Assembly: GCA_028345295.1 (NCBI GenBank)
Contig: JAOMDA010000001.1
Coordinates: 124,001-188,000, forward strand
Direction of reading: 5' to 3'
Source of the DNA: Candidatus Nitrosopelagicus sp.
GTDB taxonomy: Archaea > Thermoproteota > Nitrososphaeria > Nitrososphaerales > Nitrosopumilaceae
Length of the DNA: 64,000 nucleotides
Position numbers and translations under genes: made by a program. The first letter of the stretch is position 1, and each line of letters opens with the position of its first letter. A model generated the notes under the pieces. It worked only from the letters and a program-made list of their open reading frames with translations, searched no databases and was not told the DNA's origin. Shown in pieces: positions 1 to 64,000 of this stretch.

Positions 1-1
1 A

Positions 2-838
2 ATCTCCACGCACAAATGCATGGAATTTTCTCCTGCAGGCATGCACTGTGAAAACAGATGTGTCTATTGTTGGAGACCAATGGAATTTTATGATTCATTA
101 AAAATGGATAAACAAAAAGTTGCAGAACCAAAAGACATTATGTCAAAATTAATGGAAGAAAGAAGAAAATTAATTGTGGGACATTTTGGAGATCCAAGAC
201 AAGATAAACAAAAAATTGAAGAATCACTTATTCCAAGTCATTATGCTATATCACTTTCTGGTGAACCAACAATGTACCCAAAGTTACCAGATTTGATAAA
301 ATATCTTAAATCATTAGAAGCCACAAAATCAATTTTTCTTGTAACAAATGGTCAAGAACCAGAAATGATTCAAAGACTTGCAGATGAAGATGCATTACCA
401 ACTCAGCTATATCTTTCAACAAATGCATCAGATTATGATTCATTTCTTAAAATTAATAGACCAAAGTATGATGATTCATGGCAAAGATGGAATAAAACTC
501 TAGAGATGCTTGCAGATCTAGATACGAGAACAGTTCTTAGGGTTACGTTGATCAAAGATTGGAATGATTCGGAAAAAATGATGTCAGGTTACAGATCAAT
601 ATTTGAAAAATCAAATGTTCATTTTATTGAGATTAAATCCTATATGCATATTGGACGTTCAACGAATCGTCTTGAATATGAAAATATGGTAGAAATGGAT
701 GATGTTAGAAAGTTTTCAGAACAAATAACAAAAAAGTCTGATAGATTTGAAGTAATGGATGAAAGTGAGGTTTCTCGAATTGTAGTTTTACAAAACAAGA
801 AACGATTCACAGAACGTTATCTTAGTGCTTATGCATAA
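2..838 (+). CDS. taw1: tRNA 4-demethylwyosine synthase Taw1, 5' partial
   Basis: Radical SAM enzyme that builds the tricyclic 4-demethylwyosine base from N1-methylguanosine-37 of tRNA-Phe, using pyruvate. The cluster motif CX3CX2C lies at nt 47-70 (Cys codons at 47, 59, 68), followed by WRP as in TYW1/Taw1 proteins. The phrase SLSGEPTMYPKL matches the SGEPT element of the family. The frame is open to the left edge with family-like residues (ISTHKC) before the Met at nt 20, so the true start lies outside the window. The 3' end overlaps the convergent ITPase gene by 17 nt. Family assignment is firm; the exact reaction is taken from archaeal Taw1. Confidence 0.9.
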   Translation: MSTHKCMEFSPAGMHCENRCVYCWRPMEFYDSLKMDKQKVAEPKDIMSKLMEERRKLIVGHFGDPRQDKQKIEESLIPSHYAISLSGEPTMYPKLPDLIKYLKSLEATKSIFLVTNGQEPEMIQRLADEDALPTQLYLSTNASDYDSFLKINRPKYDDSWQRWNKTLEMLADLDTRTVLRVTLIKDWNDSEKMMSGYRSIFEKSNVHFIEIKSYMHIGRSTNRLEYENMVEMDDVRKFSEQITKKSDRFEVMDESEVSRIVVLQNKKRFTERYLSAYA

Positions 839-1391
839 ACCAATCTGAGAATTTTTTTAATGATGATGCTCTATGAGATAGTCTGTCTTTATTTGGTACA
901 TTTGCATATGTCTTTGATTCCCCAGCAGGAATGAAAATTGGATCATATCCCCATCCACCTTTTTCAATGGAAGACGAAATTTTTCCAGGTATACTAGACT
1001 CAAATAATTGAACATCATTATCTCCACTACAATAAGCAATAATTGCTACAAATTTTGCATCTCGAGATTCAATATTTTCTAGTAAACGTATGATTCCCTT
1101 GTTTCCAATTGTGTCATAGATGTAAGATGAATATGGACCTGGAAATCCATCAAGAGAGTCAATAAAAAGACCATCATCCTCAACAATCACTGGTTTTTGT
1201 ACTTTCGTATATGCGTCAATTGCTTTTCTCTCTGCAATCTTGCTAAGAGAGTCTGATTGAATTTCTTCTAATGTTGTTTTGAATAAAGTGATATTTACCC
1301 CTAAATTTGAAAGAATTCTTTGGACTTCTTCAAATTTATGTGCGTTTGATGATGCAAAATAAAGATCAGACAACTGTTGCGTACCTACCAC
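822..1391 (-). CDS. XTP/dITP diphosphatase (HAM1/RdgB family)
   Basis: House-cleaning pyrophosphatase that hydrolyses dITP, ITP and XTP to monophosphates, keeping deaminated purines out of nucleic acids. The 189-aa protein has the family N-terminus (YFASSNAHKFEEVQ), the acidic centre VEDDGLFIDSL and the GWGYDPIF element. The Met at 1391 gives a 26-nt overlap with bud32; a TTG at 1373 would cut this to 8 nt and put the start nearer the first beta strand, so the start is uncertain. It follows bud32 in the same direction and is probably co-transcribed with it. Confidence 0.9.
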   Translation of the reverse strand: MVGTQQLSDLYFASSNAHKFEEVQRILSNLGVNITLFKTTLEEIQSDSLSKIAERKAIDAYTKVQKPVIVEDDGLFIDSLDGFPGPYSSYIYDTIGNKGIIRLLENIESRDAKFVAIIAYCSGDNDVQLFESSIPGKISSSIEKGGWGYDPIFIPAGESKTYANVPNKDRLSHRASSLKKFSDWFMHKH

Positions 1392-1986
1392 GACTCTCTA
1401 TAACTGCAACTAATTTGATAATTTTTTTGCAGTATTTTTCTCCAACTGATTTAGAATAACCTTTTAAGAAATTATCCCAAGATTTTTTCAATATGTTAGC
1501 ATGAGCACTGTTTAGTATCTCTTTGAATAATCGTAGATCAACTGCATGATCATCAGGTTTTTCTGTTCTATTTGCAAGACCAAAATCAATTAAGACAAGT
1601 TGTTTTTTAGTTAAAATAAAATTTGATGTAGTAAGATCACCATGCATTATACCATTTTTATGTAAAACACCAACAACCTTTCCAATTTCAAAGCAGCATT
1701 TCTCAATTGCTTTTTCATTCATGTCTCGTACTAATTTACCATCAATGTATTGCATCAAAATAGAACATTTGTTAACATCAAGAAAATAAATCAAAGGTGT
1801 AGAAACACCAAATGATTTCACCTGGGAGATTATTTCAGATTCTTTAATTGTTCGTTGTTTTCTTATTCTTTTATCAAGTACCGAGTTTCTGTAAGTTTTC
1901 TCTTTTCTAATTTTTAATATGGCCTTTTTGCCATTCCATGATGACAAATAGACATCTGCCTCAGCGCCTTTTTTAACCAATTTCAT
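1366..1986 (-). CDS. bud32: KEOPS complex kinase/ATPase Bud32
   Basis: Small atypical protein kinase (206 aa) of the KEOPS complex, which with Kae1 makes N6-threonylcarbamoyladenosine in ANN-decoding tRNAs. The Gly-rich strand KKGAEADVY (residues 5-13), the Lys in AILKI (about 25), the catalytic HGD (115-117) with Asn two turns later (TTSNFIL) and DFG (134-136) are all visible. It ends in the usual RGRY tail. Bud32 and Kae1 are separate genes here, not the Kae1-Bud32 fusion of many euryarchaea. They are separated by a small gene on the other strand. Confidence 0.92.
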   Translation of the reverse strand: MKLVKKGAEADVYLSSWNGKKAILKIRKEKTYRNSVLDKRIRKQRTIKESEIISQVKSFGVSTPLIYFLDVNKCSILMQYIDGKLVRDMNEKAIEKCCFEIGKVVGVLHKNGIMHGDLTTSNFILTKKQLVLIDFGLANRTEKPDDHAVDLRLFKEILNSAHANILKKSWDNFLKGYSKSVGEKYCKKIIKLVAVIESRGRYATVV

Positions 1987-2022
1987 TAGAATTATAACTT
2001 AATTTGTAAATTAAAAGATATC

Positions 2023-2349
2023 ATGAAGGAAGGAGAAAAACGTATTAAACAAGAAGACTGTAGCGAGGATGAATTAGGGGCTGGAATACTAACACTCACT
2101 AACAAAAGATTAGCCTTTGATAAGAGAAGTGGGAGAATTGCTGATTTCTCAATGAGACTTGGGGATACAGTAATTGATGTACCACTTAACGAACTTGTTG
2201 AAGTTTGGAAAGAAGGTAGATTTATCAAAAAAATATGTTTTAAAATTAAAACCAATGATGGAGAAAAAACTTACAAATTTGGTGTTCTTGGTACTGGCGG
2301 TTGGTTAGAAGAAATTCAAGACGCTATAGAAGACATAAAGAATCAATAA
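2023..2349 (+). CDS. Small GRAM/PH-like domain protein, function unknown
   Basis: 108 aa, no signal peptide or membrane segment. The pattern ILTLTNKRLAF, then VPLNELVEV, then a hydrophobic strand and a Trp-containing C-terminal helix (GWLEEIQDAIEDI) is typical of GRAM or bacterial PH folds, which often bind lipids or proteins. This is a fold guess from residue pattern only. It lies alone on the plus strand between the minus-strand bud32 and kae1 genes and overlaps the 3' end of kae1 by 7 nt. Its promoter must lie in the 36 nt upstream or inside bud32. Confidence 0.7.
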   Translation: MKEGEKRIKQEDCSEDELGAGILTLTNKRLAFDKRSGRIADFSMRLGDTVIDVPLNELVEVWKEGRFIKKICFKIKTNDGEKTYKFGVLGTGGWLEEIQDAIEDIKNQ

Positions 2350-3326
2350 TCAATATCTACAGTATCCAATCTCCATGATTGTTTTACAAATGTATCTTTC
2401 ATAGATGCACCTTTCTTAACTTGTGATTCTAAAAGACCTGTCCATGCAATTTGTGAACCACAATCACCTGCATAATTCAATGGAACCACAAAAAATTTAG
2501 AACTTTGTCTTCTACAGACATCTTTTAGCATTGATGAAAGTCTTTTGTTTGCAGCAACACCACCTACTATCATGAGTTCTTTTTTATTTGTAAATGATAA
2601 TGCGCGTTCTGTAGCTTCAGCAATCATTGCAAATGCAGTTTCCTGTAAAGAAAAACATGCACTATCAAAACCTTGAGAAGATATATTTTTGGTAGCAGAC
2701 AGTAATCCAGAAAATGAAACATCGTTTCCTTTAACAGTGTACGGAAGTGATATGTATTTACTAGATTTTGTCGCAAGCTCTTCAATTTTTCTTCCACAAG
2801 GAGATGCAAAACCTAATGATCTACCAAATTGATCAAGTAGTTGACCAAGTGTAATGTCTAATGTTTCACCAAAGACTCTCCATCTTCCAGAAACAAATGC
2901 AAGAAGCATTGTGTGCCCGCCTGATACTAAAAGTACAAGAGGATTTTTTGCTCCAGTAAGTAATTTTCCAAGATCTAGATGCCCAATTGCATGGTTAACG
3001 GGATAAATTGGGATTTTATAGTATGAAGAAAGTGATCTTGCAACAACTGCACCTACTCTAAGACATGGACCTAGACCAGGTCCACCTGCATATGCAATCA
3101 TATCTAAATCATTAATTTTTATTTTTGATTCATCAAGACATTCGGAAAGAATGCTAGAACTGTTCTCTATATGATGACGAGAAGCCTCACGTGGATGTAT
3201 CCCTTGACCCTCTGGTGGTTTGTATATCCTTCTTATATCAGATAATATTTTTCCTCTTTTTTGCTTTTTTTCAATAACAGCACAAGAAAATGTATGTGCA
3301 GTACTTTCAATTCCTAGACAGAGCAT
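2343..3326 (-). CDS. kae1: tRNA N6-adenosine threonylcarbamoyltransferase Kae1
   Basis: Catalytic subunit of KEOPS; transfers threonylcarbamoyl from TC-AMP to A37 of tRNA. The 327-aa ASKHA-fold protein starts MLCLGIESTAHTFS, carries GIHPREASRHH near residue 43, the YAGGPGLGPCL loop and the metal-binding HAIGH (HxxxH) near residue 110. GGVAANKRL and the late Asp (AGDCG) complete the ATP site. It is stand-alone, without a fused kinase. The start is one base from the ychF stop, so both are probably on one transcript. Confidence 0.95.
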   Translation of the reverse strand: MLCLGIESTAHTFSCAVIEKKQKRGKILSDIRRIYKPPEGQGIHPREASRHHIENSSSILSECLDESKIKINDLDMIAYAGGPGLGPCLRVGAVVARSLSSYYKIPIYPVNHAIGHLDLGKLLTGAKNPLVLLVSGGHTMLLAFVSGRWRVFGETLDITLGQLLDQFGRSLGFASPCGRKIEELATKSSKYISLPYTVKGNDVSFSGLLSATKNISSQGFDSACFSLQETAFAMIAEATERALSFTNKKELMIVGGVAANKRLSSMLKDVCRRQSSKFFVVPLNYAGDCGSQIAWTGLLESQVKKGASMKDTFVKQSWRLDTVDIDY

Positions 3327-3327
3327 T

Positions 3328-4527
3328 CTAACCTCTACTTAAAGTGGAGACTATTTTTATGATATCCCCATTTTTTAAAAAATGTTCTGCGCCAATTCTT
3401 TGTTTTGTCTTTGCATCTATTGCATGTAAGAATCCTTTACCAATGTCCTGATGAATAATAAATGCTAGATCCTTAGCTGTGGAAGTAGAAGAGAGTAATT
3501 TAGCATCTGGGAGTACTTGACCGTCTTTATTAGAAAATTTTGTTTCATCTTCTACAGGAAATACAACAATCATCTTTAAGATGTCAAATATTACATAATT
3601 TAGAATTTTTTGGATGCCAGTTACTCCAATTTTATTTAAAACATTTTTTGCAAGATGTAACGCATTATTTTGTTCGTTTGAAAGATTTACATCTTGTTTA
3701 CCACTAAAACTATTGCTGCCAGAAACATAATCAATTAGTCCTGCTTTGCTAGCTTTTCTTAATAAAAGCTCAGTCTCAGCACTGCATGGAATCGTGGGAA
3801 AGTCTGCTGATATCTTTTTGATAATATCTAATTCTTCACATAGATCTGCTTTGTTAGATGCAATTAACATGGGTTTAGAAAGTTTTCTTAGTGATTTTAA
3901 AAATTTCACTATATCTGAATCCGACCATTCAGTAAGTTTTTTTGTTTTTAATGAAAGTGAATTTAAAATTTTATCAACATGTGATTCGTTAATACCTAAG
4001 CCAGTAAATCTATGTGTCAGACCCTCAGATATCTTTGTGCGTTTTTGTTCAATTTCTTTTATTAGTTTAGGCCATTCTCTATCAAGAATTTGTTTAAACC
4101 ATAGATCAAATTCTTCCTCTACAAATTTTATATCTTCTAATGGATCATGTGTTCCAATACTTACTGGTTGACCTTGAATATCAGTAGAACCAGAAATATC
4201 TACAACATGTACTAATGCATCAGCTTGCATTGCATCAGTCAAAAACTGATTCCCAAGTCCCTTACCCTCATGTGCACCTGGAACTAATCCAGCTACATCA
4301 ATTAATTTTATAGGAACAAAACGAGTTCCTTCAATGCATGAACTATTCCCACATCTAGTTTTTAGATTCTTACACGCACAATCTGTTTTTACATAAGACA
4401 CACCAATATTTGGTTCAATTGTTGTAAATGGAAAATTTCCACTTTGAACCATTGTTTCAGTTGCTGCAGAAAAAAATGTAGATTTACCAACATTTGCTTT
4501 CCCAATAAGACCGATTTGCATGTTCAC
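3328..4527 (-). CDS. ychF: YchF/OLA1-type ATPase/GTPase
   Basis: TRAFAC-class P-loop protein linked to ribosomes and stress responses, and often ATP-preferring in this family. 399 aa with G1 GKANVGKST (9-17), G3 DVAGLVPGAHEGKG, the NKAD element (ASNKADLC) and a C-terminal TGS domain from about residue 320. After switch I there is a Cys-rich insertion (CACKNLKTRCGNSSC) typical of archaeal members. It is co-directional with kae1 and likely the first gene of that pair. Confidence 0.92.
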   Translation of the reverse strand: MNMQIGLIGKANVGKSTFFSAATETMVQSGNFPFTTIEPNIGVSYVKTDCACKNLKTRCGNSSCIEGTRFVPIKLIDVAGLVPGAHEGKGLGNQFLTDAMQADALVHVVDISGSTDIQGQPVSIGTHDPLEDIKFVEEEFDLWFKQILDREWPKLIKEIEQKRTKISEGLTHRFTGLGINESHVDKILNSLSLKTKKLTEWSDSDIVKFLKSLRKLSKPMLIASNKADLCEELDIIKKISADFPTIPCSAETELLLRKASKAGLIDYVSGSNSFSGKQDVNLSNEQNNALHLAKNVLNKIGVTGIQKILNYVIFDILKMIVVFPVEDETKFSNKDGQVLPDAKLLSSTSTAKDLAFIIHQDIGKGFLHAIDAKTKQRIGAEHFLKNGDIIKIVSTLSRG

Positions 4528-4593
4528 TAACTAGGTTATAGGAATATTAGTTTTGCAGAAATAATTTAATTTGGAGCAGATTCAATCACATAT

Positions 4594-5145
4594 ATGGTAT
4601 TAGTGATAACTGGAAGTCCGGGTGTTGGTAAACATACTATCGCAAACGAAGTTTTACACTCAAACGACTATGAATTATTAGATATTAACAAAATTGCGAG
4701 TGAAAAAAACTTCATTGAATATAATCAAGATGCAGGAGAAGTTGATGTAGATAAATTCAAAAAGTCATTTGAGAAAGTTGTTACAGAAAAATCACTCATA
4801 GTAGGTCATTTAGCACCATACGTACTAAGTAGTAAAAATGTAAAATTAGCAATAGTACTAAGGAAAAACCCATACAAATTACTTGAAATTTATAAAAAAA
4901 GGAAATACACTGAAGAAAAGAGAAGAGACAATCTTGGTAGTGAAATTTTAGGAATAATTACTAATGATGCAATAAATAATTTTGGTCAAGAGAAAACATT
5001 CCAGATTGATGTATCAGAGTCTACACCAAAAGCAGTAGTAAGTAGAATTGATAATATAATCAATAGAAATGATGCTGGTGATAATATTGATTGGCTTCCA
5101 TTAATTCAAGAAAAAAATGACTTCAAGACATTTTTTGAATATTAA
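4594..5145 (+). CDS. AK6/Fap7-type adenylate kinase-like NTPase
   Basis: 183-aa P-loop kinase similar to Fap7/hCINAP, which acts in small ribosomal subunit maturation and has weak adenylate kinase and ATPase activity. The N-terminus MVLVITGSPGVGKHT is the Walker A loop. The residue after the Lys is His, not the usual Ser/Thr, with Thr one place on. Family elements YELLDINKIA and SLIVGHLAPYV follow. It is transcribed toward tgtA, 33 nt upstream, so the two may be co-transcribed. Confidence 0.8.
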   Translation: MVLVITGSPGVGKHTIANEVLHSNDYELLDINKIASEKNFIEYNQDAGEVDVDKFKKSFEKVVTEKSLIVGHLAPYVLSSKNVKLAIVLRKNPYKLLEIYKKRKYTEEKRRDNLGSEILGIITNDAINNFGQEKTFQIDVSESTPKAVVSRIDNIINRNDAGDNIDWLPLIQEKNDFKTFFEY

Positions 5146-5178
5146 TTTAATAGTAGACTGGGATTTGATACTAACGAA

Positions 5179-6690
5179 TTGTTTGAAATAAAATATAGTG
5201 ATTTAGCAGGAAGAATTGGAACCCTTCATACTAATCATGGAAAAATAGAAACCCCGGCGTTTGTTCCAGTTTTACATCCAGTAAAACAATCAATTCCTGC
5301 AAAAAAGATTCACGATATGGGTTTTGATGTAATAATTACTAATGCTTACATCACATTGAATCGTTACGGTGATCAAGCAAGAAAAAGAGGAATACATGAC
5401 ATAGTAAAATATGACGGATCTATAATGACTGATTCTGGTGGATATCAAGTATTAGAATATGGTGAAGTCGATGTACTGCCCAAAGATATGGCTAAATTTG
5501 AAATGGATATTGAAACTGATTTTGCAATTCCGTTGGATAAACCAACTGGTTATAAACTTCCAAAAAAACTTGCTAAGGAGTATGTTAATCATACACTAAA
5601 AGTTTGCAAACAGACACTCAAACAAAAAAAGAATAATGGACAAATTTGGATTGGTCCAATTCAAGGTGGTGAACATTTTGATTTAGTTGCAAAATCTACA
5701 AAATCTCTAGTAGAAATGAAATTTCCTATGTTAGCATTAGGTAGTCCGGTGGAATTTATGGAGTCATATGAATACAAACTACTTGCTGAAATGATAATAA
5801 CTGCAAAAAAACACATTCCCGCCTCAATTCCTTTACATCTTTTTGGTGCAGGTCATCCCCTCACAATTCCTCTAGCAGTAGCATTAGGATGTGATACATT
5901 TGATTCAGCATCATACATGCTATATGCAAAACATGATAGAGTAATTACTGAAGATGGTACACGTAGGCTTGATGAACTTGAATATTTCCCATTCGACTGT
6001 GAAGTTTCAGTAAAATATACACCAAAAGAATTACTGGAACTAAAAAAAGAAGAACGAACTGATAAAATTGCATTATTCAATCTTTATTCCATTAAGGCAG
6101 AAGTCAATAGAGTAAAACAAGCCATTCGTGAAGGTAGATTATGGGAATACACAATGAAAAAAGCTCGTTCGCATCCAAAACTGTTTGAGGCAGTTGATAT
6201 ATTTACAAAAAATGCTGATTTTTTTGTTGATTCTACTCCTAGATTTAAACAAAAAGCAATTTTTTTATTTTCAAAAGAAGATCAATTTAGACCAGAGATT
6301 TTAACATTTCATGATTATGTGAGAAAATTTAGAACAAAAAAGAAAACACTGGTGATTACTCCAGATACAAATATCAAACCTGCATTTGTCTCGAAAGAAT
6401 ATGCAATACTAAGTTCCAAATTCAAAGACAAAGAATCAATTCAGTTTTGTAATTATAATCCATTTTTAGGACTTATACCTATTGAGATATCAGATGTCTT
6501 TCCTGCATCACACTACGTCATGACTAGGAAAATATTCAATCCAGAAGATTTCAGTTTATTTTTAGATACTTGGAAAACATTCTTTGAAAAAAATAATTTT
6601 GAAATTGTTTACATGCGAAAAAATGATGAGTTCTTGCAATTTTTTAAGAAATTCATACCAAAAAATGTCAAAAAGAAATCAATTAACTAA
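5179..6690 (+). CDS. tgtA: Archaeosine tRNA-guanine transglycosylase TgtA, short form without zinc ligands
   Basis: Replaces G15 in the tRNA D-loop by preQ0, the first tRNA step of archaeosine synthesis. 503 aa from a TTG start. The TIM-barrel elements are present: TDSGGYQ with Asp85, GGEHFD, and the nucleophile region GCDTFDSASYML with Asp242. The family zinc site (CxCxxC plus a His about 23 residues on) is degraded: the sequence reads F272-D-C274-E-V-S277, with Phe300 at the His place. A C1-type region follows the barrel, but the C2/PUA tail of euryarchaeal enzymes is absent. A matching tail is a separate gene at 35943-36380. Confidence 0.88.
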   Translation: MFEIKYSDLAGRIGTLHTNHGKIETPAFVPVLHPVKQSIPAKKIHDMGFDVIITNAYITLNRYGDQARKRGIHDIVKYDGSIMTDSGGYQVLEYGEVDVLPKDMAKFEMDIETDFAIPLDKPTGYKLPKKLAKEYVNHTLKVCKQTLKQKKNNGQIWIGPIQGGEHFDLVAKSTKSLVEMKFPMLALGSPVEFMESYEYKLLAEMIITAKKHIPASIPLHLFGAGHPLTIPLAVALGCDTFDSASYMLYAKHDRVITEDGTRRLDELEYFPFDCEVSVKYTPKELLELKKEERTDKIALFNLYSIKAEVNRVKQAIREGRLWEYTMKKARSHPKLFEAVDIFTKNADFFVDSTPRFKQKAIFLFSKEDQFRPEILTFHDYVRKFRTKKKTLVITPDTNIKPAFVSKEYAILSSKFKDKESIQFCNYNPFLGLIPIEISDVFPASHYVMTRKIFNPEDFSLFLDTWKTFFEKNNFEIVYMRKNDEFLQFFKKFIPKNVKKKSIN

Positions 6691-6733
6691 CTCTTTAAAA
6701 TAAAATAAGAAAAAAGGTGTGAAAAACGTCCGC

Positions 6734-7036
6734 CTATAAGGCAGCGTCTTCTGCCCATCCTTTTATGAATACACCGTTCTTGTGAAGTGGTACTGGTTGA
6801 CCAGCAGTGTAATTCATTGGTCTCATCCAAAAGATGGATTTTGTTGGACAAACTCCGATACATGCACCGTCTGAGATGCATCTTTCTGGATAAAAGACAA
6901 ATGCTTTACCTCTTTTCCAACCTTCAACAGGTTTTACACGGAGTACGTCAGGGCCAAGAGTTGTACAGATTTCTACACATAGTGCACATCCGATACATCT
7001 CTGTTCGTCTACGTCTGGAAGAATTGCTATTGGCAT
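6734..7036 (-). CDS. Ferredoxin, 7Fe/8Fe type with one Asp-substituted cluster motif
   Basis: 100-aa soluble electron carrier. The first cluster motif is CIGCALCVEIC (CX2CX2CX3C). The second is CISDGACIGVCP, where Asp takes the place of the second Cys, as in the Asp-ligated or 3Fe-4S clusters of some archaeal ferredoxins. The C-terminal 40 residues (WMRPMNYTAGQPVPLH onward) form an extra tail. A TATA-like box lies about 32 nt before the ATG, so transcription is probably monocistronic and nearly leaderless. Candidate donor for 2-oxoacid oxidoreductases or radical SAM enzymes; the partner is not shown here. Confidence 0.9.
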   Translation of the reverse strand: MPIAILPDVDEQRCIGCALCVEICTTLGPDVLRVKPVEGWKRGKAFVFYPERCISDGACIGVCPTKSIFWMRPMNYTAGQPVPLHKNGVFIKGWAEDAAL

Positions 7037-7067
7037 TTTCTATCAAAATTATTAACTGTTATTTGCT

Positions 7068-7075
7068 ATTTAAAC
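7068..7075 (-). promoter_or_regulatory. TATA box of the ferredoxin gene
   Basis: On the minus strand the box reads TTTAAATA, 31-39 nt upstream of the ferredoxin ATG at 7036. This is the distance expected for an archaeal TATA box serving a short-leader or leaderless mRNA. Assigned by pattern and spacing only. Confidence 0.5.
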
Positions 7076-7168
7076 CATGATTGAAATATGAAACAGTGTT
7101 ATAGATTTTTTAGATCGTTAGTCTAGACTAATAAAAATAAAACAAAAAAGAAAACGTGAAATCACGTA

Positions 7169-7381
7169 TTATTTTCTCATTGCATCTATCTGACCAGATG
7201 TAACCCAGTCTAATAGTTCTGCGGATGATGGATTTAGATCTGCTTTGTTGGCCATAAGATTTGCAACCCATATCCAATTAATCTGATTTAATAGGACTTT
7301 GTTACCTTCGTCACCTGCACGAACTTTAGCAACAAGTGCTTTATCTTGAGTGGCTTCCCATTCAGCATAAGTTCTTCCCAT
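7169..7381 (-). CDS. Conserved-looking 70-aa hypothetical protein
   Basis: Small soluble, helical-looking protein (MGRTYAEWEATQ start) with several Trp residues and no Cys. It has its own ATG and sits between the ferredoxin and the divergent beta-CASP gene with 110-130 nt of spacer on both sides, so it is probably monocistronic. No family is recognised. Codon use and composition match its neighbours, which supports a real gene, but the function is unknown. Confidence 0.7.
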   Translation of the reverse strand: MGRTYAEWEATQDKALVAKVRAGDEGNKVLLNQINWIWVANLMANKADLNPSSAELLDWVTSGQIDAMRK

Positions 7382-7491
7382 GTTTGATCAAGTGTTAGGT
7401 TGCACTAATTAAAGCTTGTGCATATTATCTATACTAAAGAATTTGAAATGGGAAAAGAAGGTTTTAAGGTAGAGATCTAAAAATTACATAA

Positions 7492-8760
7492 GTGGAAATT
7501 AAAGTTTTAGGTGCCGCAAGAGAAGTTGGGCGATCAGCTTTCCAGGTAAATTGTGATGGAACAAATCTATTGTTGGACTATGGTGTGATGTTTGGTAGTC
7601 CTAGAGGGTCACCCCCAACATACCCACTTCATGTAAAACCAAGAGATATTGATTCAGTTATAATTACTCATGCACATCTTGATCATTCAGGATGTGTGCC
7701 TTCACTTTTTGTTAGTGGAAACTGCAATGTTTATGCAACACCACCCACATTTGATTTGAGTAAACTACTCATTAATGATATGTTAAAAATTGAAAAAAAT
7801 TCTCATTCGTTCGATATTCCAGAGGTTAATAACATGATGGGACATGCTAAACAAATTCAGTTTAAAGAAAAAATTGTTAGAGGAAATACAAAGTTTGAGT
7901 TACGTTCTTCGGGTCATGTACTTGGTGGTAGTACAGTTTTGGTTGAATCTAATAACAAGAAATTGTTTTACACAGGTGACATAAATCTTAGAGGTTCAAG
8001 AATGCTACCACCAGCAGATTTAGACATAGGAGAGATTGATTTGTTAATTACAGAGAGTACATATTCTCAGGAACAGCAGATACCTAGGAGTAAATCGGAA
8101 CATGATTTTCTAGAATTTGTAAATGAAGTAATGGATAGAAAAGGTACTCTATTTGTTCCATCATTCTCAGTAGAGCGTTCACAAGAAATTGCATGTGTTC
8201 TAAAAAATGCAAATTTTAAACATAGGATTATCATGGATGGAATGGCACTAAAAGTAAACGAGATAATTATGAGACATCCAGAATATCTAAAAGAACCTGA
8301 AATTTTTAAAGATGTGTTAGACAAAGTAGTTGCAATCCATGAACATGGACAAAGGAAAAAGGCACTGTCTGAACCATGTGTTGTCATCTCACCTGCAGGT
8401 ATGTTAGTTGGAGGAAATGCAGTTTATTACTTACAAAAATTAGCATTTGATGACAAAAATGGTATTGCGCTAGTTTCATACCAAGGAGAAGGAACGCCGG
8501 GGAAAAAGTTACTAGAAACTGGAAAAGTCTCAACCAAAGGAAAAGAGATGCATGTTGCTGCACAGGTAAAACAATTTCAATTTTCAGGACATGCTGATAG
8601 AGATAGTTTGTTTGATATGATTAAAAATATCAAAGGTAATCCAAAGGTTCTAACTGTTCATGGTGATAATGATTCATGTATAAAATTTGCAGAAGAAATT
8701 CATGAAAAATTTGGATTAGATGCAATTGCGCCTAAAATCGATGATACAATCAGTATCTAA
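7492..8760 (+). CDS. Beta-CASP metallo-beta-lactamase RNA nuclease (archaeal CPSF/RNase J-like)
   Basis: Zinc-dependent nuclease of 422 aa, starting at GTG. It has the MBL signature HAHLDHSG (His60-Ala-His62-Leu-Asp64-His65), a GHVLGGS motif, TGDINLRGSRML, and beta-CASP motifs in the second half: SFSVERSQE, SPAGMLVGGN, and FSGHADRDSL near the C-terminus with VHGD. No N-terminal KH domains are present, so this is the short aCPSF2-like form rather than aCPSF1. Likely role: RNA processing or 5'-3' decay. Its 3' end overlaps the glycosylase gene. Confidence 0.88.
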   Translation: MEIKVLGAAREVGRSAFQVNCDGTNLLLDYGVMFGSPRGSPPTYPLHVKPRDIDSVIITHAHLDHSGCVPSLFVSGNCNVYATPPTFDLSKLLINDMLKIEKNSHSFDIPEVNNMMGHAKQIQFKEKIVRGNTKFELRSSGHVLGGSTVLVESNNKKLFYTGDINLRGSRMLPPADLDIGEIDLLITESTYSQEQQIPRSKSEHDFLEFVNEVMDRKGTLFVPSFSVERSQEIACVLKNANFKHRIIMDGMALKVNEIIMRHPEYLKEPEIFKDVLDKVVAIHEHGQRKKALSEPCVVISPAGMLVGGNAVYYLQKLAFDDKNGIALVSYQGEGTPGKKLLETGKVSTKGKEMHVAAQVKQFQFSGHADRDSLFDMIKNIKGNPKVLTVHGDNDSCIKFAEEIHEKFGLDAIAPKIDDTISI

Positions 8761-9607
8761 ATTGAAAAGTAAATTTCAAGAAATAAACATTAGAGACACA
8801 ATTAACAGTGGTCAAGTATTTTTGTGGGAAAAGAAGAGAGATAAATGGTATGGTATTGATGGTGAAAAAATTCTAGTCATTGATGAAAAGAAAAGAGAAT
8901 TTAGAAAAAACAACGATGAATTTTATTTTTTTAGGCAGAATGACAATTTTGAGGAGATTTACTCATATTTGAAGAAAGATAAAATTGTTAAAAAAGCACT
9001 TCGTGAATTTCCGGGAATTAGACTGTTACAACAAGACCCATTTCAATGCTATATTTCATTTATAGTTTCATCAAATTCTAACATTCCAAATATCAAAACA
9101 AGATTACAAAATTTATGCAGGAAATTTGGAGAAAAAAAGGTAATTAATTCCAATGAATTTTTTCTTTTTCCTAAAAGTAGTGTTATTTCTAATGCTTCAT
9201 TGTCCCAAATTTTGGATTGTGGTGTTGGATATAGAGCCAAATCAATCAAAGAAGCATCAGTTGCAGTTACAAGGGGCGAAATTGATTTTGAGAATTTGAA
9301 AAATATGAATTATTATGAAGCTAAACAAGAATTAGTGAAAGTTTTGGGAATTGGAAATAAAGTTGCTGATTGTATTCTATTATTTTCACTTAACAAACTT
9401 GAAGCATTTCCGTTGGATAGATGGATGCTACGAATCTTACAGAAATACTATTCAAATAAGTTTGAGCCAGCAACAAAGACAATTACTGATAAAACATATG
9501 AGAGCATTCATCAGAAAGTTGTTAAACATTTTGGAAAATATGCTGGATATTCACAACAATTTTTGTTTAAGATGGAAAGAGAACTGAATAATAAAAAATG
9601 GTTGTGA
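8720..9607 (+). CDS. ogg: 8-oxoguanine DNA glycosylase, Ogg family
   Basis: Bifunctional base-excision repair enzyme that removes 8-oxoguanine and nicks the strand by beta-elimination. 295 aa. The N-terminal region FQEINIRDTINSGQVFLW matches the OGG1 N domain. The helix-hairpin-helix VLGIGNKVADCILLFS contains the catalytic Lys214, and Asp233 lies in EAFPLDRWM, giving the Lys/Asp pair of HhH-GPD enzymes. The first Met at 8720 overlaps the nuclease by 41 nt; the ATG at 8741 gives a shorter overlap and is equally good. Confidence 0.9.
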   Translation: MQLRLKSMIQSVSKLKSKFQEINIRDTINSGQVFLWEKKRDKWYGIDGEKILVIDEKKREFRKNNDEFYFFRQNDNFEEIYSYLKKDKIVKKALREFPGIRLLQQDPFQCYISFIVSSNSNIPNIKTRLQNLCRKFGEKKVINSNEFFLFPKSSVISNASLSQILDCGVGYRAKSIKEASVAVTRGEIDFENLKNMNYYEAKQELVKVLGIGNKVADCILLFSLNKLEAFPLDRWMLRILQKYYSNKFEPATKTITDKTYESIHQKVVKHFGKYAGYSQQFLFKMERELNNKKWL

Positions 9608-9642
9608 CAACCCTTAAAATGGTAATTAAATTCTAATTTCTT

Positions 9643-9717
9643 GGGCCTGTAGCTCAGCATGGATAGAGTGTTGGACTTCTAATCCAATGGTCAAGGGATC
9701 GAAGCCCTTCGGGCCCG
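9643..9717 (+). tRNA. tRNA-Arg (anticodon TCT)
   Basis: A full cloverleaf can be drawn. The acceptor stem GGGCCTG (9643-9649) pairs with CGGGCCC's first seven bases at 9710-9716, with one G-T pair. The anticodon stem TTGGA/TCCAA encloses loop CTTCTAA with anticodon TCT at 9678-9680. The T stem AAGGG/CCCTT has a 7-nt loop. Discriminator G at 9717; no encoded CCA and no intron. Confidence 0.95.
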
Positions 9718-9759
9718 TTTCCTCATAAGTTATTTATCTTGATTTATTGTTGGTTCATC

Positions 9760-10110
9760 ATGAAAGATGTAGAAATTAAATTAGAGAGTTTGAAAATTCT
9801 ACCACATTCTGAAATTAAAGGCAATGTAATTGTTAATTACACTGGCTTGTATGATGGTGTGGTAATTAATACACAGATAATTGGTACAAATGAACTGGTT
9901 GTTTGGCGTTCATACAATGGAAAAAAAATTGAACAGAATGTTTCTAGACTTTTCATAAGTAAGGATCTAATGCCTGAAGATAAGGCTGAATTCACAGCAT
10001 CAATTGAATTTGAACCAAAAGAAGAACATGATGTAAAATTTAGGGTTTCAATCATTGAGCAGCATAAAGAAGTAGAAAATGACCAGCTTTTTGCTAAACT
10101 TTCTAGTTAG
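9760..10110 (+). CDS. Hypothetical soluble beta-rich protein, 116 aa
   Basis: The frame is open from a TTG at 9739, but the ATG at 9760 (MKDVEIKLESL) gives a cleaner start just after the tRNA. Alternating hydrophobic residues (GNVIVNYTGLYDGVVINTQI) suggest a beta-sandwich, loosely like arrestin-type or Ig folds; no Cys clusters, signal or membrane segment. Its stop interlocks with the stop of the convergent cupredoxin gene in a shared TTAG. Not assigned to a known family. Confidence 0.7.
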   Translation: MKDVEIKLESLKILPHSEIKGNVIVNYTGLYDGVVINTQIIGTNELVVWRSYNGKKIEQNVSRLFISKDLMPEDKAEFTASIEFEPKEEHDVKFRVSIIEQHKEVENDQLFAKLSS

Positions 10111-10604
10111 AATCTAGATTTTGTAATTTCAACTGTTGCTACCATCCAGGGATGTGGATCACAGTGATATTCAACTACCTTTGCACCATTTGGAGGAGCG
10201 TCAGTAAATAGAAATTCATAACTTTCACCAGGCATAATTACACCAGTAGAACCAAATTCTCCACTGTAAGGATCAGTTATTTCATCTCTATCATGGCTAT
10301 CTGGAGTAACAGTGTGCGGTGTAGAATCCACATTATTCCAGATCACACGATTATCAATTGTTAATTGTACCTGAACTAATTTAGGAATATAGTTGTCTTG
10401 TTGTTCAGGACTTGATGAGCCTTCAATAATGTTAATGATTGTTTCACCATCTGGATGAAGAATATGTTCATCTACGAAAACTTTCTGGTTTTCTTCAGGT
10501 AGCCAAAACATTGTATACCAAGATATTGTCAAGCCAAGTGCAAGAATTACTGCAATAATTCCAATTCCGTATGCATGACTTGATGATGTCTCAGTTGTGC
10601 TCAA
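10107..10604 (-). CDS. Membrane-anchored blue copper (plastocyanin-like) protein of the complex III operon
   Basis: 165 aa. One N-terminal membrane helix (about residues 11-34) anchors a cupredoxin domain facing outside. Type 1 copper ligands are visible: His97 (STPHTV) and Cys148, His151, Met154 in YHCDPHPWM. It lies 56 nt downstream of cytochrome b, in the same direction after Rieske and cytochrome b. It is therefore probably the electron acceptor or exit carrier of this complex, taking the place of cytochrome c. The assignment as a blue copper protein is firm; its redox partner is inferred from position. Confidence 0.9.
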   Translation of the reverse strand: MSTTETSSSHAYGIGIIAVILALGLTISWYTMFWLPEENQKVFVDEHILHPDGETIINIIEGSSSPEQQDNYIPKLVQVQLTIDNRVIWNNVDSTPHTVTPDSHDRDEITDPYSGEFGSTGVIMPGESYEFLFTDAPPNGAKVVEYHCDPHPWMVATVEITKSRF

Positions 10605-10660
10605 CAGCTTGCATGGTTTCTGAAAGTCTTATAAAGCTTTTTTAAAAAAATGTGTTTTGA

Positions 10661-12271
10661 TTAGGGTTTTTTTAGATCAGACATACCAATGTTTGGATCT
10701 TTTTCTGAAGTTACTTCTGCATTCTTTGACTGGATCTCTGGAGCTTGTGGCCCAGGTACATCTTTTTTCTCAAGTTCTTTGATAAAGACCTCCTTTTCTT
10801 GTATGTTCTTTTCAGACGCGTCATCTGGATCTTTAGTTGGTAATTCCTTTGTAGCTGTACCTGAAATTGCCTTTGAGGAGATACTTCGTTTTAGACCTGG
10901 AGGTGGAGGAGCTACTTGTGTTTGAGCCATAGAATATCGATAGACATGGAACATACCAGCAAATACAATTAGTATAAGACCTGCTAGGAATAATCCCATA
11001 TTCTTCATTCCTGTGATTGCCGCATTGTATGCTGCAATATTCAAAAATACCATAAACGCAATTAATGCAATAATTACCCAATTAACCCATTTTTCAGAAA
11101 ATTCAATTTTTGCAACTTTCTGTGGTCCTTTTTCTTTGGCAAGTTTTGCTTTTCTTTCAGCCTCTTTAGCAAGATAGATCATCATGTAGCTGAACCCAAT
11201 TCCTAGCGGAACAAGCAGTATCATTACTGTATACAAGTAGATTGGATCTATAACCAGTCTTTCGACTAGAGGTAATGTCGAATCTGGTGGAATGTAAAAT
11301 CCCCAATACGTAGTAACCAAGATTTGAGCAATTCCTACTATACCAAATGCTGTTATGAGTGGTTTGTCTTTCCATGAGAACTTTTTGTATCTGTCTACAA
11401 ACGGTATAACTAATAGCGCCAGTATGAACAGACCTGGCCATAACACACCAGTTACAAACTTATCATATTGCGTCCGCAGGAATGCGTACAGCCCTGTAAG
11501 ATACCATTCTGGGACAGTGATTCCAGGCGGTACAGTCGGTTGGAATTTAAATCCAAGATCAACTGGGAAAACTCCACCAGTTATTAGAATAGCACCAGAT
11601 ATTGCCATTACCATTGGTACATCAAATACCAAGAATCTTGGGAAATGAACTGCCATTAAACCCAGCATTACAATCGGAAGAATAAACACATGTTGAGTAT
11701 AGAAACGCAGCACAAAGTCATGGAACCCATTTCCAAACGCCATATCACGTATCAACGGCCCTGCTACTGGAATTGAGTTTGTTAGTGATGCAGCAATACT
11801 AATTGCAAGTTCTGCTCTTTCACTGAAAATTATATCATACCCAGTAAATGCTTCTAAAATTGTTACCGTTCCTAAAATAATTCCAGTTACCCAAAGTATT
11901 TCATTTCTAATTTTGTAACGTCCACTAAAGTATTGATAATACATGTGAAGTATTGCAAGCATTACCATTGCATTTGAACCATGATAGTGAATATTCCTAA
12001 TATGAAAACCAAAAGGAACATCATTATTGATAAATTCTACACTATCCCATGCTCTATCGAGTATTGGTTCATAGTAAAACATCAAAAGTGCACCAGAAAC
12101 TCCAAGAATAATAAATGTGATGAAAGTTAACATTCCTAAAAATCCGAATGGACTTACAAATCTTGCAGGGAATGAAAATTTAATTGCAGTAAAAATAGTT
12201 CTGTCTAGACTATCCCAAATCCAATAAATAAAGGCCATAAGGCCACTTCTTCTACTTAACGAAACGGCCAT
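10661..12271 (-). CDS. Cytochrome b/b6 subunit of complex III
   Basis: Quinol-oxidising membrane subunit, 536 aa. Heme-binding His pairs are His95/His109 and His192/His207. The second pair has the 14-residue spacing typical of cytochrome b6. The Qo-site PEWY motif is in VPEWYLTGLYAF near residue 260, and about ten or more hydrophobic segments cover both the b6 and subunit IV parts. After the last membrane helix comes a charged, Pro/Lys/Glu-rich cytoplasmic tail of about 90 residues. The Met at 12271 overlaps the Rieske gene by 20 nt; a Met 11 codons on is a possible alternative. Confidence 0.93.
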   Translation of the reverse strand: MAVSLSRRSGLMAFIYWIWDSLDRTIFTAIKFSFPARFVSPFGFLGMLTFITFIILGVSGALLMFYYEPILDRAWDSVEFINNDVPFGFHIRNIHYHGSNAMVMLAILHMYYQYFSGRYKIRNEILWVTGIILGTVTILEAFTGYDIIFSERAELAISIAASLTNSIPVAGPLIRDMAFGNGFHDFVLRFYTQHVFILPIVMLGLMAVHFPRFLVFDVPMVMAISGAILITGGVFPVDLGFKFQPTVPPGITVPEWYLTGLYAFLRTQYDKFVTGVLWPGLFILALLVIPFVDRYKKFSWKDKPLITAFGIVGIAQILVTTYWGFYIPPDSTLPLVERLVIDPIYLYTVMILLVPLGIGFSYMMIYLAKEAERKAKLAKEKGPQKVAKIEFSEKWVNWVIIALIAFMVFLNIAAYNAAITGMKNMGLFLAGLILIVFAGMFHVYRYSMAQTQVAPPPPGLKRSISSKAISGTATKELPTKDPDDASEKNIQEKEVFIKELEKKDVPGPQAPEIQSKNAEVTSEKDPNIGMSDLKKP

Positions 12272-12854
12272 ATCCTATTACTCCATTTTTGTTTGGTCCC
12301 CATACAGGTGGTAAGACCCACAATCCACCATCACTATCAGCTTCTAAATCTAATATTGGTAATGTGTTAGATGGTGCAGCTTGTAATGATGCAGGTCCTG
12401 AAAATGCTGTTCCAGTTCTTGGATCATACATACTTCCATGACAAGGACATTCACCTCTCATACGTCCTTCTTGTGGCCAATATTTCCATACACACCAAAG
12501 ATGTAAACAAATCATACTAAAAGCTCTAAACGCTGTAACATTATTTTTTTCTCCACCATACTTTGCTGGAAGTCTAATAAATTGCCATTTACGAAATGCT
12601 TCTTCGTCTAAAACCCTGTCACCAGTTTTTGGATATGTAATAATTTCTGCATGGTTAACTGGAAAACTGTAAAGGTTTGCTTGACTGCCATCAGGAAGTT
12701 CTACCGGAACTTTTTCAGCAGATACAGATGAGGGGTTTGGAAGAAAGGAGCCCCATGGTACAAAAGGTGCAAATGCTAAACCGGTTCCTGCAGCACCCAT
12801 TAACTTCAAAAAGTCTCGTCTAGAAAGTTTTGAACTTTTTTCTTGATCTGACAT
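12252..12854 (-). CDS. Rieske iron-sulfur protein of complex III
   Basis: 200 aa with a twin-arginine signal/anchor (SRRDFLKLM, residues 11-19, then a hydrophobic stretch). This implies export of the folded protein with its cluster. The 2Fe-2S ligands sit in CLHLWC and, after a spacer enlarged by WKYWPQEGRMRGE, in CPCHGSMYDP. The extra Cys of each box would form the Rieske disulfide. It is the first gene of the operon Rieske, cytochrome b, cupredoxin. Confidence 0.95.
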   Translation of the reverse strand: MSDQEKSSKLSRRDFLKLMGAAGTGLAFAPFVPWGSFLPNPSSVSAEKVPVELPDGSQANLYSFPVNHAEIITYPKTGDRVLDEEAFRKWQFIRLPAKYGGEKNNVTAFRAFSMICLHLWCVWKYWPQEGRMRGECPCHGSMYDPRTGTAFSGPASLQAAPSNTLPILDLEADSDGGLWVLPPVWGPNKNGVIGYGRFVK

Positions 12855-12953
12855 ATGGCTGAAATCCTGCTGGAATAGTTATAAATCTTATTTCAAAAAT
12901 TATTAAGTAATTATTTTTAGAAAATTTAATGACACAATGATCGCATTAAGACA

Positions 12954-15119
12954 TTATTTTTTAGAATTCTCTAACTGAGACTTGATACTTTTTGCAATAG
13001 TTACACCAATTTTATCAATTTTGGATAAATTTTCAAGTGAGACATCTTTCAAAGACTGACGAGTGCGTAGACCAGCGTGATACAAATTTTTTGCGCGTAC
13101 ACGCCCCACATTTTTGATTTCTACTAATTCAAGGTATTTTTCTGGTACACCATACCGAATTCGCTTTCTGATAATATCTAATTCATCTACGAGAATCTGA
13201 TTTTTCCAATATCTAGCAATTTCTCTTACAGCATATGCTAATTGTCCTGCATTTTGCTGCATATAGAAAATATCACCAGGCTCAGCATCAAAATTATTAG
13301 ACATATCAGAAAAAGTCATGGCATCAATCCAATGATGAAGAATTAGTAGACTTTTGAAGCAATTATCATCCTGAAATTTTTGTTCTGTGTATAATTTTTC
13401 ATGTTCATTTTTAATTATGATTTCATTAATATCATATGGAATTTGTGGATAAAATTCAGGAAGATTAGTAATCATATGTAATACACCAAACGTATGTTTA
13501 GCACCCTGAACATAATTTTCAATGTAACCAGTTATTTCAAATGCAGTTTTAGGATCAATTCTTAACCAAAAAACTTTCTCTCCAAATTTTGTAGGCTTGA
13601 AACTATCTTCACCTATAATCATATCATACTCTTTTAATTTTTTTAGTTGTTTTGAAATTTTTTCTTCCAAGTTATCATCATCATCAATTTGATAACCACC
13701 AAAAGTATGAGAGAAAAACTTGCTAATTTTTTCTTTGGATATTGGATCAAAAACAGATGATGTCTTGATTAAACTAAGTAAATGTATTCTTAATGAACTA
13801 TCTTCTTCAAGTATTTGTGATTCTAATGGTTCTGGTTCACCATCTATATAATGCTCTATGAAATCATAAGGTGATCCTTTTGCAATAAGAATTGATTCAC
13901 CTTCATTATCATATTGTGGTCTTCCAGCTCTTCCACACATTTGCTTGTACTCTAAAATACTAATTTTGTCTAAACCATTTTGTGTATATCGCATTACACT
14001 TGGTATTACTACCCTACGTGCAGGAAGATTAACACCTGCGGCTAAGGTTGGTGTTGAAGTTAATAATTTTATATGACCATTTCTAAATTCAGTTTCAATT
14101 ATTGTACGACATCTTTGATCAAGTCCTGCATGATGAAATGCTGCACCATTTTTTACTGTGTCAGCTAATTTCTTAATTAACTTTGTTTCATCTTCATTAT
14201 CTTTTGGGAGAATTTTCTTTGAAATTTTTTGTAATTCTTTCTTTTGATTTTCCACAAGTGTTTTTACAACATTTATTCCTGCCTCAGTTGCAGTAGCAAC
14301 TGAACTTTTTCTTGTCATAGTAAATATTAGACACTGATCTCCATTTTCTATTGTTTCTAGTCCTAAACCAATTGCAGGTTTAGTATGTCTAGATTCTCTT
14401 TTTTCATTTAGATTTCCTTCAGAATATTCACTGTCTTGACTAGTCATTATAGTATGATTCGAATATACCGCTTCAACCAGTGGTACAGGTCGCCATTCAC
14501 TCTCAACCAACTCACATTTCAACCACTCGGCAAGTTCGTTACTGTTTGATATAGTAGCACTGAGTCCAATAATCTTTGGTGGAGTTTTTCCTAAGAATCC
14601 TGTTACAAGTCTAGTTAGAATCATTTCCAATGTTGGTCCCCTTGTAGAATCACCAATTAGATGAATTTCATCAGAAATTACTAATCCTATTTCATAGATC
14701 CAATCTCTTTCAAAAGCCATATTTGCATCCATAGTTTCATTTGTAAGAATAATTACATCTGCATCATCTAATTTATTATCAGATGAATTAGAATCTCCAG
14801 TTGAAATGGCTACTTTGATTTTACGATCAAGCCCAAGTTTTTCTAATTTTTTAAATTCTTCAAATTTTTCACTAGCCAATGCACGTAAGGGACTTAGATA
14901 AACAACTTTGGTTTTATGTTTTGAAATATGTGAGAGAATGGCTAACATTGCAATTAGTGTTTTTCCACTTGCAGTAGGTATTGAAATCAAGAAACTCTTC
15001 TTGTCATCAAATAGTCCTTTTTCAATACATTCTGCCTGTGGTGGATATAATTCTGATAGTCCTTCTGAATGAAGAAAATTAATTGATTGTGAATCTAGAT
15101 CTAAGTCGCTTACTTTCAT
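12954..15119 (-). CDS. hel308: Hel308-type superfamily 2 DNA helicase
   Basis: 721-aa 3'-5' DNA helicase thought to act at stalled replication forks. Q-motif region LYPPQAECIEKG, Walker A IPTASGKTLIA, Walker B SDEIHLIGD, motif III GLSATISNS, motif VI QMCGRAGRPQYD and a C-terminal helix-hairpin-helix (VEIKNVGRVRAKNLYHAG) are present. Its start overlaps the mcm stop by 4 nt, the third gene of a GINS-MCM-Hel308 operon. Note DEIH in place of the commoner DEXH variants with a Cys/Ala. Confidence 0.93.
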   Translation of the reverse strand: MKVSDLDLDSQSINFLHSEGLSELYPPQAECIEKGLFDDKKSFLISIPTASGKTLIAMLAILSHISKHKTKVVYLSPLRALASEKFEEFKKLEKLGLDRKIKVAISTGDSNSSDNKLDDADVIILTNETMDANMAFERDWIYEIGLVISDEIHLIGDSTRGPTLEMILTRLVTGFLGKTPPKIIGLSATISNSNELAEWLKCELVESEWRPVPLVEAVYSNHTIMTSQDSEYSEGNLNEKRESRHTKPAIGLGLETIENGDQCLIFTMTRKSSVATATEAGINVVKTLVENQKKELQKISKKILPKDNEDETKLIKKLADTVKNGAAFHHAGLDQRCRTIIETEFRNGHIKLLTSTPTLAAGVNLPARRVVIPSVMRYTQNGLDKISILEYKQMCGRAGRPQYDNEGESILIAKGSPYDFIEHYIDGEPEPLESQILEEDSSLRIHLLSLIKTSSVFDPISKEKISKFFSHTFGGYQIDDDDNLEEKISKQLKKLKEYDMIIGEDSFKPTKFGEKVFWLRIDPKTAFEITGYIENYVQGAKHTFGVLHMITNLPEFYPQIPYDINEIIIKNEHEKLYTEQKFQDDNCFKSLLILHHWIDAMTFSDMSNNFDAEPGDIFYMQQNAGQLAYAVREIARYWKNQILVDELDIIRKRIRYGVPEKYLELVEIKNVGRVRAKNLYHAGLRTRQSLKDVSLENLSKIDKIGVTIAKSIKSQLENSKK

Positions 15120-17197
15120 ACTGTATTATAATGACCAGGTTTTGACTCATAAATAGATGCATCCCGTGTCATTTTTCTTACTATGTTTCTAGCTTCATCA
15201 TCAGTGAATTTTTCTGTTTTTACTAATTCTTCATACAACAGTTTTTCTTCTACAGGCTTCTTTGGTTCACCTTCAAGTGATTGTAGAACATCCATAAACA
15301 ATTGCATTTTAGAAACCTCACTACGTGGTTTTCCTTGTAGAACTCCAAGATCAACTTTACCAGTATTAACATCAATTCCTGCATTTTCAAACATGTTTTG
15401 TAAAAGATCAATTGCTCTTTGAGCATCTTCCTCTTCCACCTGATTTTTTAGCAAAAGTCTTGCTCTTGCAGTTGCAAGCCTGATTAGACCTTCTAATTGT
15501 CTAGGAGTGACAGTAATCATATCATCTGCATCAACATTACGCATTTTCAGATAATAATCAAGAATTTTGGTCTCAGCCTCTTTGGTGAGTATTGGATCAA
15601 CTGTTTTTGCGTACGAAATATACTTTGTAAGCGTCTCAGAATCAATTAATGAGCGACTATCAATTCCTTGAGGAGTGTGAAGATCAATTATATGCTTAGC
15701 AATCTTTTCATCTCTTTCTTTTGATGGTTTATCTTTTACAACAAAAATAAGATCAAATCTTGTTAGTAGTGGGATAGGTAAGTTAACATTTTCATGAATA
15801 TTTTTGAAAGGATCATACTTTCCATACATTGGATTTGCTGCAGCAAGAATTGAGGTTCTAGCGTTTAGTGTTGCAACAATACCACCTTTTGCAATACTTG
15901 CAGTTTGTTGTTCCATAACTTCGTGCAGTGCACTTCTGTCTTCGTCTTTCATTTTATCAAATTCGTCAATACACACCAATCCTTGATCACCTAAAACAGT
16001 AGCACCTGCTTCCAGCATGAAAATTCCATTTACATCACGAACAACTGCTGCAGTAAGTCCAGCTGCAGTAGAACCTCGTCCAGATGTGTACAAACCTCTA
16101 GGTGCAATTCTAGCACAGAATTTTAGCATCTCACTTTTTGCAGTACCAGGATCACCTACAAGAAAAATATTGATATCACCTCTAATTTTACTACCATCCT
16201 GTAATTCTCTTTGAGTCGAACCTGCCATCAACAATAAAATTGATTCCTTGATTATTCTATGACCTGTAATATGTGGTGCATAGGAATCAATTATTCTATC
16301 ATATACATCTGGACTTTTTGATAATGATTTGATAGTTTTTTCTTCTTCTGGAGAAATTTGTTCTCTTTGAATACGTCGTGATGTTTTGGAACCTTTTCCT
16401 CCTAGGAATTCAACATTGTTACCATCTAATCTTAATCTGTACAATGGACTGTTAGACTTTGAAACTCCAGACATCTTTTCTTGTTCTATTCTAACAATTC
16501 CAGTAAGAACAACTCTGTCACCTGGTCTAGCATCATCTACCAAATCTTGTTTTACTGTGATATCTAAATAATGAGGAAGTTGACCTGGTGGAAGATCCTC
16601 AGGCAATTCTTGTAATCTAACAAACTGGACATCAATAAATCTACTAGATTGGGGCTCCAAAGACAATTCTTTATGAGTACATTTTTCATTTGAACATTTG
16701 ACTGGATTACTAATTGTGAGACCCTTTTCTAGTATGACATCAGTCCTATGTCCAACTGGACAAAAGAAAACTAGTTCTTTTGCTAGTGGTTTTACTTCTG
16801 ATGCACGCAATACCATACCAGATACACTAGTCATTTTACCAATTATTTCTGCGTTAATTTGACGTAGACTTCTTTGAACTGGATAATTTGCAATTCTGGC
16901 CCTTATTTCATGCTCAATTTTTTGAGCATATTTTGGAAATCTTTCATGCAATACTTCTTTAATTGCTCTTGAGAAAGCCTCAAGAATTTCATCTGGTTCT
17001 TCATTAAACTTCGATTCAATTTCAGGATGAGTTACCAAATCATTATAATCAATATTGATGTATTTTGAATTTGATGACATCATTTTGTCAATATCTTCTA
17101 CATATCTGAATGAACCAGTCTTATCTTTGAACTGTATTAGAAATTCTTTTACATAATCAGAGAGGGCAGATGGTGTATAATTTTCTACAGAAGTCAT
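15116..17197 (-). CDS. mcm: Replicative helicase MCM
   Basis: 693-aa hexameric replicative helicase. The N-terminal OB domain carries a zinc motif CPVGH...CSNEKC near residues 151-175, of unusual C-x3-H/C-x4-C form. The AAA+ core has Walker A GDPGTAKSE, Walker B LVCIDEFDKM, sensor and Arg finger LLTRFDLIF. A C-terminal winged-helix region (EKLLYEELVKTEKFTDDEA) follows. Start and stop overlap the GINS and Hel308 genes by 4 nt each. No intein is present. Confidence 0.96.
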   Translation of the reverse strand: MTSVENYTPSALSDYVKEFLIQFKDKTGSFRYVEDIDKMMSSNSKYINIDYNDLVTHPEIESKFNEEPDEILEAFSRAIKEVLHERFPKYAQKIEHEIRARIANYPVQRSLRQINAEIIGKMTSVSGMVLRASEVKPLAKELVFFCPVGHRTDVILEKGLTISNPVKCSNEKCTHKELSLEPQSSRFIDVQFVRLQELPEDLPPGQLPHYLDITVKQDLVDDARPGDRVVLTGIVRIEQEKMSGVSKSNSPLYRLRLDGNNVEFLGGKGSKTSRRIQREQISPEEEKTIKSLSKSPDVYDRIIDSYAPHITGHRIIKESILLLMAGSTQRELQDGSKIRGDINIFLVGDPGTAKSEMLKFCARIAPRGLYTSGRGSTAAGLTAAVVRDVNGIFMLEAGATVLGDQGLVCIDEFDKMKDEDRSALHEVMEQQTASIAKGGIVATLNARTSILAAANPMYGKYDPFKNIHENVNLPIPLLTRFDLIFVVKDKPSKERDEKIAKHIIDLHTPQGIDSRSLIDSETLTKYISYAKTVDPILTKEAETKILDYYLKMRNVDADDMITVTPRQLEGLIRLATARARLLLKNQVEEEDAQRAIDLLQNMFENAGIDVNTGKVDLGVLQGKPRSEVSKMQLFMDVLQSLEGEPKKPVEEKLLYEELVKTEKFTDDEARNIVRKMTRDASIYESKPGHYNTV

Positions 17198-17709
17198 TTT
17201 CTATTTCCTATAACGTGTTTTTTAAATTCATTACTAGCATTATTGATTTGATTGTAAAATACTTCTTCCTCTACACTTAGTTTTGACCCCAAGTCAGCAG
17301 TAAGTTTTGATGAATCAGCTAATCTTACAATTTTGCCCTGTCTTATTCGTATTAGTTGGTTTAACATGCTTTCTACTTTGTCAAAATCATCTTTTGAAAG
17401 ATTTTTCATATATTCATTTAGTCTAATGTAAAAGAATTTGTCAAGCGATGAAATAGATTCTTCTCCTTGAGCATCCTCCTTAACTTTAGCTTGTTTTAAT
17501 TCTTGAATCATATCTTGTTCATGAATTATGACATGTTTTTCAGAATGTAGTGTTTTTGCAATCCATCTAGGAATATTCATGATTTCACCTTCTTTTCCAT
17601 CAATCTGTATTCCAGAAACATTAATTTTTAGATCATGTGAAAATTCTACTTTAACATCCTCTAGGTCAAATCCTACAGAATATACTTTTGTTGTATCTTC
17701 TAGTTCCAT
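17194..17709 (-). CDS. GINS subunit (Gins51/Sld5-Psf1-like)
   Basis: 171-aa subunit of the GINS complex that joins MCM in the CMG-like replicative helicase. Recognition rests on the GEIMNIPRWIAKTL motif, shared with archaeal Gins51/Gins15, the helical middle region with repeated Leu and Arg (MLNQLIRIRQGKIVRLA), and its position directly ahead of mcm with a 4-nt overlap, as in other archaea. The sequence is divergent, so I rate subunit type less surely than family. Confidence 0.8.
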   Translation of the reverse strand: MELEDTTKVYSVGFDLEDVKVEFSHDLKINVSGIQIDGKEGEIMNIPRWIAKTLHSEKHVIIHEQDMIQELKQAKVKEDAQGEESISSLDKFFYIRLNEYMKNLSKDDFDKVESMLNQLIRIRQGKIVRLADSSKLTADLGSKLSVEEEVFYNQINNASNEFKKHVIGNRK

Positions 17710-17827
17710 TATTCATCAAAGGCGAGCGAGGGATTTAATGGATGCGATCGATCAATTTCATTAACAATTAGCTTTGATCATTTGATCCTACTAGTCATTT
17801 ATTAATAAGAATAGGCAGTTTGCAACT

Positions 17828-18784
17828 ATGACAAACTCTGACGTTATGTGGGTAGAAAAATATCGTCCAAAAAACCTTTCAGATTTGGTAAATCAAAAAG
17901 AAGTAAAAGGTAGTTTATCAGGATTAATCAAAAATGAATCAGAAATGCCTCATTTACTATTCACTGGTAGTGCAGGTGTAGGAAAAACAACTACTGCAAT
18001 ATGTATCTCACATCAAATACTTGGTGATGCATGGAAAGACTATACCTTAGAACTTAACGCATCTGATGAACGTGGAATTAACATGGTCCGTGAAAGAGTA
18101 AAAAAGTTCTCTCGATTTGCTGGACTAGATTCTCAAATACCATTTAAAATAATTATCTTGGATGAAGCAGATGAAATGACCTCTGACGCACAAACTGCGT
18201 TAAGAAGAATTATTGAGGATACTGCAAAATTTTGTAGATTTATACTTATTGCTAATAACATTTCAAAAATCATAGACCCAATTCAAAGTCGTTGTGCAGT
18301 ATTCAAGTTTACTAGAATTGATGAAAATGAAATAATTGAACAGTTAAAAATAATTTCTAAAAAAGAAAAACTCAAAGTAGATGAAAAAGGTCTTAAAGAA
18401 ATTACTGATTATGCTGGAGGCGATATGAGGCATGCAATTAATCTCCTTCAGGCAGTTGCAAGTACTGGAAGTATCACTGTATCAAGTGTAAAATCATCAG
18501 CAGGACTCACAAAAACCAATGATGTCTCTGATGTACTTGAATTATCTGTTGCAGGAAAAATCCAAGATGCACGAAATAAAATGATTGAACTGATTAAGGT
18601 TTATGGAATGTCAGAATCAGATTTTCTCAAATATATCAATCAAGCATTGTTTAAAGAGAAATATGAGAATCTTGAAGAAATGTCTCAGATAATTGCAAAA
18701 TATGATTATAGAATTTTATCTGGTGCAAATTCTGAAATCCAACTATCTGCTATGCTAGCAGAATTAGGAAAGTTTTCAAAGTAA
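17828..18784 (+). CDS. rfcS: Replication factor C small subunit
   Basis: 318-aa AAA+ subunit of the clamp loader that opens PCNA. WVEKYRPKNLSDLVNQ opens the protein, then Walker A GSAGVGKTTTA, Walker B IILDEADEMT, sensor 1 ILIANNISKI and the SRC Arg-finger motif (IQSRCAVF). The C-terminal collar domain is complete. It is divergent from the GINS-MCM-Hel308 operon with a 118-nt shared promoter region, so replication genes flank this spot on both sides. Confidence 0.95.
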   Translation: MTNSDVMWVEKYRPKNLSDLVNQKEVKGSLSGLIKNESEMPHLLFTGSAGVGKTTTAICISHQILGDAWKDYTLELNASDERGINMVRERVKKFSRFAGLDSQIPFKIIILDEADEMTSDAQTALRRIIEDTAKFCRFILIANNISKIIDPIQSRCAVFKFTRIDENEIIEQLKIISKKEKLKVDEKGLKEITDYAGGDMRHAINLLQAVASTGSITVSSVKSSAGLTKTNDVSDVLELSVAGKIQDARNKMIELIKVYGMSESDFLKYINQALFKEKYENLEEMSQIIAKYDYRILSGANSEIQLSAMLAELGKFSK

Positions 18785-18787
18785 AAA

Positions 18788-18871
18788 CGCAGAGAGAGGG
18801 ATTTGAACCCCCGCGTTCTTGCGAACACAGGCTCTCAAGGCCCGCGCCCTACCAGGCTAGGCGACCTCTGC
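18788..18871 (-). tRNA. tRNA-Ser (anticodon TGA)
   Basis: Read on the minus strand. The acceptor stem GCAGAGG (18871-18865) pairs with 18795-18789, with one G-T pair; discriminator G at 18788. The anticodon loop CTTGAGA gives TGA. A long variable arm with stem GTTC/GAAC and the GGTTCAAATCC T arm make it class II. 84 nt, no CCA and no intron. Confidence 0.94.
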
Positions 18872-18959
18872 GAATTTTGGAGCAATTTACTGCTTAAAAT
18901 TTGTTAAGTAGATTCAATCCCAGTGAATTTGTAGTGAATTAAAATACTGACTGCTAAGA

Positions 18960-20579
18960 TTAGCCCATTCCTGGAGGGCCACCGCCAGGTGCACCTGAAA
19001 TTGCAATAACATCATCTATTCTTAAAATCATTGATGCAGCTTCAGTTGCAGATTTGATAATCTGTTCTTTAACAACTACAGGCTCAACGATATTTAGTGA
19101 TAGCATATCACTAACTTTCCCATCTTTTGCATTGATTCCACTCCATTTTTTGCCTTCACTTTGTTTTGCACGTAAAGTGACCATCGTATCAATAGGATCC
19201 ATTCCAGCATTTTCTGCAATTGTAAGAGGAATAATTTCTAATGCTTCAGCAAATTTCTTAATTGCCAACTGTTGACGACCATCAAAACTTTCTGACCAGT
19301 CTTTCAAAAATGCTGCCAATAATGCTTCTGGTGCACCGCCACCTGCAACTATTGCTGGTTTTTCAATTACATCTTTTACAACCATCAATGCATCATGAAT
19401 AGAACGATCTACTTCATCTACAACTCTTTGTGAACCACCGCGGATAAGAAGGGTAACCGATTGTGGATTCCTGCAACCCTCAACAAACACCCATTTGTCA
19501 GATTCAACTTTCTTTTGGTGTACAAGGTCAGAAATTCCAAGATCTTTTTCAGAAATATCCTCAAGATTAGTTGTAATACGACCACCTGTAGCCTTTGCAA
19601 GCTTTGTCATATCACTTTCTTTTACACGTCTAACACCAAGTATTCCATATTTTGCTAAGAAATGTTGAGCCATGTCATCAATTCCTTTTTGACATATTAC
19701 AACATTAGTTCCAATTGAATGCAATTTATCTACCATGGATTTTAACATTCGATTTTCTTCTTCCAAAAACATTTGCATTTGTGTAGGATCATTAATTCTA
19801 ATTTCTGCACTCATCTCAGTTTTTTCAATTTCAAGTGCAGTGTTAATTAAAGCAATTTTAGCCTGCTGTATTTTTGTAGGCATACCACTATGAACAATTT
19901 CTTTATCAAGAACTATTCCTTTAATCAAGGTAGTATCAGTAATTGAACCTCCTGCCTTCTTCTCAACCTTAATGTTATCTAGGTCTACAGAAGACTTTTG
20001 ATTTTTAGTTTCAGTAATCTTTAAAATTGCATCAACAACAATTTTAGATAATATATCACTATCTTCAGAAATTAATTTTGATTCCATACTAGTTGCTGCA
20101 ATTTTTAGTAGAGTTTCTTTATCATCAGGTTGAACCTTTTTTGCAATCTCATCTAGAATTTCAAGTGATTTTTCTGATGCAGCTTGAAATCCATCAATGA
20201 TTACTGATGAATGTACATCCTTGCTCAAAAGCTCTTCTGCTTTTGCTAATAGAGTACCAGCAAAGATAACTGAAGATGTAGTACCATCGCCAACTTCTGT
20301 ATCAATAGTCTTAGAAATTTCAACCATCATTTTAGCAGTTGGGTGTTGTGCATCAATTTCTTTAAGAATTGTTGCACCGTCATTTGTTATTGTAACATCA
20401 CCTAATGAATCAACAAGCATTTTATCCAATCCGCGAGGACCTAAACTTGACTTTACTAATTCTGCAACTAATTTGGCAGCAGCAATATTATTTTTTTGAG
20501 CATCCCTACCTTTTTCTTGTAAAGCACTTTCCTTTAGAACTAATACAGGTCCATTAGGAGTTTGTTGAATAGATGCCAT
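18960..20579 (-). CDS. Thermosome (group II chaperonin) subunit
   Basis: 539-aa CCT/TRiC-like ATP-driven folding chaperonin. It shows the equatorial motifs SLGPRGLDKMLVD, TNDGATIL and GDGTTSSVIFAG, the late GGGAPEALLA and the Gly/Pro/Met tail GGGPPGMG typical of archaeal thermosomes. It is transcribed alone, bounded by tRNA-Ser and the adenine deaminase gene, whose direction it shares. Only one thermosome subunit lies in this window. Confidence 0.96.
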   Translation of the reverse strand: MASIQQTPNGPVLVLKESALQEKGRDAQKNNIAAAKLVAELVKSSLGPRGLDKMLVDSLGDVTITNDGATILKEIDAQHPTAKMMVEISKTIDTEVGDGTTSSVIFAGTLLAKAEELLSKDVHSSVIIDGFQAASEKSLEILDEIAKKVQPDDKETLLKIAATSMESKLISEDSDILSKIVVDAILKITETKNQKSSVDLDNIKVEKKAGGSITDTTLIKGIVLDKEIVHSGMPTKIQQAKIALINTALEIEKTEMSAEIRINDPTQMQMFLEEENRMLKSMVDKLHSIGTNVVICQKGIDDMAQHFLAKYGILGVRRVKESDMTKLAKATGGRITTNLEDISEKDLGISDLVHQKKVESDKWVFVEGCRNPQSVTLLIRGGSQRVVDEVDRSIHDALMVVKDVIEKPAIVAGGGAPEALLAAFLKDWSESFDGRQQLAIKKFAEALEIIPLTIAENAGMDPIDTMVTLRAKQSEGKKWSGINAKDGKVSDMLSLNIVEPVVVKEQIIKSATEAASMILRIDDVIAISGAPGGGPPGMG

Positions 20580-20611
20580 TAACTTTTTGCTATAAATCCT
20601 ATTTTAATACC

Positions 20612-22384
20612 TTACGAGATGATTGTTGGAATAAATTCTCGCTTTTTGATATCAATAATTCCACTATAAAGAATACGAATGTCTGGTAGTGCTAAAAATG
20701 GTAGAAAAACTGGAACTAAGTGAGGTTTTTTGAATTTACAGCCATTATCAGATAATACATGATTGATCTCTAAAAATTGTTTTGAGATTGTTTCAATTGG
20801 TTTTGACGAAATAATTCCAGCTACTTCCATAGGCATGAATGCAAGTATTTTTCCATGATTAACAATAATCATTCCACCTTTAGATTTTCTTAATTCATTT
20901 GATGCAGTTGCCATATCCTTTTCATTTGAACCTATTACTATCAGATCATTTTCATGAAAACTCCAAGTTGATGCAAAGGCACCTATCTCAGCTCCAAAAT
21001 TTCTAAGAAATCCAACAGTATGCTTTTTTGTACCACATATTCTGTCAAAGGCTGCCACTTTCCAGATATCTTTATCTACAGATGGTAGAATGTTGCCTTC
21101 TTTTGTTTTCAAATGTTCAGTAAATTTTTCGGTAACAATTTCTGTTTTCATTGAAATAACATTGACATTTTCTTCATTTTTTTGTGAGTTAATCATGAAA
21201 TCATTTTCTGTAAGAATAGGAGTTTTTACTGTATTTGTGATCCAGGAAGATGGTTTTGATTTTTTAATAACGGATAAAATTTTTCCGTTTGAAGAAATCA
21301 GTTTTCCACCTAAAAAGATTTTATTTATTTTTACTTTTTCTAAATTATCAAGTACTAGGATGTCTGCAATTTTTCCAGGCGCAATTCCTCCAAAATCGTT
21401 ATTCATTTTATAATAATCAAAACAATTCTTTGATGCCATTGATATTGCATCAATTGGGTCTAAACCAAGTTGAATTGATTCTCTGACACAATGATCAATG
21501 TGGCCATAAGTAGACAGTTCAACAGGATCCAAACCATCAGAACAAAACATTAGTCTGTTTGTGTACGTTCCATGACGCAAGACTGAAGGAATTATTTCTT
21601 TTAAATCCCGTCTAATTGATCCCTCTCTTATCATTATCCACATGCCTAATCTTAGGCGTTCAAGAACTTGTTCAAAGTTTATTGGTTCATGACATGAAAA
21701 AATTCCAGATGAAATATATGCATTTAATTTTTTTCCACTAGCTCCTGCTGTATGACCATTAATAATACAATTATCCTGATGCATCTGAATTAATGATTTC
21801 ATAGTATGCTTATCACGTGAAGTAACCTTTGTCCATGAGAATACTTCACCCAATCCAATTACAGATGGATTTTTTGTTGCTAACTTTTCTTCTTTCAATG
21901 ATAAAGTCTTTCCATGACTAAATTTTCTATCAACTGGTAACCCGCCTGGGACTGTATGAAAAAATCTCATTGGTAGATTCTGCGTCTGTTTTACAAATTC
22001 TTTGAATCCTCTAAACCCAGATACACTAACAACATCTATTGAATCTGGAAATAAAGAAGTTACACCACATAAAAGAGATTTTTTTACAAATTCTGATGGA
22101 AGTGTAAAATGATCAATGTGTATGTGTGGATCCGCAAAGCTTGGTGTTACAAATCTATTCTTTAAATCTATGACAGTTGTTTTTTTTCCTTTTGTATGAA
22201 TAGCATTAGGACCTACGTATGCAATTCTATCATTTTTAATTGCTATCTGGATATTTTCTTGTATTTCTCTAGTGTATACATTAACCAATGAACAATTCAC
22301 TAAAATTATATCAGATGGGATAGAACCTGTAGCTGCAGCATTTGTCTGCATTATTGATGATGTAATTGAAAACACATGGTACAT
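20612..22384 (-). CDS. ade: Adenine deaminase family amidohydrolase
   Basis: 590-aa two-part amidohydrolase with the adenine deaminase layout: a TIM-barrel with metal motif FADPHIHIDHFT, GHTAGASGKKLNAYISSG and MFCSDGLDP, and a long C-terminal domain (SFHENDLIVIGSN, KSKGGMIIVNHG, GCKFKKPHL) found in Ade. It would convert adenine to hypoxanthine in purine salvage. A second Met at codon 12 (22351) is an alternative start. It is divergent from L44e with only about 30-60 nt between starts. Confidence 0.85.
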   Translation of the reverse strand: MYHVFSITSSIMQTNAAATGSIPSDIILVNCSLVNVYTREIQENIQIAIKNDRIAYVGPNAIHTKGKKTTVIDLKNRFVTPSFADPHIHIDHFTLPSEFVKKSLLCGVTSLFPDSIDVVSVSGFRGFKEFVKQTQNLPMRFFHTVPGGLPVDRKFSHGKTLSLKEEKLATKNPSVIGLGEVFSWTKVTSRDKHTMKSLIQMHQDNCIINGHTAGASGKKLNAYISSGIFSCHEPINFEQVLERLRLGMWIMIREGSIRRDLKEIIPSVLRHGTYTNRLMFCSDGLDPVELSTYGHIDHCVRESIQLGLDPIDAISMASKNCFDYYKMNNDFGGIAPGKIADILVLDNLEKVKINKIFLGGKLISSNGKILSVIKKSKPSSWITNTVKTPILTENDFMINSQKNEENVNVISMKTEIVTEKFTEHLKTKEGNILPSVDKDIWKVAAFDRICGTKKHTVGFLRNFGAEIGAFASTWSFHENDLIVIGSNEKDMATASNELRKSKGGMIIVNHGKILAFMPMEVAGIISSKPIETISKQFLEINHVLSDNGCKFKKPHLVPVFLPFLALPDIRILYSGIIDIKKREFIPTIIS

Positions 22385-22448
22385 GTGCAGTTAGAGATTA
22401 TTATACATTGAAGCGATGTTTAAATTACCGTCAAAAAAGCTGATAATT

Positions 22449-22730
22449 GTGAATCTACCAAAGGAAAAAAGAGCATATTGTCCAAAATGTAAAAGTCATC
22501 AAACTATGAAAATTTCTATATACAAAGCAGGTAAACGACGTGGTTCTGCTGCTGGAGAAAGAAGACATGCATTACGAAAAAAGGGATATGGTGGACAAAA
22601 ATTCCCAAAACTAGCAAAACCAGCAAAAACGACAAAAAAAGTTACATTAATTGAGACTTGTAGTACATGTAAAAAGAAAATGATGAATAAAGGAATTAGA
22701 ATACGAAAGTTTGAGTTGGTGGCAGTATGA
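22449..22730 (+). CDS. rpl44e: Large ribosomal subunit protein eL42 (L44e)
   Basis: Archaeal/eukaryal zinc-ribbon ribosomal protein near the E site. The frame is open from an ATG at 22416, but the GTG at 22449 gives MNLPKEKRAYCPKC, the usual L44e N-terminus, and is preferred. Zinc Cys pairs are CPKC and CSTC; the basic middle (GKRRGSAAGERRHALRKKGYGG) is typical. The stop codon overlaps the S27e start (ATGA), so the two are translationally coupled. Confidence 0.93.
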   Translation: MNLPKEKRAYCPKCKSHQTMKISIYKAGKRRGSAAGERRHALRKKGYGGQKFPKLAKPAKTTKKVTLIETCSTCKKKMMNKGIRIRKFELVAV

Positions 22731-22921
22731 AAAAAGCTCACATACTTACCCCAGAACCAAATAGTAAATTTCAAAAAATTAAATGCATGGAATGTGATGA
22801 AGAGCAAATTGTGTTTTCACATAATTCAACCAAAGTTACATGTAATTCTTGTGGAAATATCCTTTCAGAGCCAACTGGATCAAAGGCTAAGATTAATGGA
22901 AAAATTTCAGGTACTGCATAA
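22727..22921 (+). CDS. rps27e: Small ribosomal subunit protein eS27
   Basis: 64-aa zinc-ribbon protein. Cys pairs CMEC and CNSC are spaced as in S27e, with the family phrase FQKIKCMECDEEQIVFSH. It overlaps the upstream L44e stop by 4 nt and, at its 3' end, the convergent cobY gene by 15 nt. Confidence 0.95.
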   Translation: MKKAHILTPEPNSKFQKIKCMECDEEQIVFSHNSTKVTCNSCGNILSEPTGSKAKINGKISGTA

Positions 22922-23485
22922 CAATTCATAATCGTCTTTTGTGTTAATATTTAATCCAATTCTTTTATCATCAATTACAACTAGACTTTCTTCAATTGAT
23001 TCTAAATTGTTAATTTTACTTGCATTAACAAGTGATATTCCTGAAAAAACATATTCTTTGTTCTGAGTAGTGTATTCGGATTTAATCCCTATGGAATCAA
23101 GAAAAGAATTTTTTAAAACTATGCTAGTCCAAACATTATTCGAATTATAATTTTCAACTATTTGTTTAATAATTTTATCATCAAGTAATGGAAGATCTCC
23201 TGATGTAATAAACACTGAATCATCTAATTGTTTTAAGACAAAGTTTAGATCACTAACAAAATCTTTTCCAGACGTTGAAATTATTTCAATTCCAGACTGT
23301 TGTAGAATTTTTTCTGTTTCTGGTGAATTTGAACTAGTTGCTGCAATTATTCTTGAAAAGCAATTAGAATTCTTTAGTGCGTCAACTACATGCATAATTA
23401 CTGGTTTCTTATACTCAAGAAGTAATTTTTCTTGTTTTGTGTCCATTCTGGTGCCCTTTCCACCAGCCATAATTAGACTAATCAT
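22907..23485 (-). CDS. cobY: Adenosylcobinamide-phosphate guanylyltransferase CobY
   Basis: 192-aa nucleotidyltransferase that activates adenosylcobinamide phosphate with GTP to AdoCbi-GDP; the archaeal replacement of CobU. The N-terminal MAGGKGTRMDTKQEKLLLEYKKP is a MobA/CobY-type nucleotide loop, and the metal Asp lies in ITSGDLPLLDD. Context is decisive: its start overlaps the stop of cobS by 4 nt in a cobalamin operon. MobA-like activity on other substrates cannot be ruled out from sequence alone. Confidence 0.85.
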   Translation of the reverse strand: MISLIMAGGKGTRMDTKQEKLLLEYKKPVIMHVVDALKNSNCFSRIIAATSSNSPETEKILQQSGIEIISTSGKDFVSDLNFVLKQLDDSVFITSGDLPLLDDKIIKQIVENYNSNNVWTSIVLKNSFLDSIGIKSEYTTQNKEYVFSGISLVNASKINNLESIEESLVVIDDKRIGLNINTKDDYELLCST

Positions 23486-24207
23486 AATGAAACAAAAATT
23501 AGAAGGGACGCGAGTCTCGTAATTTCGTTTGTTGCCCCCAACACATCACCTGTTATTCCACCAAAGCTTCTTGTTGCAAGACCAACCATTAACATGGTTA
23601 TGATAATTCCAACTGCAAAAACAATCAGTCCAGATTCTTCTCCAATAAATAAAAATGGTAAAATTGTGATAGCAAATGCAGCGGCTAACCGCTTTTTGTC
23701 GTTCATAATTTGCATGAATGGTGAATTTGAGCCAACTGCGGCAGAATTACCTAGGCTTGCCATTAGAACCATTGAAAATTTTGCCAAGATTTCACTTAGA
23801 AGAATTATTTTGAATAATTCATAACCACTTGTTAAAGAAATAGCAATTATTGCACCAGCAATATACAAAACAATTGAAACAATCCCAGCAGAACCAGTTG
23901 ATAGGTCTTTCATTGCTTTGAGTTTCTTTTCTTTTGAACCTCTGGTCATTAGACCGTCAGCAAAATCAGCAAGGCCATCGTTGTGATGAATTCCAGTGAT
24001 TACTGCTAAAGAAGCAACAACTAACAGTGATGTAATTAATGGATCAAGAAATAAAGATAAACCAAAACCAAATGAACCCACAAGAAGACCAATTGCAATT
24101 CCAGCAATTGGGAATAGATACATGTGCTTGGCAACTGTTTCAAGATTTGCATTGCTAGTAGGAATTATCGTAAGAAATGAAAAAACTGAACCGATCTGTT
24201 TAAGCAA
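23482..24207 (-). CDS. cobS: Adenosylcobinamide-GDP ribazoletransferase CobS
   Basis: 241-aa integral membrane cobalamin synthase that joins AdoCbi-GDP with the activated lower-ligand nucleoside. The typical FLTIIPT N-terminus, HHNDGLADFADGLMTRGSKEKKLKAMKDLSTGSAG block (Asp-rich metal site) and several membrane helices are seen. Overlaps cbiB by 8 nt upstream and cobY by 4 nt downstream. Confidence 0.93.
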   Translation of the reverse strand: MLKQIGSVFSFLTIIPTSNANLETVAKHMYLFPIAGIAIGLLVGSFGFGLSLFLDPLITSLLVVASLAVITGIHHNDGLADFADGLMTRGSKEKKLKAMKDLSTGSAGIVSIVLYIAGAIIAISLTSGYELFKIILLSEILAKFSMVLMASLGNSAAVGSNSPFMQIMNDKKRLAAAFAITILPFLFIGEESGLIVFAVGIIITMLMVGLATRSFGGITGDVLGATNEITRLASLLIFVSL

Positions 24208-25174
24208 GAATTGTCAACCCCAAATAAGATAGAACTGTGATGATTGGAATTGTAACTATTCCAAAGAATAGAATTGTGGTGACTTTCATTAAGACGATTG
24301 CTGAGCGTACATGTGTTGTTGAAAGATAAACTGAACCATTACCAATTCTGTAATGATCAACTTTTTGGAATTTTGTATCTAATGCACCTGCTAGTGCTGC
24401 CATTGGATAACCAGCGTTTGGACTAGAAGTATTACCACTGTGTTTCTTTAAAATTTGATATGATTGTTTCCAGTCATTTCCTAGAAGCATTGATGCCAAC
24501 ACCATAACTAGTCCTGTTAATCGTGATGGTATATAGTTCAGAACATTATCACAGTTTGCTCCAAACCAACCAAGATTTCTAAACATCTCAGTTTTGTAAC
24601 CAATCATTGAATCAATTGTATTTACTACACGATAAACAAACGCACCTGGAAGACCAAAGAGTGCAAAATAAAACAGTGGTCCTGTAATACCATCAACTGT
24701 GTTTTCGCTTATGCTTTCTAAAGCTCCAGATAAAACATGATTCTTGTCCAAATCTTTTGTTTTACGCTTAGTGATCATGGCTAGATTTGTTCTAGCCTCA
24801 TCAATATCGTCATTCTCGAGTGCATCAACAACTCTTAATGCATGCTTTTCCATGCCACGTATTGCAATTGTTGTTTTTAGCAAGATAGCACCAACTATGA
24901 TAGAAATTATGATGGTAAGAATTTCATTTCCAATTATAGAATCTAGTTTTAGATTGAATAGTAATAATAATGCACCAACAGTTACAGTTGAAATTAATAC
25001 AATCATTATGCCACCAAATTTTTCAAAGTATGTGTTCTCATTTTTGAACATTGGTACTAGATTACCAATAAAATTACCAATCCATGCAGTTGGATGATAT
25101 TTATTTCTTGGATCGCCAAAAATGAGATCTAAGGTTATCGCAAAGCCAATGATTAGAATAGATTCAAATATCAT
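24200..25174 (-). CDS. cbiB: Adenosylcobinamide-phosphate synthase CbiB/CobD
   Basis: 324-aa membrane protein that amidates adenosylcobyric acid with aminopropanol phosphate. FGDPRNKYHPTAWIGNFIG at the N-terminus, SENTVDGITGPLFYFALFGLPGAFVYRVVNTIDSMIGY and SRLTGL are the hallmark motifs. The start overlaps the cobQ stop by 4 nt. Confidence 0.95.
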   Translation of the reverse strand: MIFESILIIGFAITLDLIFGDPRNKYHPTAWIGNFIGNLVPMFKNENTYFEKFGGIMIVLISTVTVGALLLLFNLKLDSIIGNEILTIIISIIVGAILLKTTIAIRGMEKHALRVVDALENDDIDEARTNLAMITKRKTKDLDKNHVLSGALESISENTVDGITGPLFYFALFGLPGAFVYRVVNTIDSMIGYKTEMFRNLGWFGANCDNVLNYIPSRLTGLVMVLASMLLGNDWKQSYQILKKHSGNTSSPNAGYPMAALAGALDTKFQKVDHYRIGNGSVYLSTTHVRSAIVLMKVTTILFFGIVTIPIITVLSYLGLTILA

Positions 25175-25998
25175 TTTAAGATCCTTTTGATTCCACTAAT
25201 ATTAAGACTTGAACGTACAACATTACTGATTTTGTCAATCTCTGAATTTAATTTCCTTAGATTGGCTTTGTTCCATACTAATTTCTTTGTAGAATTGCCT
25301 ATTGAATCCTCATCAGGAATAGAAAATTTGGTTAATGGGATTGTTCCAAGAACTGGTTTCTTGGTTTTCTGCCTTAGTTTTCTAAAACCAGGTTTAAGAA
25401 TTTCTATATCTCCTCGAAACTTGTTAAAGACAAAACCCTTGACAAGTTTTTGATATTTCTTTTCAATAAGCTCCATGGTTCCTACTAAACTAGCAAAAGA
25501 ACCACCACGCTCAATATCGGTTATCAAAATTACATTTGACTTTGTTTTTTCAGCGATCTTCATATTTGCAATATCATATTTTACTAGATTGATTTCAGCT
25601 GGTGAACCAGCACCCTCGATAATTATCAGGTCATGATTTTTTTCTAATTGTTTGTAGGAATTCAAAGCAAGTTGTAAACCAGTTTTGTTTACAAATTTTG
25701 TATAGTAATCAGATGCATACATTTTCTTAAAGAATTTTCCATTAGTAAAGACAGAGCTTCGATAGTTTCCCAATGGTTTTAGTAAGATTGGATTTTGTTC
25801 AGGTAAGATTTCTGTGCGTGCTGCAATGGATTGTATTGCTTGTGCACGAGATATCTCAAAATCCTTTGTGATATAGGCGTAATTTGACATATTTTGTGCC
25901 TTGAATGGCGATACTGAGTAACCCATATCTGAGAATATTCTACAGAGTGCAGTAACTAAGATTGTTTTTCCCGAACCCGAAGAAGTTCCTTGTATCAT
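25171..25998 (-). CDS. cobQ: Cobyric acid synthase CobQ, synthetase domain only (no glutaminase domain)
   Basis: 275 aa. The ATP-binding synthetase half is complete: IQGTSSGSGKTILVTALCRIF P-loop, PFKAQNMSNYAYIT, EISRAQAIQSIAA, NPILLKP, IIIEGAGSPAEINL, TDIERGGSFASLVGT and LGTIPLTKFSIPDEDS. Known CobQ proteins run to about 480-500 aa with a C-terminal class I glutaminase (nucleophile Cys, late His). Here the protein stops about 40 residues after the synthetase part. The stop overlaps the cbiB start by 4 nt, so no lost domain lies downstream. It presumably amidates adenosylcobyrinate a,c-diamide with free ammonia or with a partner glutaminase. Confidence 0.87.
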   Translation of the reverse strand: MIQGTSSGSGKTILVTALCRIFSDMGYSVSPFKAQNMSNYAYITKDFEISRAQAIQSIAARTEILPEQNPILLKPLGNYRSSVFTNGKFFKKMYASDYYTKFVNKTGLQLALNSYKQLEKNHDLIIIEGAGSPAEINLVKYDIANMKIAEKTKSNVILITDIERGGSFASLVGTMELIEKKYQKLVKGFVFNKFRGDIEILKPGFRKLRQKTKKPVLGTIPLTKFSIPDEDSIGNSTKKLVWNKANLRKLNSEIDKISNVVRSSLNISGIKRILK

Positions 25999-26014
25999 TA
26001 ATGATTTTGAAATA

Positions 26015-27094
26015 TTAAATCGCCTCCAATGCTTTGATTAATTTTACATTATCTTTACGCCTTTTTACAGCAATTCTAACATAATTTTCATTTAATCCAC
26101 GAAAAGTACTACAATCACGAATTAGAATATTTTTTCTTAATAGTTTCTTTTGGAGTATTTTTGATTTTATTTTTGTATTTATTAAAATGAAATTTGTTGA
26201 TGAGTTATAACAACTGAAATTTTTCATCTTGGATATAGATTTTTTTAGAAACTGATTCTCATTTTTGATTAATTTTCTAGATTTTTCAAGAAATGGATGA
26301 TAGCAAATTGCTGCACTTGCTGCATTTTGTGCTATGTTACTTACATTCCATGGAATCTTTAATTTCTGTAAGACATTCACCATTTCTTTATTGCCTACTC
26401 CATACCCAATTCTAAGACCTGCTAAACCAAATGATTTTGTAAATGAACGTAAGATGAATAAATTTTCATATGTTTTGATTAATTTAATTAGTGACTGATT
26501 TTTTTCTGAGATTAATTCAATGAATGTCTCATCAACAAATACAAGGCTAGATTTTTTTTGTGCATTTTTAATAATTCTTATAATATTAGTTTTTTTGACT
26601 AGTACACCAGTTGGATTATTTGGATTACAAACAAAAACTGCTCCATTTTTTGGTATCTTTTTTACAAATTCGTCTATGTCATAATTTAGATTAAATGTTT
26701 TATGAAAAATAGTTTTACATCCAGATAATTTGCAAGCTTTTTCATATTCAGTGAATGTTGGTACCGGGATTAATACACTGGTCTTTTCATTTAGAAATGC
26801 TTTTGTAAAATTATAAATGATTTCAGTTGCACCATTCCCAACAAGTATTTGTGATTCATTAAGTCCTGTATACCATTTCAAATTTGCACGTAGACTGATA
26901 GAATCAGAGTCAGGATATGTTGAAATGAATTTTAGCTGTTTTTTCAAGAATTTTGTCACACCTGGATGGCATCCTAACGGGTTAACATTTGAGCTAAAAT
27001 CAATAATATCCATAGATGGGTTCCTAATAGAGTATAATCCACCATGGGAGGCTGGAGAATGCCTTCCAACGAATTGGTTCACTTTAATTTTCAA
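26015..27094 (-). CDS. PLP enzyme CobC/CobD-like, L-threonine-phosphate decarboxylase
   Basis: 359-aa fold-type I aminotransferase-like protein. IDFSSNVNPLGCHPG is the N-terminal phrase of CobC/CobD, and the PLP Lys is in RSFTKSFGLAGLRIGYG, with NPNNPTG and the substrate-binding RIAVKRRKDN near the end. Probably makes (R)-1-aminopropan-2-yl phosphate for CbiB, as it leads the cobalamin operon, 16 nt before cobQ. Histidinol-phosphate aminotransferase is the main alternative by homology. Confidence 0.8.
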   Translation of the reverse strand: MKIKVNQFVGRHSPASHGGLYSIRNPSMDIIDFSSNVNPLGCHPGVTKFLKKQLKFISTYPDSDSISLRANLKWYTGLNESQILVGNGATEIIYNFTKAFLNEKTSVLIPVPTFTEYEKACKLSGCKTIFHKTFNLNYDIDEFVKKIPKNGAVFVCNPNNPTGVLVKKTNIIRIIKNAQKKSSLVFVDETFIELISEKNQSLIKLIKTYENLFILRSFTKSFGLAGLRIGYGVGNKEMVNVLQKLKIPWNVSNIAQNAASAAICYHPFLEKSRKLIKNENQFLKKSISKMKNFSCYNSSTNFILINTKIKSKILQKKLLRKNILIRDCSTFRGLNENYVRIAVKRRKDNVKLIKALEAI

Positions 27095-27177
27095 TATATG
27101 GGATATTAGGTTACAATATAGTATTCTTTTGGTTTGCTTCTAAAGGAATATTAACTGAAAATAGGAAATACCTATCT

Positions 27178-28251
27178 ATGAAAAAGAAAGTGGCAATTAT
27201 TGGCGTTACAGGTTCTGTAGGACAGGAATTTGTTCAATCATTGCATAATCATCCATGGTTTGAGGTAACACAAATCGCAGCATCTGAGCGTACCGCCGGA
27301 AAAAAATATCTTGATGCTATCAGGGATGCTAATGGTATTGTTGCATGGGATGTAAGCGGTCCAATTCCAGATTATATCAAAGAGATGAAAGTGTTGACAA
27401 TAGATGAGGTAGATATTACACAATTAGATTTGATTTTCTCAGCAGTAGAATCTGTTGCTGCAAGAGATATTGAAACTAAATTTGCAAAGGATTTACCTGT
27501 GATTTCAACTTCTTCTGCATATCGATACGAGGAAGATGTTCCAATTCTTATTCCAGGTGTAAATGATGAACAGGCAGAACTACTGGAAATTCAGAAGAAG
27601 AATAGAGACTGGAAAGGTTGGGTTGCCCCACTACCAAATTGTACTACAACTGGACTAGCTATTACACTAAAACCATTACTTGAAAAATATGGTGCAAAAA
27701 AAGTCATGATGACTTCGATGCAAGCAATATCTGGTGGTGGAAAGACCGGTGTATCTGCAATGGGAATAACTGATAACATTCTACCATACATTCCAAAAGA
27801 AGAAGGAAAGGTAAGAAAAGAAACCAGAAAAATCCTAGGTAAACTAAAAGATGGTAAAATTGAAGATGCAGACATTAGAGTTAGTTGTACCTGTACCCGT
27901 GTACCAGTAATTGATGGACACACTGAATCAGTTTTTGTGGAAACTGAAAAAGAAATTGATCCAAGTATGGCAAAAGATACCTACAATGATTACAACAAAG
28001 AAATTTCTGTAGCAGGATTACCCTCAGCACCAGAAGAATATTATGCATTCCATGAGGATCCAACAAGACCACAACCAAGAATGGAAAGAGAAGTGGGTGA
28101 CGGAATGACTACAACAATTGGAAGAGTTGAAAAAGAAGAGCTGTTTGAAAATGGTCTAAAGTACATGCTGTTTTCTCACAATAAAAAAATGGGCTCTGCA
28201 AAAGGTGCAGTATTGCTAGCTGAGATGCTATACAAAAAAGATAAGATTTAG
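27178..28251 (+). CDS. asd: Aspartate-semialdehyde dehydrogenase family protein
   Basis: 357 aa. NADP-binding N-terminus VAIIGVTGSVGQEFVQSLHNHPWF, active-site Cys in LPNCTTTGLAI, SMQAISGGGKTGV and late His in RVPVIDGHTES match archaeal Asd. It would reduce aspartyl phosphate to the semialdehyde for Lys/Thr/Met synthesis. The malonyl-CoA reductase of crenarchaeal carbon fixation belongs to the same family, so a role in the 3HP/4HB cycle cannot be excluded from sequence. The gene is divergent from the cobalamin operon. Confidence 0.88.
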   Translation: MKKKVAIIGVTGSVGQEFVQSLHNHPWFEVTQIAASERTAGKKYLDAIRDANGIVAWDVSGPIPDYIKEMKVLTIDEVDITQLDLIFSAVESVAARDIETKFAKDLPVISTSSAYRYEEDVPILIPGVNDEQAELLEIQKKNRDWKGWVAPLPNCTTTGLAITLKPLLEKYGAKKVMMTSMQAISGGGKTGVSAMGITDNILPYIPKEEGKVRKETRKILGKLKDGKIEDADIRVSCTCTRVPVIDGHTESVFVETEKEIDPSMAKDTYNDYNKEISVAGLPSAPEEYYAFHEDPTRPQPRMEREVGDGMTTTIGRVEKEELFENGLKYMLFSHNKKMGSAKGAVLLAEMLYKKDKI

Positions 28252-28346
28252 TGAAAAAAATAATAAAAATTTCAAAAATAGCTTTATTATAGGTCGAATA
28301 ATTCATTGTGCAGGTGTCATAAACGGCTAAAGTTGATAATTTAGAC

Positions 28347-28781
28347 TTGAAGATTTTATCTGAATTATCTAGTGATGCATCAATCTCTGTTCCAAAACTT
28401 GCAGAAAAAATTAACACAAATTCATCAGTTGTGTATAGTAGAATCAAGCGTTTGCTTAAACAAAAATTAATTAAAAAATTTACAATTGATGTTAATGATA
28501 AGGAGTTAGGATATGGTGTTAAATCAGTTACGGGAATCAACATGGATTCCAAGAAACGTGATAGTATAATTGAGCAATTATTCAATATTGACGGAGTGAG
28601 AGAAATTTCAGAAGTTACAGGAAGATTTGACATAATGGTTACAATGTATGCTAAAAACCTAAATGATATGCACAAAGTTGTCTCAGGCAAGATTGGTAAA
28701 ATTGACGGAATTGTCGGATCTGAGAGCTTTATTGAGATGAAAAGAAGAACAAAATCAATGCCTTACCTAGTGGATGAATAG
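28347..28781 (+). CDS. Lrp/AsnC family transcriptional regulator
   Basis: 144 aa. Winged-helix N-terminus (LKILSELSSDASISVPKLAEKI then NTNSSVVYSRIKRL) and a C-terminal RAM ligand domain (GVREISEVTGRFDIMVTMYA). The TTG at 28347 is the only usual start codon; the frame is closed by a TAA at 28320, and the codons between read like the usual KVDNLDL lead-in. So the start is slightly uncertain. Lies between asd and ctaB on the same strand. Confidence 0.88.
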   Translation: MKILSELSSDASISVPKLAEKINTNSSVVYSRIKRLLKQKLIKKFTIDVNDKELGYGVKSVTGINMDSKKRDSIIEQLFNIDGVREISEVTGRFDIMVTMYAKNLNDMHKVVSGKIGKIDGIVGSESFIEMKRRTKSMPYLVDE

Positions 28782-28816
28782 TTTGATATTTATTTTTTGG
28801 AAGTTGATAGAATAGT

Positions 28817-29746
28817 ATGCAAACAGCACCTACCGAATCAAAATTCAAGACATACTATGAGCTAACAAAACCAAAGATCTGGTATTTGCTGGTTTTTACT
28901 GCATTAGGAACTGCAGTCACTGCATCAAATATCTACAGTATTGAAATTTCAATTGGAACGTGGATTCTGATGCTTTTCGGTGTAGCTGCTGGTTCTGCAG
29001 CTGCCAATACTTTGACGAATTATCATGACAGAGACATTGACGCCATTATGGAGAGAACAAAAGAAAGACCAATTCCAAGTGAGAGAATTTATCCTGCAGA
29101 AAAGGCACGAGACTTTGGATTAATCTTAGCTGGTGTTTCTATTGCATGTGCATTTGGAATTGCATTTACAACAGGATTCTGGAATGGAATTTGGTGTGGA
29201 ATTTTTATGGCTTTTGGATTAGCAGATAATATTATTATTTACAGTCATGCATTGAAAAGAAAAAGCCAGCTTAACATTATACTAGGTGGCTTTTCAGGCG
29301 GTGCACCAGCAATGATTGGTTATGCTGCAGTAACACTAACTGGACTCTGGGACTTTGGACTTATTATGGCAGGCTTGGTATTCATCTGGATTCCAATGCA
29401 CATCTGGGCTTTAACATTACATTTCAGAGATGACTATCAGAAAGTTAAAGTTCCAATGCTCACTGCAGTGTTATCTGAAAAAACATCTGCTCGAGTAATA
29501 GCAGGCACAACACTCATGATGGTTTTGTTTAGTGTAGTTCCATTCTTTTTGACAACTGATACAGGTGAGCCAGTAATGGGTGAAGTCTATCTATACACTG
29601 CAATTGCATCAGGTGCACTAATGATAGTACTAAGCGCCTGGGTTGTTGCAAAGCCAACTGAAAAATCCTCGTGGGTCTTGTTCAAGTTTTCAAGTCCATA
29701 CTTGGCAGTATTGTTTATTGCACTGATGGTTGATTCTGCACTTTAA
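28817..29746 (+). CDS. ctaB: Protoheme IX farnesyltransferase (heme O synthase)
   Basis: 309-aa UbiA-superfamily membrane prenyltransferase that makes heme O, the precursor of heme A for terminal oxidase. The first Asp-rich motif is NYHDRDIDAIMERTKERP, the second follows LHFRDDYQKVKVPML; about nine membrane helices. Its stop interlocks with that of the convergent methyltransferase in a TTAA. Confidence 0.94.
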   Translation: MQTAPTESKFKTYYELTKPKIWYLLVFTALGTAVTASNIYSIEISIGTWILMLFGVAAGSAAANTLTNYHDRDIDAIMERTKERPIPSERIYPAEKARDFGLILAGVSIACAFGIAFTTGFWNGIWCGIFMAFGLADNIIIYSHALKRKSQLNIILGGFSGGAPAMIGYAAVTLTGLWDFGLIMAGLVFIWIPMHIWALTLHFRDDYQKVKVPMLTAVLSEKTSARVIAGTTLMMVLFSVVPFFLTTDTGEPVMGEVYLYTAIASGALMIVLSAWVVAKPTEKSSWVLFKFSSPYLAVLFIALMVDSAL

Positions 29747-30594
29747 CCAAACTCTGCAAAAGTATACGGCGTATCAATTGCTTCATTAAAACTCCATACT
29801 GTAGGTAGAACAGCTGTTTGAATCACCTTCAGATTGTTCTTTTCAATTAATGAACTCCAACCTCCATCTTTTCTGTCGTTAAGAGAATACTTTTCAGAAT
29901 AACTCCCAGTCAAAACCATACAGGTTTTTTGTTTTAATTCAGAATCAAGATGTGTAAGAATGCTGGTTGCTAAAATTTCTCCACCCATCTGAGCCAAACC
30001 ACCAATGAAGAATGCGGGTTTTTCTAGATTGAGGCTCAAATAATCAAATTTTACTGCATCTGCACCTACTGGGTTAAAATCAACTTTGGTAGTTTCGCAG
30101 ATTGACTCTTGTAGTTCAACTAGCATATCGTCAATCTCAATTGCATGTGCATCCAATCCTAAAATTTTTGCACAATATGCAATTCGTCCGTCACCTGAAC
30201 CAATGTCAAGCACTTCTTTGTAATTGAGAGTTTTTGCTATACTTGTGATGATGTAGGCTGTTAGCATCCAAGTTGGAGAAAATGGTTGGTAGCTTGAACC
30301 ATGGCTAATGCTATTTAGCCAAAATTTGTTAATGTCGCCCTCATACACCATACATACTGTTTGGTTGATTTTCTCTTCATACGAATTATAGTAAATGGGA
30401 TTATTCCTGACAAACAAATGAAGTGCATCTAGTTCGTTTTGACCTATTGGAAAATAATCAGATTTTGATAATGGAATTACTTCTTGGATGTGGCTGGTTC
30501 CTGAATAAGTACGCCTAAATTCTTGTTTTAGATTAACCAGGTTTTTTGATACTTCTTCAATCATTTTTAATTCCGTTTTCATACTGTTCAACAA
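29743..30594 (-). CDS. Class I SAM-dependent methyltransferase, substrate unknown
   Basis: 283 aa with motif I VLDIGSGDGRIAYCAKILG and acidic motif EIDD near the middle, and a long N-terminal extension of about 130 residues. No substrate is evident. The first Met overlaps the upstream coiled-coil gene by 38 nt; a Met at codon 11 (30564) would lessen this to 8 nt. Last gene of the minus-strand UbiD-containing run. Confidence 0.78.
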   Translation of the reverse strand: MLNSMKTELKMIEEVSKNLVNLKQEFRRTYSGTSHIQEVIPLSKSDYFPIGQNELDALHLFVRNNPIYYNSYEEKINQTVCMVYEGDINKFWLNSISHGSSYQPFSPTWMLTAYIITSIAKTLNYKEVLDIGSGDGRIAYCAKILGLDAHAIEIDDMLVELQESICETTKVDFNPVGADAVKFDYLSLNLEKPAFFIGGLAQMGGEILATSILTHLDSELKQKTCMVLTGSYSEKYSLNDRKDGGWSSLIEKNNLKVIQTAVLPTVWSFNEAIDTPYTFAEFG

Positions 30595-31003
30595 ATTCTT
30601 TGGTGCTCATTATTTCACGTAATTCCTTGTATAGACTGGCTTCTTTTTCTATGGTTTCTTTTGTTTTTTGACCAGATTCTTTTGCCAGTAGTTTGAGATT
30701 TTCAGTGTTTTTTTGAATAGAATCTGTCAACTGTATTAAAATTTTAGGATGAAAAGATGCGTTAAACTCTTCTGAAATGTATTTTTGAATTTTATCAATT
30801 CTACCTAACAATGCTTCATGCTCTGGATTTGTTTGGAAATTTTCCTTTAGTACTTTGGCAAGTGAGTCTACCTTGATTGCCTGATAATACACGTCAATTA
30901 TCTCAGGTATGGTTTTGTCTGATTTTTTTTGTATTGACTCAAGAGCATCTTGTAATTTCTTTGATTCAGAATCAAATAGTTCGGATGATTGCTCGGAATC
31001 CAT
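30557..31003 (-). CDS. Coiled-coil hypothetical protein
   Basis: 148 aa, almost wholly helical and highly charged, with no Cys and no membrane segment (for example SGQKTKETIEKEASLYKEL). No family is recognised. It overlaps the downstream methyltransferase gene and follows the MDR gene by 37 nt in the same direction, so it may act with the methyltransferase as a structural partner. Confidence 0.7.
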   Translation of the reverse strand: MDSEQSSELFDSESKKLQDALESIQKKSDKTIPEIIDVYYQAIKVDSLAKVLKENFQTNPEHEALLGRIDKIQKYISEEFNASFHPKILIQLTDSIQKNTENLKLLAKESGQKTKETIEKEASLYKELREIMSTKEFVEQYENGIKND

Positions 31004-31040
31004 AGATTATTGCTATTGGATGTATTTTTATTTCTAGAGG

Positions 31041-32111
31041 TTAGTCTGGCTTTAGAATTATCTTACCAACTAGGCCTTTTCCATTCAACATCTTGTTGTG
31101 TGCATCTACTGCATTCTCAAATGTATAAACAGAATCAATTATTGCTTTTATTTTTCCCTTACCCATCCAGTAAAATCCCTGCTCTAGCTCAGCTCGTGTT
31201 CCTTGTGTAGAACCTAGTATGTCGATTCCTTTGAAGAATATCTGACGTAGGTCTGTTGGTGCATCATAACCAGTTGTAGCTCCAGTAGTTACCATTATTG
31301 CGCCATATTTCAAAAGTGTAAGTTCTTTGTTAAAATGCGAGCCGCCAATGTGCTCAAAGATTACGTCTATTCCTGGTCCTCCAACAATTTTTTTTGTAAT
31401 TGCTCTAACTTCTTTGTGCCAATCATCTTTTCTGTGATCTACTGCATAATCGGCACCAATTTCTTTTAGTCTTTCTAGCTTGTCAGGACTTGCAGTAGCA
31501 ATAACAGTACAGCCATAAAGTTTGGCAATTTGAATTCCAAAAATTCCAACACCAGAACTGCCTCCCATTACGAGTACAGTCTGACCTGGTCTAATCTTGG
31601 CTCTGCCTACCAACATGTGCCAAGATGTCAATAGAGTCATTGAGGCAGCTGCTGCCTCCTCATAACTCACATTATCTGGAATTTTTAGTACGTTGATTTC
31701 TGGAAGATGTGTGACTTCACAATAGCCACCCCAAAGTGGTCCAGTTTCAAATCCCCAAATTTTTCGTTTTCTACAATTGTATTCTTTACCGTCAGTACAT
31801 GGAGCACATACTCTACACGACATGTTTCCGTGAGAAACTATTCTGTCACCAACTTTGATGTTCTTTACATTTTCACCAATTGCAATTACCTCACCTGCAG
31901 CATCGGTTCCAGAAATGTGTGGCAGTGGAACAGCAAGTGGCTTTCCTCGCATTCCCCAAATGTCATCATAGTTTAATGATGCAGCCTTTACGCGAAATAC
32001 AACTTCATCTGGTTTTGGAGTAGGTTCTGGAATGTCCTTTATCTGTAAAATAGATTCAAAGTCATTATCCTCTGCATATTTTTCGTAAACTAATGCCTTC
32101 ATTGGTTTCAC
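31041..32111 (-). CDS. Medium-chain dehydrogenase/reductase (MDR) without catalytic zinc, paralogue 1
   Basis: 356 aa. GroES-like N half and Rossmann domain with VLVMGGSSGVGIFGIQIAKLYGC. The structural zinc lobe is kept (CRVCAPCTDGKEYNC). The catalytic zinc ligands of alcohol dehydrogenases are missing: the Cys position reads NYDDIWG and the GHE position reads GTD. So this is more likely an enoyl or acryloyl-CoA/quinone-type NAD(P)H reductase than an alcohol dehydrogenase. A close paralogue lies at 45100-46179. Its start overlaps the ubiD stop by 4 nt. Confidence 0.85.
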   Translation of the reverse strand: MKPMKALVYEKYAEDNDFESILQIKDIPEPTPKPDEVVFRVKAASLNYDDIWGMRGKPLAVPLPHISGTDAAGEVIAIGENVKNIKVGDRIVSHGNMSCRVCAPCTDGKEYNCRKRKIWGFETGPLWGGYCEVTHLPEINVLKIPDNVSYEEAAAASMTLLTSWHMLVGRAKIRPGQTVLVMGGSSGVGIFGIQIAKLYGCTVIATASPDKLERLKEIGADYAVDHRKDDWHKEVRAITKKIVGGPGIDVIFEHIGGSHFNKELTLLKYGAIMVTTGATTGYDAPTDLRQIFFKGIDILGSTQGTRAELEQGFYWMGKGKIKAIIDSVYTFENAVDAHNKMLNGKGLVGKIILKPD

Positions 32112-33436
32112 AGATAATCTTTTAGAGAAATTTTATTGATTTTTGGAATGTCTGCCAACTCAAATCCTTCCTTTCTTCTGTTTAGTGGTCTTGTTGCATC
32201 AATTCCTAGTTTTGCAGTTTTAAGATTTTTTTGATCACTGGAAGGATCCAAACTAGAGCCTCTGACATTTTTTATCAAAACTAGGTCTTTGTCTGCCTGG
32301 AACCTTGTTGCCATGGCATACTCAACTTGCTCTGCTGAAGATGGATCAATGTCATCGTCTACAACTGTAACCATTTTGAGGGAGCGATGAGACTCAAAGA
32401 CTTGTTTGATAATCTTCTTAACGTTAGTTGTTTTTGTTTTTGAAATCTGAACTACTGCATGTAGCCAATTAGAGCCACCATTTGACATTGCAATCTGTCT
32501 AGTTTGAGGAAATTTCTTCTTTAGAACTCCATTTAGTTTTGATTCAATCGGCATGCCCATCAGTAAATGATGCTCGCCATATCCTGAAAGAATATCATGG
32601 AAAATTGGATTATTCCTGAAATACATCTTTTCTAACTCAAAGACTGGCTGTTTTCTAGGCTGATCGTATGTCTTTAGCATCTCAACCATCCACTCCTTGT
32701 GTGTTTTATCCTTGAGAATCTTCCCTTCCATGACTATTTCCGTGCCTGAGGGAACATGCATTTTTGAAAATGGACATTTTACAAGTGTGAGTTTTTTTGA
32801 TAAAAGTGAATTTGCAATTTCCAATTCATCTTTTCCCCAATCAGCCTGGTATGCACCTGCAATTGAAATTGCGGGATGTACACCAACTGCTATTGCAACT
32901 TTAAGATCTTCACCATGTTCTTTTGCTGAAACGAAATTTCTGTGAAGATGTCTACCTTCTACCATTCTAATGGAAAAATGTTTTTTGTCAATTGGCATAA
33001 GACGATGAAAAGAAGAATTCTGTGCTCGAAGTTCTGGGTTTTTAGAATAAACTATTGATGATGTTATGAATGGTCCTGATTCTTTTGCAAAATGTGTAAC
33101 AATTGGTAATATGGAAAGATCAGTGGCTGAGTTTTCAAAAAATTTTCCTGACGTTGTAGTTTTTGGTTTTGATGCATTTTTAATTGCCTTAATTATTGGC
33201 TCATGAATATCTTTTTTTGCACCAACTGCTAATGAGAATCGGTCTCTTGTTCCCACAAGATTACTTACCAAGCGAAATTTGCTTTCTTTGATATTTTCAA
33301 AAAGTAATGCCTTTCCGCCTTCCGCATGTGCAGTTAGTGCTGCAATTTCATATTTACTGGATACTTTTTTCTTTATTACCATCAAATCTTTTGTTTTTTT
33401 GATTTGAGTAAGAAATTCTCGAAGATCTTTAGTCAT
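32108..33436 (-). CDS. ubiD: UbiD-family (prenyl-FMN dependent) decarboxylase
   Basis: 442-aa reversible decarboxylase of unsaturated or aromatic acids, needing prenylated FMN made by UbiX. LREFLTQIKKTKDLMVI start, SIRMVEGRHLHRN and VAIAVGVHPAISIAGA region, SVDDDIDPSS-like VVDDDIDPSSAEQVEYAMATR are typical. Overlaps the LpdD-like gene by 8 nt and the MDR by 4 nt. No UbiX is in the window. Substrate unknown; quinone or aromatic acid metabolism are options. Confidence 0.92.
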   Translation of the reverse strand: MTKDLREFLTQIKKTKDLMVIKKKVSSKYEIAALTAHAEGGKALLFENIKESKFRLVSNLVGTRDRFSLAVGAKKDIHEPIIKAIKNASKPKTTTSGKFFENSATDLSILPIVTHFAKESGPFITSSIVYSKNPELRAQNSSFHRLMPIDKKHFSIRMVEGRHLHRNFVSAKEHGEDLKVAIAVGVHPAISIAGAYQADWGKDELEIANSLLSKKLTLVKCPFSKMHVPSGTEIVMEGKILKDKTHKEWMVEMLKTYDQPRKQPVFELEKMYFRNNPIFHDILSGYGEHHLLMGMPIESKLNGVLKKKFPQTRQIAMSNGGSNWLHAVVQISKTKTTNVKKIIKQVFESHRSLKMVTVVDDDIDPSSAEQVEYAMATRFQADKDLVLIKNVRGSSLDPSSDQKNLKTAKLGIDATRPLNRRKEGFELADIPKINKISLKDYL

Positions 33437-33767
33437 TCTCTGTTATCTCCATAATCTTGTTCATTATTTGTTTTGTTGATTCTTTATCCAATTCCCTTTC
33501 AATAGAAGCCGTAACTAAACAAACTCCTTTTTTATTTGTGGCAATTTTTTCTGCAATTAATTTCAAAAATAATGAATCCGATTTTGCAGGAATAATAGTG
33601 GTTGTGGTCGGTACTGGACCTGTATTAATTGAAGCAATCATACCACCAACCTTTTTTGGACCCTCATAAACAGATACAAAATTACCATTATCAAAGTGTA
33701 GTATCTCAACTATGAACTTTCGTTGATTTACATTGACGACTTCCTTCGAAAACCCTGTCTCTGACAA
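33429..33767 (-). CDS. LpdD-like small protein, putative UbiD partner
   Basis: 112 aa. The pattern VGGMIASINTGPVP, then KSDSLFLKLIAEKIA and a C-terminal KESTKQIMNKI resembles the LpdD-type domain found next to UbiD decarboxylases and proposed to help prenyl-FMN handling. Recognised from residue pattern and from its 8-nt overlap with ubiD; not proven. No Cys clusters or membrane segments. Confidence 0.6.
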   Translation of the reverse strand: MSETGFSKEVVNVNQRKFIVEILHFDNGNFVSVYEGPKKVGGMIASINTGPVPTTTTIIPAKSDSLFLKLIAEKIATNKKGVCLVTASIERELDKESTKQIMNKIMEITEND

Positions 33768-33784
33768 TAATTAGCTTTTAGTGA

Positions 33785-34225
33785 TTAGGCGTTTATTGCT
33801 ATCGGTTTGGTTCTAACTCCAAATGCTTCGTCGACTAGTCCTTTTGCTTTTTTGACAGTCATGCCTTCAGATTTTCTTAGTTCTGCTATGGTCTTTGTTT
33901 TCGTCCATCCTTCGCTTACAGCAGTTTCCATTGTTGCAGTAACAAATTCAGATGATTCAGCTGAAATTGCTATTGCTTCGGGTTTCTCGCTAACTCGAGG
34001 TTGTACGGATGCTGCTGCGTCGGCTTCTACTCTTGCTCTGAGTTTGGCTTTATATTTCAGATTTCGTGGTTTGGTTCTTAATCGGTAGCCACAACATGGG
34101 CACCAAAGTCCTTCCCATTTTATGAAAATTTCACAGATTTGGCATCGTCTCTGACCAGATGCATATCGTCCAGTTCCTACTGGTTTTTGTGCTTTGTATC
34201 TTGTGCAAATTCCTTTACATGTCAT
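33785..34225 (-). CDS. Thaumarchaeal zinc-ribbon protein, function unknown
   Basis: 146 aa. The N-terminal third carries CKGIC, CQIC and CPCC clusters around basic stretches (GYRLRTKPRNLKYKAK), suggesting one or two zinc sites and nucleic-acid binding. The C-terminal two-thirds is acidic/alanine-rich and then helical. I recall similar zinc modules recurring in thaumarchaeal genomes, but cannot give a function. Possibly the first gene of the UbiD operon (17-nt gap). Confidence 0.7.
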   Translation of the reverse strand: MTCKGICTRYKAQKPVGTGRYASGQRRCQICEIFIKWEGLWCPCCGYRLRTKPRNLKYKAKLRARVEADAAASVQPRVSEKPEAIAISAESSEFVTATMETAVSEGWTKTKTIAELRKSEGMTVKKAKGLVDEAFGVRTKPIAINA

Positions 34226-34409
34226 TTTTGTTCTATATTATATAGAAATTATAAGTATTTAAAATAGATCAGGTGAATTATTACAAAATTATTCAAATTT
34301 CTTGTAATATATTGATTGATTTATATTTAAAAACTGATCATTTTCAAAAAAAATAAAAAAATGTGTATAAATATCTATGTTTTTCGGACTTAGACAAATT
34401 CAAGTTATT

Positions 34410-34973
34410 TTAACCTGTCATGGACAATGGAAGAACAGACCGCCAATAACCACTTCTTTGTGTAATAAATTGTGCAGAAAGCATATCACGTTTACCTCTC
34501 TGATTATAATTTTTTATTTTCAATGTAGTGTTTGATTCATCTACAAATTCAATTTCAAAATTTGAGCAGAATTTTAGATTTAACAATTCAAAAATTTTGT
34601 TTGCAATTATCATGTCACCATTACCAATCTTGACAATCTTTTTTTTGGCTTTAAGTCCAGCCATTAAATTAACTAGATATTCAACTAATTTTTCAATTGA
34701 CGTGAAAAATGTATTAGAAATGTGATTTCCTAGATAGTATATAGATAAACCAATTCTTTGTCCAGGATCAATTCCTAAGAGTAAGATTTTTTCATTTAAA
34801 CCAGAATCTAATTTTTGAACTATTAGACCTTTGACTACTGCAAGTTGTTTTTTGGTAATATCATCAAAAAGTAAAGGAATTGATGTATCTTCGGGAGCCT
34901 CATTTTCTGTAGTAAAAACTAAATCCCCATCATAATCTTGAATTTGATTTGGCAAGATTGAATCATAATTCAT
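34410..34973 (-). CDS. RuvC/YqgF-like RNase H-fold protein, true start probably upstream
   Basis: 187 aa from the only ATG. LLGIDPGQRIGLSIYYLG is a RuvC-like first strand with the metal Asp; the second acidic site is in FVDESNT and the third in KRDMLSA, giving a D-E-D set as in Holliday resolvases. The reading frame continues upstream to a stop at 35067-35069. Those 31 codons read like protein (ARIGIATVFGRQYF, then RFSKILKD) but hold no ATG, GTG or TTG. So either a rare start (ATA/ATT) is used or the N-terminus is lost. Confidence 0.7.
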   Translation of the reverse strand: MNYDSILPNQIQDYDGDLVFTTENEAPEDTSIPLLFDDITKKQLAVVKGLIVQKLDSGLNEKILLLGIDPGQRIGLSIYYLGNHISNTFFTSIEKLVEYLVNLMAGLKAKKKIVKIGNGDMIIANKIFELLNLKFCSNFEIEFVDESNTTLKIKNYNQRGKRDMLSAQFITQRSGYWRSVLPLSMTG

Positions 34974-35194
34974 ATGAAGATCTTTTAGAATTTTTGAGAA
35001 TCGAAAATATTGTCTACCAAATACGGTAGCAATTCCAATTCTAGCATTTTTTATTTGAGTGATAAATTACATTAGAGATTTTTGAAATTTACATGTTATG
35101 GTGAAAAATACTATTTTTTTGGTCAACTTAGGCATAAAAAACATAGAAAAAATATGTCTAATTTGAAATATCTGAAAAATATTCTAAATCTAGT

Positions 35195-35527
35195 TTATGA
35201 TTTTAAAATTGAAGAGACAGTATTTTCAACTGCAGAATCAAAATTTGATTCTATGTTTTTTTGAATATCAGCAAGTTTTTCCTCCCCTTTCTGATGAATT
35301 TTTTCAGATTCCGATTTTGCCTTGGATTTAGATTCCAAGATAATACTTTCTGCCTCTTTTGAAGCAATTTCCTTGGTTTTTTCCATTAAATTATCTATTT
35401 CCTTTTGTACCTTTGAGTTTAGTTGTTTTTTCATATCATCTAATTTGAGATTTAGGGAATCGATGTCAGATTCCAAGCCTGAAAGGGCCTTGATAATTCC
35501 ATCTACTTTTGTTCCAGTTTGACTCAT
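35195..35527 (-). CDS. Coiled-coil protein, ATP-synthase H/E-like composition
   Basis: 110 aa, one long charged helix (LDDMKKQLNSKVQKEIDNLMEK and EAESIILESKSKAKSESEK). The Ala/Glu/Lys-rich heptads recall V/A-type ATPase stalk subunits, but no ATPase genes are near, so only coiled coil is claimed. Start ATG at 35527; 36 nt downstream of the NAC gene in the same direction. Confidence 0.65.
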   Translation of the reverse strand: MSQTGTKVDGIIKALSGLESDIDSLNLKLDDMKKQLNSKVQKEIDNLMEKTKEIASKEAESIILESKSKAKSESEKIHQKGEEKLADIQKNIESNFDSAVENTVSSILKS

Positions 35528-35563
35528 TTACAAAAATTCACTTTCTCCAATAATTAAACCATT

Positions 35564-35911
35564 TCAATTTGTAGTCAACAATAAAATTGCTCTAGCCAGA
35601 TCGCCTTCTGCTTCTGCAAGAGCATTCTTTGCTTTGTCTTCATCAACGTTTGCTTGTTGGCAAACCAAAGCAATATCTTCGTCAGTAAAAATTTGAACTT
35701 CCAATTCTTTTTCTTCATAACTTTCAGCAACTACTTGAAAGATTGAGTTGTCTTTTGCTTTCATCTCAGTGACTGAGGGTTTTGCAATAATAATTTCTTT
35801 TTTATCAGTTTTTATAATAACTTCCTGAACATTTGGGAGTTCTTCCATATCTAGACCCATTTTGTCCATCATTCTTCGCATCTGGCGATTTCCGCCACGT
35901 CCACCCATCAT
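35564..35911 (-). CDS. nac: Archaeal nascent polypeptide-associated complex protein
   Basis: 115 aa with the NAC domain (NVQEVIIKTDKKEIIIAKPSV, then FQVVAESYEEKE) and a C-terminal UBA (EDIALVCQQANVDEDKAKNALAEAEGDLARAILLL). It binds emerging polypeptides at the ribosome exit as a homodimer. The N-terminal MMGGRGGNRQMRRMMDKMG region is the usual Met/Gly/Arg-rich ribosome-contact segment. Confidence 0.96.
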   Translation of the reverse strand: MMGGRGGNRQMRRMMDKMGLDMEELPNVQEVIIKTDKKEIIIAKPSVTEMKAKDNSIFQVVAESYEEKELEVQIFTDEDIALVCQQANVDEDKAKNALAEAEGDLARAILLLTTN

Positions 35912-35942
35912 GAAATGGATTCTCTTTAGGTGACTTTTTAAA

Positions 35943-36380
35943 CTATCTAATTTTTACTGCAACACCTCTATTTTGACTCATTATCATTTTACTAGAAAGA
36001 ACTGATTTCCCGACACCAAGTACCTGATTTTTGTATAAAACTGGGACATCTGAACCAATTTTGATATTTTTACCACATGATGTTACATGACCACAAAAGA
36101 CAGATTTCCCATTCTCAACAAAATCTTTGGATTCTTTATCTATCTGAAGACAGTTTTCCTGAAATTTCTTGCTCTTAAGAAATAATTTGGCACAATGAAT
36201 AGTGATTGCTAATCCGCCGTCACTTCTTGAGGTAAGTAATAATTTTTCCTTGTCAAAAACTGAACGTATTCTTCCCGTCTTTTTTGATTCCTTAATTTCA
36301 AAATTTTTTGGAAGAAATTTTGATACACCAGAACCAAATAATGTATCAACTGTCTGCCTTAATTTTATACTCTGGTCCAC
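35943..36380 (-). CDS. PUA-domain protein resembling the C-terminal tail of TgtA/ArcS
   Basis: 145 aa. The first half (LFGSGVSKFLPKNFEIKES and KKTGRIRSVFDKEKLLLTS) matches the C2 region, and the second half (SVFCGHVTSCGKNIKIGSD, LGVGKSVLSSKMIMSQNRG, VAVKIR) the PUA domain, of archaeosine transglycosylases and ArcS. The domestic TgtA at 5179-6690 lacks precisely these domains. This is therefore a plausible detached tRNA-binding half, acting in trans. It is co-directional with nac, 31 nt upstream. Confidence 0.75.
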   Translation of the reverse strand: MDQSIKLRQTVDTLFGSGVSKFLPKNFEIKESKKTGRIRSVFDKEKLLLTSRSDGGLAITIHCAKLFLKSKKFQENCLQIDKESKDFVENGKSVFCGHVTSCGKNIKIGSDVPVLYKNQVLGVGKSVLSSKMIMSQNRGVAVKIR

Positions 36381-36449
36381 AAGATGGATTGGTGCCTGGC
36401 GACTTATTATTCTAACATGTTGTTCTATATCTTCACTCTAGATCTTTCT

Positions 36450-36465
36450 TCTCTATATAGAGAAT
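36450..36465. promoter_or_regulatory. 16-bp perfect palindrome upstream of the AbrB-PhoU gene
   Basis: TTCTCTATATAGAGAA reads the same on both strands. It lies 51 nt before the ATG at 36517, in the 136-nt spacer between the divergent PUA gene and the PhoU gene. A related half, TCTATATAG, recurs about 20 nt before that ATG. Its symmetry fits an operator for a dimeric regulator such as the AbrB-domain protein itself. Confidence 0.45.
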
Positions 36466-36516
36466 GGCAAATATATAGGATAGTTTATTAATTCTATATA
36501 GTTATGCGGGATATAG

Positions 36517-37557
36517 ATGCCTGAACAAGAAGAGCTTAGAAAACTACAATTCACTGGAAAATCATCTTTCATAGTTTCTCTACCAAAAGAATGGATTAAG
36601 GAACATGGTCTAAAGCAGGGAGACCAAGTTGTTGTGGGTAGAAATGGCAGCTCAGTTTTAGAGATAAAGCCTACAGGTATCAAAAAATCAATTAATCAAG
36701 AATCTGTAACTATAACAATTTCCAATAACGATAATGAAGAATCAGTTTTAAGAAAATTAATTGCATTATATTTTCTTCACCATCAGACCATTCACATAAA
36801 ACCAAAAGGTAACAGAATTACACCTGGTCAAAGAAATACAATTAGATCTGCTGTAAAAAATGTTCTAATGGGGGCTGAAATTATTTCAGATTCAACGGAA
36901 GGAATCACTATTCAGATTCTCATTAATGTAGTTGGTTTATCAGTAGATGGTGCATTCAAAAGAATGCTACATCTTGCAAAATCTATGCAAGATGATGTGC
37001 TACTTGCACTAAAAGAAGGAAATTCTGAACTTGCTCAGCAGGTAATTGATACTGATGATGATGTAGACAGGTTTGGATTTTACATTATACGTCAGCTAAC
37101 AATTGCAATTGAAAATGAGCATATGCTACAAGAAATGGGATTTTCAAAATCTAGGGATTGTTTAGGGTATAGAGTTATTGTGAAAAATATTGAAAGATTA
37201 GCTGATCATGCAGAAAGAATGGCAAGAGATGTAATAGAATTTAAAAAACCAATTAACACCAGAACATCTGAAAAACTGAAGGAATTAAGTGACTATACAC
37301 TAAAACTAATTGATGATTCCTGCCTAGCCATGTTTAAACAAGATACTACAGGAGCAGAAATAACAATTAGTAATATATCTAAAATAGCCAAATTGGAAAA
37401 AAAGGTTTTGGATACAATAAAATCAGTTAAAAATGAAGAGGAGGTTTATAGAATAAGGAAAATTATTGAAAATTTAAGAAGAATATCTGAATATGCAAGC
37501 GATATTAGTGAAATTGTTCTTAACACAAATATCGAAAAAATGATTAAAAAGAAGTAA
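36517..37557 (+). CDS. AbrB-PhoU fusion, putative phosphate-uptake regulator
   Basis: 346 aa. An N-terminal SpoVT/AbrB swapped-hairpin (LRKLQFTGKSSFIVSLPKEWI, GLKQGDQVVV) should bind DNA. Two PhoU helical repeats follow (QVIDTDDDVDRFGFYIIRQL; RLADHAERMARDVIEF) with acidic metal-binding motifs. Such archaeal fusions are thought to link phosphate status to transcription. A palindrome upstream may be its own operator. No phosphate transporter is in this window. Confidence 0.85.
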   Translation: MPEQEELRKLQFTGKSSFIVSLPKEWIKEHGLKQGDQVVVGRNGSSVLEIKPTGIKKSINQESVTITISNNDNEESVLRKLIALYFLHHQTIHIKPKGNRITPGQRNTIRSAVKNVLMGAEIISDSTEGITIQILINVVGLSVDGAFKRMLHLAKSMQDDVLLALKEGNSELAQQVIDTDDDVDRFGFYIIRQLTIAIENEHMLQEMGFSKSRDCLGYRVIVKNIERLADHAERMARDVIEFKKPINTRTSEKLKELSDYTLKLIDDSCLAMFKQDTTGAEITISNISKIAKLEKKVLDTIKSVKNEEEVYRIRKIIENLRRISEYASDISEIVLNTNIEKMIKKK

Positions 37558-37571
37558 ACTGGATTTAAAAC

Positions 37572-38669
37572 TTGAACTCATGTATTTTAATCACTTATTT
37601 TGACTTAGATTCGATTAGTGAAGCTAAAGGATTGTGTGATAGTGCACAGTATGAAATTGTACATGTTATAAAACAGAATTCCCTTCAACATAGAAAATTT
37701 GGGTTAAGTGAAGGAATAATTGACGAAATAAAAGAAATTATGCAAAAAAAGCAGCCTAGTGTCATCATTTTTGATGAAATTCTAAAACCAAGTCAAAATT
37801 ATAATTTAGCCTCAGAGCTAAAGATTGAGGTTTTAGACAGAGAATCATTAATTTTAGAAATTTTTGAAAGCAGAGCACAAAGTACAGAATCGCAAATGCA
37901 AGTAAAATTAGCCCAACTACGTTATGAAATGTCAAGAGCAAAAGAGAAAGTAAGATTAGCAAGAATGGGTGAGCAGCCAGGTTTTATGGGAATTGGAAAA
38001 TTTGAAGTTGATGTTTACTATAATGATATAAAATATAGAATGATGAATGTAAAATCAAAATTACAAAAAGCAGGAAAGCAACGTGAACTTCACAGACAAT
38101 CACGTAAAAGAATTGGATTCAATACAGTATCAATAGCAGGATATACATCAGCTGGAAAAACAACTTTGTTTAATTCACTAACAGGTGAAAAAAAGGAAAA
38201 AAGTGCAAAATTATTTACTACATTAACAACAACTACAAGAAAATTTAAACTTGATAGAGAATGGGTTCTAATTTCTGATACAGTAGGATTTATCAGTAAA
38301 TTACCTGCATATTTAATTGAAGCATTTAGATCAACACTAGAAGAATTAACATTTACTGATGTTGTTTTAGTTATTATTGATTCTACTGATAATTCCAATA
38401 AATTAAAAATTAAATTTTCAAATTGTATGAAAACATTAATTAAATTAGGTGTGGAAAGAGATAAAATTATTTTTGTTATGAACAAAACAGAAAAAATGAA
38501 TGAATATGAAATAAATTCCAAGATAAAAGAATTAGATTTGTATAATAATAACAAATGTGTTGCAATTTCTGCAATAACAAATAAGAATTTTGATATACTC
38601 AAAAAAAAGATTAAGGAAAGTATTGGTGAACATAAAAGAATTATAAGTAAAAACTCTGGTATGGAATAA
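37572..38669 (+). CDS. hflX: HflX family GTPase
   Basis: 365-aa ribosome-associated GTPase (ribosome rescue or splitting). TTG start ([11 protein letters not shown]). The HflX N-domain and coiled region ([20 protein letters not shown]) precede the G domain: G1 [13 protein letters not shown]2 [10 protein letters not shown]3 [11 protein letters not shown]4 NKTEKM. Its TAA is directly followed by the trm56 ATG without a gap. Confidence 0.93.
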
Positions 38670-39182
38670 ATGAATATTGAAGTACTAAGAATTGGCCAAC
38701 GAATTCTAAGAGATGATCGTGTTACAACACATGTTGCATTAGTTGCAAGAGCATTTGGTGCATCAAAAATTTACATGAACGAAGTTAATCCAGAAATTAA
38801 AGAAACAATAAATAAAATTAATAATACATGGGGTGGAAAATTTGAAATTGCGTTTATCTCAAATTGGAAAAATGTTATAAAATCAAAAAAAAATACTACA
38901 AAAATTATTCACCTAACTATGTATGGTGAAAATATTAACGAAATTGATAAAAATATCCAAAAAGAGAAAGATATTCTAATAATTGTTGGAGCAGAAAAAG
39001 TTCCAAGAGAGATTTATGAACATGCAGATTATAATATTTCAGTTGGAAATCAGCCACATTCAGAAATTAGTGCACTTGCGATACTTTTAGATCGTATTCA
39101 AAATGGAACTCAATTTGGAAAAAAATTCGAAAATTCAAAAAGAGTAATAATTCCTAGTAAAAACGGTAAAAATGTCATATAA
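38670..39182 (+). CDS. trm56: tRNA (cytidine(56)-2'-O)-methyltransferase aTrm56
   Basis: 170-aa SPOUT enzyme that methylates C56 in the T-loop of archaeal tRNAs. The N-terminus VLRIGQRILRDDRVTTHVALVARAFGA is diagnostic. The knot region IIVGAEKVPREIYEHADYNISVGNQPHSEISALAILLDR follows (shown here by key residues). Starts immediately after the hflX stop, so it is operonic. Confidence 0.94.
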   Translation: MNIEVLRIGQRILRDDRVTTHVALVARAFGASKIYMNEVNPEIKETINKINNTWGGKFEIAFISNWKNVIKSKKNTTKIIHLTMYGENINEIDKNIQKEKDILIIVGAEKVPREIYEHADYNISVGNQPHSEISALAILLDRIQNGTQFGKKFENSKRVIIPSKNGKNVI

Positions 39183-39224
39183 ATAAAAAAATGGGTTAAT
39201 AATACCTGAAATTAGTGATGAGAT

Positions 39225-39734
39225 ATGGTTGATAAATATGAAGATCCATTTGTAAAAATTTCTCACATGATAGGAGGAGATGAATACCTCAAAGTATCAA
39301 GATCCTTACTCAAATCAGAGGATGCAACTGATGAAGAAATAGCAAGTTCTACTGGATTAAGAATAAACATGGTAAGAAAAGTTCTCTATGATCTTTTTGG
39401 AAAAGGTCTAATTACTGGAATAAGAGTTAAAGATGAAAGAAAGGGTTGGTTCGTTTATAGATGGCGCTCTAGACGTGATGAAGTTGAAAACTTCATAGAG
39501 AATCAGAAAAAAAAGGTCTTAGAAAGAATTCAACAACGGTTAGACTATGAAAATTCTTCAGAATTCTATCATTGTGGAAATCATGATTGTAACAGAGTTA
39601 CATTCGAAGATGCATTAGATTTGTTCTTCAAGTGTCCATCATGCGGTAAGGTTCTAAATCTAAAAAATAATGATAAAATAAAGAAACACTTTAACAAAAA
39701 AGTTGATCACCTAAAAAAAGATATCAGAATTTAG
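39225..39734 (+). CDS. tfe: Transcription factor E alpha subunit (TFE)
   Basis: 169 aa. N-terminal winged helix (SRSLLKSEDATDEEIASSTG, NMVRKVLYDLFGKGL) and C-terminal zinc ribbon with CGNHDC and CPSC. It stabilises melted promoter DNA in RNA polymerase complexes. The stop codon interlocks with that of the convergent arfC gene in a shared TTAG. Confidence 0.93.
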   Translation: MVDKYEDPFVKISHMIGGDEYLKVSRSLLKSEDATDEEIASSTGLRINMVRKVLYDLFGKGLITGIRVKDERKGWFVYRWRSRRDEVENFIENQKKKVLERIQQRLDYENSSEFYHCGNHDCNRVTFEDALDLFFKCPSCGKVLNLKNNDKIKKHFNKKVDHLKKDIRI

Positions 39735-40390
39735 ATTCTATAGTATACAACTAACTCACTTCCTATTTTCTGAATTTTTTCTAGTTTTAATTTTTTGGTA
39801 GGAAATAAATTTTTAAATCCAACGCCTTCAACTAAACTGATAGAATTACTACCTCCTAAAATGTATGGAGTAATGGTAACAATTATCTCATCAACAAATC
39901 CATTTTTTAAAAAAGTCCAATTAATCGTTCCACCACCTTCTAATAGAATTTTTTTTATATCTTTTTTATATAATAATTTTAAAAGTTTTACAGTATCTAC
40001 AGATGTTTTCCCACATTTTATAACTTCCAATGGAAATTTTTCTAATCTGCAGAGATTTTTCTTAGATATTAGATTTGTTGTTGCAATTATCGTAGGAATT
40101 TTGTTACATGATTGTATAATTTTTGATGATGATTTTATAGTTCCGCGTGAATCTAATAATATCCGTACTGGATTTTTTCCTTTAGAATATCGTACACTCA
40201 ACATAGGATTATCAGCATCAAGTGTATTCTTTCCAATTAATATACCATCTACGTTAGCCCTTAATCTATGAACTCTAGTTTTATCTTTTTTTGATGATAA
40301 CTTAATTTTAGTTTTATTTTTTCCAATTTTACCATCAAGTGTCATTGCAGCACTTAAAATTACATATGGTCTAGATTTTTCCATAAACAA
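39731..40390 (-). CDS. arfC: 2,5-diamino-6-(ribosylamino)pyrimidinone phosphate reductase (ArfC/RIB7)
   Basis: 219-aa RibD C-terminal-domain reductase that turns the ribosyl into a ribityl side chain with NADPH. SAAMTLDGKIGKNKTKIKLSS, RANVDGILIGKNTLDADNP and LLEGGGTINWTFL are family motifs. Last gene of the riboflavin operon. The first Met overlaps the amidohydrolase stop by 20 nt; Met3 is an alternative. Confidence 0.92.
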   Translation of the reverse strand: MFMEKSRPYVILSAAMTLDGKIGKNKTKIKLSSKKDKTRVHRLRANVDGILIGKNTLDADNPMLSVRYSKGKNPVRILLDSRGTIKSSSKIIQSCNKIPTIIATTNLISKKNLCRLEKFPLEVIKCGKTSVDTVKLLKLLYKKDIKKILLEGGGTINWTFLKNGFVDEIIVTITPYILGGSNSISLVEGVGFKNLFPTKKLKLEKIQKIGSELVVYYRI

Positions 40391-41558
40391 TCTTGCCCCT
40401 ACTCATTACTGCTCTAATTGATTCTTGTGATGCCCTGTGAACAATTGATGCATAAACATTATTCAAAGGTTCTAAGTCAATAGATTTCTTGTCAATGAAT
40501 ATACAATCAGCAAAATAATTTTCTTTGATGCAGCCAATTTTTTTATTAAGAATTTTTCCAGGATTAATTGTAGTCATTTTAAGAATCTGCTTTGGATCTA
40601 TCCTCTTTTTCTTAATACCCATAGTTACTTTCCATACATAATCCATTTCTCTAAACATATCAGGTGAATTAATCATTACATTGTCTGTCCCAATACCTAA
40701 ATTGCATTTCATTTTTAGCATTAATTCAATATCTGGTATACCTTCTGCAAGGGCGGAATTAGCACGGGGACATATGATGATTCCTCTAGTTTTTTTAGCA
40801 GCAAAAAGAAGATCACTTTTTGATGCATTTGTCATATGCACTAAAAATGTAGGTTTTGCTAAAAGAGCACGCTTTGGTTCAGTCTTTTTATTAGTTTTCA
40901 TTGAAATTGAATAACTACTCAAAGTCTCAGCTGCATGAATACCTACAATTTTTTTACTCTTTGAGAATATGTGCAAATTATTATCACTGTTTTCATTTGC
41001 ACCACTAATTCCTATCCCATCACAATTTTCTAATAATAATTCTAAATCATTTTGAAGAAATTCTGGCATGGAAGTATTTTGTCTTATTTGTTTTTGAGTA
41101 TGGTAATACTCTAATCTTCCAAGAATCATTGCATTGATTGGAACATCCTTTAGTGCTTTTTTTAACAAATTAATTCCATGTATGCCACCTTCTCTAAAAT
41201 CTACAAATGTAGTTATTCCTTTTTTAAGCATAGTTTGTGCAGATTTACGCATAAATCTAATCAATTCTTTATCTGGAGTTTCGCGTAAAATTTTTTGTTT
41301 TAATCCAATCATAGGATGAATCTTTGAATCAACATCAGAATTTATTGACAAGTCTTTAGCAATTGAATCTCCAATATGTGTATGAGCATTGATAAAACCT
41401 GGAACTAAAAGAAGATTTTCACAGTCAATTACATTGTCATCTTTTCTAGTTACTTGTGAATTAATTTTTTTAAATTTATTATCAGACACTAGAATATTTG
41501 TGGAATTAATAAATTGTAATTCGTTACCATAAAGTAAACTAATATTCTTTAAAATCAT
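40371..41558 (-). CDS. Cytosine/guanine-deaminase-like amidohydrolase inside the riboflavin operon
   Basis: 395 aa, metal-dependent TIM-barrel amidohydrolase. Metal and catalytic residues: HTH in VPGFINAHTHIGDS, HAAE in KKIVGIHAAETLSS, His in FLVHMTNASKSD, Asp in NLGIGTDNVMINSPD. The HxxE form is that of heteroaromatic ring deaminases (cytosine, guanine, chlorotriazine type). It overlaps arfA by 4 nt and arfC by 20 nt, so it is surely co-transcribed with riboflavin genes. Candidate for the unassigned pyrimidine deaminase step; a formamide hydrolase (ArfB) role is the alternative. Function is inferred from context. Confidence 0.8.
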   Translation of the reverse strand: MILKNISLLYGNELQFINSTNILVSDNKFKKINSQVTRKDDNVIDCENLLLVPGFINAHTHIGDSIAKDLSINSDVDSKIHPMIGLKQKILRETPDKELIRFMRKSAQTMLKKGITTFVDFREGGIHGINLLKKALKDVPINAMILGRLEYYHTQKQIRQNTSMPEFLQNDLELLLENCDGIGISGANENSDNNLHIFSKSKKIVGIHAAETLSSYSISMKTNKKTEPKRALLAKPTFLVHMTNASKSDLLFAAKKTRGIIICPRANSALAEGIPDIELMLKMKCNLGIGTDNVMINSPDMFREMDYVWKVTMGIKKKRIDPKQILKMTTINPGKILNKKIGCIKENYFADCIFIDKKSIDLEPLNNVYASIVHRASQESIRAVMSRGKIVYGKI

Positions 41559-42304
41559 TTTAATTCGTAAACTTCTGGTTTCTCTTTTCCTGAATCTCGA
41601 ATTTCTCTAATTGTATCTAGTGATTTAGTGGCAAGTTTTGCAGCACCTCTTCCTGTATTGTTTATTCCTATACCACAATTAAGAATTAAATTCATTTCAT
41701 TTTTAATTTGATCAATGAATTCATGTGCATGAATTTTATGCTGTGAATTTGATACCACCATAAAATTATCACCCCCCATAAAAAATGCCAATGATTTTTT
41801 ATCTAAGAAGAAATCAGACATTTTTGAATATAATTTAAACATTAATGACGATGTTTCATAAGGGGATAACATCTTACGTTTGGCTGTAAGACTATCTACA
41901 TCAATATGCATTATTGCAACATTCTGTTCCTCTTTACCATTTACTGAACCATAAATATTGAATTCTTTATTTAGAAACTTCTCATTTCTTTTTCCATTGT
42001 ATGCTGATATATTAGCATCAAATGGTGTATCACCAAAACCAATAGTCATTGAAACTTTAACTTCAAATAATTTACCTAATTCCTTTTGAATATCAATATG
42101 TTCATCTAGTGTAATTCCATTTGTAATTGCGAAAAATTCATCTGATCTATTTTGAAATACTAAACCATTTTTTTCTGAGAATAATTTTTGAATTTTGTGA
42201 TATAATGATGCTTGAAGCATCTGTAATTCATGTTCCCTATCACTACCTAGAGTCAATGTCCATGGACCATAACCGGTAATTTTCATTATTGTGAGCTGTA
42301 TCAA
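41555..42304 (-). CDS. arfA: GTP cyclohydrolase III (ArfA)
   Basis: 249 aa; opens the GTP ring to the formamido-pyrimidine, first step of archaeal riboflavin (and F420) synthesis. The archaeal N-terminus MKITGYGPWTLTLGSDREHELQ and two nucleotide-cyclase-like halves with HIDVDSLTAK and FFMGGDNFMVVS (GGDN) are diagnostic. The Met at codon 7 (42286) is the likelier start, since MKITGYGPW is the family beginning. Immediately follows ribH. Confidence 0.93.
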   Translation of the reverse strand: MIQLTIMKITGYGPWTLTLGSDREHELQMLQASLYHKIQKLFSEKNGLVFQNRSDEFFAITNGITLDEHIDIQKELGKLFEVKVSMTIGFGDTPFDANISAYNGKRNEKFLNKEFNIYGSVNGKEEQNVAIMHIDVDSLTAKRKMLSPYETSSLMFKLYSKMSDFFLDKKSLAFFMGGDNFMVVSNSQHKIHAHEFIDQIKNEMNLILNCGIGINNTGRGAAKLATKSLDTIREIRDSGKEKPEVYELK

Positions 42305-42718
42305 TTACTTTATCCTCTTTATTTCAGTAAGGATTTTTTGAACTGCATTTACTGCATTCTCTGATACAGGTCTAATTCGTGCGTATGCTTGTTTTTCACT
42401 CATTCCGGGACCTGATATTCCAAGTGTCACAGGTTTTTGATATTTAATTGATAATTTTGCAATATTTCTTGCGGTTGAATTTGCTATTATTTCATCATGC
42501 TTTGTTTGACCTTTGATGACTGCACCTAATGTTACAATACCGTCTACATCTTTTTTTTGTAATAACTTATCAATAATTAACGGCATGTCGAATATTCCAG
42601 GAACTTTGCATGTGTATTTTATATTTAATTTTAGTTCATTTGCCTTCTCAACTGCAACATTATGCATTCTTGATGTCACTTTCTCATTAAATTCTGCAAT
42701 AACAATGGCAATATTCAA
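42305..42718 (-). CDS. ribH: 6,7-dimethyl-8-ribityllumazine synthase
   Basis: 137 aa; condenses the ribitylaminopyrimidine with dihydroxybutanone phosphate. IVIAEFNEKVTSRM start, VPGIFDMPLIIDKLL, TLGAVIKGQTKHDEII (active-site His in KHDE) and GISGPGMSEKQA are visible. Two bases after ribB and abutting arfA. Confidence 0.94.
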   Translation of the reverse strand: MNIAIVIAEFNEKVTSRMHNVAVEKANELKLNIKYTCKVPGIFDMPLIIDKLLQKKDVDGIVTLGAVIKGQTKHDEIIANSTARNIAKLSIKYQKPVTLGISGPGMSEKQAYARIRPVSENAVNAVQKILTEIKRIK

Positions 42719-42720
42719 AA

Positions 42721-43395
42721 CTACTGCACCTTAGCAAATTCTAGTAGTTCTTTTCCATCAATGAATGGAATTGCATTATCTTTTGCATATTGTTCAGCCT
42801 TTTCAACTGAAAGAGCAGAATAAGTTTGTGCATCCATCATTTCACATATTGCTGTAATTGGTGATAATTTTGCAAGTTGTGCAAGATAAATTGACATTTC
42901 TGTATGACCTTTTCTCTTGGCTAGTAATCCCTGAGATGCTATCAAAATCGGAACATGTCCCGGTGTCTTAAATGATGATAGAAATTGGGATTTTGGTTCA
43001 TCAGAATTATACAAGTCTGACATTTCTTTTATGGTTAAAGCTCTATCTCTGTCAGTAATTCCAGTGTATGTTTGTTTATGATTAATGTAGATTGAAAATG
43101 TTGGGTGGTCACCATATGGTGCCGTACCCATAATCATTTTTTTAGAATCAGAATCAAAATTATCAGAACTAGATAAAATATCATGCATGTATTTTAGTTC
43201 TAATTTTTGTGCAAGTGAATCATCAATTGCAAGACAAATTAACCCACCGGCATGTTGTCTCATTCTAGCAATATGTTCAGGAGTAATGAATTGAGCAGAA
43301 ACTACAAGATCAATTTCATTTTCTCGTCCATTAGAATCATGAATCATAACAAATTCTCCTTGTTTTAGTGATGCAATTGCAGAATCAAAAGTCAT
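42721..43395 (-). CDS. ribB: 3,4-dihydroxy-2-butanone 4-phosphate synthase
   Basis: 224 aa; makes the four-carbon unit of the lumazine ring from ribulose 5-phosphate. Acidic metal loop SNGRENEIDLVV, RMRQHAGGLICLAI, TGITDRDRALTI and FKTPGHVPILIAS are present. First gene of the five-gene operon; an inverted repeat and a TATA-like TTTATAATA precede it. Confidence 0.95.
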   Translation of the reverse strand: MTFDSAIASLKQGEFVMIHDSNGRENEIDLVVSAQFITPEHIARMRQHAGGLICLAIDDSLAQKLELKYMHDILSSSDNFDSDSKKMIMGTAPYGDHPTFSIYINHKQTYTGITDRDRALTIKEMSDLYNSDEPKSQFLSSFKTPGHVPILIASQGLLAKRKGHTEMSIYLAQLAKLSPITAICEMMDAQTYSALSVEKAEQYAKDNAIPFIDGKELLEFAKVQ

Positions 43396-43447
43396 TTAAA
43401 AAAAATTGTTCTGTAGATATTATAAAGTTTACTAGATTTTTTGTTAT

Positions 43448-43463
43448 TACCAATTTATTGGTA
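43448..43463. promoter_or_regulatory. Inverted repeat upstream of ribB, candidate operator
   Basis: TACCAAT-TT-ATTGGTA: 7-bp perfect arms around a 2-bp centre, in the 80-nt space between ribE and ribB. On the minus strand it lies upstream of a TATA-like TTTATAATA at about 43413-43421, itself about 20 nt before the ribB ATG. It fits an operator of a riboflavin-sensing repressor such as archaeal RbkR; binding is not shown. Confidence 0.45.
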
Positions 43464-43475
43464 GATATTATATGC

Positions 43476-44060
43476 CTAGTTGAGAATATATTTTCCTAAA
43501 ACATCAGTCTCAATATTTAGTTTATCACCAATTTTTTTTGTTTTAAAATTAGTAATTTTCATTGTATGAGGAATGATGCATACTGATGCAAGATCATTTT
43601 TTGCATCAACTACAGTAAGACTAATTCCATCTAATGCAATTGATCCTTTCTGAACAACATATTTTGTTAGTTTTTTTGGAATCTTAAACCAAATCTTTAC
43701 TTCTTTTGGTTTTTGTTCTATTTTTGTAATAATTGCAACACCATCAACATGACCTAAAACAAAATGTCCTTCTAATCTTTCTCCGACTTTAAGACTTCTT
43801 TCAATATTAATTAGACTTCCAATTTTCAAATTTCCAAGATCAGTTTTTTTCATTGTTTCATCAATCATCTCAAACATACAAAGACTCTTTGAAATCTTTG
43901 TGGCACTTAGACAAACTCCATTTAGTGCAACACTTTGTCCTATCTTAAGACCTTTAGAATTTTTTCCAAGATCAACTAGAACTTTAATTGCACTTCTATT
44001 TTTAGTATTTTTCTCAATTTTTTTAATTTTACCTGTACCAGTAATTATTCCAGTAAACAT
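43476..44060 (-). CDS. ribE: Riboflavin synthase (RibE/RibC trimeric type)
   Basis: 194 aa; dismutates two lumazines to riboflavin. MFTGIITGTGKI start and two lumazine-binding barrels (GQSVALNGVCLS, and KGSIALDGISLTVVD) mark the bacterial-type enzyme rather than the archaeal RibC-like one. Same direction as the ribB operon but 80 nt before it with its own spacer, so possibly separately started. Confidence 0.93.
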   Translation of the reverse strand: MFTGIITGTGKIKKIEKNTKNRSAIKVLVDLGKNSKGLKIGQSVALNGVCLSATKISKSLCMFEMIDETMKKTDLGNLKIGSLINIERSLKVGERLEGHFVLGHVDGVAIITKIEQKPKEVKIWFKIPKKLTKYVVQKGSIALDGISLTVVDAKNDLASVCIIPHTMKITNFKTKKIGDKLNIETDVLGKYILN

Positions 44061-44115
44061 TGCTACATTATATGGAATTGGTTATAAATAACATACCATC
44101 TATGATTATATTAGA

Positions 44116-44235
44116 ATGGATAAAATGGAAAAAACTACAGGAAAAAAAGAAAAAACTTATCCCAAGGACGAAGATGTTTTGGATGGAAAAACTTTACATG
44201 ATTTATATCGACATACTACAAAATTAATTAAATAA
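44116..44235 (+). CDS. Small 39-aa charged protein
   Basis: Read directly: ATG at 44116, TAA at 44233-44235. The protein is Lys/Glu-rich (KTTGKKEKTYPKDEDVLDG, then KTLHDLYRHTTKLIK), amphipathic at the C-terminus. It sits in the spacer between ribE and the CitE-like gene, on the opposite strand from both. No family known. Real-gene status rests on its protein-like composition and clean spacing. Confidence 0.5.
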   Translation: MDKMEKTTGKKEKTYPKDEDVLDGKTLHDLYRHTTKLIK

Positions 44236-44240
44236 TTACT

Positions 44241-45092
44241 TTAAATTTCAAGTAATGCTTTTGCTCTCTTATAATGAACTTCATCAATCATTTTACCATC
44301 AACTACTGTCGCTCCTTTTCCTTTTTTTGTTGAATTGTTGTATGTTTTCACAACTAATTTTGCCCATCTAATTTCATTTTTATTTGGATGGTAAATTTTA
44401 TGTACTGTTTTGATTTGATCGGGGTGAATAATGCTTTTACCAACATATCCTAAACTACGACCAACGTCACAATCTTTTTTTAATCCAGATTTATCTTTAA
44501 TATCCTGCCAAATCCCGTCTATTGCATATACACCAACAGCTGCTGCATCAACTGGAATTTTGTATCTTGCGTATTTAGCACCTCTAGGATTTCCTTTTGT
44601 ATATTCAATACCAACATCGTTTAACAAATCAAAAATTCCAAATACAAGTGCATCAATTCTTTTACTGCAAGAAGCAATCTCATAGCAGTTTACAACTCCT
44701 AATGCTGATTCAATTGAAGGAATGATTCGTGTTCCAGAAATTTTACCCTTCTTTTCTAGTGAAATAATTATTTTTTCAATTTTTTTTAGTTCTTTTGCAG
44801 AATTTACCTTTGGAATTACTATTCCATCAATACCTTTCTGCATGATTTCCTTTAGATCTGATTCAATCTTTCCTGATTCTGGGGAATTAGTTCTTACGTA
44901 AATGTTTGCAGAATAAAGCTTTCTTTGTTTTAATACATTTTTTATCAATTTTCTAGCTTTTGTCTTTTCTTTATCTGGTACAGAATCTTCAAGATCAAGA
45001 CAAACAATATCAGCTGATATTGATTTTGCTTTTTCTAAAAATCTTGGATTATTTCCTGGAACAAAAATTAGGCTACGAAAAAGATTTGTCAT
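44241..45092 (-). CDS. CitE-like (HpcH/HpaI family) C-C lyase
   Basis: 283 aa. LFVPGNNPRFLEKA-type start (RSLIFVPGNNPRF), CLDLEDSVPDKEK, RTNSPESG, IPKVNSAKE, IPSIESALG and GKSIIHPDQI are typical of citrate-lyase beta, malyl-CoA and related lyases acting on CoA thioesters of beta-hydroxy acids. No citrate lyase alpha/gamma subunit is nearby, so a malyl/citramalyl-CoA lyase or thioesterase-like role is likely. Seven nt downstream of MDR paralogue 2. Confidence 0.85.
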   Translation of the reverse strand: MTNLFRSLIFVPGNNPRFLEKAKSISADIVCLDLEDSVPDKEKTKARKLIKNVLKQRKLYSANIYVRTNSPESGKIESDLKEIMQKGIDGIVIPKVNSAKELKKIEKIIISLEKKGKISGTRIIPSIESALGVVNCYEIASCSKRIDALVFGIFDLLNDVGIEYTKGNPRGAKYARYKIPVDAAAVGVYAIDGIWQDIKDKSGLKKDCDVGRSLGYVGKSIIHPDQIKTVHKIYHPNKNEIRWAKLVVKTYNNSTKKGKGATVVDGKMIDEVHYKRAKALLEI

Positions 45093-45099
45093 TAAATGA

Positions 45100-46179
45100 C
45101 TATGCGCCTTCAGGCTTCATTAAGATTTTGCCAAACATACCTTTACCAGTTACCATCTTTGTATGAGCTTCTGCAGCTTGTTCAAATGTGTGAATAGAGT
45201 CAATCGCTGCTTTAATTTTACCCTTACCCATCCAATAAAGTCCTTGATCAAGTTCTGCCTTTGTTCCTTGTGTTGAACCGAGTATGTTTGTGCCCTTGAA
45301 AAACACATGTCGCAAATCCATCTTTGCATCATAGCCTGTTGTTGCACCACATGAAACCAGTGTACCTCCAAACTTTAGCATAGAGATTTGTTTGTTCCAG
45401 TGGGTTTGACCAATATGATCAAATGATAAATCAATTCCTGGTGCTTCGCCTTTTGTTTTAGCAATTTCTTTTGAAATTTTGAAAACGTCCTTATGCCAAT
45501 CCTCCTTTCTATGATCTACCGCATAATCTGCGCCTAATTCAAGACATTTATCTAGTTTATCAGGACTAGCAGTTGCAATTACATCACAATTATATAATTT
45601 AGCAATTTGAATACCAAAGGAACCTACTCCTGAACCTCCACCCATTATTAGGACTGTTTGACCAGGTGTAATTTTTGCTCTACCAACAAGCATATGCCAT
45701 GAAGTTAAAAGTGTCATTGATGCAGCTGCTGCATCTTCATAAGAAACTCCCTCAGGAATTTTTGAAACATTAACTTCAGGAAGATGGATTTGTTCACAAT
45801 ATGCTCCCCATAATGGACCAGTCTGGAATCCCCAGACTTGTCTTTTTACACAATCAAATTCACGTCCATCAGTACATGCACTACAAACTCTACATGCTAA
45901 ATTTGAATGTGAAACAACTCTATCTCCTTCTTTGAAACCTTTTACATCTTCACCTACTGCAATTACATCACCTGCAACATCAGAACCTGAAACATGTGGT
46001 AGAGGAATTGCAATTGGAACACCTCTCATTCCCCAGATATCATTATAGTTTAGTGCAGATGCTTTATTTGTAAAAATAACCTCATCTGGTTTTGGTTTTG
46101 GATCATCAATATCTTCAACCTTGAGGATTTTTGCATAATCATCATCAGGTGCATACTCACGATATACAACTGCTTTCAT
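45100..46179 (-). CDS. Medium-chain dehydrogenase/reductase (MDR) without catalytic zinc, paralogue 2
   Basis: 359 aa, clearly similar over its full length to the protein at 31041-32111. Same structural zinc lobe (CRVCSACTDGREFDC), same NYNDIWGMRG in the place of the catalytic Cys, GSD in place of GHE, and MGGGSGVGSFGIQIAKLY nucleotide loop. It is next to the CitE-like lyase, suggesting a CoA-ester substrate, for example acryloyl-CoA; this is inference. Alternatively a quinone reductase. Confidence 0.85.
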   Translation of the reverse strand: MKAVVYREYAPDDDYAKILKVEDIDDPKPKPDEVIFTNKASALNYNDIWGMRGVPIAIPLPHVSGSDVAGDVIAVGEDVKGFKEGDRVVSHSNLACRVCSACTDGREFDCVKRQVWGFQTGPLWGAYCEQIHLPEVNVSKIPEGVSYEDAAAASMTLLTSWHMLVGRAKITPGQTVLIMGGGSGVGSFGIQIAKLYNCDVIATASPDKLDKCLELGADYAVDHRKEDWHKDVFKISKEIAKTKGEAPGIDLSFDHIGQTHWNKQISMLKFGGTLVSCGATTGYDAKMDLRHVFFKGTNILGSTQGTKAELDQGLYWMGKGKIKAAIDSIHTFEQAAEAHTKMVTGKGMFGKILMKPEGA

Positions 46180-46220
46180 GATGATTTGACACTTTTACCC
46201 CTAATTATATTTTCTTGAGA

Positions 46221-46502
46221 TCAGATTCTGTTAATCTTAAAATCTTTCTTTGGTTGTTGTGCAGACATTAGAATTTGTTTTAACTGTTCATCAGTGATCT
46301 GGCCTTGTGCTTTTCCTTGCGCTGCTAAACCAAGTAGATAGTTTTCAACCAAGTTTGCAAGTTCTGGTTTTACCATTTTTACGTTATTTAAACGAAGTCT
46401 GGCTTCTCCAGAAAGAATTTGTTTTAATAGAATGTCCTTTTGTGCAGAAACTTGCTCTTCGTTTGGTTGATTATTATCTTCTTCAGAGTTTGGATAGCTC
46501 AT
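46221..46502 (-). CDS. PDCD5-family DNA-binding protein
   Basis: 93 aa. KQILSGEARLRLNNVKMVKPELANLVENYLLGLAAQG is the conserved three-helix core of archaeal PDCD5 proteins (shown by its residues in the middle of the chain). Nucleic-acid binding is known for the family. Nine nt after rps19e, a neighbourhood conserved in archaea. Confidence 0.93.
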   Translation of the reverse strand: MSYPNSEEDNNQPNEEQVSAQKDILLKQILSGEARLRLNNVKMVKPELANLVENYLLGLAAQGKAQGQITDEQLKQILMSAQQPKKDFKINRI

Positions 46503-46511
46503 TGTAGTACA

Positions 46512-46967
46512 CTATGAATAAATTTTCAGTTTTGGTGTATTTTGGATCATTTCATTTAAAATCTCAGTTGACATCTTGTCAAGCTTTTGCATTCCTTGAC
46601 GAGACACTACTCTTCCTTTTTTCTCAACTTTTTCAACATATCCTAGTTTCTCGAGACCATGAATTGCGTTTCGAATTATTGCACCGCTTGCATCCTTGTG
46701 ATGTCTGGCACCATAGTACTTGTTTCGTCTGCCGTCACCATACATTGTTCTAAGATCATTGACTGAGATAGGACCATGAAGATAGATTTTTCTTAAAATT
46801 GATGCACATCTGGTATGCCACCAATCAGATTTTTGTGGTGCTTTGTCTGCATGTGCACCAGTTTTTACAAAAAGTGACCAGTCTGGTGCTGGTATGTCTT
46901 CAGTTTTTAGTACTTCAGCTAACTTAGTTATCAAATCGTTTGCTGGTACATCATAGACTTTTGCCAT
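46512..46967 (-). CDS. rps19e: Small ribosomal subunit protein eS19
   Basis: 151 aa. VYDVPANDLITKLAEVLK, DWWHTRCASILRKIYLHGPI, and the YGDGRRNKYYGARHHKDASG block are characteristic of S19e. Co-directional with the PDCD5 gene and downstream of RNase P component 4. Confidence 0.96.
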   Translation of the reverse strand: MAKVYDVPANDLITKLAEVLKTEDIPAPDWSLFVKTGAHADKAPQKSDWWHTRCASILRKIYLHGPISVNDLRTMYGDGRRNKYYGARHHKDASGAIIRNAIHGLEKLGYVEKVEKKGRVVSRQGMQKLDKMSTEILNEMIQNTPKLKIYS

Positions 46968-47020
46968 TAATAAAAAACTCGATAATCGTCTTATAAATCA
47001 TTGAAATGATATTATGATTA

Positions 47021-47323
47021 TTAATTTTTGATAATTTTTCTATATGTGTGTGTGCAAAAGTTGCAAGTAATCCTGATTGATTTTACATTACTACGACCAA
47101 CTCGAATTTTGGAATTAATTCCTGGTACAATAAATTTTTTACATTTTTTGCAAAAGCATGACCGTATTTCATATGGCATTCTAATTTTATACTTCATGCT
47201 AATCTTTTTTGCAGTTATAGCCTGTCTTTCAGCCAAATTCGCATCTGTTCGTGCATTAGAGATCGCATTCTTAAACAGCATATGCATTCGCTTTGTTGCA
47301 ATCTCTTTTTTTGCTTTTTTCAT
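47021..47323 (-). CDS. rnp4: RNase P protein component 4 (Rpp21/Rpr2)
   Basis: 100-aa zinc protein of archaeal RNase P. Two N-terminal helices with MHMLFKNAISNARTDANLAERQA and four zinc Cys (CFCKKC with KKF; CNFC) are the family pattern. It may share a transcript with rps19e (53-nt gap). It lies beside tRNA-Gly, fitting but not proving functional grouping. Confidence 0.9.
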   Translation of the reverse strand: MKKAKKEIATKRMHMLFKNAISNARTDANLAERQAITAKKISMKYKIRMPYEIRSCFCKKCKKFIVPGINSKIRVGRSNVKSIRITCNFCTHTYRKIIKN

Positions 47324-47365
47324 GTTTCTTTTATAGCATAATAGTAAAAAAATTGATCAATTTTA

Positions 47366-47439
47366 TGCAGTCAGCGGGATTCGAACCCGCGTCACAGGGT
47401 TGGAAACCCCGAATACTAACCAGGCTATACTATGACTGC
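47366..47439 (-). tRNA. tRNA-Gly (anticodon TCC)
   Basis: Minus strand. Acceptor GCAGTCA (47439-47433) pairs fully with 47373-47367; discriminator A at 47366. Anticodon stem CGGGG/CCCTG with loop TTTCCAA gives TCC. T arm GCGGG-TTCGAAT-CCCGC. 74 nt, no encoded CCA and no intron. Confidence 0.95.
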
Positions 47440-47461
47440 ATAAGGAAGAAACCTTTTCTAG

Positions 47462-48130
47462 CTACATAAAAATGGTTTTTTCATACTCGTAAATTATTCT
47501 ACTGAGAATAACATGTGTTTCTAACGAATTTTGTGATAATTTTTCTATCTGATCAAATTTGTTTTTTATATTCTCCTCAAAATGCCCCTTTTGAAAACCA
47601 CCTACTACTATGCATGTATTGTCAGTAATTGTTTTTGCAGATTCCTCAAATGTACTGTTTTTACCTTCTGTTGAAAAACCTACTACTTTTTCTGGTTTTA
47701 TTTTGTTCAATAATTCCTCAAATGTCATACTTTGCAACTCCATTAATTTTAAATCAGATAGTTCAATCTTTTTTTCTTTGAAAAGTTTCTCTATTATTCC
47801 CTGAAATCTGTGATATGATTTTGGAAGTCTAATTTGATCACCTAATGTAATAACTTGATTATTGATCGTATGAACAAAAACCTTAATTTTTTTTTGTTGA
47901 TAAAGTGGAGTACTACAAATTGCCAAAAGTGCTAAATGTATTATATCTGGTCTACCACGCTTGATTTCATTTGAAATTCCCTTCATTGCAGCAAAATGCC
48001 AAGAATTATCAAGTAAAACTTCGGAAGATTTTTTTTTATTTCTTTTACAATATGATGTTACAGATGGATGATTCTGTATCTCACTAGGTACAATTTCTAA
48101 TGATGACTGTGTGAGAATTAGTGTAAGCAT
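47462..48130 (-). CDS. nep1: rRNA pseudouridine N1-methyltransferase Nep1/Emg1
   Basis: 222-aa SPOUT methyltransferase of small-subunit rRNA. LLDNSWHFAAMKGI, KRGRPDIIHLALLAI, LPKSYHRFQGIIEKLF and the SAM knot VVGGFQKGHF are typical of Nep1. Stands alone between tRNA-Gly and nrdJ. Confidence 0.93.
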   Translation of the reverse strand: MLTLILTQSSLEIVPSEIQNHPSVTSYCKRNKKKSSEVLLDNSWHFAAMKGISNEIKRGRPDIIHLALLAICSTPLYQQKKIKVFVHTINNQVITLGDQIRLPKSYHRFQGIIEKLFKEKKIELSDLKLMELQSMTFEELLNKIKPEKVVGFSTEGKNSTFEESAKTITDNTCIVVGGFQKGHFEENIKNKFDQIEKLSQNSLETHVILSRIIYEYEKTIFM

Positions 48131-48173
48131 AACTTGATTAATTATTACTATTGTATTTGTTTTTTGGATTTAT

Positions 48174-50828
48174 CTATCCAGATGTACATCCGCTATATCC
48201 ACACTCAATGCAAATACTACAGCCTTCTATTAGTACAAGATTATTTTTACATGTAGGACAAAGATTCTCTTCTTTTGGTTCTTCTACTATTGGAGTAGGC
48301 CTCTTAATATCTTCGTGAGATACTACTAGTTTTAGTGCATTGTTAACCTGTTCTTTGATATATGGATTAGTGATAGTATCATGAATGTAATCATGTAAGT
48401 AGTTGGAAGGAACAACATCAAACGTCTTTTGCGCATTTTCATCTGTCATATGTAATACTTGTTTGTGTCTTGACCCATCTCTATATACAGTAATTCCTTT
48501 TAGACCAATTTCGTGTGCAAGTAAATATGCTGCTTTGACATCATCAGCAGATACATCATTTGGCATATTGATTGTTTTTGCAATAGCATTTCCAATCCAA
48601 TCTTGCCATACACCTTGAGCCATTAGATGATCTGACCAGTGTATGTCCATTGCAGTGACAAATATTTTTTGCATCCATTCGGGAATTTCTTCTATTCCTC
48701 GAACAGAACCATAATTACTAGCAATTTTTGCAAGTAATTCATCACTGTAAAGACCATTCTCTCGTAATACTTGTTCAAAAATCTTATTTGTATAGAAGAA
48801 TCTACCTACGGTAACTCTCTTTTCAAATACTAATGCAAATGTTGGTTCCATTCCATTAGAACAATCAGCAATCATTGACAGTGTACCTGTAGGAGCAACT
48901 GTTGTTGTTAAAACATTTCTAATTCCATATTTCTGAATTTTTTCAATAAGCGCATCCCAATCATAATAATGTGCATTCTTTGGTTTCTCATAATACCCTG
49001 CAATTGGAATCTTACCATCAGGAAATTCTGTCTTGGAGCATAATGGAAATTCAGTTCTAGATTGTGCCAAGGCGACACTCTCTTCCATTGAATAATATGA
49101 TAATGCTTCAGAGAGTTTTGACATAAATTCATAGCCCTCTTTAGAATTGTATGGAATTCGTAGTTTATACAAAAGATCTGCAACTCCCATTACACCAAGA
49201 CCTATTCTCCTAGAATCCTTTGATGCTACATTGATTTCTGGTACAGGATAATGGTTGACATCAATTACATTATCTAAGAATCTTGTTGTTTTTCGAATAA
49301 CCTCTTCATATTTCTGCCAGTCAAATTCGTATTGACCATCTGCTTTTCTTTTTACAAGATTAGCTAAATTTATCGAACCGAGATTACATGATTCGTATGG
49401 ATAAAGACTTTGTTCACCACATGGATTAGTTGCTTTTAGTGGTCCACCTCTTGCTTTTGCAAATACATTGTACTCATTTATTTTATCAAAGAAAATCAAT
49501 CCAGGTTCAGCGCTTTTCCATGCAGAGTTTGCAATAAGATCAATCAAGTGATGTGCATTAACTTCTCTTACAGGAGAATTATCACGTGTACTTCTTAGTG
49601 TGTAAGCACCATCTTCTGAATTAACTAATGCATTCCAAAAGTCTTCCCATATTCCTACACTAACGTTAAAGTTCTCTAATACTCCTGGCTCTGTTTTGTT
49701 TGTTATGAATTTTTCAATATCAGGATGCCAAACATCCATGATGCCCATATTTGCACCTCTTCTCTTTCCCCCTTGTTTGACTACTTCTGTAACTGAATTA
49801 ATTATGTTCATGAATGATACTGGTCCTGATGCTACGCCTGACGTTGAGGCTACAATATCTCCTTCTTCTCTAAGTTCTGAATAGTTAATACCAACTCCAC
49901 CACCTGATTTGAAAATTAAAGCAGCATCTGATGTTGATTTCATAATACCTGCCATATCATCAGGCATTCCAAGAACAAAACATGCTGATAATTGACCAAG
50001 ACGACCACCTGCATTCATCATTGTTGGAGAGTTTGGTAAAAAGATTTGATTTATCATTAAAGAATAGTATTCATTTATTTTTTCAGAATAGATATTAAAT
50101 TTTTTAGCAGCTAATTGTGTTAAGAGTGTTTTAAATCCAATTTTCATTTGTCCATTCTTTGCAAGATCTACATAGCCGTTAATAAGACCTCTAAAGTGCC
50201 ATTTGTTTAGATAGTACTCACCGATTTTAAATTTATAGTCAAAGTGATCAAGTTTAGTAAGATACTCTGTGGCTTCTTCTAAATTTTGTGATGTGTTACC
50301 GTTCTTGTCAAAAATCTCGTTGTCATGTAAAAGATCCCCAATTCCAATTAGAACTGCAACTCTTTCAAACATTGCAGTTGGACTTTCAGTGATTTCATTT
50401 TTACTATTTCTCATTAGATAACGTGATGCTAAAACACGAAGACAGTTAAGATCAAATACCTTAGAAACGGAATCAAGAGTATCTGTGTTTAGAACCTTCA
50501 TTTTTTCATCTCGAATCTTTCTACGTTCATGTCTATACAGGATGTAGGATTTTGCAATTTCACTGTGACCCTGTTCAATTAATGTTGATTCAACCATATC
50601 TTGAATATCTTCAACACTTGGTGGTCGTGATGACGAGAATCCCTGTATAGTTAGCTTGTCTAGTACACCATTCGTTAATTCTTCTGCAAGATCGCGATCA
50701 TCTTGGTTTGTTGCCATTAATGCTTTATGGATTGCATTTGTGATCTTATTTTTGTCAAAATTTGTTACTTTACCATTTCTCTTTCTAATTTCGGCGATAG
50801 AACTTTCTATTTGTGAATTTTCAACCAA
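48174..50828 (-). CDS. nrdJ: Adenosylcobalamin-dependent (class II) ribonucleotide reductase
   Basis: 884 aa; reduces ribonucleotides to deoxyribonucleotides by a B12-generated thiyl radical, independent of oxygen. N-terminal ATP-cone (RKRNGKVTNFDKNKITNAIHKAL), first reactive Cys in GQLSACFVLGMPDD, the radical Cys and Glu in NPCGEQ, SCNLGSINLANLV, and PTGTLSMIADCSNG. The C-terminal tail has Cys pairs CPTC and CIEC plus a final CxxSG-type reductive Cys. The AdoB12 operon is in the same window. The spacer before it carries two inverted repeats. Confidence 0.96.
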   Translation of the reverse strand: MVENSQIESSIAEIRKRNGKVTNFDKNKITNAIHKALMATNQDDRDLAEELTNGVLDKLTIQGFSSSRPPSVEDIQDMVESTLIEQGHSEIAKSYILYRHERRKIRDEKMKVLNTDTLDSVSKVFDLNCLRVLASRYLMRNSKNEITESPTAMFERVAVLIGIGDLLHDNEIFDKNGNTSQNLEEATEYLTKLDHFDYKFKIGEYYLNKWHFRGLINGYVDLAKNGQMKIGFKTLLTQLAAKKFNIYSEKINEYYSLMINQIFLPNSPTMMNAGGRLGQLSACFVLGMPDDMAGIMKSTSDAALIFKSGGGVGINYSELREEGDIVASTSGVASGPVSFMNIINSVTEVVKQGGKRRGANMGIMDVWHPDIEKFITNKTEPGVLENFNVSVGIWEDFWNALVNSEDGAYTLRSTRDNSPVREVNAHHLIDLIANSAWKSAEPGLIFFDKINEYNVFAKARGGPLKATNPCGEQSLYPYESCNLGSINLANLVKRKADGQYEFDWQKYEEVIRKTTRFLDNVIDVNHYPVPEINVASKDSRRIGLGVMGVADLLYKLRIPYNSKEGYEFMSKLSEALSYYSMEESVALAQSRTEFPLCSKTEFPDGKIPIAGYYEKPKNAHYYDWDALIEKIQKYGIRNVLTTTVAPTGTLSMIADCSNGMEPTFALVFEKRVTVGRFFYTNKIFEQVLRENGLYSDELLAKIASNYGSVRGIEEIPEWMQKIFVTAMDIHWSDHLMAQGVWQDWIGNAIAKTINMPNDVSADDVKAAYLLAHEIGLKGITVYRDGSRHKQVLHMTDENAQKTFDVVPSNYLHDYIHDTITNPYIKEQVNNALKLVVSHEDIKRPTPIVEEPKEENLCPTCKNNLVLIEGCSICIECGYSGCTSG

Positions 50829-50891
50829 TCATAACTCCTCAAGAGAAGTTAAGATTGTCAAGAATATATCTTCTTTGCCAACTAAATTCTT

Positions 50892-50906
50892 AGTTCGAGC
50901 TGAACT
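50892..50906. repeat. Inverted repeat AGTTC-N5-GAACT in the nrdJ promoter region
   Basis: 5-bp perfect arms (50892-50896 and 50902-50906), 64-78 nt upstream of the nrdJ ATG. Short arms could arise by chance in AT-rich DNA. Listed because it adjoins the stronger repeat at 50911. Confidence 0.3.
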
Positions 50907-50910
50907 TTTT

Positions 50911-50936
50911 TTACAACGTTACAGTTTTTGTTGTAA
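50911..50936. promoter_or_regulatory. Inverted repeat TTACAAC-N12-GTTGTAA upstream of nrdJ
   Basis: 7-bp perfect arms at 50911-50917 and 50930-50936, about 83-108 nt before the nrdJ start. The spacing of 19 bp centre to centre is close to two helical turns, as for dimer operators. It is in the spacer between the HTH/NrdD-like gene and nrdJ, so that regulator-like protein is a possible binder. This is inference. Confidence 0.4.
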
Positions 50937-51007
50937 TGGTAATTCATAATGGTAAAAAAAATCTCTGCTTGGATCGTTTTCAAATTTATAGAATAACGAA
51001 TTTCGTT

Positions 51008-53167
51008 TTATAAAATATACTGTGATTTACAATTTGGACATTTGTCGACTAACTTCTCTCCTTTGAAACCACAATTTCCACATACTGGTACATGAATAAT
51101 TGGTTTAAACGCCGAAGTCAGCAAACTAATCTTGTCAATTACTGTCTTTATCTCTGTAGGCTTTGATTTCTTATCAAAATTAATTTTCAAAAGCAGACCA
51201 CCATTTAGTATCTTAGATATCTTACTAGATTCTAAAATTAGTGGGTTTTTTGCTGTTAGATCGCTAGATTTTGATGGATCAATCGAGAATCCTTGTGAAT
51301 ATATTCCAGAATCAGTTGAATCTTGAACAGAATTCTTGCCATATTTCTCACTATCTAGAGTAGTAAATCTTGAAATGCCGTCTGTATCAACCATTGCAAT
51401 TGTAACAGTTACTCCTAGTTCTTTTCCTTTTTTTGTTGCAACATCAACTGCAGTTTGAAGAACTTTATAAAGAATTTCGTGACCTGCTTTGTCATCCTTA
51501 TGACCAAGTATACTAAAGACAGCTTCATTTAATCCAACAAGATTTAGAATTAAAGACATTGAATTTTTTTGCATGAACTGTGTGTTTTTGCTAAGAAGTG
51601 GATTCATTCCACGTCTTGTAAGATCAGAGATATCTTTTTTTCTTAAAATCATTGAATCAAGTGCTGGTTTGATTAATAAAGCAAGTCTAGCTCTAAAGTA
51701 TGTTTCATCTTTATTTGATTCAAATGCAAGACGTGGAAGATTGATTGTCAATGAACCAAGTTTAATTGATGTTCCAATGTGTTTTTCTTCTGCCTTTAGT
51801 ATTCCATTTGTTGAACATGAACCTTTTGAGAATATTACATTACCACCAATAGAAATTATTGTAGAGAGTGTATCAGATATCTCTAATATCTTTCCTTTTT
51901 CATAGTCAATTACTAATCCAATCTTTGATAATGGTGTTATTTCTAGATATGATCTATATGCAGATAATATTGTCTTTATAATTTTTTGATCTGTTGATAC
52001 ATTAAGTCTAAATGATATAACTGTCGGAGACTTATCATAACTTATAGATGTAGAAGATAATTTAAAAATATCAAGTAAACTTTTTTCAATATCTCCTAGA
52101 TTCTTGGATGTTTTTGCTAACACCGATGGAAGTTCATCTATTACAACTTCTTGTGAAGCTTCTTTTGAGACTAAAGAAAAAATCATTGGTAGTAATACAG
52201 ACAAGTCATTAAGATTTTTAGGTTGTAAAACTCGTGATACCACAAGAGATTTGCCTCCTAGTTGTAAGCCTTCTTCAATTAGTTCTTTAAGATTTAGGAA
52301 TACTACATCAGGAACGAGTGACCATATACCTGGATTTGTGATATGTAAATCTCCTGATAAATGCGAATCTGCTACATCTTTTGGGAGAGTATTTGTAAGT
52401 AAATACTCTGCTAGAACATTCTTACCTGTATTAAATAAAATATCTTCTGCACCATTTTGAATATTTTCTACATTTGTAAACATCTCTTTGATATCAAATA
52501 CAGGCATTCCAAGTCGTGCAAGTTTATTTCGATATTCTTCGTAGCTATGTTCTAAGAGTACATTGTTAACCATTTCACGTATTAACGAACCTGTTAGATA
52601 TGTTGTTTGAAATTTATATATACGATTTTCAACTTCTTCAGTTATTTTTTGTGCTAATTCTAATGGTAAACTACCTTCACGTACTAATGATTGAATAATT
52701 TTATGTGAATTAAATTCTTCAATCGAATCATGAGATGTTCGTACATACATTTTTCCACTCTCAATGATTGAACGTTCTTCAATTTGCCGTGCAAGACTTA
52801 ACACTAGTTTGCCTAGATTAGTAATTGTATATCGTCTTTCCGATTTATTAAGAGCAACTAATGATTGACGTAAAAGTTTTCTAAGATGATATGCAAATTT
52901 ACCACTTTCCTTTTTTGACTTAAAACCAGCTAATGATTTTAGCTCGGAATAAGTCAAAGGGCCTTTTGAATTAAGAATTCTTAAAATATCTATTCTGTTA
53001 GGGCTTGCCATAACAGAAAATATCATTCTGACACGCTTTGATGTAGATTGTAAAAGACCACCACCATCTTTTACATCGTCATCTAAAACTAGATCATCGT
53101 CATCATCAGTATCTACAGAATCTAATTCTAATTCTTCATCAAATGCTACTTCCTCATCTTTTCCCAT
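51008..53167 (-). CDS. HTH/ATP-cone/NrdD-like fusion protein lacking the glycyl-radical site
   Basis: 719 aa. Acidic start (about 1-35); ArsR-like winged helix (SVMASPNRIDILRILNSKGP onward, about 50-125); ATP-cone (RTSHDSIEEFNSHKIIQSLV, about 140-230); then a class III NrdD-like barrel (LAEYLLTNTLPKDVADSHLSG, LTINLPRLAF, GLNEAVFSILG); a final zinc site CGNCGF...CPNC. NrdD enzymes continue past this zinc site into the RxxGY glycyl-radical loop; here the chain ends. Only one other Cys is present (GSCSTNG), the HIHD element reads HITN. It is thus probably not a reductase but a dNTP-sensing regulator. Located upstream of nrdJ, same direction. Confidence 0.82.
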   Translation of the reverse strand: MGKDEEVAFDEELELDSVDTDDDDDLVLDDDVKDGGGLLQSTSKRVRMIFSVMASPNRIDILRILNSKGPLTYSELKSLAGFKSKKESGKFAYHLRKLLRQSLVALNKSERRYTITNLGKLVLSLARQIEERSIIESGKMYVRTSHDSIEEFNSHKIIQSLVREGSLPLELAQKITEEVENRIYKFQTTYLTGSLIREMVNNVLLEHSYEEYRNKLARLGMPVFDIKEMFTNVENIQNGAEDILFNTGKNVLAEYLLTNTLPKDVADSHLSGDLHITNPGIWSLVPDVVFLNLKELIEEGLQLGGKSLVVSRVLQPKNLNDLSVLLPMIFSLVSKEASQEVVIDELPSVLAKTSKNLGDIEKSLLDIFKLSSTSISYDKSPTVISFRLNVSTDQKIIKTILSAYRSYLEITPLSKIGLVIDYEKGKILEISDTLSTIISIGGNVIFSKGSCSTNGILKAEEKHIGTSIKLGSLTINLPRLAFESNKDETYFRARLALLIKPALDSMILRKKDISDLTRRGMNPLLSKNTQFMQKNSMSLILNLVGLNEAVFSILGHKDDKAGHEILYKVLQTAVDVATKKGKELGVTVTIAMVDTDGISRFTTLDSEKYGKNSVQDSTDSGIYSQGFSIDPSKSSDLTAKNPLILESSKISKILNGGLLLKINFDKKSKPTEIKTVIDKISLLTSAFKPIIHVPVCGNCGFKGEKLVDKCPNCKSQYIL

Positions 53168-53224
53168 AAGACTCTGTAAAAAAAAAATTACTATTAAGAG
53201 TTGTTGTTACTAGTGTCTTAATCG

Positions 53225-53392
53225 TTAGGATTTGTTATCATCAATATCTAATGAAAATTGAGTTGTAGAAAGTCGCTGTCCACATTTTGGACATTTATTA
53301 TCGTAATGTTTTAAAACATCTTTGACGGACTTTAGCATTTTCATTGCAGAAATTTTTTCACCACACTGTCCACAAATAATTTCTACAGACAT
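53225..53392 (-). CDS. 55-aa zinc-ribbon protein
   Basis: Read directly from the bases: ATG at 53392, TAA at 53225-53227. Two Cys pairs, CGQC (IICGQCGEK) and CPKC (NKCPKCGQRL), 27 residues apart, make a compact zinc ribbon, linked by a helix (KMLKSVKDVLKHY). No family name. It lies 57 nt upstream of the HTH/NrdD-like gene in the same direction and may be co-transcribed. Confidence 0.75.
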   Translation of the reverse strand: MSVEIICGQCGEKISAMKMLKSVKDVLKHYDNKCPKCGQRLSTTQFSLDIDDNKS

Positions 53393-53461
53393 ATTTCAAA
53401 TTATTATAATTAGTATTTAAAAATGACAAAAGTGTTTTTTGAAAATTATGATATTTGTAAT

Positions 53462-53830
53462 CTATTGTTTTTTTAGAACTATTCCTCTCTCATCAAATCC
53501 AACAATTTCGACTAATGTACCAATAGGAAGATCCTCTGGGGTTACAATATTAGGCAAAAATCCAGAAACTCTGAGCCTAGAATCGTTATCTAATTCCATA
53601 ACTGTCCATGCATATGGAGCAAATTTTTCAAATCCTTCTGGGGGAACGGTCATTATCGTATATGTTACAATTTTTCCTTTTCCAGAAATTATTGAGTCTT
53701 CAAAGCCTTTGTTACCACATTCTTTACAAAAATATACAGTGGCGAGATGTAATTCTCCGCAGTTAGTACATTTTCTTGCAAGAACGTTTCCATTCTTGGC
53801 ATTTTCAATAAATTCAGGTTTTGCTGACAA
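53462..53830 (-). CDS. DUF35 zinc-ribbon/OB-fold partner of thiolase
   Basis: About 122 aa from the TTG at 53830; a GTG at 53839 is the alternative. The longer frame would overlap the thiolase by 50 nt, so it is rejected. Zinc ribbon CTNCGELH...CKEC is followed by an OB fold (GKGKIVTYTIM, APYAWTVMEL, RVSGFL, PIGTLVEIVGF). In archaea such proteins form complexes with thiolase and HMG-CoA synthase and help acetoacetyl-CoA channelling. It starts one base after the thiolase stop. Confidence 0.88.
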   Translation of the reverse strand: MSAKPEFIENAKNGNVLARKCTNCGELHLATVYFCKECGNKGFEDSIISGKGKIVTYTIMTVPPEGFEKFAPYAWTVMELDNDSRLRVSGFLPNIVTPEDLPIGTLVEIVGFDERGIVLKKQ

Positions 53831-53831
53831 T

Positions 53832-55001
53832 TTACACACTCTGGAAAATATGAACTGCACAACTTGCGCCAGTAGCACCAAAATTCTGTGTTAAACCAAT
53901 CTTTGCGTCGTTAACAGTACGTTGACCAGATTGACCTGTTAATTGTTCGAATACTTCTACTACTTGACCAACACCTGTAGCACCTATTGGATGTCCTTTT
54001 GATTTTAATCCACCAGATGGATTAATTGAAATTGAACCGTTTAGTCTAGTTTCACCATTACGTGCAGCTTTTGCACCTTTTCCTTTTTCAAAGAAACCTA
54101 AATCTTCAGTATCAACTACTTCAGCTACAGTAAAACAATCATGAACTTCTGCAAAATCAACATCTTTTGCTGTAATTCCTGCCATCTTGTATGCATCTGC
54201 AGCTGCAAGTTTAGTGCTAGGAATAGTTGTTAAATGATCACGCCCTTGAAGTGCAGCAGGTGAACCACCACGACCTGAACCAATTACTTTGACATAATCT
54301 TTTGAATGATCTTTTGCAAATTGCTCATTACAAATAACTACAGAGCTTGCTCCATCTGAAAAAGGACAACAGTCAAAAAGCTTTAAAGGACTAGCAACAA
54401 CTGCTGAATTCATTACATCATCAATAGTAATTTTTTTTCTAAGATGTGCTTTTGGATTTGATAAACCGTTATCATGATTTTTTACAGCAACACTTGCAAG
54501 ATCTTCTTCTGTTGCATCGAATTCATTAAGATATGCTCTTGCCATTGATGCAAACAATCCAGGAAATGATGCACCTGCTTGACCCTCATAGAAAAAATCA
54601 GAACAATAAGAAAAGTAAGTTGTGGTCCATTCTGTACCAGTATGAGTAACTTTTTCAACACCAGTTACAAGCACTGCGTCATAGAATCCTGCAGCAACAT
54701 TTGCATATGCCTCTCTAAATGAAACAGAACCACTTCCACACGCAGATTCTATTGACAGTGATGGTCTTTCAGAGATTCCTAAATTACTCATTACAACAGG
54801 ACCTAAGTGAACTTGTTTATCAGCAACACCAAAAACATTTGAAATGTATCCTGCTTTGATTTCTTTAGGCTCAATGCCAGCATTTTCAATTGCAGCAGCT
54901 GATGCTTGGACTGTTATATCAGAAATACTATCATCTAATTTTCCATATTTTGTACTACCAGCACCTAATACGCAAACGTTTTCCACAAATTTTGCTGACA
55001 A
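53832..55001 (-). CDS. Thiolase (acetyl-CoA C-acetyltransferase, SCP2/archaeal type)
   Basis: Nucleophile Cys in IESACGSGSVSFREAY, His in VHDCFTVAEVVDTEDLG, and GLKSKGHPIGATGVGQVVE near the C-terminus. The frame is open to 55136, but the extra residues are hydrophobic junk that would overlap the divergent gene; TTG at 55001 (LSAKFVENVCVLGAG) gives 389 aa, and GTG at 54986 is possible. With DUF35 it may run the acetoacetyl-CoA thiolase step of the 3HP/4HB cycle or of mevalonate synthesis; the window does not decide. Confidence 0.9.
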   Translation of the reverse strand: MSAKFVENVCVLGAGSTKYGKLDDSISDITVQASAAAIENAGIEPKEIKAGYISNVFGVADKQVHLGPVVMSNLGISERPSLSIESACGSGSVSFREAYANVAAGFYDAVLVTGVEKVTHTGTEWTTTYFSYCSDFFYEGQAGASFPGLFASMARAYLNEFDATEEDLASVAVKNHDNGLSNPKAHLRKKITIDDVMNSAVVASPLKLFDCCPFSDGASSVVICNEQFAKDHSKDYVKVIGSGRGGSPAALQGRDHLTTIPSTKLAAADAYKMAGITAKDVDFAEVHDCFTVAEVVDTEDLGFFEKGKGAKAARNGETRLNGSISINPSGGLKSKGHPIGATGVGQVVEVFEQLTGQSGQRTVNDAKIGLTQNFGATGASCAVHIFQSV

Positions 55002-55056
55002 ATCGAGTATAAAAATTATGCAAAAAATTTCATTAAGGTAGAAAAGAAAAAAACGT

Positions 55057-55515
55057 ATGAAACAACAAATCAAGCAAGTTAAAGTTTCAAAAATGAAAGT
55101 GAGAAAAAGAGATTCTGTCAGAGTAACAAAAAACAATATTAAATCATTTAAAACAGAAATTGCTCAATATCTTGATACTAATGGATTTCTTTCATGGTCT
55201 GCAAAAAAGAAAAAATTTGTAATTTTAGGTACAAATACTCCTAAAGATGGACTTGTGAAGTGTCCTGAATGTAAATCAGGGGAACTTGTGATAATAAAAT
55301 CTCATACAACAAAAAAAAGATTCATTGGCTGCACAAATTATTACAATGGTTGTAAAGCATCATCGCCACTTTTGCAAAAAGCAAGGCTAAAAGCAACAAA
55401 AATAAAATGTAAAGTTTGTTCATGGCCTACTATATTTTTTAGATTTAGTAGAAAACAGAAATGGCAAAAACAATGTGCAAATATTAAATGTACCAGTAGA
55501 AAATCTAAAGTTTAA
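55057..55515 (+). CDS. Topoisomerase-type zinc-finger protein
   Basis: 152 aa, strongly basic. Cys motif CPEC...GCTNYYNGC is the topoisomerase IA C4 zinc finger (TTKKRFIGCTNYYNGCKASSP), followed by a second Cys set (CKVC ... CANIKC). No topoisomerase catalytic domain is present, so it is a free DNA-binding module. It is divergent from the thiolase, and its 3' end overlaps the nitrilase gene by 11 nt. Confidence 0.8.
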   Translation: MKQQIKQVKVSKMKVRKRDSVRVTKNNIKSFKTEIAQYLDTNGFLSWSAKKKKFVILGTNTPKDGLVKCPECKSGELVIIKSHTTKKRFIGCTNYYNGCKASSPLLQKARLKATKIKCKVCSWPTIFFRFSRKQKWQKQCANIKCTSRKSKV

Positions 55516-56314
55516 AGTTTGAATAGATATCTGTCCTACGATTTTTTAATAATGGAAGCTTCTTTCTAGTTTCATGAACATTTTCTAATGAGATATTAAC
55601 GTAACCAATTCCTTGACGCTTCTTCATATCAAGAAGTATTCTACCGTAGGGATCAACTGCAAGACTTCTTCCAGAGTAAACATGACCTAAATGATCAGGT
55701 GCTATAACATAACATCCATTTTCAATTGCACGAGATTTGTTTAGTGTTAACCAATGTTCCTCCTTCATAGGACCATTAACCCATGCTGATGGTACAACAA
55801 GTATTTCTGTGCCTGCAGAAGCTAATGTTCTTGACATTTCAGGGAATCTTAAATCATAGCAAATCATCATTCCTAATTTTCCAACAGAAGTTTTTGTTGG
55901 CATAGGAATTAATGAACCTGATGACATCTTGGAAGATTCTTTAAAACCTAAAGCATCATAAAGATGAATTTTTCTGTACTTTCCAATAACTTTCCCATTT
56001 TTATTTACAATAAATGATGTGTCATATACTCTATCCTTTTTTCTACTCTTTTCATACATTGTTCCTACAACACCAATAGAATTTTCTTTAGCACATTTTG
56101 CAACAGCTGAAACAAAATCACCTTTGATTGTTTCAGCCTGTTGTGCTAATTGTTTTGCTGATTGTGTTAATGGTGTATAAAACATCATATATTCTGGAAA
56201 TGTGCACATATCTGCATGATTCTTTGCTGCCATTTTGATATAATCTAAAATTTTTGGAAGATTTTTTTTCTTTTCAGTTGAAGCTTTGAATTGTACAACT
56301 GCAATTTTTGACAT
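55505..56314 (-). CDS. Carbon-nitrogen hydrolase (nitrilase superfamily, omega-amidase/Nit-like)
   Basis: 269 aa from the ATG at 56314 (MSKIAVVQFKAST). The open frame extends 21 codons further but overlaps the tautomerase gene and lacks homology. Catalytic Glu in CTFPEYMMF, Lys in GKYRKIHLYD, Cys in GMMICYDLRFPEM. Closest in feel to Nit2/omega-amidase or deaminated glutathione amidase; the substrate is unknown. Confidence 0.9.
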   Translation of the reverse strand: MSKIAVVQFKASTEKKKNLPKILDYIKMAAKNHADMCTFPEYMMFYTPLTQSAKQLAQQAETIKGDFVSAVAKCAKENSIGVVGTMYEKSRKKDRVYDTSFIVNKNGKVIGKYRKIHLYDALGFKESSKMSSGSLIPMPTKTSVGKLGMMICYDLRFPEMSRTLASAGTEILVVPSAWVNGPMKEEHWLTLNKSRAIENGCYVIAPDHLGHVYSGRSLAVDPYGRILLDMKKRQGIGYVNISLENVHETRKKLPLLKNRRTDIYSNFKL

Positions 56315-56349
56315 AAGATTTGTAAATAAAATGAAGATAAAAAGATAGT

Positions 56350-56526
56350 TTAGAGTTGATTTCCTGCTAGAAACCAATTCTCTTTTGGATTTTCATCAAA
56401 AACTACAATTACATGATCCTCTTTTGTTTTGAGAATTTCAACTGCAGATTTTGTTATTGCTTTTGCAAAATCCTGTTTTTGTTGGTCGGAACGACCAGGA
56501 TAAAGTGATACCTGTATGTATGGCAT
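56350..56526 (-). CDS. 4-oxalocrotonate tautomerase-like protein, 58 aa
   Basis: Read directly: ATG at 56526, TAA at 56350-56352. After Met comes Pro (MPYIQVSLYPGRSDQQKQDF), the catalytic Pro1 of the tautomerase superfamily, followed by a helix (AKAITKSAVEIL) and a beta strand (DHVIVVFDE). Length is right for the 4-OT class. Lies between the nitrilase and rhomboid genes, with the same direction as both. Confidence 0.85.
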   Translation of the reverse strand: MPYIQVSLYPGRSDQQKQDFAKAITKSAVEILKTKEDHVIVVFDENPKENWFLAGNQL

Positions 56527-56563
56527 ATATGATATTGGAATATCACTAATTTAATTTTTGTAA

Positions 56564-57334
56564 CTATCTCCAGTCGTCTCTATAGCCATATCTTGTACCA
56601 TAAGTAAAATCAGATCGGTGTGATTTTTTGTATAAGAACCCAACTGCAAGACCTAAAACAAATCCACCTATGTGTGCAAGATATGCAACTCCACCACCTG
56701 CAACACCAAATCCACCTATAAAGAATGGTAACAAGTTTTGAAAAATAAGCCAAAATGGTAAAAAATACATTGCTTTGATGTGTAACATTCTCCAAAAGAA
56801 TCCCAACATAAGAAAAGTCATAACTCTTGCACGTGGAAAAATTACAAGATATGCTCCTAGTATTCCAGAGATTGCACCCGAAGCACCAACAGCAGGAATT
56901 CCACTTCCTGGATCACCCATAACGTGAATCAAGCCAGCTCCTATTCCCCAAAGTAAATAGATACCAAGATATTTTATTTTTCCAAATTTTGCCTCAATGT
57001 TGTCACCAAATATCCATAAGAACAGCATGTTACCACCTAAATGCATCAAACCACCATGCATGAAAGTTGAAGTTAACAACGAAAGTTCTGGAATTGCGGG
57101 ACAACTAACTATGTTAACACCAGTATCAATGCCACTAATTTGTCCTGTAATACAACCAGGAACAGCTCCCCAATTCAAAAACATATTCATTGCTTGCATG
57201 TTTGTGAATTCAAAAAATTGTCCAGTTACAGCAACTTCAGCAAAAAAGACAATTACATTGATAATTATTAATGCAATAGTAAGTCTTGGTTTGAATCCAG
57301 GTGGGTGTGGATTTTCATCCTTTAATGGTAACAT
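56564..57334 (-). CDS. Rhomboid-family intramembrane serine protease
   Basis: 256 aa, six to seven membrane helices. HGGLMHLGGNMLFLWIFGD motif, catalytic Ser in AVGASGAISGILGAY and His in LAHIGGFVLGLAVG give the Ser-His dyad. Cleaves membrane proteins within the bilayer; substrates unknown. A loop between the first two helices contains two Cys. Confidence 0.92.
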   Translation of the reverse strand: MLPLKDENPHPPGFKPRLTIALIIINVIVFFAEVAVTGQFFEFTNMQAMNMFLNWGAVPGCITGQISGIDTGVNIVSCPAIPELSLLTSTFMHGGLMHLGGNMLFLWIFGDNIEAKFGKIKYLGIYLLWGIGAGLIHVMGDPGSGIPAVGASGAISGILGAYLVIFPRARVMTFLMLGFFWRMLHIKAMYFLPFWLIFQNLLPFFIGGFGVAGGGVAYLAHIGGFVLGLAVGFLYKKSHRSDFTYGTRYGYRDDWR

Positions 57335-57381
57335 TTGACAATATTTGTGCCTAGAATTTGTATAATAGTATTAAGAAAATT

Positions 57382-58830
57382 CTATGTAATTATGATAATT
57401 CCTTCTTTTATCAAATACTGAATTGCATTTACGTATGCAGAGTCTGGAATCTCGTTATTGGCCCACCATCCTGCAGTGTTTTTTACCCATTCAGGAATTA
57501 TCGCATCCTGATTTTCAATACCACTCTGTGTTGTTGGTATTATAATTATACCAACATTGATCATATACTCAATTCCATCAGCATATGTATTATCATCAAA
57601 TTCACCAGCCACCCACCATTTGGCATGATCTTTTATCCATGCGGGAATTGAAACAACATCTGATTGTTCATCCTCTAAAACAATAAATGCAAATTCTGTC
57701 GCTTGACCACTACCTGAAATATTTGAAAATCTTGCAACAGTAACACCAGTTTCTTCGTTAGAGAATGTATAATCTGTGTAATCTGCTCCAATTTTTGCAT
57801 AATCTGATTTTGAAAAAATTTCTTTATTATTTTGTAATAATGTAAATGTGTAATCAGAATCTCTGATTGGAGCTAAAGAATATGGATCACGGAATGTATA
57901 GATAAATTTGGTTTCTACATTAGGTTTGATTTCCTTTGGATCCCAAGACAAATCAACCTGATATTCTTCACTTAATGTGTATGCACTTATTGGAAATTTA
58001 ATTTCATCTCCTTGTCTTAGAATCAATTCCAAAGTATTCGGAATCTCAATATTGGTATCTTTCATTTGAGTTTTTATGTATCTCAAGTGATCTTTTAGTA
58101 AAACAAAGTGTACAAGTCTACTTTCCTCTTCAGAATAATCATCAATAAAAATAGACGATTTGAAAAGTTCAATGCCATTTGCAGTACCAAAATAATTTGG
58201 AGCCAAAAAAGATACAAAATTTTTTGGAAACATTATTTCTGTATGAACAACACTTGTATGAGAAATATTTTGTTCGCTCCAATCAAATGGAATTATAATT
58301 TTTGCTGTTTGTTCAGTTTGATTATAAACAAATCTTGCTATACTATCATAATATGATTTTACTCTAAATTCAACTGGAATCTCTTCAATAGTTTGAATAT
58401 GATGTGTAATTTCTTCAATACTAATCTGATTTTCAAACTCTAAGTTAGTTATTATTCCATATTCATCTTCTGCGTTAATTATTACATTAAAAGTAAAAAT
58501 TCCATTTTTGTCTGTGTTTAGATCTAAAACAAGTAATCCTTCTTGCTCAAAAAAAGAATCATCTAGAATTAGTTTATTATCATTGTATAACTCAATCTCA
58601 AAATTTATGTTTTCTATTGTTATTTTATTTGTCCTATCGTATGCATGTATCTGAAAAAATTTTTTAGTTGATTCATCACTATCTAACATTAAATGTTCAA
58701 CAGTTAATCTGATGTCTCTATCGTCTACTTTAGTAAATAGTGATGATTCAATTCCTGTTCCGTGACCAAAAGCAGGAATTAATAATGAAATTGAAATTAT
58801 TCCAACTAATAATGTATAATGAATCTTCAT
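57382..58830 (-). CDS. Exported protein with two C-terminal Trp-Trp repeats
   Basis: 482 aa with a signal peptide (LLVGIISISLLIPAFGHG). Ig-like beta region fills the body. The C-terminus has two copies of an about 40-residue unit, IPAWIKDHAKWWVAGEFDD... and IPEWVKNTAGWWANNEIPD..., each ending in GI(I)III. This repeat occurs in many surface proteins of Nitrosopumilus-type archaea as I recall. No transmembrane tail, so the repeats may anchor it to the envelope. Function unknown. Confidence 0.82.
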   Translation of the reverse strand: MKIHYTLLVGIISISLLIPAFGHGTGIESSLFTKVDDRDIRLTVEHLMLDSDESTKKFFQIHAYDRTNKITIENINFEIELYNDNKLILDDSFFEQEGLLVLDLNTDKNGIFTFNVIINAEDEYGIITNLEFENQISIEEITHHIQTIEEIPVEFRVKSYYDSIARFVYNQTEQTAKIIIPFDWSEQNISHTSVVHTEIMFPKNFVSFLAPNYFGTANGIELFKSSIFIDDYSEEESRLVHFVLLKDHLRYIKTQMKDTNIEIPNTLELILRQGDEIKFPISAYTLSEEYQVDLSWDPKEIKPNVETKFIYTFRDPYSLAPIRDSDYTFTLLQNNKEIFSKSDYAKIGADYTDYTFSNEETGVTVARFSNISGSGQATEFAFIVLEDEQSDVVSIPAWIKDHAKWWVAGEFDDNTYADGIEYMINVGIIIIPTTQSGIENQDAIIPEWVKNTAGWWANNEIPDSAYVNAIQYLIKEGIIIIT

Positions 58831-58884
58831 GTTTACAAATACTTTGTACTATTATTGTAGTTAACTAACATGAATAATTCTGTA

Positions 58885-61674
58885 TTAATCTTCGGATTTT
58901 CTATTAATCATTTCATCAATTTTGCGTTTGTCTCTGACACTTTTTACATAAAATAATGCAGTAGCAATTATTCCTGCTGAAACTAATGGAGCAACTATCT
59001 CCACGTACTTTATTTCAAATGTTGATGATTCTTGTAGAATGGTTGTTTGACCAGGTACGGAACTAATTGAAACTTTACCAATCTTTGCACCACGTTGTTC
59101 AACAAACCAGACATCTCCATTATCATCTGCTGTTACAAACTGTGTGAATGAGCCTTCAGTTGGAATTACAACTTCAGATATTCTATTGTTGTATGGATCA
59201 TAAACAATAAGACTGTCAACCACATGTTGTGCAATCCAAATATTATCATATTTGTCTAAGACCATTCCAAATGGTAATGATTCTGAATTTGAAATGTTAA
59301 CTTTATCAAAACTTTCTAGAATTGGATTAAATTTTGTAATTGATGGACCCAAGTGTTCTGCAATCCAAATGTTTTCTTGTTTATCAATCATTAATGCAAA
59401 TGGTTCTGCAAGAGGTCCTTCATTGGGAGTGAATTCTGTCATTTGCTTTGTTTGTCCATCAATCTTTCCAATATTTCCTACAAGTGATTCTGCAAACCAA
59501 ACATTGTTTGAACTATCAATCTTAATTGCAGTAGGTCCTGCGTCTGTAGTTAATGTATTATAAATATCAAATTTTTTAGTTTCTTGATCATACTCTAGTA
59601 AAATACTTTGATCCATTATGGCAATCCAGACATCATTGTCATGATCAATTGCAACAGATGTAGGAATTGATGTTTGAGAAACTAATGTAAACTGGGGTAG
59701 TGGAATAATCTCAAACTCTTCTGTTTTTGGATCAAAGTTTCCAATTTTAGAATTTGGTGTGTCAGTAAACCAAATCTTTCCTTCCTTGTCCATATCCATG
59801 AAAATTGTAGTTAAACCACTAAACGTGTACGGTATAAACTGTTCATCTTCTATTGAAAATTTCCATAATCTTGGTTTTTGTGCATCTGAAATCCAGATAT
59901 TTTTTCCATCATATACGGGATACAATGGTGCAGTATCATCTGCAGGTATTTGATATTCTGTAACATCAGTTTTCATATTTGTCAATGCAGGTTTAATTCT
60001 AACATCAAATAATACGCTCTCATTTGCATTTTCTGTTCGTTGCGCTTCTAATTCTATCTGCCAAACTCCTGCAAAACTAAATGTTGGTTCTGCAGAATAT
60101 TTTGTAAAAACATCTTGCCCAGTAATCTCATTCTCAGTTACTTCTGCCTCAATTGGTGCTATACTTCTAAGTGGGTTTGAAATTTTCATCTTTAAATTAG
60201 AAATATCTGCAAGCGGTTGATCGTCAAGTCCTAAAACTATAACATTAATTTGATTTGGTCCAATCCCAACTGGTAAAACGGTAACATCAAATCTTGCATT
60301 TTCTGAAAACAATGAAGCTTCATACCCACTAATTCCTTGTTCTGCACTTACTGATTGAACTTCTCCAGCAGGAAGAGATGAGTTTACCAATAATGCAACA
60401 ACTGCAAGTAATGCAATTCCAAGTCCTGCTTCAAATCTTAATGGTTTTTTTAATTTCTTGAAAATTGCAGTAGATTTCAAGTCTTTTTTGGCTTGCTGCG
60501 TAAATCTAATTTGATAAAATCCTCCAAATGCAATCATTGCAGATGCAATTGCAATTTTTAGCATGATTAACTTACCATATGTTGATTCTGTAAGTGATGA
60601 AACATTACTATCCAAGAACCAAAGCAGCATTGGTCCTGTAATAATTAAAATTCCTAAAGAAATTATTATCATTCCTGAAAATCTTGGAATCAAACTAATA
60701 GTGATTTTATCTCTAACATTGGCATCTAATTTTGTAATAGATGGTAAAATAACAAACCCCAAGAAAATTACACCACCAATCCAAATCGATGAAAGCAAAT
60801 TGTGTACATAATCTAAAATTATTGGTGGAGCCATCTCAGTGGATGCACCATGACCCATCATTGTAGTTGTTGCAATCAATGCAAGTGCAAATACAAGCAT
60901 TGGTAGTTGTGTCTTAAATGAAATTTGGTTTTTTCTTTCTATCCAGAACCAAATTCCAATTAGAATTATAGTGAGAATCATTCGTGTAAGCCATGTAGAA
61001 CCAAACGTAGTTTGAATAACATCAAATGGTGATACCTCAAGTCTCCATGTTTGAACAGCCAACATGATGAAATTAGAGGCAAATACTGCTATTACACCAA
61101 AACCAATTACTTTAGAAAATTTTGCTTTGAATGAACTTTCAATTAATGCAATTTGTTCTTTAAATCTTGTTTGACCAGTTGACCAAATTACAATTGATGC
61201 AATTACTCCTCCTAATACAACTGTCTGGCCAACTAAACCTGGAAATCTTGCAATTGATTCAGGAATAAATGTAGTTTCTGATTTCTCTTGTGACTCTAGT
61301 AACGATGCATCAATCTGTACATCACCTACACCAAAAATAATTGCAGCATGCACCAAGTGTCCATCAACTTTTGATAATACCTTACTTGCAATTGTATACA
61401 CGCCATCTTCTAGTGGTTGTGTAGTAATCACAAGTGATGACTCTGCGTTATAATATGCCGTGTCACGCTTGTCTACCTGATTTCCATCAGAATCAAAAAT
61501 TTTTAGTTCAGAAAAATCAATCTCTACTGCTTCTGAATAATGAGTAACTATTTGTGTAGTGCCGACAGCAGTATTTTGTCCTTGAGCTGGTTCCGAATCT
61601 AGAAGAAATGGATGTCCATATGCTAGTGGAAATCCTATCAATAATAATAATGGAATTATCCAAATTATTTTCAA
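58885..61674 (-). CDS. CopC-CopD fusion with a C-terminal streptogramin-lyase-like propeller
   Basis: 929 aa. Signal peptide; CopC-like copper-binding domain (GHPFLLDSEPAQGQ, FSELKIFDSDG, DGHLVHAAIIFGVG; about 20-125); CopD-type multi-helix membrane region (about 150-430); Ig-like part; then a beta-propeller with repeats DNIWIAQHVVDSL, NVWFAESLVGNIGKI, ENIWIAEHLGPSI (about 590-870), and a last membrane helix. The propeller fold is that of Vgb lyase/SMP-30 but the role here is likely structural or sensing. Probably imports or handles copper, plentiful in ammonia oxidisers. Confidence 0.85.
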   Translation of the reverse strand: MKIIWIIPLLLLIGFPLAYGHPFLLDSEPAQGQNTAVGTTQIVTHYSEAVEIDFSELKIFDSDGNQVDKRDTAYYNAESSLVITTQPLEDGVYTIASKVLSKVDGHLVHAAIIFGVGDVQIDASLLESQEKSETTFIPESIARFPGLVGQTVVLGGVIASIVIWSTGQTRFKEQIALIESSFKAKFSKVIGFGVIAVFASNFIMLAVQTWRLEVSPFDVIQTTFGSTWLTRMILTIILIGIWFWIERKNQISFKTQLPMLVFALALIATTTMMGHGASTEMAPPIILDYVHNLLSSIWIGGVIFLGFVILPSITKLDANVRDKITISLIPRFSGMIIISLGILIITGPMLLWFLDSNVSSLTESTYGKLIMLKIAIASAMIAFGGFYQIRFTQQAKKDLKSTAIFKKLKKPLRFEAGLGIALLAVVALLVNSSLPAGEVQSVSAEQGISGYEASLFSENARFDVTVLPVGIGPNQINVIVLGLDDQPLADISNLKMKISNPLRSIAPIEAEVTENEITGQDVFTKYSAEPTFSFAGVWQIELEAQRTENANESVLFDVRIKPALTNMKTDVTEYQIPADDTAPLYPVYDGKNIWISDAQKPRLWKFSIEDEQFIPYTFSGLTTIFMDMDKEGKIWFTDTPNSKIGNFDPKTEEFEIIPLPQFTLVSQTSIPTSVAIDHDNDVWIAIMDQSILLEYDQETKKFDIYNTLTTDAGPTAIKIDSSNNVWFAESLVGNIGKIDGQTKQMTEFTPNEGPLAEPFALMIDKQENIWIAEHLGPSITKFNPILESFDKVNISNSESLPFGMVLDKYDNIWIAQHVVDSLIVYDPYNNRISEVVIPTEGSFTQFVTADDNGDVWFVEQRGAKIGKVSISSVPGQTTILQESSTFEIKYVEIVAPLVSAGIIATALFYVKSVRDKRKIDEMINRKSED

Positions 61675-61718
61675 GCCAATCTAAAAGCTAGGTGTTCATA
61701 ATTTAAAGAATTACCAAT

Positions 61719-61737
61719 TCGAAAGTTGTACCATCTT
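61719..61737. promoter_or_regulatory. 19-nt promoter motif, copy 1 (CopCD / 61774 gene)
   Basis: TCGAAAGTTGTACCATCTT lies between the divergent CopCD and 61774 genes. It ends 36 nt before the GTG of the latter and 2 nt before a TATA-like TAAAGATAATA. It is 17/19 identical to copy 2 at 63385. A 9-nt partial match TTGTACTAT occurs at 58844. Confidence 0.55.
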
Positions 61738-61773
61738 AGTAAAGATAATAACGTGTGAATTTGTCTTTGAATC

Positions 61774-62421
61774 GTGAAAAAATATTTTGTCTTGTTAACA
61801 GCATTACTTGTCTTTGGAACAGGCTTTTCTGGTGTACATGCACATACTACAGTTGAGGTTGGTTCTTATGAAATTGAGGTTGGATGGCAAGACGAGCCTC
61901 CAGTTGTAGGAATCTTAAATGCCATAACTATTGACATTAGGGAACCAAATGAAGAAACTGGTGCCTACAAAAATATTTCAAATGGATTTAGAAGTATGGA
62001 TGCAACAGTAATGTCTGGTGGCGCTTCCAAAGTTCTTGACGTTAATTCAGATCCTAGTCCTGGACACTATTACGCAAAAATTATCCCAACAAAAATTGGT
62101 TCTATGGAGGTTAAAGTAAAGGGAGATCTTAATGGTACACCTGTTGACGTCATAGTTCCAATAGAAGACGTTGAAAGCACATCTGTGCTTGATTTTCCCC
62201 CTTCATCTAGTTCTGCCTCAGGACAAGAAATTGGTGCCTTGAAAAATGCCCTTTCTTCATTACAAAAAGATGTTTCTAATATAAAATCAAATGTTGGTGA
62301 TGTTAGTCTAACTTCTGGTGGAATAAGTATAGAGTCAGCATACAACTTTGGTGTTTTTGGATTGTCACTTGGTGCAGCAGCTGTCATCATTGCAATTATA
62401 GCAATGCTTAGAAGAAAATAA
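61774..62421 (+). CDS. Secreted membrane-anchored protein, paralogue of the 63437 gene
   Basis: 215 aa from GTG (signal peptide about 1-23, ending VHAHTT). A beta domain begins EVGSYEIEVGWQDEPPVVG, then a Ser-rich linker, a coiled coil (IGALKNALSSLQKDVSNI) and one C-terminal membrane helix with RRK. It has the layout of YtkA-like domains found with CopC/CopD proteins. Extracellular, anchored; copper-related role is inferred from the divergent CopCD and downstream cupredoxin. Confidence 0.82.
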   Translation: MKKYFVLLTALLVFGTGFSGVHAHTTVEVGSYEIEVGWQDEPPVVGILNAITIDIREPNEETGAYKNISNGFRSMDATVMSGGASKVLDVNSDPSPGHYYAKIIPTKIGSMEVKVKGDLNGTPVDVIVPIEDVESTSVLDFPPSSSSASGQEIGALKNALSSLQKDVSNIKSNVGDVSLTSGGISIESAYNFGVFGLSLGAAAVIIAIIAMLRRK

Positions 62422-62451
62422 AAAAAAAGAAAAAAGAAAAGAAGTTTTGGT

Positions 62452-63339
62452 TTAGAGTTTTGGCATTAAACTAACTCTTGACTTTGCAGTTATTGCAATT
62501 ATTGAAGCAATTGCTACTACAAGAATCAATGCTGCTATTGTACCAAATTCTGGAACCACTTGTACATTGTTCGTTGTTCCAATTGGACCAGTCATTTCGT
62601 CACCAGGAAATCCAAATCCATTGAATGTAACTGTTACATCAACTGGATTGTCATCAGATGCGTCTGCACTAAGTGTTACATCATGACTTGATTCGCCAGT
62701 GTGAGAATGTACACTATCTTCATACAATGTTTCACCATTGTGTGTGACTACAACGTCATAGTTAGTGTGTTCTGTTCCCATTCCCATTCCGTCAAGAATT
62801 GTAACATCAATTGTTATTCTTTCACCTGCACTTGCAGTTTCTGGAGCGCCAATTTGGATATCAACTACACTTGGTGTTGATGCCATTTCCATTTCACCAT
62901 GATCATCACCATGATCATCACCATGTTCTTCTTCAGCGGCTTCTTCAGCGGCTCCTGCTGCTTCTACAATTACTAATCCTGTCATCCATGGATGAACCAT
63001 ACAGAAGTAAGGATACTCTCCTGGTTCTTCAAGTATAACTGAATAACTCATTCCAACCATTACCAAACTACTGTCCCAAACACCGCTTGGGCCGTCTGTT
63101 GGCGTTCCAGCAGTTGATGTGTGGGCAGCAGTGTCATTATTTGAAAAAACGACTTCACCGCCAGCATCAATTGTTGCTGTTGCTGGAATAAAGCAATCTG
63201 GTTCACAACCAGGGGTTGATGAACCTGCAGCATTTTCAACTACTACCTTTGCGTGGTCTGCATATGCACTAGGTGCAACTGCTGCCATAGAAGCAATAGC
63301 GAAAAGAACGAATAACGAACCTATAGTTTTCGTTTTCAT
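62452..63339 (-). CDS. PEFG-CTERM cupredoxin surface protein
   Basis: 295 aa. Signal peptide; blue copper domain with His in NDTAAHTSTAG and Cys-His-Met in YFCMVHPWMTG (CX3HX2M spacing, slightly larger than plastocyanin's); acidic/His-rich linker (EEHGDDHGDDHGEME); an Ig-like domain; and the sorting tail VPEFGTIAALILVVA with membrane helix and basic end, the thaumarchaeal PEFG-CTERM signal for archaeosortase processing. Likely a periplasmic electron carrier fixed to the surface. Confidence 0.92.
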   Translation of the reverse strand: MKTKTIGSLFVLFAIASMAAVAPSAYADHAKVVVENAAGSSTPGCEPDCFIPATATIDAGGEVVFSNNDTAAHTSTAGTPTDGPSGVWDSSLVMVGMSYSVILEEPGEYPYFCMVHPWMTGLVIVEAAGAAEEAAEEEHGDDHGDDHGEMEMASTPSVVDIQIGAPETASAGERITIDVTILDGMGMGTEHTNYDVVVTHNGETLYEDSVHSHTGESSHDVTLSADASDDNPVDVTVTFNGFGFPGDEMTGPIGTTNNVQVVPEFGTIAALILVVAIASIIAITAKSRVSLMPKL

Positions 63340-63360
63340 TAAATTTGATTGTGCCTAGGT

Positions 63361-63369
63361 TAATAAAAA
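63361..63369 (-). promoter_or_regulatory. TATA box of the cupredoxin gene
   Basis: Minus-strand TTTTTATTA, 21 nt before the ATG at 63339. Its twin on the plus strand at 63406-63414 stands 22 nt before the divergent ATG. Pattern and symmetry only. Confidence 0.5.
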
Positions 63370-63384
63370 TGATCTTAGTTTAAG

Positions 63385-63403
63385 TCGAAAATTGTACTAT
63401 CTT
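63385..63403. promoter_or_regulatory. 19-nt promoter motif, copy 2 (cupredoxin / 63437 gene)
   Basis: TCGAAAATTGTACTATCTT, 17/19 identical to copy 1. It ends 2 nt before the plus-strand TATA box and lies 33 nt before the ATG at 63437, and sits 15 nt upstream of the minus-strand TATA box of the cupredoxin. Both copies separate copper-related divergent pairs. Confidence 0.55.
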
Positions 63404-63405
63404 GA

Positions 63406-63414
63406 TTTTTATTA
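63406..63414 (+). promoter_or_regulatory. TATA box of the 63437 gene
   Basis: TTTTTATTA, 22 nt before the ATG at 63437, the spacing for a leaderless transcript. Same nine bases as on the other strand at 63361-63369. Confidence 0.5.
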
Positions 63415-63436
63415 TTCGTTAGAAAAATCGCAAAAC

Positions 63437-64000
63437 ATGAAAATTATAATTTTAATGGCAATTTTGATAATTTCTCCAATTTTGGTCTCAAATGTGTCTG
63501 CACACCAAGTGGATGCTGTTGGTGATTATAGAATTCAGATTGACTGGAAGAACTGGCCAGTAGTTGCTGGTGAAGCAAATGCAATTATTGTTTATGTTAG
63601 CGAAATGGACAAAAGTCTTAAGCCCATAGACCAAGAGTTTGTTTCTGAAAATGGTATAGAGGGATTGAAAAAAACTTTGAAAATAAAACTTGTTGTTGAT
63701 GATGCAAACATTACATTACCGCTAGCACCAACTGATGTTCCTGGAATGTATGAGGCACCTATCACTCCAACATTTTCTGGATGGTCACAACTAAATTTTA
63801 TTGGAACAATTAATGATACTACAATTAATCTAACATTACATCCTAAGAAGGTTGAAGATCCATCATTTCTCCAATTTCCTGCAGTTGAATCAAATCAAGT
63901 AGAAATTGATGACTTTAACAGAGAGATTGATGATCTACGTGGTGATATTAGAGATTTGCAGGAAACAGTTAATGAATTGAAAGAATTTGAGGAGGAAAAA
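63437..64000 (+). CDS. Secreted protein, paralogue of 61774, 3' partial
   Basis: Runs off the right edge (188 codons present). ATG at 63437, signal peptide (MAILIISPILVSNVSAHQ), then GDYRIQIDWKNWPVVAGE, equivalent to GSYEIEVGWQDEPPVVG of the 61774 protein. Next come a beta domain and a coiled coil (NREIDDLRGDIRDLQETVNEL). A C-terminal membrane helix, as in the paralogue, is expected beyond the edge. Shares the upstream 19-nt motif with its paralogue. Confidence 0.8.
   Translation, partial: MKIIILMAILIISPILVSNVSAHQVDAVGDYRIQIDWKNWPVVAGEANAIIVYVSEMDKSLKPIDQEFVSENGIEGLKKTLKIKLVVDDANITLPLAPTDVPGMYEAPITPTFSGWSQLNFIGTINDTTINLTLHPKKVEDPSFLQFPAVESNQVEIDDFNREIDDLRGDIRDLQETVNELKEFEEEK

Follow-up and report, generated by a model that had tools for sequence, protein, structure and literature searches.

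A 719-aa open reading frame in the window, the 64,000-nucleotide stretch of archaeal DNA analysed here, probably encodes a catalytically dead paralogue of the class III ribonucleotide reductase (RNR) NrdD that has taken on the role of a transcription factor for RNR genes. The gene (51008–53167, minus strand, stop codon included), defined by its open reading frame and its Pfam matches, joins a winged helix-turn-helix (wHTH), an ATP-cone, a pseudo-NrdD body and a zinc site in one chain. Directly downstream, as the initial annotation had stated, lies a class II enzyme: nrdJ (48174–50828, minus strand), which encodes an adenosylcobalamin-dependent RNR with an ATP-cone of its own and, judging from profile matches and adjacency, is the presumed target. 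We infer the DNA binding, the ligands and the polarity of the fusion protein. Among named relatives, those closest to it are Ca. Nitrosopelagicus (89%) and species of Nitrosopumilus and Nitrosotalea, all of them ammonia-oxidising archaea (AOA), which are aerobes.

Architecture and catalytic residues of the fusion protein

The N-terminal ArsR-like HTH, the ATP-cone and the NrdD body that had been read from the DNA are all recovered above cut-off by Pfam profile search. The wHTH (residues ~44–130; 52778–53038, minus strand) matches DUF7347 (E 2e-10, 41.0 bits against a cut-off of 27.6) and HTH_20 (E 9e-8, 32.5 bits against 27). The ATP-cone (residues ~138–222; 52502–52756, minus strand) matches PF03477 (E 3e-9) and the degenerate class III RNR barrel (residues ~245–690; 51098–52435, minus strand) matches NRDD, PF13597 (E 8e-30), both above Pfam's own cut-offs. 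The NrdD equivalog model of NCBIfam, TIGR02487, yields 99.7 bits, far under its cut-off of 326.35; by this curated model, the fusion protein is thus not a NrdD. The window's genome (1.07 Mb, 92% complete) contains no second NRDD match (PF13597) and exactly two ATP-cones, one in the fusion protein and one in NrdJ.

The protein contains five cysteines. Four of them (C696, C699, C710 and C713) make up the CxxC/CxxC of a Cys4 zinc site at the end of the chain (51029–51082, minus strand), and the fifth, Cys451 in the finger-loop region, is the single non-zinc cysteine, in line with what had been noted initially. Of 26 orthologues, 24 have V, A, T or I at the position of Cys451, and cysteine is limited to the window's own branch; hence Cys451 is no conserved catalytic residue. 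The chain stops where NrdD runs on to the glycyl-radical loop. The early claim that the glycyl radical is lacking holds for the 719-aa frame, which contains no RxxGY, for the genome, which contains no glycyl-radical motif, and for the 18 AOA sequences examined, none of which has an RxxGY loop. In the same-genus orthologue G108 (L076), the chain ends even before the zinc site (..SSFKPNQIK), and the site is also missing in L137–L139, indicating that the zinc tail is dispensable in some lineages.

The assignment of the body to NrdD also stands by structure prediction. The family profile aligns with the sequences of five solved class III RNRs (E 3e-36 to 8e-31), and a Foldseek search with the AF2 model of the barrel returned NrdD structures as all of its top 33 matches, with 4coj first (E 4e-14). 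The model of the full protein has a pLDDT of 56 and is usable for the barrel but not for the HTH. A separate model of the HTH and cone, also of low confidence (pLDDT 58), finds NrdR structures as best matches over ~100 columns, at only E 4e-3.

In Prevotella NrdD (PMC11226230), the two active-site cysteines are Cys171 and Cys416 and the radical resides on Gly711; the HxHD motif binds the triphosphate of the substrate, and loop 2 conveys the specificity signal. A residue census of 53 fusion sequences (18 AOA and 35 others), numbered on the true NrdD of locus L084, shows how far the corresponding positions have changed. Cys182 of strand beta1 (0/18 AOA, 0/35 others), the second histidine of HxHD and Gln277 of loop 2 are retained in none of the 53. 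The thiyl Cys394 of the finger loop is absent from all 18 AOA sequences and retained in 5/35 of the others; for Glu563 of the phosphate loop the counts are 0/18 and 3/35, and for the radical Gly712, or a nearby glycine, 0/18 and 2/35. No sequence retains the full catalytic set, including the five with the thiyl cysteine and the two with the glycine. The true NrdDs of the sampled genomes combine an RxxGY end with a Cys-Cys finger motif (QCCAYCF, MCCRLRI), a combination missing from every HTH-fused protein. The fold residues G166, NLPR, D573, Y609, G639 and the zinc cysteines are retained at ~90% or more. Taken with the profile alignment and the Foldseek matches, this pattern shows that the fold has been kept while the enzyme is dead.

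The NrdD activase NrdG (TIGR02495 model) exceeds its cut-off in 0/17 genomes of the order, and has no match above cut-off in the window's genome. NrdG2 is above cut-off in 13 genomes, each of which has a true NrdD, and most genomes with a true NrdD are positive; in G230, the NrdG2 score of 128.6 is just below the cut-off of 131.15.

Occurrence, phylogeny and neighbouring genes

A protein search across 398 genomes of the phylum found the fusion protein in 74/74 listed genomes of the window's family and order, and no listed miss belongs there; recurrence of its features in all sampled genomes of the order places the fusion far beyond chance. Matches of ~740–780 aa with unchanged architecture occur in numerous lineages elsewhere in the phylum, which we suspect to be Bathyarchaeia and their relatives. 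Seventy loci around fusion members and true NrdDs were fetched for comparison. DUF7347, ATP-cone and NRDD occur together in 52/52 members, all of them catalytically degenerate, and an HTH match is found in 0/20 true NrdDs. The initial reading of a degenerate reductase fused to an HTH applies to all 52 members, for which DNA binding and regulation are predicted.

A barrel tree built with FastTree places 24 true NrdDs, together with the L125 protein, on one side with a support of 0.998, and all HTH fusions outside. Branching within the pseudo-NrdDs is poorly resolved, so the tree is no more than compatible with a single origin. An unusual VRTS ATP-cone is common to several true NrdDs (L101, L102) and fusions, which would be consistent with an origin of the fusion by local duplication of nrdD. 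The L125 protein (1463–3739, plus strand) is NrdD-like, lacks the HTH, the zinc tail and the glycyl-radical motif, and is an independent degenerate NrdD. Near one non-AOA family member, L139 encodes a stand-alone 94-aa ATP-cone protein (1625–1906, plus strand).

In 25/25 AOA genomes examined, nrdJ follows the fusion gene directly on the same strand, so the pairing seen in the window extends to its relatives. The pairing with nrdJ is not exclusive, however, and the earlier expectation has to be widened in this respect: a true nrdD is the direct downstream neighbour in families f27, f37 and f57 (nine genomes), and pyr genes are found beside the fusion gene in further lineages. In L089, a glutaredoxin gene lies between the fusion gene and the true nrdD, and in the non-AOA genome G019 the fusion gene is directly upstream of nrdJ. 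The association is therefore with RNR genes of either class. Accordingly, genomes with the fusion gene contain NrdJ only, both RNR classes or NrdD only. Such partner switching fits a regulator of ribonucleotide reduction and would not be expected of a subunit that serves a single class of RNR.

The RNR genes themselves show some peculiarities. Frames of 1000–1300 aa with a match split by ~300 aa occur in L131 and L132 (nrdD) and in G027, G043, G172, G121 and G085 (nrdJ), and these probably carry inteins. On the other side of the fusion gene, directly upstream in the window, an unlisted frame (53225–53392, minus strand) encodes a 55-aa zinc protein with a double CxxC. Of the 72 fetched loci that contain this frame, 66 have it at the same place and on the same strand, and it is possibly a third member of the regulator–nrdJ locus.

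NrdR has been described as rare in archaea (PMC9110341). The NrdR model TIGR00244 finds no member in the 17 genomes of the order, the window's own included; NrdR was found only in three f5 genomes, beside their nrdD.

The nrdJ upstream region and the breadth of the putative regulon

The spacer between regulator and nrdJ comprises 179 bp in the window (50829–51007) and contains a conserved element (50898–50944, minus strand) that, by its conservation, is a candidate operator. Within the window's family, the block has the consensus Cca-TAtgAa-tt-AT-GtA-cGgTGTcAA-aataTTGA. Its core, GGTGTnAAnnnnnTTGA, mostly lies between -89 and -104 relative to nrdJ and has the highest information of all 17-column windows in the spacer, above the TATA and ribosome-site regions. 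The copy in the window itself is weak, a variant of GGTGTcAAnnnnnTTGA with two mismatches (50901–50917, minus strand) inside the candidate operator. Downstream of the operator, GATATATTC (50862–50870, minus strand) is the putative TATA box of nrdJ, assigned by alignment with the conserved TTTATA/TTATAT. The element thus lies upstream of the TATA region and not over it, which favours activation over repression, although this is a weak lean.

Exact matches to the core number 38 in 12 genomes, nine in the nrdJ spacer and 29 elsewhere, against 33 for a reversed-pattern control. As far as the pattern tells, the element is therefore private to nrdJ. Only the window's family shows it clearly, and it was not seen in other families of the order. 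TGTCAA-N-TTGA pairs are not convincingly enriched near non-AOA members (4/36 against 2.5 expected) or near true nrdDs (4/24 against 1.9 expected). In L101, a neat copy, CGGTGTGTCAATTTTTGAT, resembling the AOA nrdJ element is present between the pseudo-NrdD and the true nrdD (3440–3675, minus strand). Upstream of the regulator gene itself, only scattered weak matches with two mismatches were found, which gives no sign of autoregulation through the AOA element. An Rfam search of the locus returned only two weak matches, far below their gathering scores, and so offers no riboswitch to account for nrdJ control. The conserved element could also belong to a factor other than the fusion protein.

These data bear on how far the regulon may extend. 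In several non-AOA families, the fusion gene is convergent with pyrB or pyrI instead of having an RNR neighbour, and in other non-AOA loci it lies near genes for CTP synthase, an amino-acid-kinase-family protein or glutaredoxin. The protein might accordingly be a wider regulator of nucleotide metabolism that controls a pyrimidine/dNTP regulon with RNR as one output. We regard this as the lesser prospect, with perhaps one chance in several, since the AOA element occurs elsewhere in the genome at chance frequency and convergent neighbours have no promoter in common with the fusion gene.

Selective constraint, proposed mechanism and known regulators

The three parts of the protein have diverged to very different degrees. 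Among AOA, distant members included, the HTHs are on average 89% identical, the cones 75% and the barrels 41%; between AOA and other lineages, these means fall to 34%, 52% and 20%, respectively. In close pairs, the HTH shows dN of 0–0.015 at dS of 0.5–1.35 (dN/dS ~0–0.02), the cone dN of 0–0.04 and the barrel dN of 0.04–0.12 at dS of 0.5–1.3 (dN/dS ~0.1). Judged from these substitution rates, the whole protein is under purifying selection, which is strongest at the presumed DNA- and nucleotide-contacting parts.

That constraint is highest in the wHTH, which is best explained by DNA contact, weighs against a second alternative, in which the protein would be an allosteric partner that tunes the activity of NrdJ or NrdD and uses its HTH for protein contact or as a tether between RNR and DNA. 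The adjacency to RNR genes and the retention of an NrdD fold with a dimer-forming body would suit such a partner. So would the situation in G338 (L071), where NrdJ (794-aa frame) seems to have no ATP-cone and no cone other than that of the fusion protein was found in the genome. In the other AOA tested, however, NrdJ carries its own cone, and the partners encoded by nrdJ and nrdD are unrelated in class, which makes a common protein interface less likely. An allosteric partner is thus improbable, and somewhat more so than the wider regulon.

The constraint on the body, together with its retained NrdD fold, could likewise be taken to indicate that, with a divergent active site, the protein still works or moonlights as a ribonucleotide reductase, or as some other enzyme. 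With both active-site cysteines, the radical glycine, HxHD, loop 2 and NrdG missing, and a complete NrdJ already present in AOA, this is very unlikely. A decaying pseudogene or an assembly artefact, as might be suggested by frameshifts or splits in a few copies (G311, L033) and by the G108 copy lacking the zinc site, is refuted by conservation in 74/74 genomes of the order at dN/dS ~0–0.1.

For the preferred reading, a transcription factor of RNR descent, the ATP-cone is a credible sensor and would read the ATP/dATP balance, as it does in NrdR and NrdD. Sensing of dNTPs by the NrdD body itself is less certain, given the loss of loop 2 and an unsure alignment at the specificity site. The dead body may instead serve as a dimerisation and relay module: the bound nucleotide would alter the pairing of NrdD-fold barrels and cones, and the altered pairing would determine how far apart two wHTH heads lie on a site resembling an inverted repeat. 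Once bound to such a site ahead of the nrdJ TATA box, the wHTH pair would change transcription. Low dNTP levels might lead to activation, and a rise in dATP to release or to a repressive higher oligomer, again as a weak lean. NrdR and NrdD both offer precedents, as dATP/ATP loading changes the oligomeric state of NrdR and permits its binding to promoters (PMC9110341), and dATP shifts the dimer–tetramer balance of NrdD (PMC11226230).

On a broader account, about which we are evenly divided, the fusion proteins are an old archaeal regulator family found on two large branches of the phylum. The family would stem from a duplicated class III RNR that was deprived of catalysis and acquired a wHTH, and its members would stand in for NrdR as nucleotide-sensing transcription factors, acting on the RNR class in use in each cell. 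The AOA member would control nrdJ via the element at about -100.

The fusion protein is neither a NrdD, whose defining residues it lacks, nor an NrdR, whose TIGR00244 model it does not match, but most likely it works like NrdR. NrdR is a repressor of RNR genes in bacteria and, rarely, in archaea; it binds the promoters of these genes and changes its oligomeric state in response to ATP and dATP (PMC9110341). The two resemble each other in the ATP-cone as nucleotide sensor, in the transcription-factor role, here inferred, and in a gene often found beside RNR genes. NrdR, however, is a protein of ~150 aa with an N-terminal Zn-ribbon as DNA-binding domain, whereas the fusion protein has a predicted DNA-binding wHTH and a whole dead NrdD after the cone. 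The initial annotation had called it analogous but unrelated to NrdR. The analogy is upheld, and the lack of relationship applies to the DNA-binding part and the rest of the chain but not to the ATP-cone domain, which is common to both. With class III NrdD (PF13597, TIGR02487), it shares the homologous barrel, the terminal zinc site and the ATP-cone, and differs in the loss of the glycyl radical, active-site cysteines, HxHD and loop 2 and in its N-terminal wHTH. Its predicted DNA-binding head is above Pfam cut-offs for archaeal ArsR-type wHTH domains (DUF7347, HTH_20) but shows no sign of metal sensing and is joined to RNR-derived modules. A precedent for a transcription factor of enzyme descent is WhiA, which is related to homing endonucleases (PMC3781837), although its fold and role are unrelated to those of the fusion protein. 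Overall, the interpretation given at the outset is supported and was right in substance, and none of the findings that it had named as contrary evidence turned up.

The open-access full-text literature searched, papers on NrdR and on RNR phylogeny among it, contains no description of a wHTH–ATP-cone–NrdD fusion. We know of no settled answer to how most archaea control RNR transcription and, to our knowledge, there is no earlier case of an RNR catalytic subunit turned transcription factor. The protein described here provides a candidate RNR regulator in every sampled genome of the AOA order, with a specific promoter element. A NrdD annotation in aerobic archaea does not mean an anaerobic reductase. 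If the proposed role is true, an enzyme family has been reused as a sensor of the very nucleotides that it formerly produced.
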